Origin: Deltaproteobacteria bacterium
GTDB lineage: Bacteria; Desulfobacterota; Binatia; UTPRO1
Length of the DNA: 37,841 nucleotides
NCBI GenBank assembly: GCA_029262315.1
Contig: JAJCZP010000173.1
Location: 1-37,841 of the forward strand
Direction of reading: 5' to 3'
In this document: positions 1 through 37,841 of the stretch, one piece after another
Layout: each line of letters opens with the position of its first letter
Position numbering within the stretch: position 1 is the stretch's first letter
Position numbers and translations under genes: made by a program
Notes under the pieces: model-generated
The model's input: only the letters and a program-made list of their open reading frames with translations
Told to the model about the DNA's origin: nothing
Databases searched by the model: none

Positions 1-3000
1 GCCTACGCCGAGCTCGACGCGCGCTGGGACGCGGGCAAGGCAGCAGCGTACCCGTCGGTCGACGCCTGGAGCCGCAACTTCCGGACCGCGCTCGCAGACC
101 GTGCCTGGGACGCAGTTGCGAGCGGCCTCGCATCCGATTGCGTCGCCCAGGACCACCGGCTGGTAGGCTGGGGGACGCTGCACGGCAAGGGGTTCACGCG
201 CGCGCTACAGGCGATGACCGAGCTTGCACCCGATGCGCAGGGGCGGACGGATCACGTACGGTTCGCCAGCCGTGGACTCCTCACGGAGACCGTGTGGGTC
301 GGCACGCGCGACGGCGGCGCGTTCGAGAGTCCGTTCCTCTTTGTCTGCGAGCTCGACGCGCACGGGCTTGCGCAGCGCCTCGACTTCTACGATCCGCATC
401 ATCTCGAGCGCGCACTCGCACGCTTCGACGAGATCAACGCGCCCACGGCCCTCGACCAGCACGCGGCGAGCGAGCGTCCGAATACGGCGTCTTCCCCCGA
501 GCGATTCGCGAACAGCGCGACGCGGGCCGGGGAACACATGGTGGCCGTCCTCGCGGCACGCGACGCGGACGGCTTTCCCCCACTCCTGGCGCCTGACTTC
601 CGGAACATCGATCGCCGTAGGCACGTGCAGCTTGAGTTCGATCGCGACCAGATCCTTGTCATGTTCCGCGAGATCGTCGAGATGACAACCTCGCCGCCGG
701 CCTACGACGTGCTCGCGACGCGGGGTGAGCACCTGGCGCTCACCCGCATGCTCTGGCAGGGCGCCGGAGGCGACATCGGCCCAACCGAGCTCGAGTGGCT
801 GATTCTCGCCGAGGCGAACGAACGCGGCGAATTTCGCCTGGTCGTCGCCTTCGACCCCGAGGCGCTCGATGCGGCCCGCGCCGAGCTCGATGCGCGCTGG
901 GAGGCTGGCGAGGACGGGAGGCATGGACCGGCGCCCATCTGGATGCGCCGCTTGCTCGAGACGCTGGTCTCCCGCAACTGGGAAGCTGCCGAGCACTGGC
1001 TCTCGCCCACCGTCGTCGGCCACGACCACCGGCTGGTCGGCTGGGACACCTTGCGCGGTCGCGCCGAGTTCCTCCGATCGCTGCAGGCTATGTCAGAGCT
1101 CGCTCCCGACGCCAACATCCAGACGCATCACGCCCGCGCATCGAATCGGGCGATGATCGTCGACTCCACCTGGGTGGGTACACGCGACGGTGGCGCCTTC
1201 GAGAGTCCGTACGTCAGCGTGGTCGAGTTCGACGCGCACGGGCTGGCCGAGCGCCTCGACTTCTACGACCCGCATCACCTGGACCGCGCCCGCGCACGCT
1301 TCGAGGAGATCGCGGCGGGCACGGCTGACGCGGACCCGCGCGCAACGCTCGATCGGCGGGCCGCCATCGCGAAGCCGAACACGGTAAGCGCCGCCACCAC
1401 GCGCTGGGTGGCCGCCTACGACGCGGCCGTCGCGACGGAGGACTGGGAGCCGCTCCGCCAGCTCGGCGTGCAGGAGATGACGTTCGACGACCGGCGGCGG
1501 CTCGCGCTTCTCTCCGGCGACCGCGAGATGATGATCGCGTCTGCCCGCGAGCGCGCGGCCACGGGCGCGAAGATCGAGCTGCAGCTGGTCGGGACGGCCG
1601 GCGATCGGGTTGCCATCTACCGGGCCCTCTGGTCGGGCGGTCCTACCGGGGGCCGCTTCGAGATCGAGTATTTCTCCGTCGGAGAAGTCGACGAGGCTGG
1701 GCTCATCAGCGCCTTTGTCTTCATCGACCTCGACGATCCGCTCGCTGCGCTGCGCGAGGCGTGGACGCGCTGGGAGGCGATCGATCCCACGGTCACACCT
1801 GCGCTCGAGGCGATCCGGCACGCCACCGAGGCGTTCAACGCGCACGACCGCGATCGGTTTCGAGCGAACTACGCGGACGACGTCGTCGCCGAGGACCACC
1901 GGCACGCGGGCTTCGGACGAATCGAGGGCGCGGAAGCCTACGCGGACAGTGTCGCTGTGCTCTGGGAGCTCACGCCCGGCACGACGGCCGAGGCGGGTTG
2001 GTTCTGGCCGACCATCGCCCCGGAAGGCGGTGTCACCCTGCTCCGCCGGACCGGCACCGTGTCGGACGGGGGCCCCTTCGAGAGCGAGTACCTGTGGCTG
2101 TTCCTCCTGGAGGAAGGGCGCATCAAACACGCCGAGTTCTACGAACCGGACGCACTCGACACGGCGCTCGCGCGCTTCGCGGAGTTGCGGCCGGACGGGC
2201 CGCGCGAGACGTCGGGCGCGGTGGCGCAGCCGGCGGCCGTGGGGAGCCGGGCACACGGCGCGCCCGACCCCTTCGCGGCGCTCGCGAAGCCGAACGCGGC
2301 GACCCGAGCGCTCGACCGGTGGGGAGAGGCGTTCGACGCCGGCGTCGACACGGGCGACTGGCACCCGATGGAGCGCCTCTGCGCGCCGGGGATGGTCTTC
2401 GAGGACCGGCAGCGCCGCGCCCTCGTCTCCGGTGATGCCGCGCTGATGACCGCCTCCGCCCGCGAGCGGGCCGCACTCGGCGCTCGGCCCGAACTCTCCG
2501 TGGTCGGGATCGCGGGTGAGCGCGTCGCCATCGGCAAGAGCCTCTGGGCGGGCGGCCCCGCCGACGGCCGCTTCGAGGTCGAGTTCTTCACGGTGACGGA
2601 GGTCGACGAGGCCAACCGCATCACCGCGATGCTCCTGATGGACATCGACGACCCGATGGCGGCACTGCGCGAGGGCTGGAGGCGCTGGGCGGCGATCGAT
2701 CCCGTCGCTGCACCGTTCGTCGAGCTCTTCTCGACCGGTGATCCGGGCAGTCGGGACCTCGACGTGTTTCGCACGGTCTATGCCGACGATCTCGTCGTGG
2801 AGGATCGCCGTCGCACGGGCATTGGTCGGATCGAAGGCCTCGAGGCGTACCACAAGGCCGCCGACGTCTTCTGGCAGCTCGCGCCGGACACGCGCGTCGA
2901 GCTCGGTCAGTACTGGCCCGCCTACGATCGACACGCGGCACTCCTGACCCTCCGTCGCACGGGCACCATCGCAGACGGCGGCGGTGCGTTCGAGAGCTAC

Positions 3001-5601
3001 TCCCTCGTCCTTTCGGTAATGGGCCCCGACGGGCGCATCAGCCACCAAGAGCTGTTCGAGCCCGAGGCGCTGGACGCCGCGCTCGCTCGCTTCGAGGAGC
3101 TACGGCCCGACCCACTGCGCATCCTGCCGAATGCGGCGACGCGGGCTCACGACCGCTGGTACGAAGCCGTGCGGTCCGGAGACTTGTCAGCTGCCACCGC
3201 GATGCACGAGGCGAGCTACACGATGGACGACCGTCGCCGTTTGGTCCGCCATGAGCATGGCCGCGAAGGGGAGATCTCCAACGCGCAATGGCTCTTCGAA
3301 GGCGGGTGGCGGGCGACGCGGACGCTTCTAGCCACAGCGGGCGATCGCCTGGCGCTGCAGCGGATCGTGTGGACGCGCGGTGAAGCGGGCGCCAGCTCCG
3401 TGGTCGAGAGCATCGAGCTGGACGAGGTCGATAGCGAGGGGCGTTTCGTCCGGATCGTCGTATTCGACGCCGACGACCGCCCCGCGGCAAGCGCGGAGCT
3501 CTTCGAGCGCTCGACGGAGGAATGGCCGCGCTGGGTCGGCGAGTTTCTGCGTGCGATGAACGAGCACGATCTCGTCCGCGTTCGCGCCGCTCTGTGCGAC
3601 GACTTCGTCCTCGACGATCACCGCCGCACCGGCATGGGACGACTCGAAGGCGCAGACGCGTACATCGCGTCGGTGGTCGCAGCTTACGAGCTCAGCCCCG
3701 ACCTGCAGGTCGATATTTTGTACACAGCCGCTGAGGGAGAGCACGGTTTCGTCATCCTCGCACGTAGGGCGGGGACGAACACCGAGGGCGGCGCGTTCGA
3801 GTCGATCTACTTTGTCCTAGCGCTGTACCGAGACGAGAAGCTCGCCCTCTACGAGTTCTTCGAACCGGAGTATCTCGACAAAGCGCTGGCACGCTTCGAG
3901 GAGCTGCGGCCCGACCCGCTCCGCGTCCCGCCGAACGCAGCGACGCAAAACCGTGATCGCGCCTGCGAATACGGCGCGGCGGGCGACTGGGACGCGCTCC
4001 GCGCGCTGTACGCATCGACCGTGCACTACGAGGATCGCCGCCCCATGCTTCGGAGCGTTGGCGACAAGGATTCGGCCGTTGCCGACCTGCGGTACCTCTT
4101 CGCCGAGGCGAAGGCGCGGGTCGACCGCACGCTACTCGCGACCGGCGGCGAACGGATCGCGCTCGAGCATTGGGTGTGGACGGCTGCCGACCCGGAGCAA
4201 CAGTTCGAGCTGGACGCGCTCGCGTTGGTGGAGGTCGATGCTGCGGACCTCGTCGTGGCCGTCATCCTGTTCCACCCAGACGATCGTGCCGCCGCAAGCG
4301 CAGAGATGATGCAACGCTCGGTTGCGCACGGAGTCGACGCGCGTCCGAGGGGCGCGGCAGAACACGTAGCGGCGTGGAACGACCACGACCTCGACCGACT
4401 GCGCACCGGCTTGTCCGACGACTACTACTTCGACGATCGCCGGCGCACCGGCATCGGCCTCGTGGACCGCGACACGTACCTGGCCTCGCTTACGGCGCTG
4501 TATGAGCTGAGCCCTGACGTGCGGTCCGAAATCCTCTACGCCATGAGCGAAACGAAGCACGCCGCCCTCTTCGTCAGCCGCTGGTACGGCACCAATGCCG
4601 AGGGCGGCGAGTTCGAGAGCGTCTTCATCGTACTCGTTCGCGTCGACGGGGAGCGGCTCGTCGGAACCGAGGTCTTCGAGATCGACGATCTCGACCTGGC
4701 CCGCGCCCGCTTCGAAGAGTTGGAGGCAACGTCGCGAAGCATCGGATCCCAGCCCCCGAACCCCAGTCCCGTGGAGATCCCGCCAAACGCAGCCACGCAT
4801 GCCTCGAAGCAGTTCTACCGAGCCTCCGTTGCCAGGGAGTGGGACGCCGTTCGCGAGATCGTCACCACTGACTTCGTGTTCGAGGATCGCAGCAAGCACG
4901 CACTGATCGAGGGCGACGTCGAGTCGTGGATCGCCTCGGCGAAGTTCACGCGCGCGCTACCGGGCATCCAGATACACGGGGGGCTCGTTGGTACGATCGG
5001 CGAACGGATCGCGCTAGAGACGCTCATCTGGTCCGGGAGCCCCAACGGAGAGACCTACGAATTCGACCGCCTCCGGCTGCTCGAGGTCGATGCGGAGGGA
5101 AACGTCCGGGCAGCCATCTTGTTCGACCGCGACGATCGCGCCGCCGCCACCGTCGAGGCGCTGCAGCGCTTCGCGGCCGGCGAAGCGGCGGGCATCGGCT
5201 GGGAAGCGACGATGGTCAGGTTGTACCGTGCGTGGTTGGAACGCGACTGGCGAACCCAGAAATCGATCGCGGCGCCCGATCTCGCCTTTCAGGACCACCG
5301 CTGTCTCGGCCTTGGCACCTACACCCCGGGCGAGCTGATCGATTCGCTCCGGAGCCTTGCGACTCTGGCGCCCGACGTCCGCCTAGACGTGAGCCGGATC
5401 GTCCGCTGGAACCGCCACGGCTGGGTCTCGCGCAACTGCGCGGTTGGAACCTTCCCTGGAGGCGGACCGTTCGAGCAACCGTTCCTCGACGTCATCATGG
5501 TGGACGGGGAGCGGGCCCGGCGAATCGAGCTCTTCGAGATTGAAGACCTCGACCGTGCGCTCGCCCGATTCGAAGAACTCTGCGCCGAACGAACGGACTG
5601 A
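1..5601 (+). CDS. Giant tandem NTF2/SnoaL-like repeat protein (5' end outside window)
   Basis: The frame is open from base 1, so the start lies upstream; 1866 residues are visible. The whole visible part is tandem NTF2-like modules of about 130-150 residues in two alternating types. Type A carries an EDRRR-like motif, then VGTAGERxAL, LWSGGP and an FDxDDRAAA-type end. Type B carries an EDHRRTGxGR-like motif, RxGTxxGGxFES and a FFEPExLDxALARFEEL end. I count the tail of one A, then seven B and six A modules (B at about 58, 913, 1789, 2704, 3520, 4348 and 5191; A at about 436, 1327, 2281, 3121, 3922 and 4777). Linkers often start PNAATR. NTF2 domains usually dimerise, so A-B pairs may be covalent dimers. 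From memory, such arrays can sit C-terminal to AAA-type regulators, but that part is not visible. Function unknown; ligand binding is only inferred from the fold. Confidence 0.85.
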   Translation, partial: AYAELDARWDAGKAAAYPSVDAWSRNFRTALADRAWDAVASGLASDCVAQDHRLVGWGTLHGKGFTRALQAMTELAPDAQGRTDHVRFASRGLLTETVWVGTRDGGAFESPFLFVCELDAHGLAQRLDFYDPHHLERALARFDEINAPTALDQHAASERPNTASSPERFANSATRAGEHMVAVLAARDADGFPPLLAPDFRNIDRRRHVQLEFDRDQILVMFREIVEMTTSPPAYDVLATRGEHLALTRMLWQGAGGDIGPTELEWLILAEANERGEFRLVVAFDPEALDAARAELDARWEAGEDGRHGPAPIWMRRLLETLVSRNWEAAEHWLSPTVVGHDHRLVGWDTLRGRAEFLRSLQAMSELAPDANIQTHHARASNRAMIVDSTWVGTRDGGAFESPYVSVVEFDAHGLAERLDFYDPHHLDRARARFEEIAAGTADADPRATLDRRAAIAKPNTVSAATTRWVAAYDAAVATEDWEPLRQLGVQEMTFDDRRRLALLSGDREMMIASARERAATGAKIELQLVGTAGDRVAIYRALWSGGPTGGRFEIEYFSVGEVDEAGLISAFVFIDLDDPLAALREAWTRWEAIDPTVTPALEAIRHATEAFNAHDRDRFRANYADDVVAEDHRHAGFGRIEGAEAYADSVAVLWELTPGTTAEAGWFWPTIAPEGGVTLLRRTGTVSDGGPFESEYLWLFLLEEGRIKHAEFYEPDALDTALARFAELRPDGPRETSGAVAQPAAVGSRAHGAPDPFAALAKPNAATRALDRWGEAFDAGVDTGDWHPMERLCAPGMVFEDRQRRALVSGDAALMTASARERAALGARPELSVVGIAGERVAIGKSLWAGGPADGRFEVEFFTVTEVDEANRITAMLLMDIDDPMAALREGWRRWAAIDPVAAPFVELFSTGDPGSRDLDVFRTVYADDLVVEDRRRTGIGRIEGLEAYHKAADVFWQLAPDTRVELGQYWPAYDRHAALLTLRRTGTIADGGGAFESYSLVLSVMGPDGRISHQELFEPEALDAALARFEELRPDPLRILPNAATRAHDRWYEAVRSGDLSAATAMHEASYTMDDRRRLVRHEHGREGEISNAQWLFEGGWRATRTLLATAGDRLALQRIVWTRGEAGASSVVESIELDEVDSEGRFVRIVVFDADDRPAASAELFERSTEEWPRWVGEFLRAMNEHDLVRVRAALCDDFVLDDHRRTGMGRLEGADAYIASVVAAYELSPDLQVDILYTAAEGEHGFVILARRAGTNTEGGAFESIYFVLALYRDEKLALYEFFEPEYLDKALARFEELRPDPLRVPPNAATQNRDRACEYGAAGDWDALRALYASTVHYEDRRPMLRSVGDKDSAVADLRYLFAEAKARVDRTLLATGGERIALEHWVWTAADPEQQFELDALALVEVDAADLVVAVILFHPDDRAAASAEMMQRSVAHGVDARPRGAAEHVAAWNDHDLDRLRTGLSDDYYFDDRRRTGIGLVDRDTYLASLTALYELSPDVRSEILYAMSETKHAALFVSRWYGTNAEGGEFESVFIVLVRVDGERLVGTEVFEIDDLDLARARFEELEATSRSIGSQPPNPSPVEIPPNAATHASKQFYRASVAREWDAVREIVTTDFVFEDRSKHALIEGDVESWIASAKFTRALPGIQIHGGLVGTIGERIALETLIWSGSPNGETYEFDRLRLLEVDAEGNVRAAILFDRDDRAAATVEALQRFAAGEAAGIGWEATMVRLYRAWLERDWRTQKSIAAPDLAFQDHRCLGLGTYTPGELIDSLRSLATLAPDVRLDVSRIVRWNRHGWVSRNCAVGTFPGGGPFEQPFLDVIMVDGERARRIELFEIEDLDRALARFEELCAERTD

Positions 5602-5679
5602 GCACCACGCCTGGACCGGCTACGTGTACCGTTGCGCAAGGGCACGCCAGCGGATGACGATGCCTCCCGAGATCGTCTG

Positions 5680-5709
5680 TTGACGGCCCGAAGATTGATG
5701 CGCTAGCAT
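5680..5709 (+). promoter_or_regulatory. Candidate vapBC promoter
   Basis: TTGACG (5680-5685) and TAGCAT (5704-5709) are separated by 18 bases and resemble sigma-70 -35 and -10 boxes (5/6 and 4/6 matches). A start about 7 bases after the -10 would fall at or next to the GTG at 5717, so the transcript may be leaderless. No Shine-Dalgarno is visible. Inferred from sequence only. Confidence 0.45.
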
Positions 5710-5711
5710 CA
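5696..5711. promoter_or_regulatory. Palindromic operator candidate for vapBC
   Basis: Perfect inverted repeat TGATGC-GCTA-GCATCA, five bases before the vapB start and covering the candidate -10 box. VapB antitoxins typically autorepress their operon by binding such palindromes, so this is the likely autoregulatory site. Confidence 0.6.
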
Positions 5712-5716
5712 GATGC

Positions 5717-5953
5717 GTGCGCACCACTCTAGATATCGATGACGATGTACTGCGGGCAGCAAAGGAGCTTGCGCGTCGCGAAAAGAAGACAGCCGGAGCC
5801 GTCATTTCGGAGCTGACACGCAAAGCGTTGACGGCGACGCCGTCGGAGGCCGAGGAGCCAGAAGCCACCTATGGGTTTCGGCCGTTCCCGAAGCGCGGCG
5901 AGGTCGTCACCAACACGCAGATCGACAAGCTGCGTGAGGAGGATGCGTTCTGA
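5717..5953 (+). CDS. vapB: VapB-type antitoxin (ribbon-helix-helix)
   Basis: This 78-residue protein opens MRTTLDIDDDVLRAAKELA, the beta strand and first helix typical of VapB ribbon-helix-helix antitoxins. The N-terminal 40 residues should bind the operator. The C-terminal 35 (with FRPFPKRGEVVTN and LREEDAF) should wrap and inhibit the toxin, as in this family. The start is GTG at 5717; the ATG at 5713 is in a frame that stops after a few codons. Its stop overlaps the ATG of vapC by one base (TGATG), so the two genes are translationally coupled. The palindrome at 5696-5711 is probably bound by VapB or the VapBC complex. Confidence 0.85.
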   Translation: MRTTLDIDDDVLRAAKELARREKKTAGAVISELTRKALTATPSEAEEPEATYGFRPFPKRGEVVTNTQIDKLREEDAF

Positions 5954-6381
5954 TGCGGGCGCTCCTCGACATCAATGTCCTGATCGCGCTGCTGGACCAG
6001 GATCACTCCATGCACAGGCAGGCCGGTCGCTGGTTTGCCACCGAGGCAGAGTCCGGTTGGGCATCCTGCCCGATCACGCAGAATGGTTGCGTACGAATCA
6101 TGTCCCACTCCAGCTATCCGAATCCACTACCCGTTGGGGCGATCATGGAGCGACTCGGCGAAGCGATCGCCACCGCGCAGCACGAGTTCTGGCCGGACGA
6201 TATCACCCTGCTCGACGCCCGGGTCGCCGACCGGACACGTATCCACGGGCCCCGGCAGGTCACCGATCTCTACCTGCTCGCCCTCGCCGTCCGTCAGAGC
6301 GGATGCTTCGTCTCGTTCGACTCCTCCGTGCCGCGTAGTGCCATCAAAGGTGCTGAAAAGCGGCATCTGGTCACTCTTTGA
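5953..6381 (+). CDS. vapC: VapC-type PIN-domain ribonuclease toxin
   Basis: A 142-residue PIN-domain protein. VapC toxins are Mg-dependent ribonucleases that cut tRNA or rRNA and are held inactive by VapB. The N-terminus RALLDINVLIALLD gives the first acidic residue (D6). VTDLYLLALA supplies D105 and FVSFDSSVP supplies D123. The segment CPITQNGCVRI has Gln43 where many relatives have the catalytic Glu (TENG), so one metal-site acid may be altered; Gln also occurs in some family members, so this does not prove inactivity. Length is normal for the family. It is coupled to vapB by a one-base overlap. Confidence 0.87.
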   Translation: MRALLDINVLIALLDQDHSMHRQAGRWFATEAESGWASCPITQNGCVRIMSHSSYPNPLPVGAIMERLGEAIATAQHEFWPDDITLLDARVADRTRIHGPRQVTDLYLLALAVRQSGCFVSFDSSVPRSAIKGAEKRHLVTL

Positions 6382-6454
6382 GCGTGTGCCGTCTCTTCTA
6401 CCGAGCGGAGGCTGGCACGGTGTACATCCTCCATATAGTGCGCGCGGAACGGCT

Positions 6455-6484
6455 GCTCAGACGCTATATGCTGCAACGCTGAGC
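6455..6484. repeat. Inverted repeat downstream of vapC
   Basis: GCTCAG (6455-6460) and CTGAGC (6479-6484) form 6-bp arms around an 18-base loop, about 75 bases after the vapC stop. There is no T-run, so it is at best a weak terminator candidate. Confidence 0.25.
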
Positions 6485-6574
6485 GGGGCGTGACGCGCCC
6501 TCGCCAGCCCCCCTTGAAGCAAATTCAGCTAGTTACGGGCCCGTGATGGGAACTGCCGCTCGGTCGCCAGAATC

Positions 6575-6611
6575 GTTACATCCGGCGTAACCGCGTTACG
6601 CCCATTGTAAC
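6575..6611. promoter_or_regulatory. Two tandem GTTAC-N7-GTAAC palindromes
   Basis: Perfect copies at 6575-6591 and 6595-6611, with centres 20 bp (two helical turns) apart and different N7 spacers, so only the arms are conserved. Between them GTAAC-CGC-GTTAC forms a second nested palindrome. They lie 65-101 bases before the start at 6677. A third copy lies before the gene at 25771. The T-N11-A geometry would suit a LysR-type regulator, but the binding protein is unknown. Confidence 0.65.
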
Positions 6612-6676
6612 GCCTCACTTGGGGAGAGGCTCGGTCGCGTGATAGCCCCAGCGCGGCCGGCTCGAGGAGAACCGCG

Positions 6677-9121
6677 ATGTCTAGATACCGTGCCGAAGAC
6701 GTGCTCGCGCCGTGCCGAGACTGGGCGCGCCATCGACCCATTGTGGCCCGAGAGGCTCGTACGATATCGAGACCCTCGGCGCTCCTTTGCGCTGTCTTCG
6801 GACTGTGCGCCGCCGTGACCGTCGCCGCCCTCGCCTCCCCCGCATTCTCCGCACACTGCGGCGTACAGACCTCCCCCGACGGCCTGCGTGTCATGGCCAA
6901 CCGGGATATCGGCAACGAACGCTGGGCCATCACGCAACATCCGTCCGGCGTCGTCACTGGAAACGTCTTCCGCTCCGACAACGAAACGCCAGCCTTCATC
7001 TCCTGTCAGCCAGCGGAGATCGCGAACCAGTATCGCTGCATGGGCGGTGATGGGTGTCTCGCGGACACCTCGGGCAGTGGCGCGCCTCGTGCCGTGTCGG
7101 TTGAACCCGCAAACGGCCTTCTGCTTGCCAACAAGAACGTCGGGAACGAGCGGTGGGCGATCACCGAGAACGACGACGGCTCGATCACCGGGAACGTCTT
7201 CGGCGCCGAGGGTGACGCACCGGTCTTCGTCTTCTGTGAGCCGAACGGCACGCCCGACGGCTTCACCTGCTTTGGCGCCGACTCGTGCGTGGCCGAACCC
7301 TGCGGTAGCGACTTCGCACTCCTCGGAGACGTGACGCTGCCGGCCGACTTCCTCGCGCCGCCGACGGATTGTGCGGACGAGTACGACGTGATCGGCGAAG
7401 CGGTCGAGCTCCCCGACGACCTGTTCCTTCCCGAGAGCTGTCTGTCGACGTGCGGGAACGGCGTGCGCGAGACCGGCGAGGGCTGCGACGGCGACGACGA
7501 CGCGCTCTGCCCGGGCCAATGCTCCGACGCCTGCGCCTGTCCCGGAAACGGAGAGATCGAGATCTTCGTCGACGCCGGTTCCGCGCTCGACGCCGGCTGG
7601 ACGGGCACCGTCCACGGGCTCCCCTTTCAACGCGGCGCGCGTATCACCGGCGACCTCACGAACTGCGACGGGCAGGACGACACGCTGTGCGACTTCCGCG
7701 GCGACATCGGCTCATCCTGCTCGGGAGATGCGAGCCGCGCGTGCACCAGAGACAACCAGTGCGACGGCGCCGGCCAGTGCGTCCTCCAATACTTCGGACC
7801 GCCGCTGCCACTGTCGGTCGGCGGGGTGCCTGCTTGTATCTTGATCCGGTTCACGACCGACGCGGTCGGCACCTATGATCTCGAGAGCGGAGACATGGAC
7901 TTCTCGCTTGGCCTGAATGCCCTCGCCCACCTGACCCTCGGCGGCAGCGACCCCTGTCCGGTCTGCGACTGCGGCGTGAACGATCTCCAAGACTGTGAGA
8001 TCGGCGACGTCGGCACCTGTGGCGGCAGGAGCTGTACGGTCGAAGGCACGGGAGCGTACGGCCCGACCTCGCTCGACTGCGTCCCGAGCGCGTCTTCGAA
8101 CGTCACCGGGAACGGCATCCAGCTCGTCTTCGATCACGTCACGACTGACACCCTCGCCTTCCCGTCGAGCCAGACGTGCACGGCCTCAGCCTACCAAGAC
8201 TTCAGCTGCTGGTGTGACGGACAGCCGCAACCAAACCGGTGCGGATTGGCCTGCGACGGCGGAAGCAACGACGCGGGCGACTGCAGCAACGATGCCGAGT
8301 GCCCGGGTGGAAGCTGCGTACCCCTCTGCCGACAGATCGATGGCGCCCCGACCGGCGACGGCGAGTGCATCGCCGGCCCCCTCGTGCAAACGTGTGCGGG
8401 CTCACCGCAGACGAGCTGCACCGATAGCGGCGACTGTCCTACGGGCACCGGCCCGTGCGTGAGCCGAAACGAGAGCTGCTTCCCCGATCCACTCGTGCTC
8501 GAGGGCGTTCCTGGCACGACAACGAGTCAACTCGTCGCTTCGGGCTGTGTACCGAGCGCCGGCGGCGCGATGGATCAGGTCGCGGGCTTGCCAGGTCCGG
8601 CGACCCTGACCCTTCCGAGCACGGTCACCGTCACGTCATGCGGAGACGGTATCGCCAACGGCGCGCGCGAGGAGTGCGACGGCGCCGACGATGCCAGTTG
8701 CCCAGGGATGTGCGGAGCGGACTGCACCTGCGCGAGCACGTGCGGCAACGATACCATCGAACTCGGGGAACAGTGCGACGGCCTGAGCGACGCCACCTGC
8801 CCTGGCGCGTGCGCACCAGCGGGATCGGCCGACGCCTGCACGTGCCCGGCGACCTGCGGCGACGGCTTCCTCAGCGCGGGCGAACAGTGCGACCCCGGCG
8901 GCCTCGGCGGAAGTCCCGCGCCGAGCGACGCCAACTGCCCGGGGCTCTGCCTGCCGGGCTCGTGCGAGTGCCAGGCGCCAGCGGCACCGCAGTGCGGCAA
9001 CCAAACACTCGATTCTGGCGAGACCTGCGAGTTCCCTGCCATGGGCTGCGGCTTGCTGGAGTTCTGTCTGTTCTGCAGCGAGTGCATCTCGTTGATCGAT
9101 CTGTTCCCGATTCCGTTCTGA
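6677..9121 (+). CDS. Exported cysteine-rich repeat protein (paralogue 1)
   Basis: An 814-residue protein with a long basic N-terminus and a hydrophobic export segment (about residues 35-57, ending ASPAFSA). GAGGAG at 6662-6667 supports the ATG at 6677. Residues about 58-210 hold two copies of a ~65-residue unit with the signature GNERWAIT..TGNVF and paired Cys. A large middle region follows, with many CxxDxxCxGxGxC-type units (for example CTRDNQCDGAGQC), clearly related to the protein at 10893-12839. The last ~170 residues are CGDG..GEECDG..CPG repeats of the DUF4215/myxococcal cysteine-rich kind. Probably disulfide-rich and outside the cytoplasm; function unknown. Tandem palindromes at 6575-6611 probably control it, and hairpins follow the stop. 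Confidence 0.8.
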   Translation: MSRYRAEDVLAPCRDWARHRPIVAREARTISRPSALLCAVFGLCAAVTVAALASPAFSAHCGVQTSPDGLRVMANRDIGNERWAITQHPSGVVTGNVFRSDNETPAFISCQPAEIANQYRCMGGDGCLADTSGSGAPRAVSVEPANGLLLANKNVGNERWAITENDDGSITGNVFGAEGDAPVFVFCEPNGTPDGFTCFGADSCVAEPCGSDFALLGDVTLPADFLAPPTDCADEYDVIGEAVELPDDLFLPESCLSTCGNGVRETGEGCDGDDDALCPGQCSDACACPGNGEIEIFVDAGSALDAGWTGTVHGLPFQRGARITGDLTNCDGQDDTLCDFRGDIGSSCSGDASRACTRDNQCDGAGQCVLQYFGPPLPLSVGGVPACILIRFTTDAVGTYDLESGDMDFSLGLNALAHLTLGGSDPCPVCDCGVNDLQDCEIGDVGTCGGRSCTVEGTGAYGPTSLDCVPSASSNVTGNGIQLVFDHVTTDTLAFPSSQTCTASAYQDFSCWCDGQPQPNRCGLACDGGSNDAGDCSNDAECPGGSCVPLCRQIDGAPTGDGECIAGPLVQTCAGSPQTSCTDSGDCPTGTGPCVSRNESCFPDPLVLEGVPGTTTSQLVASGCVPSAGGAMDQVAGLPGPATLTLPSTVTVTSCGDGIANGAREECDGADDASCPGMCGADCTCASTCGNDTIELGEQCDGLSDATCPGACAPAGSADACTCPATCGDGFLSAGEQCDPGGLGGSPAPSDANCPGLCLPGSCECQAPAAPQCGNQTLDSGETCEFPAMGCGLLEFCLFCSECISLIDLFPIPF

Positions 9122-9141
9122 GCCGCTGCGTATTCTCGGAT

Positions 9142-9176
9142 GACGCAACCGCATCCCGGGCGGGGTGCGGTGCGTC
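9142..9176. terminator. GC-rich hairpin between convergent genes (1)
   Basis: GACGCA (9142-9147) pairs with TGCGTC (9171-9176). The stem continues as an imperfect pairing of CCGCATCCCG with CGGGGTGCGG. It lies 20 bases after the stop at 9121, in the gap between two converging genes. No T-run is present. Confidence 0.5.
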
Positions 9177-9178
9177 GG

Positions 9179-9234
9179 TCGACAGGTCCCGGCGGCGGAG
9201 CCTGGGGTCCCTTCCCAAAGCTGGGACCTGTCGA
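9179..9234. terminator. Hairpin with 12-bp perfect stem between convergent genes (2)
   Basis: TCGACAGGTCCC (9179-9190) and GGGACCTGTCGA (9223-9234) are perfect arms around a 32-base loop. With the hairpin just upstream it probably acts as a bidirectional terminator for the converging genes ending at 9121 and 9267. The absence of a T-run means factor-independent termination is not certain. Confidence 0.55.
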
Positions 9235-9266
9235 TCACCTCTACGTTCCTCGGGCGCGCCCCAACC

Positions 9267-10619
9267 TCATCCAGCGCGGACGATAGCGAGTCTCGTTTTC
9301 TGCAGACGAATCCACGCCTCAACGTGCCGCCGTTGCTGATCGGTTGCCACTGCACCGGCAGACGCGAACAGCGCATCGGCAGACGCGTGGTTCCCAACGA
9401 TCAACGCGGCCAGTGCCTGGTAGGCCGTCCCCCAGGCACGGCGACGAGGATCCTCTCTATCGGCGAGCAGCGCACGGGCACTTTCAGCCGCGACCGCTGC
9501 GTGCCCATGGGCCCTCTCGATACGGCCCAACGCCAGGGACATGACGGCAGCACGCAGGTGCCGTTCGGGATCGTCGGCGCCGACGAGCGTCGCTTCCACT
9601 CTGGAGAGCTCCTCGACAAGAATCGCGCTCGCCGTCGCGCGCTCTCCGACGGCAATCAGGAGCACGCCGCGTTGCATTCGATTCTCCTCGATGTCGAGTT
9701 CGGGATGGTCTTCGATGTACTCGGTGACAGTAAGCGCCTGCTGGTACAAGCCAAGCTTCGGATACTCGCGCTGGCTCAACCGCACGAGCGAGTGGCGCTG
9801 CGGGTGCCCCGCCTGTCCACTCGCCACTAACACACCTGCCAGGAGCCCGACGCCACCGATCAACACCATGTTGGCGCGCGGGCCTTCCCAATATCGATGC
9901 TTCGGCACCCCGCGTCGACGCGCCAGCTCGAGGCTGAGGACCGCGAGCGCGAGCCCGCCGAAGAACTCGGCGAGCTCATCGAAACGCGGAAGAGGACCCA
10001 CCCGTCGATGGCAGTCAACCAGGTAAACCGGCAGGGCGAAGAACGGCCACAGACGCGGAGCGATGATCGGGAGCCCCAGCCTCGCGAACAATCCCGCCAC
10101 CCGAGGCGATGACGAAGCCGCCAGCCAGGCGAGCCCTGCGTACACGAAGGGCGTGCGCACGGCGATGCGCAGGTAGTCCCAGGGATTCAAGAAGTTGTGG
10201 ACATTGAGTTCGCCTTGAAGATTTCGGTCCTCGATGAACGCCGGAACGGTCATCCCAACGGCGCGCTGCCCCCAGCTGATCTCCTCCATAGCAAAGAAGA
10301 AGGCGGCAACGGCGAGCACCACATACCCCGGTCGTCGGAACGCCGGCCTCGCATGCATGGCGAAGAGCATCAGCACGCTCGCGGCTGCCGCCGCGATGAA
10401 CGTCGCGTCCTCGAGCAGGTGATCCTCGGCCGTGAGAAACGCGTAGAGAACCGGATGCCGATAGCAGAGGTAGTAGAGCGCCCCGAGCATCGTGCAGGCG
10501 ATGAACGCGTTGGCAGCCATCTCCAGCACAGCCGAAACAGAAGCACGCGGGGCGTACGCCCGCGTAGCAACGTGGGAGATTCGATGTCGTCCGACCGTGG
10601 CCCTGATCCCTTCAAGCAC
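9267..10619 (-). CDS. Polytopic membrane protein with EEISWGQ motif and helical C-terminal domain
   Basis: A 450-residue protein. The first ~270 residues hold seven or so hydrophobic segments. Between them lies MEEISWGQRAVGM, followed by an NLQGELNVHN segment. I recall this pair of motifs from uncharacterised membrane proteins, but no function is known to me. The last ~170 residues are soluble, Ala/Arg-rich and helical (EENRMQRGVLLIAVGERA, ALGRIERAHGHAA), resembling TPR-type repeats. The start is taken as GTG at 10619, preceded by GGAGG about 10 bases upstream; a later ATG at 10520 is possible. It lies between and opposite to two cysteine-rich paralogues, and is divergent from the one at 10893. 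Confidence 0.75.
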   Translation of the reverse strand: MLEGIRATVGRHRISHVATRAYAPRASVSAVLEMAANAFIACTMLGALYYLCYRHPVLYAFLTAEDHLLEDATFIAAAAASVLMLFAMHARPAFRRPGYVVLAVAAFFFAMEEISWGQRAVGMTVPAFIEDRNLQGELNVHNFLNPWDYLRIAVRTPFVYAGLAWLAASSSPRVAGLFARLGLPIIAPRLWPFFALPVYLVDCHRRVGPLPRFDELAEFFGGLALAVLSLELARRRGVPKHRYWEGPRANMVLIGGVGLLAGVLVASGQAGHPQRHSLVRLSQREYPKLGLYQQALTVTEYIEDHPELDIEENRMQRGVLLIAVGERATASAILVEELSRVEATLVGADDPERHLRAAVMSLALGRIERAHGHAAVAAESARALLADREDPRRRAWGTAYQALAALIVGNHASADALFASAGAVATDQQRRHVEAWIRLQKTRLAIVRAG

Positions 10620-10723
10620 AGCGTTCCGGCCTCCGCCCGCGTTCGAGCCGTAGTTTCACTATGACGGCTCGCGACATCACACACCAACCACCGCCGACGA
10701 GCGTTACCAGCGGGCGAAACGAT

Positions 10724-10740
10724 GGTCCGCCTCGCGGACC
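10724..10740. repeat. Inverted repeat GGTCCGC-CTC-GCGGACC in divergent promoter region
   Basis: Perfect 7-bp arms with a 3-base spacer, midway between the divergent genes starting at 10619 and 10893. An operator or small hairpin; which one cannot be decided from sequence. Confidence 0.4.
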
Positions 10741-10763
10741 GGATCAACAGTCAGACACGGATC

Positions 10764-10778
10764 GTCTCATTCTGAGAC
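10764..10778. repeat. Inverted repeat GTCTCA-TTC-TGAGAC in divergent promoter region
   Basis: Perfect 6-bp arms with a 3-base spacer, 24 bases after the previous inverted repeat. A candidate operator for one of the two divergent genes. Confidence 0.4.
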
Positions 10779-10849
10779 ACAGGAGAGGCGCGTGCACGTG
10801 TTCGACCTTGACTCGCGACAAAGCCGACGCGCATAGACGAACCATCTAT

Positions 10850-10871
10850 AGCAACTCATCAGCAACTCATC
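10850..10871 (+). repeat. Tandem 11-bp direct repeat in the leader of the 10893 gene
   Basis: AGCAACTCATC occurs twice back to back (10850-10860 and 10861-10871), ending 10 bases before the GGAGG ribosome-binding site at 10882-10886. It may be a regulator half-site pair or a slippage duplication. Confidence 0.5.
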
Positions 10872-10892
10872 GGGTCCCTACGGAGGTAGACT

Positions 10893-12839
10893 ATGCGCGC
10901 TCGCAATCGACGTGGTTTCGTCGCGATTGGCTTCGCCATCGCCCTGATCATCCCAAACGGTATCGTCAGAACGGCCACTGCCGGCCAGGTCACGCTACAG
11001 ATCAGCGACACCGACGATGACTACAAAGAATCGCAGAGCGGTTCATCCTCTCGTAACGATAGTACGCACGACCTGTGGGTCAACGCCGATCTGAACCAAG
11101 CGTATCGTTTCGTCGACGTCCCGCTCGACCCCGAAGAGATCATCACGTCGGCGATACTCCAGGTGTACAGTCCGAGTAGTGGCACGACGAATCTTCTGGC
11201 AGGCGTTGCATCCGGTGAAGCGGTCGGCGACGCACCCGCCTGGCAAGGCGTGAACTCCGAGATCACGAATGCGCCGAAGACCACGGCGAGCGTCGTCATC
11301 GCCAACATCCCCGCGTGGACCGCGAATACGCACAACGACCTGGTCGATGTCACGACCATCGTCCAGGAGATTGTCGATCGTGGCGATTGGTCATCTGGCA
11401 ACGCCCTCAAGATCTTCGTCAACGGTACGGATACCACCTTTCACCGGCGTTCACGCACCTACGACTCGAATCCTTCTCGTGGGGCGAAGTTGATCATCAC
11501 GACTACGGAACGCTGCGATGACCGCCTGATCGACCTCGTCGTCACCGACGATGTGCTTACCGCGGTCGATACCGGGTGGACGGGCCTCGGCCACAACGGC
11601 GCCGCGGCAACTCTCGAATCGCGGCTCACCGGCAAACTGACCGCGTGCGACAACGCCACGCCCCCTTGCGGCACATGCGACATCACTGGCCCTGAACGCA
11701 ACCGGGGCAACGGCGAGATCGATAGTCAGCGCTGCTCCGAGAACACGCGGACCAAGTGCACGACAAACGCCGACTGCACCGGTGGCGTCTGTCAGTTCTA
11801 CTTCTCGCCGCATTTGTCCGTTCACACCCAGAGCCCCGACTTCTGCGCCGGGAGCCCCATCACCGGATCCATCACCGGAACCGTCAATCTGGGCACGGGG
11901 GCCTTGGCAGTGACCGTCCCCATGCTCCAGACGCGCTCGCTCGGTCTGTGTCCAAGCTGCGAAAATGATGTGGCCCCCAACGACGGCGTCCGCGACGGAA
12001 CCTGCGCGGGCGGTCCGAACGACACCCTGACCTGTGACGCGAATGGGCAGACGAATCCGCACGACGGCAAGATGAGCCTCGACTGTCCACCCGGTCCCTC
12101 CGTTTCACTCGATGCCACGATCGAAGGCAGCACGGACACCGAGACGCTCACCCTGGTTGCAACCAGTCCGACGTGTCGAGGCTCCGCTCCCGACCTCTGC
12201 CTCTGCGATACGTGCAACAACGCGGCCGAAGAGCCGTGCTTCACGCACGCGGACTGCCCCGACAATCCGCCGGGCACCGCCGGGATCTGCGGCGGACTCC
12301 GTTGCGACTCGGGCGGCGTCGTCGTCCCCTGCACGTCGGCCTTGGATCCCGTGTGCACCCTGTTGGGCTCGTGCGCCGCGCCCGGCCCGCAAACCAGGCC
12401 GAACACGTGCTTAAACGCGGTATGTGTCACGTCACCCACCGGTGACGGTATTTGCTCCGCGGGCCCCTTCGACCTTACCTGCAGCACGGCGCCCTTCGCG
12501 CCGTGTCTGAACGATGCGAACTGCGCGGCCTTTCTCACTTGCAGCAACGATCCGGAGACCGTGTGCGTCGCAGATAGCGACTGTCCCGCCTCGGGAACAT
12601 GCGTCGCGGATAGCTGCACCGCCAGTGCCAGAGGGTGTTTTACCGGCAACGGAACCCTGGGCGGCACCGTCACGACCACTGGATCCGCCGACACCCCTGT
12701 CGACGACGAATGGGACGCGACACTTTCCCAGCCGCTCGAATGCGCCGGGCCGTCAGGAGTCACAGTGATCGACAACGCGGTCGGGCTCCCGGGCGTTTTG
12801 CGGCGCCAACTCCCGGTGCACGTCCGCGTCCGGAACTAG
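10893..12839 (+). CDS. Exported cysteine-rich protein with DNRLRE-like N-terminal domain (paralogue 2)
   Basis: A 648-residue protein with a signal peptide (hydrophobic residues about 8-30, ending ATAG). GGAGG six bases before the ATG supports the start. Residues about 32-205 resemble a DNRLRE/CBM-like beta-sandwich (YRFVDVPLDPEEIITSAILQVYS), a surface-protein domain. The rest is cysteine-rich with CxxxxDC..GxC units (for example CTTNADCTGGVC) and aligns in order with the middle of the 6677 protein, from TGWTG through SLDC and PTGDGxCxAGP to DxxxGLPG near its end. It lacks the N-terminal WAIT units and the C-terminal CGDG repeats of its paralogue. Probably disulfide-rich and extracytoplasmic; substrate unknown. 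A very strong hairpin follows. Confidence 0.8.
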   Translation: MRARNRRGFVAIGFAIALIIPNGIVRTATAGQVTLQISDTDDDYKESQSGSSSRNDSTHDLWVNADLNQAYRFVDVPLDPEEIITSAILQVYSPSSGTTNLLAGVASGEAVGDAPAWQGVNSEITNAPKTTASVVIANIPAWTANTHNDLVDVTTIVQEIVDRGDWSSGNALKIFVNGTDTTFHRRSRTYDSNPSRGAKLIITTTERCDDRLIDLVVTDDVLTAVDTGWTGLGHNGAAATLESRLTGKLTACDNATPPCGTCDITGPERNRGNGEIDSQRCSENTRTKCTTNADCTGGVCQFYFSPHLSVHTQSPDFCAGSPITGSITGTVNLGTGALAVTVPMLQTRSLGLCPSCENDVAPNDGVRDGTCAGGPNDTLTCDANGQTNPHDGKMSLDCPPGPSVSLDATIEGSTDTETLTLVATSPTCRGSAPDLCLCDTCNNAAEEPCFTHADCPDNPPGTAGICGGLRCDSGGVVVPCTSALDPVCTLLGSCAAPGPQTRPNTCLNAVCVTSPTGDGICSAGPFDLTCSTAPFAPCLNDANCAAFLTCSNDPETVCVADSDCPASGTCVADSCTASARGCFTGNGTLGGTVTTTGSADTPVDDEWDATLSQPLECAGPSGVTVIDNAVGLPGVLRRQLPVHVRVRN

Positions 12840-12865
12840 GAACCGCGCCGCACGCATTCGTTGAA

Positions 12866-12905
12866 GCAAGCGCAGGACCCGCTCGTTTCGGGGTCCTGCG
12901 CTTGC
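12866..12905. terminator. Hairpin with 15-bp perfect stem after the 10893 gene
   Basis: GCAAGCGCAGGACCC (12866-12880) pairs perfectly with GGGTCCTGCGCTTGC (12891-12905) across a 10-base loop, 27 bases after the stop codon. Almost certainly a transcription-ending or 3'-protecting hairpin, although no T-run follows. Confidence 0.7.
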
Positions 12906-13013
12906 GCTCCTCTGAGGACACGGCGGCCGGTGACTTCACACCGCGCCGCCGTGCCCCCGCCCCTCTGACGGCGCCTCCGTTCGTCCCCAGCAACACCTTC
13001 GAGGACTGGAACG

Positions 13014-13031
13014 ACCCGATCGCGATCGGGT
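13014..13031. promoter_or_regulatory. 18-bp perfect palindrome upstream of TetR operon
   Basis: ACCCGATCGCGATCGGGT is a perfect palindrome without spacer, 58 bases before the TetR start. Its centre is 40 bp from that of the next palindrome. It could be a second operator or a hairpin; the sequence does not decide. Confidence 0.45.
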
Positions 13032-13054
13032 GCTCAGATTTCTGGGATGGGTTC

Positions 13055-13070
13055 TTGAATTAACATTCAA
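13055..13070. promoter_or_regulatory. TetR-type operator candidate TTGAAT-TAAC-ATTCAA
   Basis: Perfect 6-bp arms with a 4-base spacer, ending 19 bases before the TetR ATG at 13090. Its AT-rich sequence stands out from the GC-rich surroundings. The position is typical of an autorepressed TetR gene, and the left arm could double as a -35 box. Confidence 0.65.
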
Positions 13071-13089
13071 TAACCCCTACTCTCCACCC

Positions 13090-13680
13090 ATGGCACGGCC
13101 CAGCAACTTCGAACCCGATCAGGTCGCCGAGGAACTGCTCCAAACCTTCTGGCGTCGCGGCTACGCACGCACCGCCATTGCCGACCTCACGGCCGCGACC
13201 AAACTCCTCCCGGGCAGCCTCTACGGTGCTTTTGGAAACAAAGAAGCGATGTTCCGCATCGCCGTCGCACGCTACCAGGCCTACCTCCGCTCTGCGGTCC
13301 GCGTCCCGACCCGAGGCGTGGCCGGACTGCTGGATCTCCTGGACGCGGTCGTGCGGATCACGGTGGAGGACCCCGAGCGTCGCGGGTGTCTCGTCATCAA
13401 CGCGATCCCCGAAGCGGCGTCCTACTCCGCGGAGACCCGGCAACTCCTACAGGACGACCTGTGCGGATCACAGCGGATCATCCGGAAGCGCCTCCTCGAG
13501 GCGCAGCGGGAATCGGGCGTGCGCGTCGACGTCGACGCACTCGCGGCAACCCTCTTCTCGGCGATCGTCGGCATTCGAGTGCTGGGACGTGCCGGGCAAA
13601 CACCCGCACAGCTTCAGGCCGTCGCCGACGGCGCGAAGCTCCTCGTGGAACGATATTTCGCTCGCTCGCGAAACCCCTAA
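13090..13680 (+). CDS. TetR/AcrR family transcriptional regulator
   Basis: A 196-residue TetR-family repressor. The start is ATG at 13090 (MARPSNFEPDQVAEELL), the usual TetR N-terminus; an in-frame upstream ATG at 13030 would add residues unlike the family and run through the palindrome. The helix-turn-helix is at about residues 27-50 (TAIADLTAATKLLPGSLYGAFGNKEAMF). The C-terminal ligand domain contains RGCLVINAIPEAA, seen in ComR/NemR-like members. Nineteen bases separate it from the next gene, so it leads an operon with the NTF2-like protein and GST. It probably represses this operon through the site at 13055-13070. The GST neighbour suggests an electrophile or toxic compound as inducer. 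Confidence 0.9.
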   Translation: MARPSNFEPDQVAEELLQTFWRRGYARTAIADLTAATKLLPGSLYGAFGNKEAMFRIAVARYQAYLRSAVRVPTRGVAGLLDLLDAVVRITVEDPERRGCLVINAIPEAASYSAETRQLLQDDLCGSQRIIRKRLLEAQRESGVRVDVDALAATLFSAIVGIRVLGRAGQTPAQLQAVADGAKLLVERYFARSRNP

Positions 13681-13699
13681 CGAAACGGAGGAACATCCC

Positions 13700-14191
13700 A
13701 TGACACGACAAGAAGTAGTGGACCAGGTGGAACACGCGACGATCGAAGGCTGTGAGGCCGTGGGACCGGAACGCCGGACCTTCCTCAACGCCGCGTTTGT
13801 CGAGCATCTCGGAGCCGAGATGGCCGGCGACGTGCCCGCGATCATCGCGACGTTCTCGAAAAACGGCGGGCACCTCAGCTTCAATGGAGCACGCTACGAG
13901 GGACCGGAGGAACTCACGACCTTCCACAAGGACTTCGGCTGGGACGGGCGCGGTCTGTTCTCGGATATCAGTGGCAAGATCGTGCGCGTCCTCTATACGC
14001 ACAACAGCATGACCGTGGAGTTCGCCGTACGCGCCAACGTCGACGTGGCCCTGGGCGATGCGCCGGCCGGCCGAACGGTGGCGTTCCCTATGTGCACGAT
14101 CTACCAGTTCGACGACGACGGAAAGCTCCAATCAGAGCGGGCGTACGCCGACTCGGGCGCTCTCCTCCCGCAGCCGATTCTATCTCTGTGA
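13700..14191 (+). CDS. NTF2/SnoaL-like protein
   Basis: A 163-residue protein; the ATG at 13700 is preceded by GGAGG. The pattern fits a single NTF2-fold domain: an N-terminal helix (FLNAAFVEHLGAEMAGDVPAIIATFS), then strands HLSFNGARYEGPEELTTFH and MTVEFAVRANVDV, ending FDDDGKLQSERAYAD. Such proteins bind or isomerise small hydrophobic molecules, but no catalytic set is clear here. It lies between a TetR gene (19-base gap) and a GST gene (4-base gap), so the three are probably co-transcribed and act on the same compound. No signal peptide. Confidence 0.8.
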   Translation: MTRQEVVDQVEHATIEGCEAVGPERRTFLNAAFVEHLGAEMAGDVPAIIATFSKNGGHLSFNGARYEGPEELTTFHKDFGWDGRGLFSDISGKIVRVLYTHNSMTVEFAVRANVDVALGDAPAGRTVAFPMCTIYQFDDDGKLQSERAYADSGALLPQPILSL

Positions 14192-14195
14192 GCAT

Positions 14196-14810
14196 ATGAC
14201 CTACCGCTTGACCTATTGGCGTAAGCGAGGTCGAGGCGAGCAAATCCGTCTGCTTCTGAATTTGCTCGCGGAGGACTACGACGACATCTACGTCGAACAG
14301 GGGCCTACGTTCGACGCGCTCCAGGCGCAAGGTGCGACGACCCTCCCCTTCGGATCGATCCCGCTCCTCGAGGACGGTGACTTCAAGCTCGTCCAGGGTC
14401 CCGTCATCCTCGGCTACCTCGCACGCAAGCACGGACTCCTGCCCGACGACTCGCGTGTGCGGGCCCACGCGGACGCGATCGCCCTCGGCGCCGAGGACCT
14501 GCGCATGGACTACTTCCGCCTACTGGGACGCTCGGCCGAGAAACAACAAGCGTTCCTCACCGGGAAATTCCGTCGACGTTGGCTGCCCCGTCTCGAGAGT
14601 CTGCTCATCCTGAACGATGCGCGCTGTTTCGTTGGCAACGGATTCACGCATGCCGACGTCGCGGTCTGGGACGCACTGGACGCGATCGTAACCTGGATTC
14701 CGGGCGCGGAGTTGTCGGCCTTCTCCACGCTGGCCGCCTTCTACGCTCGCTTCGCCGACGAGCCGAGAATCGCCACGTATCTCCACTCCGACCGACGCAT
14801 TCCAGGATAG
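14196..14810 (+). CDS. Glutathione S-transferase
   Basis: A 204-residue cytoplasmic GST. The N-terminal thioredoxin-like domain has YWRKRGRGEQIRLLL with Tyr7 in the position of the catalytic Tyr of pi/sigma-class enzymes. It also has LPFGSIPLLED (cis-Pro loop) and a LVQGPVILGYLA segment in place of the usual QSxAI glutathione-binding motif. The C-terminal helical domain includes FVGNGFTHADVAVWDALDAI with the conserved Asp. It probably conjugates glutathione to an electrophile. The start at 14196 is four bases after the preceding stop; it is the third gene of the TetR operon. Confidence 0.88.
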   Translation: MTYRLTYWRKRGRGEQIRLLLNLLAEDYDDIYVEQGPTFDALQAQGATTLPFGSIPLLEDGDFKLVQGPVILGYLARKHGLLPDDSRVRAHADAIALGAEDLRMDYFRLLGRSAEKQQAFLTGKFRRRWLPRLESLLILNDARCFVGNGFTHADVAVWDALDAIVTWIPGAELSAFSTLAAFYARFADEPRIATYLHSDRRIPG

Positions 14811-14923
14811 TCGACCGCGGCCTGGCGCGCCGCCGTCGAGGATCGCTCGGTGCGCGGCCAGGGAGGCCGGCCGTGCGGACGACGCGTTGCGATCGGCCGT
14901 CCCCGCTGTGGTATACGAACGCG

Positions 14924-15322
14924 ATGCTATCGAAATTCGTGTACGTCACCGGAGCCCTGGACTTCTTGATCGGCGCCGCCACGTGGGGCGGCGCAATGTA
15001 CGATCCACAACCAGGTCAGTTCGTCGCGTTCATGACGCTCGGCACCTTTCTTATGATGGCTGCGGCATGTCTAATGTGGGCCTCCAAAGACATGGAGAAC
15101 CGGGCGCCGGTCATCTTCTGGCAAGGCCTGGTTCGCCTCACCGCCGTCAGTTCTGTCCTCTATGCGGTGCCGGCCGGACTCTCGCAGCCGTGGGAGTACG
15201 CGCTGGTGGTCTTCGACGGCGCGATCGGCTTGACCTACGTAATCGGGATGGCGCGTGTGACCGGCTGCTCGTTCCTCGAGTTGCTGCAGTGCAAAACCAG
15301 TCCGGACGCACAGACCGCGTAA
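14924..15322 (+). CDS. Small four-helix membrane protein
   Basis: A 132-residue protein with about four hydrophobic segments (FVYVTGALDFLIGAATWG, FMTLGTFLMMAAACLMW, LVRLTAVSSVLYAVPAG, YALVVFDGAIGLTYVIG) and short loops. It resembles uncharacterised inner-membrane proteins; I cannot assign a function. The start is ATG at 14924. No Shine-Dalgarno is visible, but TATACG at 14912-14917 looks like a -10 box placing the transcript start at or near the ATG, so it may be leaderless. It is separated from the GST gene by 113 bases and converges on the amidohydrolase. Confidence 0.7.
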   Translation: MLSKFVYVTGALDFLIGAATWGGAMYDPQPGQFVAFMTLGTFLMMAAACLMWASKDMENRAPVIFWQGLVRLTAVSSVLYAVPAGLSQPWEYALVVFDGAIGLTYVIGMARVTGCSFLELLQCKTSPDAQTA

Positions 15323-15373
15323 GCGGGATCAAGGCGCGCGCTGCCGGTCGCGTCTCGATGATCTTCTCCTCGA

Positions 15374-16519
15374 TCAGAGCCCGTAGATGCGGGTGACGTT
15401 CTCGCCGAGGACCTTGGCGCGCGTGGACGGCGTCAAGGTCGACACAAAACGCTCGAGGGCCGGCGCCCAGGCTGACGAGTGGTCGGGATGCGGGTAGTCC
15501 GTGGCCCACATGAAGCAATGCGCTCCCACGTGGTCGAGCAGATGCGGCGCCGCGGTTTCGTCGGGGTCGCCCGAGACAAAGCACTGCCGACGGAAGTACT
15601 CGGCAGGGGGCATCGTCAACGGCGTGGTCCGACCAAGGGCGGTCTCGTAGATCGCGTCGAGGCGGTCGAGAAAGGACCCGACCCAGCCGGAGCCCGATTC
15701 GAGCACTCCGATCTTGAGCGTCGGAAACCGTTCCAGCGTACCGAGCGCATAGAATGAAAGCAGCGCCTGCTGCGCGCCTTGGCGGAGCATGGTGTTGTAG
15801 AAGAACTCGCTCGCCAACCCGAGTCGCTTGAAACGAATCGGCACCGCCCATGTCGGCTCGATCGTGGGATGGATCGCGAGCGGCACGTCGAGCCGGCAGG
15901 CCGCCGCGAACAACGGATCGTGATCGGCGTGCCCCGGCGCCTTCCGGGATTGGGTAAAGGGGGCCATGAAGGCACCGCGACACCCATCGGCGACGGCGCG
16001 TTCCAACTCGACGGCGGCCGCCTCCGGATCGAGCAGCGACACATGGGCGATCGGCACCAGCCGCCCGCCGGAGTCGCGGCAGAAATCGGCAATCCACCGA
16101 TTGTAGGCCCGTTGGTACGCCACCGTGAGCTCGCGATCGTCGAGCTCGCACTCCCACAATAGCCCGAGCGTCGGATAGAGCAGCGCCTTGTCCAGGTTTT
16201 CCTGGTCGAGAAGCTGGATCCGCTCGGCCGCGTCGCCGCCTCCGAACGGAATGTGCTCCATGTAGCGGCGCTCGGGGCTCATCCTCGCAGCCTCCTCGCC
16301 CATCGCGCCGAGCATGCCGAGCGAGCCAGGCTGGGTCCGCACCGACGGCACACCACCGACCTCGAGATGCTCGTACCCGTCATCACCGACGCGGATCCGG
16401 AGGGCACGGGCGCGGTAACGCGCTTCGAGATACTCCTCCCACAACGTCGCGGGCTCGAGAACGTGGCCGTCGGCGTCGATGGTTCCCGCGTAGGGAAAGC
16501 GAACGATCTCGTAGGCCAT
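15374..16519 (-). CDS. Amidohydrolase-family (COG2159) metal-dependent hydrolase
   Basis: A 381-residue protein of the amidohydrolase-2 family (TIM barrel; ACMSD/gamma-resorcylate-decarboxylase-like hydrolases and decarboxylases). Visible signatures are the N-terminal DADGHVLEP (a one-His version of the DxHxH metal motif), LAIHPT in the barrel, LKIGVLESGSGWV, and FMWATDYPHPD with the catalytic Asp near the C-terminus. The start is ATG at 16519 (MAYEIVRFPYAG), preceded by GGAGAGG on the minus strand; the longer open frame upstream reads antisense to the sulfotransferase. It is divergent from that gene with 117 bases between starts. The substrate is likely an aromatic or cyclic acid, inferred only from family. 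Confidence 0.88.
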   Translation of the reverse strand: MAYEIVRFPYAGTIDADGHVLEPATLWEEYLEARYRARALRIRVGDDGYEHLEVGGVPSVRTQPGSLGMLGAMGEEAARMSPERRYMEHIPFGGGDAAERIQLLDQENLDKALLYPTLGLLWECELDDRELTVAYQRAYNRWIADFCRDSGGRLVPIAHVSLLDPEAAAVELERAVADGCRGAFMAPFTQSRKAPGHADHDPLFAAACRLDVPLAIHPTIEPTWAVPIRFKRLGLASEFFYNTMLRQGAQQALLSFYALGTLERFPTLKIGVLESGSGWVGSFLDRLDAIYETALGRTTPLTMPPAEYFRRQCFVSGDPDETAAPHLLDHVGAHCFMWATDYPHPDHSSAWAPALERFVSTLTPSTRAKVLGENVTRIYGL

Positions 16520-16636
16520 GGGTGGCGATCCTCTCCGTCCGCCAGGAAGTATGCCACGAACACGCTCGAGGACGAGCCCGCCGAACCTCGCACATCGGTT
16601 CCGACGACGAGATCGTCGTTGCGGGTCTTGGATACG

Positions 16637-17557
16637 ATGGGTGAAGCCGCTAGGACAGCTCTCGTGCAACCGACCGAGCGACGCATCTACCGCGACGGAG
16701 TCACCGACGGGACACGGTGGAACGAGTTCGCGCCACGCCCCGACGACATCATCATCGCCACGCCGCCCAAATGCGGCACGACCTGGACGCAAGCCATCGT
16801 CACGTCGCTGCTGTGGCCGGACGGCTCCGCCCCGGGGGCGCTCGTCGTCCTCAGTCCGTGGATCGACGGTCGGCTCGAGCCGGCCGAGGCCGTGGCAAAG
16901 CGACTCGATCGCCAGGAACACCGCCGCTTCATCAAGACACATACGCCCGCCGATGGCGTCCCGTGGTGGCCGACGACGTCCTACATCGTCGTGCTCCGCG
17001 ACGGACGCGACGCCTTCATGTCGTGGCAAAACCACATGACACACATGCGCCCGGAGATCGTCGCGCAGATCAGTGCCGACGCGCTCAAGGAGGGGGGGCG
17101 GGCGCTGGAATGGACCGGCGACCCTCAGCAGGACTTCCTCCCGTGGTTGGAACGCCCGGAATCCGCCCCAGCCTACCTGGCCTCGTGGTGGTCGCGGCGC
17201 GATCAGCGCAATGTGCTGCTGGTCCACTACAACGATCTGAAAGCCGACTTGGACGGGGAAATGCGGAGAATCGCCGGTTTCCTCGACCTGAACATCCCCG
17301 AGGATCTCTGGCCGGGGGTGGTAGAGCGTTGCACCTTCGAGTCGATGCGCGCACGGCCCGAGGATCTCGGCCCGCTCGAGGTCGTGTTCGAAGGCGGTGC
17401 CAAAAACTTCCTCTACAAAGGAACCAACGGACGCTGGCGAGACGTCCTTACCGCAGATCAACTGGCCACGTACGATCGCCGCCTCTCCGAAGTGTTGCCC
17501 GCGGATGCGGCGGCGTGGCTCGAGCAGGGATCACTCGCGCTCGGCCGGCGTCCGTAA
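16637..17557 (+). CDS. PAPS-dependent sulfotransferase
   Basis: A 306-residue cytosolic-type sulfotransferase that should transfer sulfate from PAPS to a hydroxyl or amine. PPKCGTTW (residues 43-50) is the 5'-phosphosulfate loop. KTHTP carries the likely catalytic His102. RDGRDAFMSWQNH (121-133) is the 3'-phosphate site, and a C-terminal YKGTNGRWRD segment is the second PAPS motif. The length is typical. The start at 16637 has no obvious Shine-Dalgarno; GTG at 16664 is an alternative. The acceptor cannot be predicted. Divergent transcription with the amidohydrolase suggests a shared promoter region and perhaps a shared substrate class. Confidence 0.9.
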   Translation: MGEAARTALVQPTERRIYRDGVTDGTRWNEFAPRPDDIIIATPPKCGTTWTQAIVTSLLWPDGSAPGALVVLSPWIDGRLEPAEAVAKRLDRQEHRRFIKTHTPADGVPWWPTTSYIVVLRDGRDAFMSWQNHMTHMRPEIVAQISADALKEGGRALEWTGDPQQDFLPWLERPESAPAYLASWWSRRDQRNVLLVHYNDLKADLDGEMRRIAGFLDLNIPEDLWPGVVERCTFESMRARPEDLGPLEVVFEGGAKNFLYKGTNGRWRDVLTADQLATYDRRLSEVLPADAAAWLEQGSLALGRRP

Positions 17558-17632
17558 ACGGCGCGCGATCGCAGGACGGCACCGCACCAGCCCCTTTGAC
17601 CGCGGCCCAGGCTCTGAGGTACGCCGAAACGC

Positions 17633-17905
17633 ATGCGTGCACCGACGATGCAGCTGACCGCAATGGCACTGATCGCTGGCTGGCTCTGGATGCAGCCTCC
17701 CCTCGACGGCTCACCCAGGTTCATCAAGCAATGGGAGCACGTGCGGTCCTACGATGCCGCGCGCCGGTGCGAGGCGGCCATTAGTAGCCGCTACAAGCGG
17801 CTCGTCGGCGAGGACGCCCCAATCGCCGAGATCGAACAAACGCTGAACTCACGCTGCATTCCCGCTGACTACATCTACACGCCACCATACCGCGTCTCAC
17901 GGTAA
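17633..17905 (+). CDS. Small exported protein with paired cysteines
   Basis: A 90-residue protein with a hydrophobic N-terminus (MQLTAMALIAGWLWMQPPL) that looks like a signal peptide. The remainder, QWEHVRSYDAARRCEAAISSRYKRL ... SRCIPADYIYTPP, has two Cys about 28 residues apart, probably a disulfide. I recall similar small 'SFDSAxxCExxR ... CIxSDD' proteins from deltaproteobacterial genomes, without known function. ATG 17633 is chosen; ATG 17648 also fits. It lies 75 bases after the sulfotransferase on the same strand, so co-transcription is possible. Confidence 0.6.
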   Translation: MRAPTMQLTAMALIAGWLWMQPPLDGSPRFIKQWEHVRSYDAARRCEAAISSRYKRLVGEDAPIAEIEQTLNSRCIPADYIYTPPYRVSR

Positions 17906-17972
17906 CGGAACGCGGATAACCCCGCGCGCCGGTATCCATCTTGCCGAGACCGACGACGAAGGTTTTGTGCCT

Positions 17973-18008
17973 CCGGTTCCTGAAGAACACGTGAATCGGC
18001 AGAACCGG
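17973..18008. terminator. Inverted repeat between convergent genes
   Basis: CCGGTTC (17973-17979) and GAACCGG (18002-18008) form 7-bp arms around a 22-base loop in the gap between genes converging at 17905 and 18010. A modest terminator candidate without a T-run. Confidence 0.35.
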
Positions 18009-18009
18009 C

Positions 18010-19314
18010 TCAAAGACCCAGCAACCCCTGTTGGCCGTAGTAGAAGACCCCCGCGAGCGCACCGTTCATCGAGGTCGCGAGCGTCGCGGCAATGAACGCG
18101 CGTGGGCCGAGCGCGGCCAGATCGCCACGGCGCGCGGGCGCGAGCGCGGAAATCCCGCCAACGAAAATCCCGACCGAGGCCACATGCGCGAATCCGCAGA
18201 GCGCGTAGGAAAGGACCACTACACTGCGAGGGGAGAGGCTTCCCGCCGCGGCGAGTTCACCGAGTTGCTGGTAGGCGAAGACCTCGGTCAGCATCGCCCG
18301 TCCTCCCAGCAATCGCGCCACCTCGGCGACCTCACCGGACGCGACCCCGATGAGCCATGCCAGCGGCATGAACAACCATCCGAGTATGCGCGCCACGTCG
18401 ACGGGACCGCCGAGCGCGCCCGCGAGAGGCGCGGTGAGCTTGACGAGGGCCAGATCGATGATCGCAACCAGGCCCAGCACCGCGATGAGCAGTGTCGCGA
18501 TACCCGCCGCGAGTTGCAGACCATCCCACGAACCCGCACTGAGCGCGGCCATCGCATTCGGCTGGCGATCTCCCTCTCGCATCGGCGGCACCTGGCCGAG
18601 CGTGGCCGCCTTTTCCGTCTCGGGCAGCATGAGCTTGGACACCAGCACCGCCGCCGGAATCGCCAACACCGACGCCGAGATGAGATGCCCGGCGATCAGC
18701 GGGAACGCGTCCTTCAGGAACAGCACGTAGAGTGCGAGGGTCGTCGAGGCCACCGTCGACATCCCACACGTCATCAAGGTCAAGAGTTCAGAACGGGTCA
18801 TCCCGTCGAGATACGGACGGATCGTGATTGCCGACTCGACGCCGACGAAAATGTTTGACGCTCCGGCGATCGCCTCCGCTCCCGACAGCCCCAGCGTCCG
18901 GTGAAAGAGGCGCGCGAAGAAACGCACGATGGGCTGGATCACGCGCACATGGTAGAGCAGGGCCATCAACGCCGCGAAAAAGATCGCCGCGGGCAGCACT
19001 TGCGCGGCCAGAATGAATCCTACCGAAGGCTCGCCGGTCGGGGTCGACTGTCCGGGGCTCAGGGCCAACGGCCCGAAGAGAAAGCGCGCGCCCGCGTTTC
19101 CCGCCTCGAGGACCGCGACGACGGTGTCGTTGACCCAGAGGAGTCCGGCGCGCGTCGGCGGCAACCAGAAGATGATCGCGCCGAGCATCAGCATCAATCC
19201 CGCCGCGCCGGCAACCGTCCGCCAGGGTACCGGTCGTCGACACCCTCCAGCGACCCACGCTATGCCAGCGAGCGCCACCCACCCCGCGAGCGAATAGAGG
19301 TTCAACACGCTCAT
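18010..19314 (-). CDS. Concentrative nucleoside transporter (CNT/NupC family)
   Basis: A 434-residue inner-membrane protein with about ten hydrophobic segments. CNT carriers import nucleosides with protons or sodium. The family core is clear: SNIFVGVESAITIRPYLDGMTRSEL, then LMTCGMSTVASTTLALYV (TM4-TM5 substrate region), and SYALCGFAHVASVGIFVGGISALAP with ATLATSMNGALAG near the C-terminus. The start at 19314 gives the usual CNT N-terminus (MSVLNLYSLAGW); a longer upstream reading would add a non-homologous stretch. It lies 82 bases downstream of glyoxalase I on the same strand and is probably co-transcribed. No strong ribosome-binding site is visible. Confidence 0.9.
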   Translation of the reverse strand: MSVLNLYSLAGWVALAGIAWVAGGCRRPVPWRTVAGAAGLMLMLGAIIFWLPPTRAGLLWVNDTVVAVLEAGNAGARFLFGPLALSPGQSTPTGEPSVGFILAAQVLPAAIFFAALMALLYHVRVIQPIVRFFARLFHRTLGLSGAEAIAGASNIFVGVESAITIRPYLDGMTRSELLTLMTCGMSTVASTTLALYVLFLKDAFPLIAGHLISASVLAIPAAVLVSKLMLPETEKAATLGQVPPMREGDRQPNAMAALSAGSWDGLQLAAGIATLLIAVLGLVAIIDLALVKLTAPLAGALGGPVDVARILGWLFMPLAWLIGVASGEVAEVARLLGGRAMLTEVFAYQQLGELAAAGSLSPRSVVVLSYALCGFAHVASVGIFVGGISALAPARRGDLAALGPRAFIAATLATSMNGALAGVFYYGQQGLLGL

Positions 19315-19396
19315 GCGTGCGCCTGCGGCGTGCGGACCCACGCCGCATCGCGCGCGCCGAGTTCGTGAAGCTGGAGTGCCCCCAAACCCACGCGGG

Positions 19397-19816
19397 CTAC
19401 CAGTGGCCGACGCTTTCCATTGATGCCCACGGCTCCGCTGGTGCCAGCGCCTTCCCCTTCTGCAGGAGCTCGATCGACACATTGTCTGGCGAGCGGATGA
19501 ACGCCATGTGCCCATCGCGTGGGGGCCTGTTGATGGTCACGCCCGCGTCGGCGAGTCGGCGACACGTCGCGTAGATGTCCTCGACCTCAAATGCCAAATG
19601 TCCGAAGTTCCGGCCCTCATCGAGCTCTTCTGGATCCCAATTGTGCGTCAGCTCGATCTGCGCATCGGGACTGCCCGGCGCGCTCAGAAAGACCAGAGTG
19701 AACCGCCCTTCCTGAATGTCGAACCGCCCGTCATTTTGGAGTTCGAGTTTGTTGCAGAAGAAATCGAGCGATGCGTCGAGATCGCCGACCCGAATCATCG
19801 TGTGCAGATAGCGCAT
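19397..19816 (-). CDS. gloA: Glyoxalase I (lactoylglutathione lyase)
   Basis: A 139-residue VOC-fold enzyme that isomerises the methylglyoxal-glutathione hemithioacetal to S-lactoylglutathione. The four metal ligands of the GloA type are at the expected places: H5 ([10 protein letters not shown]), E55 (IELTHNW), H73 (FGHLAFEV) and E116 (VSIELLQ). The order [15 protein letters not shown] and [11 protein letters not shown] is characteristic. The start is ATG at 19816 by homology; a longer form from 19861 is less likely. It precedes the nucleoside transporter on the minus strand. Together with the GST at 14196 it suggests glutathione-based chemistry. Confidence 0.88.
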
Positions 19817-19884
19817 GGGCCCTCCGATGGCGCCCATCCTATACGACCGCACCCGATGCACCAGCGCGGAATACCGCGCCAGCG

Positions 19885-20391
19885 TTACACGAGTGCGGAA
19901 TCCGGCCCGGCGCGCCTCCCCGCACCACGCTCGGTGCGGAAGTAGTCACCGACCTGTGGCAAACGATCGCCGTACTGGCGAGTCCACCGTTGCATGCGAT
20001 CGATCGCATCCGGATGGTATTCGCCCCGAAGCCTCGCCATGCGACCCTCGCGAAAGTCGGCGACTTCGGTTCCCTCATCAATCAAGGCCGGAACCCCATC
20101 GAGCATGAACAGGCACACCCAATCGAGGTATACGCGCGACCCGTCTCCGCGCGGCCGGGCTTTCGGCACGAAGATCCGACCATCGAACTGCTTGTCGAAG
20201 CACTCTATCTCCTGACGCCAACGGCGGAGGGCGGCATCGGCCCCCTCGTCGCAAAACCAGCTGAGCGGCCGCACGTCCCGCTCGTGCACGAAGTCATCGG
20301 TGAGGTGCCGCCGCACGCGCGTCCAGTCACCATCGTGCCACGTCTGCTCGAAATCCTGCATGTAGCTCTCGAACTTCTGTACCAGGTTCAT
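19885..20391 (-). CDS. NTF2/SnoaL-like protein
   Basis: A 168-residue single-domain NTF2-like protein. The N-terminal helices ([36 protein letters not shown]) are typical for the fold and are followed by strands with [13 protein letters not shown] and [27 protein letters not shown] 20391 is chosen because AAAGGGG lies about 6 bases before it on the minus strand; 20418 is an upstream alternative. It is cytoplasmic, without signal peptide. It ends 68 bases before glyoxalase I on the same strand and may belong to that operon. The substrate is unknown. Confidence 0.78.
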
Positions 20392-20497
20392 CGCGTTCCC
20401 CTTTCGAGCACTCGTCATACTCGACGGAGGCTCGGGAGAATGGTCGTTTCCGGTCCTGGCGCTCGAGAAGCTCCACGCGCTCCCGTGGAACGTCCGG

Positions 20498-21115
20498 TCA
20501 CTTCAAGCCGACGGTCTTCCCACGGCGCGTGCCGCGCCCGCCAGAACGGAGCGGCACCGACACCCGACCGGCGCTGCCCGAACGCGACCTACGTCGTTCA
20601 ACCCGCGGCGAAGACCCTTTCGGTCGATCGGGCGCTCCGAGCCGGTGCAGGCGTGCCGCGCCCTGACGCGACTTCCCACGATCGGAGCGAGGACGCTGCG
20701 CACGAGGCTTTTCGGAATCACGGCGCGGTCGTTCGGCGCGGCGATCTCGACCGCCCGGCTGCTGCCGCTCGTTCGGCGGGCGGCGCGCGTGGCCGCCGTG
20801 GTCACGAGGCCTGCTGCGACGCCCGTTGCGATCGTCAGGCCGCTCGCGGTCGTACCGTGGACGCCGCGCGTGGCCGTCGTGGTCACGAGGCCTGCCGCGA
20901 CGGCCCTCATACTTCGCACACCCATGGCCGTCGCACGGACGATCGTGACCGCAGTGCGGCCCGTGGCGATGAGCGCCATAGCCAGAGCCACCGACGAACG
21001 GCTCGCCATAGGCGTATCCGGAATACACCGGCCCGTATCCGCGACCGTATTCATGGTGGAAGCAGCCGCTCATCAACACCGCGGCACCGACGAACCACAG
21101 AGTAGTCCAACGCAT
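20498..21115 (-). CDS. Arg/Gly/His-rich low-complexity lipoprotein
   Basis: A 205-residue protein starting MRWTTLWFVGAAVLMSGCFHHEYG: a signal peptide with lipobox LMSGC and Cys18 as the likely lipidated residue. GGAGG lies about 7 bases before ATG 21115. The mature part first has a Gly/Tyr/His segment (GRGYGPVYSGYAYG). About 130 residues dominated by Arg, Pro, Asp, Gly and His follow, with a repeated unit RPRDHxGHARRPxxxR. Such composition suggests an unstructured, positively charged, possibly metal- or polyanion-binding envelope lipoprotein. High GC leaves other frames open too, but only this one has a signal peptide and ribosome-binding site. Function unknown. Confidence 0.65.
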   Translation of the reverse strand: MRWTTLWFVGAAVLMSGCFHHEYGRGYGPVYSGYAYGEPFVGGSGYGAHRHGPHCGHDRPCDGHGCAKYEGRRGRPRDHDGHARRPRYDRERPDDRNGRRSRPRDHGGHARRPPNERQQPGGRDRRAERPRRDSEKPRAQRPRSDRGKSRQGAARLHRLGAPDRPKGSSPRVERRRSRSGSAGRVSVPLRSGGRGTRRGKTVGLK

Positions 21116-21253
21116 CGCACCCTCCTCGGGGTCAACGCGGGCACCGGGATCGTACCCGCGTGTGCTTCTCAACCCTGAAGGACGCGACGAGTTGCGGCGG
21201 AATCACGCCTGATGCGACAGAATGCCGACGTCCGGACCCTCGATCGAGCTTTC

Positions 21254-21266
21254 GAGCGCGGCGCTC
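21254..21266. repeat. 13-bp palindrome GAGCGC-G-GCGCTC upstream of modA
   Basis: Perfect inverted repeat ending 20 bases before the modA ATG. A possible operator or small hairpin; it does not resemble the AT-rich ModE consensus. Confidence 0.3.
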
Positions 21267-21286
21267 ATGGAATAGAACCTCGCCCC

Positions 21287-22105
21287 ATGACGCACGAGGG
21301 GCGAGCGCGCACCGTGGAGCCAACCACCTCGCTCCATTGGCACCGCCGCGCCTCCCTCGTGCTTGGAATGCTGGCCTGCCTCGCCACCGCACTGCCGCCC
21401 CGAACGCCGCGGGCCGAGGATACTCTGACGCTCGCGGCAGCCATGAGCCTACGGCACGTGATGCCAGCGCTCACGCACGCGTTTCGCGAACGCAAATTGG
21501 GGCCCGAGATTCGCGTCAACTATGGAGCATCGGGACACCTTCGGCGGCAAGTCGAGGGTGGCGCACCCATTGATGCTGTGGTGTTCGCCGATGCCGCTTC
21601 GGTCGATGCACTGATCGCCAGCCGCCATGCCGACGCCGCAACCCGCCACGTCATCGCGACGAACGCACTCGTCCTGATCGGCGCGGCCGATGCAGCACCG
21701 CTCACCTTCGCAACACTCCCCGACATCCCCGAGGGAGAGCTCCTCTCGATCGGTGAACCCGGCGCAGTGCCGGCCGGCCGCTACGCCCGCACCGCCCTCC
21801 GCGATCTCGGCGTCTGGGACGCCCTCCAGGGTCGCATCGTCTTCGGCGGTCACGTGGGCGCCGTCCTGAACTACGCGCGCCGAGGCGAAGTCGCGGCGGC
21901 CATCGTCTACGCGACCGAGACCCGCGGCGTCGCCAACGTCAAGGTGCTCGAGCGCGCCAGCGGCCCGTGGGCACCGACACCGGAGATCGTGGCTGCCGTC
22001 ACGACGCACACCACGCAACAAGAACGCAGCCGCGCGTTCGTCGCGTTTCTTCAGACACCAGCCGCGCGGACCATCCTCACAGCGCACGGCTTCGGCATCC
22101 CGTAA
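21287..22105 (+). CDS. modA: ModA-like periplasmic molybdate/tungstate-binding protein
   Basis: A 272-residue protein with an N-terminal signal region (RRASLVLGMLACLATALPPRTPRAED). It has the ModA signatures LTLAAAMSLRHVMPALTHAF and VNYGASGHLRRQVEGGAPIDAVVFAD, followed by a type II periplasmic-binding fold (SIGEPGAVPAGRYARTAL). The family captures molybdate or tungstate for an ABC importer. No modB or modC lies nearby: the flanking genes are a lipoprotein (divergent) and a glycosyltransferase (convergent). The permease must be elsewhere, or this protein serves another role. The start is set at ATG 21287; an upstream ATG at 21212 would run through the palindrome at 21254-21266. Confidence 0.82.
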   Translation: MTHEGRARTVEPTTSLHWHRRASLVLGMLACLATALPPRTPRAEDTLTLAAAMSLRHVMPALTHAFRERKLGPEIRVNYGASGHLRRQVEGGAPIDAVVFADAASVDALIASRHADAATRHVIATNALVLIGAADAAPLTFATLPDIPEGELLSIGEPGAVPAGRYARTALRDLGVWDALQGRIVFGGHVGAVLNYARRGEVAAAIVYATETRGVANVKVLERASGPWAPTPEIVAAVTTHTTQQERSRAFVAFLQTPAARTILTAHGFGIP

Positions 22106-22132
22106 TCGTGCTCCGGGACGACGCAACTCAGA

Positions 22133-23539
22133 TCATCGTTGCCTGACACCCTCGCCGGGGACATCCACGCCCACGATCGCGAGGGTATCGTTCCGATGCA
22201 CAATGACGCCCCGAACCGCGGCGGCGACCCCAGGAGCCTCCTGACGCCGCACGACGATCTGCGTGAGCCCGGCACGAGCTGCCGTCTCCGCTACACAATC
22301 GGCACGACAAGTTGCGAGCAGGACGGGGGCGTGAAACCCAAGGATCTTGCCAACGTCTGGCCGGCCGTGCTGCGCGTCGTGGGAGAGGAGCACGGTCGCC
22401 GCGGGGTCGAGCATCCGCGCCGTTGCCAACGCGTCGGGGACATGAGGCCGCACCGATCCCGAGCCCGCGAATACGAGCACGACCGCGGCGCCCGCGAACG
22501 CACCCGCGGCAACGATTGTCGGGAGGCGAGGCACGCGTCGGGTGAGCGCCGCCAACGCGACACCAGCCGCCACTGCCAGCGCCGGATACAGCTGAAACAA
22601 ATAGCGGCCCTTCTTCACCGCCGCCGCGGAGATCACGAAGAAGATGACCACCGTACATGCGATCCAGAGCCAGGCACCGAGCCTCTCGTCTCGCTGCCGC
22701 CACAGCAGGACCAGGCCGCCACCCGCCAACGGCAGCCACGGCCAGTAGGTTCGCAGGAGTTTGCCGACGTACCAGAACGGGCCGCGCTCGAACCAGCCTC
22801 CCACCAGCAGCACTTCCATCACCTGCGAGCCAAAATAGGTACGCACGAAACCCGGCTCGACGCTCCGCAGGACCGCCCAGGCGACAATGACCCCGAGACA
22901 CACTCCCAGTGCGCCAAGCATCCATCGCGAACCGAGCCGTGCCCACAGGACGCCGGCGCGGAACCACAGCACCGGCGCAACGGCGAGCGGCAACAGCCCC
23001 TGTGGCCCCTTCGTCAACCATCCTCCCGCGGCGGCCATGCCCAACCACAAGACAGCCGATGGACGTGCCACCGATCGATAGGCCGCCCACAGGCCGAGCA
23101 ACATCCACAGCGTCAGCAGAGTCTCGAGGCGCACGCCCCGCCCCCAGTGCACAACCTCGGGCGTCGTCAGGAACACCAATCCGGCAAAAAACGCAGTCTC
23201 CGATCCAACGAGCGTCGCCCGGCACAGCGCATAGAGTACGAGCGTGTCGACGACCCCGAGGAGGCTCGGCACCAAGGCCACGCTGACTCCGGTAGGAGGG
23301 AGCAGCAAGAGAACGAGCGCGTTCGACCAGAAGTGCAGGGGCGGCTTGTTGAAGTAGGGTTCACCGTTGAACGTAAGCCGGCGCCACTCTCCTGTCGCGG
23401 CGATCGTCTTGGCAATCGTGCCGTACATCGCCGAGTCGCCCTCGAGCGGCTTGCTGGCAACGTCGGCGAGGTTGGCCAGCGCAACGATGGTCGCAATCGC
23501 GGCCAGCACCACCACCTGCACCGTCGTCCGTGCCAACAT
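22133..23539 (-). CDS. GT39-family (ArnT/PMT-like) membrane glycosyltransferase
   Basis: A 468-residue polytopic membrane protein of the GT-C fold, using a lipid-linked sugar on the outer face of the inner membrane. The first external loop has EGDSAMYGTIAKTI with the acidic D35, and EPYFNKPPLHFW (residues about 60-71), the PMT_2/ArnT hallmark. Around ten further hydrophobic segments follow, with AVKKGRYLFQLYPALAV, similar to the K.RYLLPLYP motif of ArnT. A short soluble C-terminal domain ends the protein. ATG 23539 lies 35 bases after the sulfatase-fold gene, so the EthD, sulfatase-fold and GT39 genes form a minus-strand run. The acceptor is unknown. Confidence 0.85.
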   Translation of the reverse strand: MLARTTVQVVVLAAIATIVALANLADVASKPLEGDSAMYGTIAKTIAATGEWRRLTFNGEPYFNKPPLHFWSNALVLLLLPPTGVSVALVPSLLGVVDTLVLYALCRATLVGSETAFFAGLVFLTTPEVVHWGRGVRLETLLTLWMLLGLWAAYRSVARPSAVLWLGMAAAGGWLTKGPQGLLPLAVAPVLWFRAGVLWARLGSRWMLGALGVCLGVIVAWAVLRSVEPGFVRTYFGSQVMEVLLVGGWFERGPFWYVGKLLRTYWPWLPLAGGGLVLLWRQRDERLGAWLWIACTVVIFFVISAAAVKKGRYLFQLYPALAVAAGVALAALTRRVPRLPTIVAAGAFAGAAVVLVFAGSGSVRPHVPDALATARMLDPAATVLLSHDAQHGRPDVGKILGFHAPVLLATCRADCVAETAARAGLTQIVVRRQEAPGVAAAVRGVIVHRNDTLAIVGVDVPGEGVRQR

Positions 23540-23574
23540 ACGCCATCTATACGCGACGACCGTCTGCGGAGGAA

Positions 23575-24819
23575 TCAGCCCGCGGGCGCGCTCGTCGCGC
23601 GCGGACGCGGCCGAGCAGGCACCGGACGAATGGGACGACGCCCTTCTCGCGTTGCAGCCCCACCGCCCCGCTGCCGGCGGAGCGCGCCCTCTCGAACCGC
23701 GGCAGGCGCACGCGGCATCGAAGCCGCGCACCTCGAGGCACTCATGACGACTCGCCCGTTCGGAAACGATATCCGTTGCGTACCGAGATTGCCCTGCACA
23801 CCCGCACTGACGACCCGACGGGGCTTTGACACCTTCCCACGGAGGATCGGCAGCAGGCTGGCACCGTCCAACTCCGCCGGCGTCTCGACACCGACCAACT
23901 CGAGGACGGTTGGCGCGACGTCGAGCAAACTGACGATTGGCGACCACTCGCCCCTCACGATGTCGGGACCAGCCACCACCAGAGGCACGTGCAGCAAGAC
24001 GTCGTGCAAGTTGTGCCCGTGCTTGACCCATCGACCGTACTCGCCAAGCTCCTCGCCATGGTCACTGGTGACGATGACGACCGTGTTCTCGCGCCAGGGC
24101 TCGACCAGCTGCAGCACCCGCCGCAACTCGCGATCCGTCTGCACCGCCGCCGCCCGATACCGGGCTCGCAACCACCGCGCCTCGACGGGGTCCAAGGCGA
24201 GTTGCCCTCGGAAGACCTCCCAGTAAATCTTGGGCCAATGGTTCGTCCACCCCGGCGGCCATAGCTCGGCCAGGCGCGCGGGCGTCTCGATATCGACCGG
24301 CGCGTAGGGCGCATGCGCGCCTTGCGTGTGCACGACCAACAACCACGGGGCTTGTGGCTTGCGACGCCGCCACTGCTTGAGTGCCGGAATCGCGTCGCCG
24401 CGATCACCGGTCCAGAAGTGCGTCGTGCCGGCCGCATACCCCTCATCCTCGGTCAGCACCCCCATCTCCGTCATGACACTGACTTCATACCCGGCGGTGT
24501 CGAGCATGGTCATGACATTGGGGACGCCGAGCATGATGTCGAGCTTGTTGGGCTTACAGCTCAGCTTCAGGGGGTGACGTCCGGTGAAGAGCGCCGCGTG
24601 ACTCGGTACCGTCCAGGGGGCGGCGCTCAGTGCGTGCGTGAAATCGATCCCGCGCCTGGCAAGGCCTTGGAGTGTGGGCATCGCGGTGATCGCATCTGCG
24701 CGCAGCGTATCGAGCGAGACGATCAGCACGTTCGGCCGCGCCGTCGCCCCGACCGCGGGGCACATCACGCCGAGGAGGGTCAGGGACGCGAACGCGTATG
24801 CGAGCTGCCGGCCGGGCAC
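23575..24819 (-). CDS. Alkaline-phosphatase-superfamily 'sulfatase' with aberrant C-terminus
   Basis: A 414-residue exported protein (signal peptide about residues 1-25, ending VGA). VLIVSLDTLRAD supplies the first metal Asp (D37). SDHGEELGEYGRWVKHGHN supplies the second Asp-His and a distal His. The usual sulfatase CxPSR motif is replaced by APWTVPSHAALFTG: Thr70 sits where formylglycine would be, so a Thr nucleophile of the LtaS/EptA kind is more likely than a classical sulfatase. After about residue 350 the protein turns into Arg/Ala/Pro sequence without the usual DL..DPxE element, and high third-position GC moves to another minus-strand frame, suggesting a frameshift or decay. It starts with GTG four bases after the EthD stop. 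Confidence 0.75.
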   Translation of the reverse strand: MPGRQLAYAFASLTLLGVMCPAVGATARPNVLIVSLDTLRADAITAMPTLQGLARRGIDFTHALSAAPWTVPSHAALFTGRHPLKLSCKPNKLDIMLGVPNVMTMLDTAGYEVSVMTEMGVLTEDEGYAAGTTHFWTGDRGDAIPALKQWRRRKPQAPWLLVVHTQGAHAPYAPVDIETPARLAELWPPGWTNHWPKIYWEVFRGQLALDPVEARWLRARYRAAAVQTDRELRRVLQLVEPWRENTVVIVTSDHGEELGEYGRWVKHGHNLHDVLLHVPLVVAGPDIVRGEWSPIVSLLDVAPTVLELVGVETPAELDGASLLPILRGKVSKPRRVVSAGVQGNLGTQRISFPNGRVVMSASRCAASMPRAPAAVREGALRRQRGGGAATREGRRPIRPVPARPRPRATSAPAG

Positions 24820-24823
24820 CCTG

Positions 24824-25519
24824 CTACGTCATCCGATACTGTGACATCGGATGGGACTCGACGCGGTCGACATCGAGGAACGCGTTGACGCTCTCGATCA
24901 TGCGCTGCAGGTTGGCACGAAAGCGGTCCTCGGATCCTTCGGCGCGGTACCAAATGCGGGGATCGGTGACCGCGTCGGCCGGGAACCCTTCCTCCACGAT
25001 GCCGGCCCACGGCGGCGCGTCGGCGGTGAGCGCGCGCACGACCACGTTACGGGTATAGAGAAACGTGCACTGCGTCTCGAGCGCAACCTTCCTGTGCTCG
25101 CCATGCCAATGCGCGATCCACGCGGCGTAGGTCAGACGCTCAGGCTGCTCGATGCAAGTCACCATATTGATGCCGGGGGTGCGCGTCCCAAGCGCGGCGA
25201 CGCTGGTCGTATTCCGGAGTGGAACCGACTCGACGACGAGATAGCCCGCGATGCGAGCGGTCAGCGCGTTCAGCAGGTGCTCGCACGGCCCGCGATCATC
25301 CGCGCAGTCCATCCAGAACGAGAGCGCCCCCGCCAAGGGCGGATCGAGCCGCGTCAGTCGAGCCTGGATTCCGTCTCCCACGTGCTCGTCGACGACGTTC
25401 AGGGCGATGGTGGACGCCCCAGCGGCGGTGAGGTCCGGTGCCAGGGCCCGCATGCTCGCGCTGAACTCCACCGCCGAGACGGATTCCGGTTTCCAGAGCA
25501 TGTAGACGAGCTTCTCCAT
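24824..25519 (-). CDS. EthD-domain protein (two ferredoxin-like halves)
   Basis: A 231-residue protein. The C-terminal half has the EthD signature INMVTCIEQPERLTYAAWIAHWHGEHRKVAL. The N-terminal half begins EKLVYMLWKPESVSAVEF, a degenerate copy of the same alpha/beta unit, so it is probably an internal duplication forming a dimeric alpha-beta barrel in one chain. EthD-type proteins occur in degradation gene clusters, and their exact reaction is mostly unknown. The start is ATG 25519; no strong ribosome-binding site is visible. It is the first gene of the minus-strand run leading into a sulfatase-fold enzyme (4-base gap) and a GT39 glycosyltransferase. Confidence 0.82.
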   Translation of the reverse strand: MEKLVYMLWKPESVSAVEFSASMRALAPDLTAAGASTIALNVVDEHVGDGIQARLTRLDPPLAGALSFWMDCADDRGPCEHLLNALTARIAGYLVVESVPLRNTTSVAALGTRTPGINMVTCIEQPERLTYAAWIAHWHGEHRKVALETQCTFLYTRNVVVRALTADAPPWAGIVEEGFPADAVTDPRIWYRAEGSEDRFRANLQRMIESVNAFLDVDRVESHPMSQYRMT

Positions 25520-25704
25520 GGACCCGCGTTCGCGATGCCGCGCATGTGGCCATGTTTTGCGTGCCCTGTCCACATTAGCCCGCGAGTCGCGCTGAGCCCC
25601 CTCGCCCCACCACCCGATGCCCGCGGTTCCCGCACGCCTCGCCGAGCCCTTGTCGGCCCGGCACGCCGCACCGGCCGGCGCGAGCAGCGACCGAATCGGT
25701 CTGG

Positions 25705-25734
25705 TTGACCGCTCGACCGCGTGGGCAGTAGAAG
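25705..25734 (+). promoter_or_regulatory. Candidate promoter of the exported NTF2-like gene
   Basis: TTGACC (25705-25710) and TAGAAG (25729-25734) are spaced 18 bases apart and resemble -35 and -10 boxes. The palindrome at 25734-25750 starts at the last base of the -10 box and covers the expected transcript start. That is a classic repressor position. Confidence 0.45.
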
Positions 25735-25750
25735 TTACTCATCTCGTAAC
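25734..25750. promoter_or_regulatory. Third GTTAC-N7-GTAAC palindrome
   Basis: GTTAC-TCATCTC-GTAAC, a perfect match in arms and spacing to the two copies at 6575-6611, with an unrelated spacer. It ends 20 bases before the ATG at 25771 and overlaps the expected transcription start. Confidence 0.65.
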
Positions 25751-25770
25751 CGGGAGAGGGGGCATTCCGA

Positions 25771-26286
25771 ATGAAGAAGTTTCTCGCGATCGCAATCGTA
25801 GCCGCGCTGGGGGCTGGAGCCATGACCGGCAGTGCGTTGGCGCAAAGCAACGAAGGTAGCATTCGATCCGACCTCGTGAACGAGGGGACCATTCGCGAAC
25901 TCTACTCCAACTTCAACAAAGCCTGGAACAAGCACGACACCGAGGCGATGGCGAACATGTGGACCATTGACGGTGACCACCGCGAGCCCGACGGACGTCT
26001 CGCCAAAGGTCGCGCGGCCATTTCCAAGCTGTTCGCGGCGCAGCATTCGAGCGTCTTCAAGAAGAGCGAACTCTTTCTCACTTTGAAGGATGTCTGGTTC
26101 ATCACCGCCAACACCGCATTGATCGACGGCTCCTACGAGGTGGAAGGTGCGCGGCTCCCGGACGGCACGGTGCTGCCGCCCCGCAAGGGCTATCTGACGA
26201 GCGTCCTACTCAAGGAACGCGATCAGTGGGGGATCGTCGCCAGCCGGCTCATGATCCCGACGCAGCTTCCCTACAAGAAGAACTAG
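25771..26286 (+). CDS. Exported NTF2-like (SgcJ/EcaC-type) protein
   Basis: A 171-residue protein with a clear signal peptide (MKKFLAIAIVAALGAGAM ... SALAQ, cleavage near residue 25). The mature part is one NTF2-like domain: TIRELYSNFNKAWNKHDTEAMANMWTIDGDHREPDGRLAKGRAAISKLF, then FITANTALIDGSYEVEG and LKERDQWGIVASRLMIP. This pattern fits the SgcJ/EcaC family, widespread secreted or cytosolic proteins of unknown chemistry. GGGAGAGGGGG lies about 9 bases before the ATG. The palindrome at 25734-25750 probably regulates it together with the gene at 6677. An 11-bp-stem hairpin follows. Confidence 0.85.
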   Translation: MKKFLAIAIVAALGAGAMTGSALAQSNEGSIRSDLVNEGTIRELYSNFNKAWNKHDTEAMANMWTIDGDHREPDGRLAKGRAAISKLFAAQHSSVFKKSELFLTLKDVWFITANTALIDGSYEVEGARLPDGTVLPPRKGYLTSVLLKERDQWGIVASRLMIPTQLPYKKN

Positions 26287-26316
26287 CCGTCATCATAACC
26301 AGCACGAACGTCCGGC

Positions 26317-26347
26317 AGGACCTGCGCACGCTCGCCGCGCAGGTCCT
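26317..26347. terminator. Hairpin with 11-bp perfect stem
   Basis: AGGACCTGCGC (26317-26327) pairs with GCGCAGGTCCT (26337-26347) across a 9-base loop, 30 bases after the stop at 26286. A likely terminator for the exported NTF2-like gene; no T-run. It shares the CAGGACC/GGTCCTG theme of the hairpins at 9179 and 12866. Confidence 0.6.
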
Positions 26348-26388
26348 CGCCGAGCGACGGCCCCACGCGCACGGAGCCCCATGATCCT

Positions 26389-27831
26389 ATGACCGACACG
26401 CGCACAGGATCGAGCGGGCGCGGACGATGGTTCGTCATCGGGCTCGTCCTGCTGGCGGCCGTGCTCGTGGTCTTCGGCCACAGTCTCGATCACCCGAATC
26501 GGCCGTCGATCATCCTGATCATGGTCGACACCCTGCGTGCGGACTATCTCGGCACATACGGCTTCGAGGGCGACATCTCGCCGAACCTCGATCGCCTCGC
26601 GGACGAGTCGGTCGTGTTCGAGCGCTGCTACGCGCAAGCGCCCTGGACCAAGCCGTCGATCGCTTCGCTCTTCACGTCGCTGCACCCCATGACCCACAAC
26701 GTGCTGAGCCACAAAGGGCGCTACATGAAGCGCGGCAGCCATACGGATCGTACCGACGCGCTCTCGGACGAAGCCACGACCCTCGCGGAGTCCCTTCGCG
26801 AGGCGGGCTACGCGACCGCGGCCTTTGTCGCCAATCCGTGGATCCTGCCTGACCAGGGCTTTGGGCAGGGCTTCGACCATTTCGACGGAAGCTCCACCGG
26901 CAACACGACGACGGCGGAGGTCGTGTTCAACGCTGCGACCACCTGGCTGCGGTCGCGTCCCCCGGACCGACCGTTCTTCCTCTACCTGCACCTCATGGAC
27001 GTGCACGGACCCTACGCGACCCCGGACGCCGACTTCGCAGCGCTCCGCGATAGCCCGAGTCTCGGCCGCGACCGTCCACTCACGCAGCAGGAACTCGGAA
27101 CATTCCGGCGCTACCTCGGCCGAGTGCCATGGATCGAAGACGACGATGCGGGCCAGCTGCGCACGTGGCGCGGCCGCTATGCCGCCGGCGTCCGCGCGTT
27201 TGATCGGCGCCTGGGACCGTTCCTGGACGAACTCCGCGGCACAGGACTTCTGGATGAGGCCGCCGTGGTCGTCACCGCCGACCACGGCGAGGAACTCCTC
27301 GACCATGGCGGCTGGGATCACGGCTACAATCTGCACGAGCATCAACTGCACGTGCCGCTGATGATCCGAGCGCCGGGACCACCTCGCGCCGTACGACGGA
27401 TCCGCGAGACCGTCGAACTGCTCGATGTCATGCCGACCCTCGTCGCGATGGCGGGAACGCGGACCCCGGTGGGCCTGCACGGCCGTGACCTCTCGCCGCT
27501 CCTCGAGGGTCTCCCCGAGATCGAGCGGCCGCGTTCGTTGCTCGCTTCGGGGGTCAAATGGGCCCCAACCCGCCACGCGCTTCGTCTCGGGCCACACAAG
27601 CTGATCACCACCGTACCGAACGGCCCGATGCTCTTGTTCGATATCGAGCGGGACCCGACCGAGCAGCGGAATCTCGCCACCGAACAACCGGACGCCGTCC
27701 GCACACTGACGGCCGAACTCGAGCGCCATCTGACGTCCCCCGCGTTCCGCGCCCGCTTCGCCCGCAAAGAGGTTGCCGTACCCCAGAACATCGAGGAACG
27801 CCTGGAGCAGCTTGGCTACGTCGAGCGATAG
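26389..27831 (+). CDS. Membrane-anchored alkaline-phosphatase-superfamily 'sulfatase'
   Basis: A 480-residue protein with one N-terminal membrane anchor (about residues 14-30) and a periplasmic catalytic domain. ILIMVDTLRADYLGTYG gives D47. TADHGEELLDHGGWDHGYN gives D298, H299 and H311, the metal ligands. APWTKPSIASLFTS puts Thr87 at the position where sulfatases have the formylglycine Cys or Ser, so the nucleophile is probably Thr as in LtaS/EptA-type transferases. The C-terminal LLFDIERDPTEQRNLA is the typical closing element and is intact here. The gene overlaps the next one, a GT-C glycosyltransferase-like protein, by about 20 bases, implying joint action on an envelope component. Confidence 0.85.
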   Translation: MTDTRTGSSGRGRWFVIGLVLLAAVLVVFGHSLDHPNRPSIILIMVDTLRADYLGTYGFEGDISPNLDRLADESVVFERCYAQAPWTKPSIASLFTSLHPMTHNVLSHKGRYMKRGSHTDRTDALSDEATTLAESLREAGYATAAFVANPWILPDQGFGQGFDHFDGSSTGNTTTAEVVFNAATTWLRSRPPDRPFFLYLHLMDVHGPYATPDADFAALRDSPSLGRDRPLTQQELGTFRRYLGRVPWIEDDDAGQLRTWRGRYAAGVRAFDRRLGPFLDELRGTGLLDEAAVVVTADHGEELLDHGGWDHGYNLHEHQLHVPLMIRAPGPPRAVRRIRETVELLDVMPTLVAMAGTRTPVGLHGRDLSPLLEGLPEIERPRSLLASGVKWAPTRHALRLGPHKLITTVPNGPMLLFDIERDPTEQRNLATEQPDAVRTLTAELERHLTSPAFRARFARKEVAVPQNIEERLEQLGYVER

Positions 27832-29245
27832 CCGGCGGCGCTATTGGCTGGCCCTGGCGGTCTGTATTCTCGCCGCACTCCTGGTGCGCGGCGCGGCAAT
27901 CGTCGCCGCACCGCGACACGCGTATTTGATGGATCACGTCATGTTCATGGCGTGGTCCGACTACGCGTACGAGCACGGCCCAACGCGGGCATACGACATG
28001 CCGCGGGGCCATCCGGTGTGGGTCGCCCGCGGCGCCGGCAAGGTCGAAGCCGTGTCGGTACCGCTGCAGTGCAACTACCCGCCGCTGTCGACACTGGTCT
28101 TCTGGCTGCAGGGCTTCCTGTGGCACCAACTCGACGACCAGGTGGCCACCGGTCACGTCACCCGGCGCGGCGCGCGCGGCCAGCCCGAGACGCTCCCCGT
28201 TCGTTCGCGCATCATCAACACCACCGTGAGTCGATTCGTGAATGCCCTCGCCGGCATCCTCGCCGACCTCGTCCTCGCCTGGGGCGTCCTGCATCTCGTG
28301 CGGGGATTGTTGCCGCGGGCGTCTCCCACACTCGAAATTGCTGGCTTTGCACTCACCGCGCTCGCACCACCGATCGTCATCGATTCCGCGTTCTGGAGTC
28401 AGTCGGACAGCTGGGTGACGGCGGTCGTGGTCTGGGTAGTCGTCTGCGCGCTACGCAGGAGATTCTGGATCGCCGGCGGCCTCTACGGCGCCGCCCTCAT
28501 GCTGAAAGCACAAGCACTCATCTTCGCCCCCGTGCTCGCCTTCGCCTGCGCCGCGCACGCACTACGCCCGGGCGGCAGCCCCCGCGACGCCTGGCCGGCG
28601 TTTCGCGCCGGCTCGATCGGCGCGCTGCTCGTCATCGCGAGCAGCGCGCTGCCGTTCTCGCTCGGCAAAGACAGCACGTCGTGGGTCGAACGGGCCTACG
28701 TGCAGCCGGTGCTCGAACAGTATCCGTACACGACCACGAAGGCGTTCAATCTCTGGTGGCTCGAAGGCGCCGCCCGCGAACAGCCGGGCGCGCTGCGTGA
28801 CTCGCGCGCGCGTGTCGGCGGCCTTACAAAGGACACGATCGGACGCGGCCTGCTCGCGCTCGGCGTCCTGATCAGCGTCGTCGCCGCCACGCGCCGGTTC
28901 GGCGTCGACCCGGCGGCGACGGTCGCCATCGCGTCCCTGGTGAGCCTGGCCGCGTTCGTGCTCCCGACCCGCGTGAAGGCACGCTACATCTACTATTGCC
29001 TGCCGTTCCTGATCGCGATGGCGCTACGCTTCCGCCCATGGCGGGTGGCGCTCGGCGGTCTCCTGATCCTCGCGACCGCCGAACTCACCTGGAACCTCTG
29101 GTACGATATCGGTTCGCCGGGCGCGCAAGCCCTCTCCGTCGGCTTGGCCAGTCTGAGCGTGCTCGTCCTCGTGTACTCGTGGGCGGCCCTGCTCGTAGGA
29201 AAGCCGCGCGACGTCAGTTCCCGGGCGGGCGATCACTCGATGTAG
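27812..29245 (+). CDS. GT-C-type polytopic membrane glycosyltransferase-like protein
   Basis: About 477 residues with ten or more hydrophobic segments. The N-terminal loop after TM1 has YLMDHVMFMAWSDYAYEHGP, an acidic motif of the GT-C type, and CNYPPLSTLVFW, a YPPL motif shared with GT39/GT87-type enzymes. A later AFWSQSDSWVTAVVVW segment is also typical. It should use a polyprenyl-phosphate sugar donor at the outer membrane leaflet; the acceptor is unknown. The start is uncertain: TTG 27812 follows GGAGCAG closely, and TTG 27773 is an upstream alternative. Either overlaps the sulfatase-fold gene. Its last 13 bases overlap the convergent gene ending at 29233. Confidence 0.75.
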   Translation: MATSSDSRRRYWLALAVCILAALLVRGAAIVAAPRHAYLMDHVMFMAWSDYAYEHGPTRAYDMPRGHPVWVARGAGKVEAVSVPLQCNYPPLSTLVFWLQGFLWHQLDDQVATGHVTRRGARGQPETLPVRSRIINTTVSRFVNALAGILADLVLAWGVLHLVRGLLPRASPTLEIAGFALTALAPPIVIDSAFWSQSDSWVTAVVVWVVVCALRRRFWIAGGLYGAALMLKAQALIFAPVLAFACAAHALRPGGSPRDAWPAFRAGSIGALLVIASSALPFSLGKDSTSWVERAYVQPVLEQYPYTTTKAFNLWWLEGAAREQPGALRDSRARVGGLTKDTIGRGLLALGVLISVVAATRRFGVDPAATVAIASLVSLAAFVLPTRVKARYIYYCLPFLIAMALRFRPWRVALGGLLILATAELTWNLWYDIGSPGAQALSVGLASLSVLVLVYSWAALLVGKPRDVSSRAGDHSM

Positions 29246-31593
29246 CCGAGCGCGCGCAGCTGACGGAGCTGCGCCGGATCGTATTCGATCTCCGCCCCCG
29301 ACGCCGCTGCTACCGGCACCTGACGTTCGCGATACGCGAGCAGCGCGCCCACCAGACGCCGCACGACCTCCGGTTGGTCGTCGAGAAGGTTCACCGTCTC
29401 GTCGGGATCGGCGACAATGTCGAACAACTGAAAACGTGACGCCGGTTCGCCCTCGCGAACAGCGATCGGCGCGAACCGGAAGAGTAGCTTCCAACGCTCG
29501 CCCTCGATCACGGCGTATTCGAGTGCGCCGTGCCCCCAGAATCGGTGATGGGACACGACGACGGACCGGTCGTTGAACGGTGCGTCATCACCGGTCATGA
29601 GCGGCAGGAGGTTCGCGCCCTCGAGCGGATGCGTCGGCGCCACCCCCGCAAGCGCGAGCATCGTCGGCTTGACGTCGTACATCTGCGCCGGCTGTGTGAT
29701 CCGGCCCACGGCAGGGATCCCCTGCCCGGCGAGTACCAACGGCACTCGCAACACCTCGTCGTACATGCCGGGCCCGTGCCCCCATTGCCCGTGATCGAGC
29801 AACTCCTCCCCGTGATCGGCCGTCACCAAAATCGTCGACCGTTGGCGGACCCCGAGTGCATCGAGGGTCTTCAGGAAGGCGCCGAGGCGTGCATCGGCAT
29901 ACAACACCTCGGCGTCGTAGAGCGCGCGGGCATGCTGCAGGTCACGCGCCGTCCGCACTGCCGGCAGGCCGTTGGTCGGATGCACGGAGAGGGTCCCCGC
30001 ATAGTCCGGATCGAACCGGTCCGCATAGCCCGCCGGCGGCAGGTAGGGGGAATGCGGCTCGGCCGTGTGTACGTACAGGAACATCGGGCGATCCGCGTTG
30101 GCGGCAATCCAGGCGCGCACTTCGGGGAGCGGCACCGTGCGGTCGGCCTCCAGCTCTTTGGAAAACGCGATGCGGTCGACGAACGTACCGAAGCCGCGAT
30201 CCATCGCCTGGCGCGGCCCGGCGTTGACGTTGGTCACCGCCGAGAACGTCGCAAAGCCCGCCGCGCGTAGTACCTCCGGCAGCGCGCGAAACACGTCGGG
30301 CGGCCTGAGCGACGGCGAATGCACCCCATGGCGCTCCGTCGAGACCGACAACATGAGATCGGGAATCGACGCGATCGTCACTGGCGAGTTGCAATACATG
30401 TGCTCGAACCAGGCACCCGATCGTGCCAACGCGCCGAGCGTCGGCATCGTCGCGTTGGTATGCCCGTAGAATCCGATGTGCTCAGCCGACAGCGTATCGA
30501 TGAGATAGACGACCAGGAGCGGCGGTGACTCGACGGGCTCGTAGAGTGTCGGATCACCCCAGAACACGATGTCGTCATCAGCCGTACTGGCGACCCGGAG
30601 CTGCACGGTCACCCGCTGCCCGGCCCAGCGGGCCAGCGACGCCGACACATCGTGCCAACGCTCGGGCGTCGTGACGGCGGTGTGCAGGACCGACGTCAGT
30701 GCACCATCACCGTCGACGATCTCCACGTAGACGTCGGCGACACCTTCCGCAGCCTGGCGTCCTACTGTAGCTCGGAACGCCCCCCCCGGCGGCACCAGCA
30801 CGTCGGGGAAACGGACGCCGGTCGGCGACCGCGCGTAGATCGTTGGACGGCGCGTGCCTCCGAGCGTCACCGACGTCGCGGCCACGGTCTCGGGAAAGGC
30901 CTCGCGATGGCCGTGCAACTCGAGCGCACGGACCTCGATCGCGCCTTCGCCCTCTCCATCGGTCCGGAGCGTGAGCGCTTCCAACGTTCCCTTCCAATCC
31001 TCGAAGCCATCGGTCGCCAGGCGCAACGTCCAGAAACGCTCATTGTCGGGGAGTGGCATGCGCGCAAAGCCGTACGGCGACCAGCTGACCTCCAGGTGGC
31101 GGCCGAACGGCACCTTCACGTCCAGGACGATGCTCCCGATGTCCTCGGTTGGGACCGCGAAGCCCCCGATCCGCATCGCAACGAAACGGCCGAGTTTTCG
31201 ATGAAAAACTGTGTCGGTCACGACGCCCGGTCGAGCCTCGCCGCTGCGCAGCGGGCCGAGCCGCGCCAGCGGCGGCTCGGGCGAGGACGCCGGCGCAGGG
31301 TCGGTCGCCACGCTGGCCATGTCGAGATGGTCGACGAAATGCACGACCTGCCAGCGCAGCGCCACGGGCCGCGGCGTGGGGACCGCTATCGGTGACGGAA
31401 ACGTTCCGAGCTGCGTCTCGGCCCAGACGAGGAACCCTGCCGGATCGGCGGGCGCCCCGGCCAGGAGATCGGGCGTGGCCGACGGCTGCGGCGCAGCGCT
31501 CCCGCCACCACGACATCCAGCGGCGAGGAGCACGACCAGCGTGACGGCAACGGCACGGGCACGAAGGCCAACCCCACGCGGTGGAAACGGCAC
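29233..31593 (-). CDS. Large lipoprotein of the alkaline-phosphatase superfamily with N-terminal beta domains
   Basis: A 786-residue protein. The lipobox LLAAGC puts the lipidated Cys at residue 27. Residues about 60-355 look like two beta-sandwich domains (IGSIVLDVKVPFGRHLEVSW ... FWTLRLATDGFEDW; VTVQLRVASTADDDIVFWGDP). The catalytic domain begins at about 358: VVYLIDTLSAEHIGFYGH gives D366, and TADHGEELLDHGQWGHGPG gives the second metal site. The nucleophile region is NSPVTIASIPDLML, with Thr406 in the formylglycine place and no CxPSR motif. LFDIVADPDETVNLLDDQPE closes the fold. GTG 31593 is the only in-frame start, since a stop lies just upstream. Probably acts on envelope or extracellular substrates. 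Confidence 0.82.
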   Translation of the reverse strand: MPFPPRGVGLRARAVAVTLVVLLAAGCRGGGSAAPQPSATPDLLAGAPADPAGFLVWAETQLGTFPSPIAVPTPRPVALRWQVVHFVDHLDMASVATDPAPASSPEPPLARLGPLRSGEARPGVVTDTVFHRKLGRFVAMRIGGFAVPTEDIGSIVLDVKVPFGRHLEVSWSPYGFARMPLPDNERFWTLRLATDGFEDWKGTLEALTLRTDGEGEGAIEVRALELHGHREAFPETVAATSVTLGGTRRPTIYARSPTGVRFPDVLVPPGGAFRATVGRQAAEGVADVYVEIVDGDGALTSVLHTAVTTPERWHDVSASLARWAGQRVTVQLRVASTADDDIVFWGDPTLYEPVESPPLLVVYLIDTLSAEHIGFYGHTNATMPTLGALARSGAWFEHMYCNSPVTIASIPDLMLSVSTERHGVHSPSLRPPDVFRALPEVLRAAGFATFSAVTNVNAGPRQAMDRGFGTFVDRIAFSKELEADRTVPLPEVRAWIAANADRPMFLYVHTAEPHSPYLPPAGYADRFDPDYAGTLSVHPTNGLPAVRTARDLQHARALYDAEVLYADARLGAFLKTLDALGVRQRSTILVTADHGEELLDHGQWGHGPGMYDEVLRVPLVLAGQGIPAVGRITQPAQMYDVKPTMLALAGVAPTHPLEGANLLPLMTGDDAPFNDRSVVVSHHRFWGHGALEYAVIEGERWKLLFRFAPIAVREGEPASRFQLFDIVADPDETVNLLDDQPEVVRRLVGALLAYRERQVPVAAASGAEIEYDPAQLRQLRALGYIE

Positions 31594-31698
31594 ACCGATT
31601 CTTTAGGAGGGCCGTTGCGGAAGCGCAAGCAGGCATTGGGCGCGTCCCCGGCCTGGGGGTTTCTCGAAGTCCGGGCCATGATGTGCCAGGATCCCAGC

Positions 31699-32106
31699 AT
31701 GCCTCCGGCACGCGTCATCTTCGCCTGTGTTCACAACGCGGGGCGGTCGCAGATGGCCGCGGCGCTGTTCAACACGGCGGCGGACCGGTCGCGCGCCGAG
31801 GCCATCTCGGCAGGCACCGCGCCGGCCGCCCATGTCCACCCGGTCGTCGTCGACAGCATGCGCGAGCTCGGGGTCGATCTTTCCGGCGCACAGCCGCAAC
31901 TCCTGACCGCCGCACTCGCCGCCGATGCCGCGTTGCTCGTCACCATGGGCTGCGGCGAATCCTGCCCGGTCATCCCTGGCGTGCGTCGCGACGACTGGCC
32001 TCTCGCCGACCCGAAGGATCAGGGGCCCGAGGCCGTACGTGCCATCCGGGAGGACATCCGTACCCGCGTGGCACAACTCATCTCTGCGGAAGGATGGAAC
32101 CCGTGA
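31699..32106 (+). CDS. arsC: Low-molecular-weight phosphatase-type arsenate reductase
   Basis: A 135-residue ArsC of the LMW-PTP fold, reducing arsenate to arsenite with a thiol cascade. CVHNAGRS is the CX5R anion loop with Cys10 and Arg16. TMGCGESCPVIPG has Cys85 and Cys89, close to the TMGCGDxCP motif of the mycoredoxin-linked type. DDWPLADPKDQG holds the general-acid Asp. ATG 31699 gives the normal N-terminus. TTG 31615, preceded by AGGAGG, would add 28 residues unlike the family. No arsR, arsB or arsM lies nearby. The stop overlaps the start of an acyl-CoA synthetase gene by four bases (GTGA), an unusual pairing. Confidence 0.87.
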   Translation: MPPARVIFACVHNAGRSQMAAALFNTAADRSRAEAISAGTAPAAHVHPVVVDSMRELGVDLSGAQPQLLTAALAADAALLVTMGCGESCPVIPGVRRDDWPLADPKDQGPEAVRAIREDIRTRVAQLISAEGWNP

Positions 32107-33761
32107 CCAACCCCTGGCAGGACAATCCCTACGAGCGCGATCTCGACCGTACCCCCGCGAACCACACCGCGCTCACACCACTCTCGTTCCTCGCTCGTGC
32201 GGCCACCGTCTATCCGACGCGGACCGCGATCATCCACGGCACCGTGCGGCGCACCTGGGCCGAGACCTACGCCCGCTGTCGCCGGCTTGCGAGCGCGCTC
32301 GCCGCCCGCGGCGTCGGTATTGGCAGCACGGTGGCGCTGATGGCGCCGAACGTGCCGGAGGCCTACGAAGCGCACTTCGGCGTGCCCATGACCGGCGCCG
32401 TCCTCAACGCCATCAACATCCGGCTCGATGCCGACGCCATCGCCTTCGTCCTGGACCACGGCGAAGCCGATGTGCTGATCACCGACCGCGAGTTCGCGGC
32501 TGTCATCAAGCAGGCGATCGCACAATGCGATCGTACCCTCACCGTCATCGACATCGACGATCCGCAAGCGCAGGACTACGCGACAATCGGCGAACGCTTG
32601 GGAGAGATCGACTACGAGGCGCTTCTCACCGAAGGCGATCCGGATTTCGCGTGGCAACCACCAACCGACGAGTGGCAGGCCATCGCCCTCAACTACACGT
32701 CGGGCACGACGGGGAACCCCAAGGGTGTCGTCTACCATCACCGCGGCGCCTACCTGAACGCGCTCGGCCAGGGACTCGCATGGGAGCTCGGCTCGCACCC
32801 GGCGTACCTCTGGACGCTCCCGATGTTTCATTGCAACGGATGGTGCTTCGCCTGGACGCTCGCGGCGTTCGCGGGCACCAGCGTGTGTCTACGCCGCGTC
32901 GAGCCCGCCGCCGTCTACGCCGCGATCGCCGGTGAGGGCGTCACGCATTTTTGCGGCGCACCGGTCGTCATGAACATGATCGTCAACGCGACGGACACCG
33001 AGCGGCAGCCACTGCCGCATCCCGTCCAGGTCATGACCGCCGGTGCGGCCCCGCCCGCCGCCGTCATCGAGCGCATGGAAGAGGCGGGGTTCCGGGTCAC
33101 GCACGTCTACGGGCTGACGGAGTGCTACGGCCCGGCGACGGTCTGTGCCTGGCACGACGCCTGGAACGATCTCCCGAGCGAAGAGCGCGCCACGCTCAAG
33201 GCGCGTCAGGGCGTCCGCTACCATGTGCTCGAGGGACTCATGGTCGCCGATCCGGAAACGTTGGCACCGGTCACACCCGACGGCGAAACCATGGGCGAAG
33301 TCTTCATGCGCGGCAACGTCGTGATGAAGGGATACCTCAAGAACCGGAAGGCCACGGAGGAGGCATTCGCCGGTGGCTGGTTCCATACCGGCGATCTCGG
33401 GGTCATGCACGCCGATGGCTACATCGAGATCCGCGATCGCTCGAAGGACATCATCATCTCGGGCGGCGAGAACATCAGCACCATTGAAGTCGAAGATGTG
33501 CTCTACCGACATCCCGCCGTACTCGAAGGAGCCGTCGTCGCCCGCCCCGATGATCACTGGGGGGAGACACCGTGCGCGTTCGTCACCCTGCGCCCCGAGG
33601 CCACCGCGACGGACGCGGAGATCATCGCGTTCTGTCGGGAGAAACTGGCACGCTTCAAAGTACCGCGCACGGTCGTCTTCGGCCCGCTCCCGAAGACCTC
33701 CACCGGGAAGATTCAGAAATTCCTGCTCCGGGCTCGGGCAAAAGAGCTCGATCACCCCTGA
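32103..33761 (+). CDS. Acyl-CoA synthetase (AMP-forming, medium/long-chain type)
   Basis: A 552-residue ANL-superfamily ligase that activates a carboxylic acid to acyl-CoA via acyl-AMP. LNYTSGTTGNPKGVVYHHRG is the P-loop (motif A3). YGLTECYGP is A5. GWFHTGDLG and YIEIRDRSKDIIISGGENIS are A7-A8. LPKTSTGKIQKFLLR carries the A10 catalytic Lys near the C-terminus. It resembles AlkK-like medium-chain enzymes with LPMFHCNGWCFAW. GTG 32103 is chosen because it overlaps the arsC stop as GTGA and gives the family start MTNPW; ATG 32094 is an alternative. Translational coupling to arsC is likely. Confidence 0.92.
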   Translation: MTNPWQDNPYERDLDRTPANHTALTPLSFLARAATVYPTRTAIIHGTVRRTWAETYARCRRLASALAARGVGIGSTVALMAPNVPEAYEAHFGVPMTGAVLNAINIRLDADAIAFVLDHGEADVLITDREFAAVIKQAIAQCDRTLTVIDIDDPQAQDYATIGERLGEIDYEALLTEGDPDFAWQPPTDEWQAIALNYTSGTTGNPKGVVYHHRGAYLNALGQGLAWELGSHPAYLWTLPMFHCNGWCFAWTLAAFAGTSVCLRRVEPAAVYAAIAGEGVTHFCGAPVVMNMIVNATDTERQPLPHPVQVMTAGAAPPAAVIERMEEAGFRVTHVYGLTECYGPATVCAWHDAWNDLPSEERATLKARQGVRYHVLEGLMVADPETLAPVTPDGETMGEVFMRGNVVMKGYLKNRKATEEAFAGGWFHTGDLGVMHADGYIEIRDRSKDIIISGGENISTIEVEDVLYRHPAVLEGAVVARPDDHWGETPCAFVTLRPEATATDAEIIAFCREKLARFKVPRTVVFGPLPKTSTGKIQKFLLRARAKELDHP

Positions 33762-33838
33762 CGCGAACGCTGTGACAGATCGCGTGCGACTCGCGCGCGC
33801 ACTCAAGTCGAGACCTCGCTCTGCCGATAGAACTCCCA

Positions 33839-35023
33839 ATGGCAGAGTCTCTTGCGACAGCATCCGTACGGGGAACACACGCCGTCTCCGACCACATGTC
33901 CCGCACCGTGCAGGGCGTACAGGCGTCCGCGACGCTGCATGAAGTCGCTGCGTTGCTCGCGGCCCACGGCATCAGCTGCGCCGTCGTCTTCGAGGGCGAC
34001 ACACCGATCGGCATCATCTCGGAGCGCGATCTGGTCGGTCTGGTTGCCTCGGATCCCGACGGCTGGCACCGACGACTGGCCGGCGAGAGTATCCGCCGGA
34101 AGCTCGAGTGCATCACGCCGGAGTCGAGCGTCGCCGACGCCAGCGCCTGCCTCGCCGAGCATCGACTGCGCCAGCTCCCCGTCCTGACCGAAGCCGGAAC
34201 GCTCGCCGGCATCATCACACAGGCCGATCTGCTACACGCCTCGCACCTGTGGCTCGAAGAGTACGCCGCCAACCTCGAGCGGCTCGTCACCGAGCGCACT
34301 GCGCAGCTCCAGGAGAGCGAGCAACGTCGCACCGATCTCGTCGACCTGACGGTCCACGACATCAAGAACTGGATTCACGCCGTCGACGCCTCAATCGAGC
34401 TCGTCGCCGAGGATCCCGCGGAGGCCGCGAGCCTCATGCCGATGCTCCGCCATACCACGAAGCGCATCGGCACGTTGGTGCACTCGCTGCTCGACATTCA
34501 CCGCCTGGAAAGCGGCTGGATGCCGATGCGATTCAGCGAGGTTCCGTGGACAAGCGTCTGCGGTCCGGTGATCGCCGAGGCTGAAGTGATGGCGCGCGCG
34601 AAGTCGCTGTCGATTCCGCAGACCGGCCACACGCAGGCCATCGTGCGCTGCGATTCCGCACTGATCGAGCGCGTCATGCTGAATCTGCTCGACAACGCCA
34701 TCCAAGCCGCGCCCGAGGGAAGCTGCGTTGCGATTCATACGGAACAGATCGATGGCACGTTTCGCGTGCGCGTCGGCAACCGCGGACCGATCATCGCGCC
34801 CGACGTGCTCCCGACGCTGTTTGGCAAGTTCCAACAGAACAACGGCACCCAGCGCAAGCGCTACGGCTGGGGACTCGGCCTGAGCTTCTGCAAACTCGCC
34901 GTGCACCACCACGGCGGCGACATCCAGGCCATCTCGCCCTTCATTGACGGCGAAGGCGTGGCGTTCGAGTTCGTGCTGCCGCCGAACCCCGAGCAAGCGA
35001 CCGCGCAAGGCACGCTTCAGTAG
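33839..35023 (+). CDS. Cytoplasmic CBS-domain sensor histidine kinase
   Basis: A 394-residue protein without membrane segments. Residues about 15-135 are two CBS motifs (GISCAVVFEGDTPIGIISERDLVGL; HRLRQLPVLTEAGTLAGIITQADLL), which usually sense adenine nucleotides. A short coiled coil (LERLVTERTAQLQESEQRR) leads to the HisKA box DLTVHDIKNWIH with His173. The ATPase domain has the N-box LNLLDNAIQAA (N282, N286), a G1-like VGNRGPIIAPD with Asn instead of the usual Asp, and the G2 box GWGLGLSFCKLAVHHHGG. The kinase is probably active. No response regulator lies next to it, so it is an orphan. The start is ATG 33839, with no clear ribosome-binding site. Confidence 0.88.
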   Translation: MAESLATASVRGTHAVSDHMSRTVQGVQASATLHEVAALLAAHGISCAVVFEGDTPIGIISERDLVGLVASDPDGWHRRLAGESIRRKLECITPESSVADASACLAEHRLRQLPVLTEAGTLAGIITQADLLHASHLWLEEYAANLERLVTERTAQLQESEQRRTDLVDLTVHDIKNWIHAVDASIELVAEDPAEAASLMPMLRHTTKRIGTLVHSLLDIHRLESGWMPMRFSEVPWTSVCGPVIAEAEVMARAKSLSIPQTGHTQAIVRCDSALIERVMLNLLDNAIQAAPEGSCVAIHTEQIDGTFRVRVGNRGPIIAPDVLPTLFGKFQQNNGTQRKRYGWGLGLSFCKLAVHHHGGDIQAISPFIDGEGVAFEFVLPPNPEQATAQGTLQ

Positions 35024-35082
35024 CCTCGAGACGCCTGGCCCGACAGCTTGCCGCCTCGTCCCCGTTGGGAGAGAGTCCGCGG

Positions 35083-36246
35083 ATGACGGCTGCTCAGGTC
35101 ACCGCGCGGACGTGCCCCCACTACCCCGCGTGCCCAGGCTGCCCTCTCGTCGGAGAACGCTACGAGCAGCAACTGGCGCGGAAACACCGGAACGTCGAGC
35201 GGACGCTCGCCGCCGCCCTGCCCCCCGACGCCCGCGTGCCGGTCGCACCCGTCGTGGGGGCGGCGCGCATCGAGGGGTATCGGACCCAGGCCAAGCTCGT
35301 CGCACGCAACACGCGCCACGGCCTCATCCTTGGCCTCTACCAACGCGAGTCCCACCACGTCGTCGACGCGAGCGGATGCCCGCTCCATGCGCCGGCCATC
35401 CGGCGCGGCGTACGCGTGCTCCGGGAGGTACTCGAACGCGAGCGTGTGCCCATCCACGGACGCGACCGGCTAGGAGTCCGATACGTCCTCCTGCGGACGA
35501 GCAGTGTCGATCGTGGACTGCTCACGACCATCGTCACCTCCCACCCCAAGCTCGCACGCGATGTTGAACTTGCGGCGATCCTGCGCCGCCGCCTGGCATT
35601 GGCCGGCCTGAGCGTGAATCACAATCCGTCACCGGGAAACGAGATCCTCGGACCACGTACGGACCTGGTGTGGGGAGCGCGGACGCTGACCGAACGCTAC
35701 GGCGACGTCATGCTGACGGCTGGACCAACCGCGTTCGTCCAAACGAACCCGGTCATGGCGGGACGAATCTACCGCACGATTGCCAGCACCGCACGGGTCA
35801 AGCCGACGGACCGTGTCCTGGATCTGTACGCTGGCGTGGGCGGCATCGCCCTCACCCTCGGCGGTCGGGCGTCCTCGGTCGTCGGCATCGAGGAGGTCGA
35901 CGCGGCCGTGCACGCCGCACGCGGCAACTCGCGGCGCAATCAAGCCCGCAACGTAAGCTTCGAGACGGCCAGCGTCGATGAGGCCATCGAACACATCACC
36001 CCAGGCGCCATTGACGTGGTCACGATGAATCCACCGCGCAAGGGATGCGGCGAGCGCGTCGCACGCGCACTCGGCGCCCTGGCGCCAAGACGACTCGTGT
36101 ACCTCTCCTGCTCCCCCGCGAGCTTCGCCCGCGACGCCCGCACGTTGCACGCAGCGGGCTACGCGCTCCAGCGACTCACGCCGTTCGATCTCTACCCGCA
36201 AACCGACCACGTCGAGCTCCTCGGCATCTTCGAACCCTCGGCGTAA
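35083..36246 (+). CDS. RNA m5U methyltransferase (RlmC/RlmD/TrmA family)
   Basis: A 387-residue SAM-dependent methyltransferase of the RumA/RumB type, forming 5-methyluridine in 23S rRNA or tRNA. An N-terminal Fe-S site is visible: CPHYPACPGCPL (C11, C17, C20) with the fourth ligand in DASGCP (C99). VLDLYAGVGGIALTL is the SAM-binding motif I. MNPPRKGC and YLSCSPASFARD contain the catalytic Cys343. The C-terminal DLYPQTDHVELLGIFEP is the family ending. There is no separate TRAM domain, as in RlmC. ATG 35083 is preceded by GGGAGAG. The exact target uridine cannot be told from sequence. Confidence 0.9.
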   Translation: MTAAQVTARTCPHYPACPGCPLVGERYEQQLARKHRNVERTLAAALPPDARVPVAPVVGAARIEGYRTQAKLVARNTRHGLILGLYQRESHHVVDASGCPLHAPAIRRGVRVLREVLERERVPIHGRDRLGVRYVLLRTSSVDRGLLTTIVTSHPKLARDVELAAILRRRLALAGLSVNHNPSPGNEILGPRTDLVWGARTLTERYGDVMLTAGPTAFVQTNPVMAGRIYRTIASTARVKPTDRVLDLYAGVGGIALTLGGRASSVVGIEEVDAAVHAARGNSRRNQARNVSFETASVDEAIEHITPGAIDVVTMNPPRKGCGERVARALGALAPRRLVYLSCSPASFARDARTLHAAGYALQRLTPFDLYPQTDHVELLGIFEPSA

Positions 36247-36330
36247 CCGCGAGGGTCCTGGATCCAAGGCGAAGCGCCTCAGCTGCTTTACCTGCGATAA
36301 CCACACAGCTCTGATATTTCTGGTGCTTAG

Positions 36331-36348
36331 ACCTGCGTTGACTCAGGT
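36331..36348. promoter_or_regulatory. Inverted repeat ACCTG-N8-CAGGT before second TetR gene
   Basis: 5-bp perfect arms, 24 bases before the TetR ATG at 36373 and just upstream of a TATAAC box (36352-36357). A possible TetR operator; short arms make this modest evidence. Confidence 0.35.
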
Positions 36349-36372
36349 GAGTATAACAGCGATATAGTTCCT

Positions 36373-36999
36373 ATGACTGGGCGCGCGACAGCGGAGCGAT
36401 CGCGGGATCTCGGGTCCGAGACGACTCGGCGTGCGATCCTCGATGCGGCGGGTGCGCTGCTCGCCGACAAAGGCGAGGACGGTCTTTCCATTCGCGAAGT
36501 GTGTGCGCGTGCCAGCGTCACGCCACCGACCATCTACCATCACTTCGGCGACAAGGCGGCGCTCGTCGCGCGCATCGTCGACGACTGCTTCGCCGACTTC
36601 GATCGTGCGTTTCAGCATCGTGCGGCGCCTCGCGATCCCGTGGAAGCGTTGCGCTGGGGTTTCGACCGCTACGTCGAATACGGCCTGCAGCACCCCGTCC
36701 CGTACCGCCTGATGTTCGGCCAGGCCAGAAGCCGCATCTCGGCGAACGGCGTCGCTTCGTACGATGGCCTGCGCCGCAGCGTGCGCGCGATACATGCCGC
36801 CGGACGCCTTCGCACATCCGTCGACGAAGCAACCGCCGCCTTCTGGGCGGCCGTCCACGGCGTCACGGCACTACTCGTCAGTGGCTTCTGGAACGAAGAC
36901 AACACAGCGATCGCGCTCGTACGCGATGCCATGATCACACAACTCACGAGTCCCGAGCGCGCATCGACACGCCGGGAAAAGAAAGGGGCTCCACGATGA
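36373..36999 (+). CDS. TetR/AcrR family transcriptional regulator
   Basis: A 208-residue TetR repressor. The helix-turn-helix is at about residues 18-65 (TTRRAILDAAGALLADKGEDGLSIREVCARASVTPPTIYHHFGDKAALV), a near-consensus TetR N-domain. The C-terminal helical domain (DPVEALRWGFDRYVEYGLQHPVPYRLMF) resembles the WHG/TetR_C_13-type ligand domain. The stop overlaps the start of the carotenoid oxygenase gene by four bases (ATGA), so the two are co-transcribed and the regulator probably controls apocarotenoid or carotenoid cleavage. No ribosome-binding site is visible; a TATAAC box at 36352-36357 would start the transcript about 9 bases before the ATG. Confidence 0.9.
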   Translation: MTGRATAERSRDLGSETTRRAILDAAGALLADKGEDGLSIREVCARASVTPPTIYHHFGDKAALVARIVDDCFADFDRAFQHRAAPRDPVEALRWGFDRYVEYGLQHPVPYRLMFGQARSRISANGVASYDGLRRSVRAIHAAGRLRTSVDEATAAFWAAVHGVTALLVSGFWNEDNTAIALVRDAMITQLTSPERASTRREKKGAPR

Positions 37000-37841
37000 T
37001 CGATCAGAAACCTCGACCACGCGAGTCGGACACCAATTCGTTCCTGCAGGGCAACTTCGCCCCCTGGCGCGAAGAAGGCTCCTACGACGCGCTGGAGGTT
37101 GTGGGCGAGATTCCGCGCGACTTGAACGGCACCTTTTATCGCACCGGCCCCAACCCCGCCTTCGAGCCGAAAGGACGCTACCACTGGTTCGATGGCGACG
37201 GCATGGTCCATGCGATCGACATTCGGGACGGTCGCGCGAGCTACCGAAACCGCTATGTGGCAAGCGAAGGACTGAAAGAAGAACAGGCCGCCGGGAAAGC
37301 CCTCTACCCTGGCCTCCTCGACATGGGCGAGGCCGACATGACCGGCTTCAAGATTACGGGCAACACGAACATCGTCGCCCACGCGGGGAAGCTACTGGCA
37401 CTGGTGGAGGTGGCCAACCCCACCGCGATGGATCTCCAAACGCTCGAGACGTTCGGGCTGCACAACTACGACGGCAAGCTCACAGGCGCCATGACGGCGC
37501 ACCCGAAGCTCGATCCGGTGACGGGAGAGATGCTGTTCTTCGGCTACTCGCCGTTCCCTCCTTATCTGCAGTACCACGTCGCCGATCGCACAGGCGCCCT
37601 CGTGAAGAGCGAAGAGATCGATGTCGCGTGGCCATCGATGATGCACGACTTCGCGATCACGGAAAACTACGTCATCTTCATGCTCTTCCCCGTCGTGTTC
37701 AGCTTCGACAACATGGCCGAGCGCGGCGGTCCCTTCTCGTGGGAACCCGAGCGTGGCGCCCGACTCGGCGTCATGCCGCGGAACGGCGCCAGCGCCGACG
37801 TCCGCTGGATCGACATCGATCCCTGCTTCGTGTTCCATCCG
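36996..37841 (+). CDS. Carotenoid cleavage oxygenase family protein (3' end outside window)
   Basis: 282 residues are visible, with the gene running off the window end. It belongs to the RPE65/carotenoid cleavage dioxygenase family, seven-bladed propellers that cut carotenoids or stilbenes with a four-His iron centre. LNGTFYRTGPNPAFEP, HWFDGDGMVHAI and NTNIVAHAGKLLALVE are family signatures. Three of the four iron His are visible: H169 (MTAHPKLDP), H217 (MMHDFAITENY) and H281 (CFVFHP). The fourth should lie beyond the window. ATG 36996 overlaps the TetR stop (ATGA) and has AAGGGG about 8 bases upstream. No signal peptide. Confidence 0.92.
   Translation, partial: MIDQKPRPRESDTNSFLQGNFAPWREEGSYDALEVVGEIPRDLNGTFYRTGPNPAFEPKGRYHWFDGDGMVHAIDIRDGRASYRNRYVASEGLKEEQAAGKALYPGLLDMGEADMTGFKITGNTNIVAHAGKLLALVEVANPTAMDLQTLETFGLHNYDGKLTGAMTAHPKLDPVTGEMLFFGYSPFPPYLQYHVADRTGALVKSEEIDVAWPSMMHDFAITENYVIFMLFPVVFSFDNMAERGGPFSWEPERGARLGVMPRNGASADVRWIDIDPCFVFHP

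Follow-up and report, generated by a model that had tools for sequence, protein, structure and literature searches.

NTF2-like domains have been proposed to act as non-catalytic, ligand-binding regulators of the signalling domains to which they are linked (PMC3924330), and ECF sigma factors may carry a fused SnoaL_2 domain that works by intramolecular contact (PMC7730460). In the SnoaL_2-fused ECF41/ECF56 sigma factors (PMC7730460) and the DUF3828/3887/4878 sensors (PMC3924330), for which a regulatory or ligand-binding role was proposed, an NTF2 domain is joined to a signalling domain, as it is in the giant protein described here. These proteins are described with one or a few NTF2 domains, whereas the giant protein has 32, in fixed A-B pairs, on a cyclase. 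Several NTF2-like domains in one chain are also found in enzymes. The polyether epoxide hydrolases Lsd19 and MonBI-MonBII (PDB 3rga, 4rzm, 9kw6) have two per chain and gave the best whole-pair Foldseek match (E 9e-13), but their domains are placed differently from those of our pair model (rmsd about 12 Å, TM 0.38, 10-12% identity) and they have neither a signalling head nor an array. The iota-carbonic anhydrase (COG4337/COG4875; PDB 7c5x) resembles the giant protein in its tandem NTF2/CaMKII-AD-type repeats within one chain, four in the case of Thalassiosira (PMC8395977). This protein belongs to another NTF2 subfamily, has similar single repeats (>60% identical) instead of A-B pairs and is an enzyme without a signalling head; the CaMKII_AD profile reached 15.3 bits in the upstream part of the giant protein, below its cut-off of 22.1. 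Tandem NTF2 chains described in the open-licence literature range from the two domains of Lsd19 to the roughly four of iota-carbonic anhydrase, in contrast to the giant protein, in which a signalling head is followed by 32 domains of two fixed types.

Both the head and the NTF2 fold are already known. Array-less cyclase-AAA_16-TPR zinc-ribbon paralogs in the host genome have the domain order (DZR, cyclase, AAA_16, helical region) and the catalytic motifs in common with the giant protein, but lack its 4,600-aa NTF2 array. The NCBIfam model TOMM_kin_cyc (TIGR03903) scored 223.4 bits with a related head (L036), below its cut-off of 705.75 and with the cyclase-ATPase part alone aligned, and for a reading as defence cyclase the Pycsar PycC models gave generic cyclase-domain matches only (best E 1.8e-13). 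We found no description of A-B NTF2/SnoaL arrays of such size on a cyclase in the open-licence literature. If the cups bind ligands, bacterial chemical sensing would gain a new layout, with many binding cups and one cyclase. The NTF2 fold is widely used for designed binders, and the giant array would in that case be a natural string of distinct NTF2 pockets that could be used for studying pocket diversification.

The giant gene and its signalling head

The analysed stretch of DNA, referred to as the window, comprises 37,841 nucleotides (contig JAJCZP010000173.1, Deltaproteobacteria bacterium), and its frame 1, already open at base 1, continues uninterrupted up to the stop codon at 5599-5601. 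The first-pass annotation had placed the N-terminus of the encoded protein outside the window and had asked whether an ATPase, cyclase or kinase domain heads it; the retrieved upstream part confirmed the first point and revealed a class III cyclase and an AAA_16 ATPase (Table 1). The full protein has 5,713 aa and its gene, which starts two contigs upstream of the window, spans three contigs. Contig C106 (10,655 bp) is a single open frame from end to end, codes for 18 whole modules and most of A10, and overlaps the start of the window by its terminal 141 bp, while its own first 136 bp are the end of contig C12. The joined frame runs from the ATG at L015:8778 to window position 5601, about 17 kb without interruption. 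A false contig join or a collapsed repeat, which the division of the gene over three contigs of a 298-contig draft might suggest, is highly improbable as the origin of the giant frame and was rejected, since the two overlaps match exactly, each with a sequence found in two contigs only, the joined frame is open with a pair 10 of normal length and score, and the architecture recurs in relatives in which a single contig contains the complete head and array.

Table 1. Features of the giant gene and its product. Positions refer to the window (w), to upstream loci (L012 is contig C106) or to residues of the full protein (aa).
Feature	Position	Strand	Evidence
Giant gene, 5' part (DZR-cyclase-AAA_16-helical region-modules A1 to A10)	L015:8778-9940 + L012:1-10655		joined frame
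Giant gene, 3' third (residues 3848-5713 and stop)	w 1..5601	+	joined frame
Double zinc ribbon (DZR)	aa 3-45		domain search
Class III nucleotide cyclase (PF00211)	aa 77-245		68.6 bits, cut-off 21.9
AAA_16 ATPase (PF13191)	aa 261-425		83.6 bits, cut-off 32.6
Helical/TPR-like region, roughly 680 aa	after AAA_16		weak TPR_12 match near aa 999-1071
16 A-B pairs (32 modules)	aa 1116 to 5705		HMM
C-terminal end of module A10	w 1..39	+	HMM match A10 (aa 3726-3860); 141-bp exact overlap of C106 end and window start
NTF2-like module B10	w 40..429	+	HMM (aa 3861-3990)
NTF2-like module A11	w 508..912	+	HMM
NTF2-like module B11	w 913..1305	+	HMM
NTF2-like module A12	w 1387..1785	+	HMM
NTF2-like module B12	w 1786..2181	+	HMM
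NTF2-like module A13	w 2290..2700	+	HMM
NTF2-like module B13	w 2701..3096	+	HMM
NTF2-like module A14	w 3127..3525	+	HMM; pair modelled, pLDDT 92
NTF2-like module B14	w 3526..3900	+	HMM; modelled with A14
NTF2-like module A15	w 3931..4332	+	HMM
NTF2-like module B15	w 4333..4716	+	HMM
NTF2-like module A16	w 4783..5184	+	HMM
NTF2-like module B16, last of 32	w 5185..5574	+	HMM

The cyclase has retained the two metal-binding Asp of class III enzymes (motifs FADLVGS and LLGDG) as well as the transition-state Asn and Arg (VNVAAR). The ATPase has a Walker A (GSPGLGKS) and a Walker B motif (VLVIDDLQ), and the cyclase catalytic residues as well as the Walker motifs are conserved across the array-bearing heads. 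At the purine-specifying positions, assigned by motif and not by structure, the giant protein has Q (KVTQLLGDG) and E (TEIIGDPVN) and not the Lys/Asp pair of adenylate cyclases. Because most relatives have K/D at these positions, the cyclase product is uncertain. The Q/E pair (head residues 121-130 and 187-200) occurs in a subclade together with the heads of L052, L053 and L056, and a switch of the cyclase product within the family is possible judging from these residues. The giant protein is presumably cytoplasmic.

Module types, fold and cup residues

A Pfam search identified 12 SnoaL_2 (PF12680) stretches in the 1,866 visible residues (211.7 bits, E 2.2e-63) and 13 in the upstream part (224.3 bits), the cut-off being 27 bits. 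Using HMMs of the two module types we counted 13 complete NTF2-like modules in the window, which follow each other from B10 to B16 in the order B-A-B-...-A-B without break, in agreement with the strict alternation described in the first-pass annotation. Its minimum of six pairs is far exceeded beyond the visible part, as the whole array consists of 16 pairs. Each type also has an ending of its own, but the endings are looser than the FDxDDRAAA (A) and FFEPExLDxALARFEEL (B) proposed before: A modules end approximately with [FIM][DH]x[DE][DA]xxAA, with the exact DDRAAA in the last two A modules only, and B modules with [FY][DE]xxxL[DE]xAxARF.

The expectation that A and B form two clades is borne out by a maximum-likelihood tree of the 32 modules, in which both types lie on opposite sides of one branch (UFBoot/SH-aLRT 94/94). 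This split is present in 96% of the bootstrap trees, with 0 of 500 shuffles as low, and the HMM of a module's own type beats that of the other by at least 87 bits in 32 of 32 cases. Profiles built from the giant protein alone also separate the modules of relatives, all 183 of which score at least 14 bits better with their own type. Three classes of pairs were distinguished, namely I (pairs 1, 2, 3, 6 and 8), II (4, 5, 7, 9, 10 and 11) and III (12-16), which together with the whole pairs carried by relatives agrees with the proposed growth by duplication of A-B pairs, or of multi-pair blocks. B5 is joined with B7 and B6 with B8 (100/99 each), as expected if pairs 5-6 were copied as a block to give pairs 7-8, although the module tree places A7 elsewhere. 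As the pairs are at most 54% identical to each other in amino acids (66% in DNA), the array is old and neither a collapsed nor a recent repeat. Sister pairs have dN/dS values of 0.44-0.78 (simple Nei-Gojobori; dS is rough at a GC3 of 84%), which also fits relaxed constraint and counts against the sensory function proposed below.

AlphaFold2 predicted two NTF2 folds for pair 14, that is two H-H-E-E-H-E-E-E-E units (pLDDT 92.1, pTM 0.82), and gave a pLDDT of 86.6 and a pTM of 0.59 for pairs 13-14; the inputs were window sequences plus one relative, in shallow alignments of 11 and 9 rows, respectively. Each half of the pair matches ketosteroid isomerase (KSI), SnoaL-type and designed NTF2 proteins (Z 12.6-14.4), and the fold matches include the enzymes IdmH, SnoL, KSI, LEH and Lsd19/MonB. 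In sequence profile searches B matched IdmH (E 4e-6) and A matched designed NTF2 proteins and KSI. Pfam, profiles, pair model and structure matches all agree with the NTF2 fold postulated from the sequence. The drop in pTM from one pair to two points to a fixed interface between A and B and would fit rigid pairs with loose links between them. The built-in heterodimer proposed for each A-B pair is plausible but unproven, as the predicted arrangement of the two modules does not superpose on the known two-NTF2 chains Lsd19/MonB (rmsd 11.7-12.8 Å, TM 0.35-0.38 for the pair model). The hydrophobicity of the sheet faces, examined with regard to such a dimer, gave a mixed picture; one face of the strands is variable but often hydrophobic.

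Asp38 of tKSI is the catalytic base of this enzyme. Position 35 of the A profile aligns with this residue (match of 5-35 to 8-38) and is Asp in 77%, His in 11% and Glu in 5% of 103 A modules, class-I A modules having (Y/D/H/W)H-x-TG there. Of 103 B modules, 96% have Asp and 4% have Asn at the corresponding position 164; the next residue is H or R and the one after it is Arg (95%), and G216, G221, G222 and E225 of the B modules are kept at 96-100%. Judging from these conserved positions, almost every module seems to have kept its cup. Asp or His at the position of the KSI base would also fit enzymes, and the conservation does not tell binding from catalysis.

Relatives of the head and the array

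A pair profile matched 13 of 148 genomes of the host's class, including the host, whereas in 395 evenly sampled genomes of the phylum it matched none but the host. Among the matches listed in a scan of named genomes there is one named relative, 'Deltaproteobacteria bacterium' NC_groundwater_1022, which is apparently identical with genome G095 of the host's class, since both gave the same matches at the same coordinates. A tblastn search of plasmids with pair 14 gave no match. Similar module sequences may also occur in annotated Actinobacteria. With the head as query 13 genomes of the host's class were found, 12 of which are array genomes; in the other one (G024) the contig ends inside the head. 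A long, starred branch leads to the single clade of the array-bearing heads, apart from the many array-less cyclase-ATPase paralogs of the host; the rows labelled 'plain' inside this clade of the head tree are the broken copies L034, L039 and L056. One genome (G115) has an array match without a full head. Its locus L069 (G115:C87) has an ORF of 564 aa from base 1106, in which head profile positions 36-399 are fused directly to one single B module, and judging from this fusion it is a deletion derivative.

Intact proteins with the same head have 10, 10, 12, 12, 12, 14, 18 and 20 modules, the 18-module protein being cut at its 5' end by the contig edge. L052 (G113:C445) has 17 modules with one B missing, so that A directly follows A (residues 2929-3220), which is the sole break of alternation among the intact relatives. 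The order of the classes from N to C is I, II, III across the proteins, and the giant protein mixes I and II in the middle of its array (pairs 4-8). The heads of the relatives are 63-77% identical to that of the giant protein, compared with 41-56% (median 47%) for the best-matching pairs across proteins. As relatives combine the same head, belonging to one clade, with 10 to 20 modules in nearly always whole pairs, the A-B pair is an inherited unit whose number varies and with which the conserved head goes along. The sequence comparisons establish the A-B pair as the duplicating unit and show that the head is conserved as one clade, with the array diverging faster and changing in number.

Further copies of the array are shorter or frame-broken. 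In L034, L039, L054 and L056 (genomes G030, G001, G092 and G090) the array gene is split over several frames, and G030 has two intact copies in addition; these are either decaying genes or the result of sequencing indels. The occurrence of frame-broken copies in several relatives was also counted against a sensory function. The giant gene is directly preceded on C12 by a row of four zinc-ribbon cyclase-AAA paralogs without array, all in the same direction (G000:C12:2417-19234; L051, L015), and the host genome has more than 10 of them in all. In L042 a 45-nucleotide sequence occurs twice in frame (2894-2938 and 7991-8035, 89% alike), once in the head and once in a linker of the array (peptide PLLGKEGG), which looks like the frame-preserving insertion of a small palindromic element.

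Possible functions of the array

Because a conserved ATP-switch cyclase head is inherited with a faster-evolving, length-variable array of cups, we read the protein as an effector with its sensor. We tentatively favor a cytoplasmic multi-ligand sensor-cyclase, in which the cups bind small molecules and gate the ATPase-cyclase head, although we rate its probability at slightly less than even. This proposal is supported by the array always standing behind the same head clade, by the conserved cyclase and Walker motifs of the array-bearing heads, by the strict pairs of relatives with their faster divergence than that of the heads, by cups that look maintained and by the precedents for NTF2-like domains in signalling. 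With its two cups, each A-B pair would bind small molecules, probably hydrophobic or aromatic ones, and occupancy of the array by a ligand or partner would be relayed via the helical region; the ATP-dependent switch would receive this signal and set the cyclase output (cAMP or cGMP). The expanded and diverged array might allow one enzyme to integrate many related ligands or to gain high avidity. A more far-reaching version, which we regard as conceivable but rather doubtful, is a single-chain multi-input receptor, in which 16 different two-cup units respond to one related small molecule each and together feed a single ATP-gated cyclase, and lineages retune the receptor by duplicating and diverging pairs while the head is kept, comparable to a repertoire of binding domains lined up on one signalling enzyme.

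The pairs could instead bind protein partners or oligomerise the cyclase via their NTF2 sheet faces, with the cups as structural leftovers. Such a multivalent scaffold or protein-binding tail would be in line with the common use of NTF2-like domains for dimerisation and association, as in CaMKII-AD and NTF2 (PMC8395977), with the intramolecular contact used by SnoaL_2-fused sigma factors, with the varying array length and with the often hydrophobic strand face. The near-invariant Asp, Arg, Glu and Gly in nearly every B module suggest a kept and not a decayed cup, and we consider this function unlikely, albeit worth weighing.

Slightly lower still in our ranking, and likewise unlikely, is a concatemer of catalytic NTF2 cups of the SnoaL cyclase, epoxide hydrolase or ketosteroid isomerase type, with a regulatory head for co-regulation or channelling. 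It would explain why the closest folds are enzymes and why most modules keep an acidic residue at the Asp38 position, and with Lsd19/MonB there are single-chain enzymes with two NTF2 domains. On the other hand, the head is of the signalling type, and a Pfam search of the downstream genes in the window found no polyketide or terpene biosynthetic cluster among the annotated ones. Furthermore, we know of no catalytic set corresponding to the signature residues DRR, DHR and GGxFE of the A and B types, and of no precedent for 32 catalytic domains in one chain.

A non-functional repeat expansion by slippage or recombination under weak selection, with the head alone being of importance, might account for module numbers from about 10 to 32, for the frame-broken copies and for dN/dS values of up to 0.78, but is improbable in view of the unbroken 17-kb frame, the broadly same N-to-C order of the three pair classes across proteins, the conserved cup residues, the retention of whole pairs with one exception among intact proteins and the lack of near-identical repeats.

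Directly 3' of the giant gene a pair of small genes is located on the forward strand (window 5717-6381), encoding a VapB-like antitoxin (a weak match below the Pfam cut-off) and a PIN-like protein of 142 aa, the first 100 residues of which gave no Pfam match; by sequence this is probably a toxin-antitoxin pair. Further downstream on the same strand, a lone SnoaL_2 domain (13814-14128) lies in an ORF (13178-14191) between the genes of a TetR regulator and a glutathione S-transferase, and may be distantly related to the array modules.
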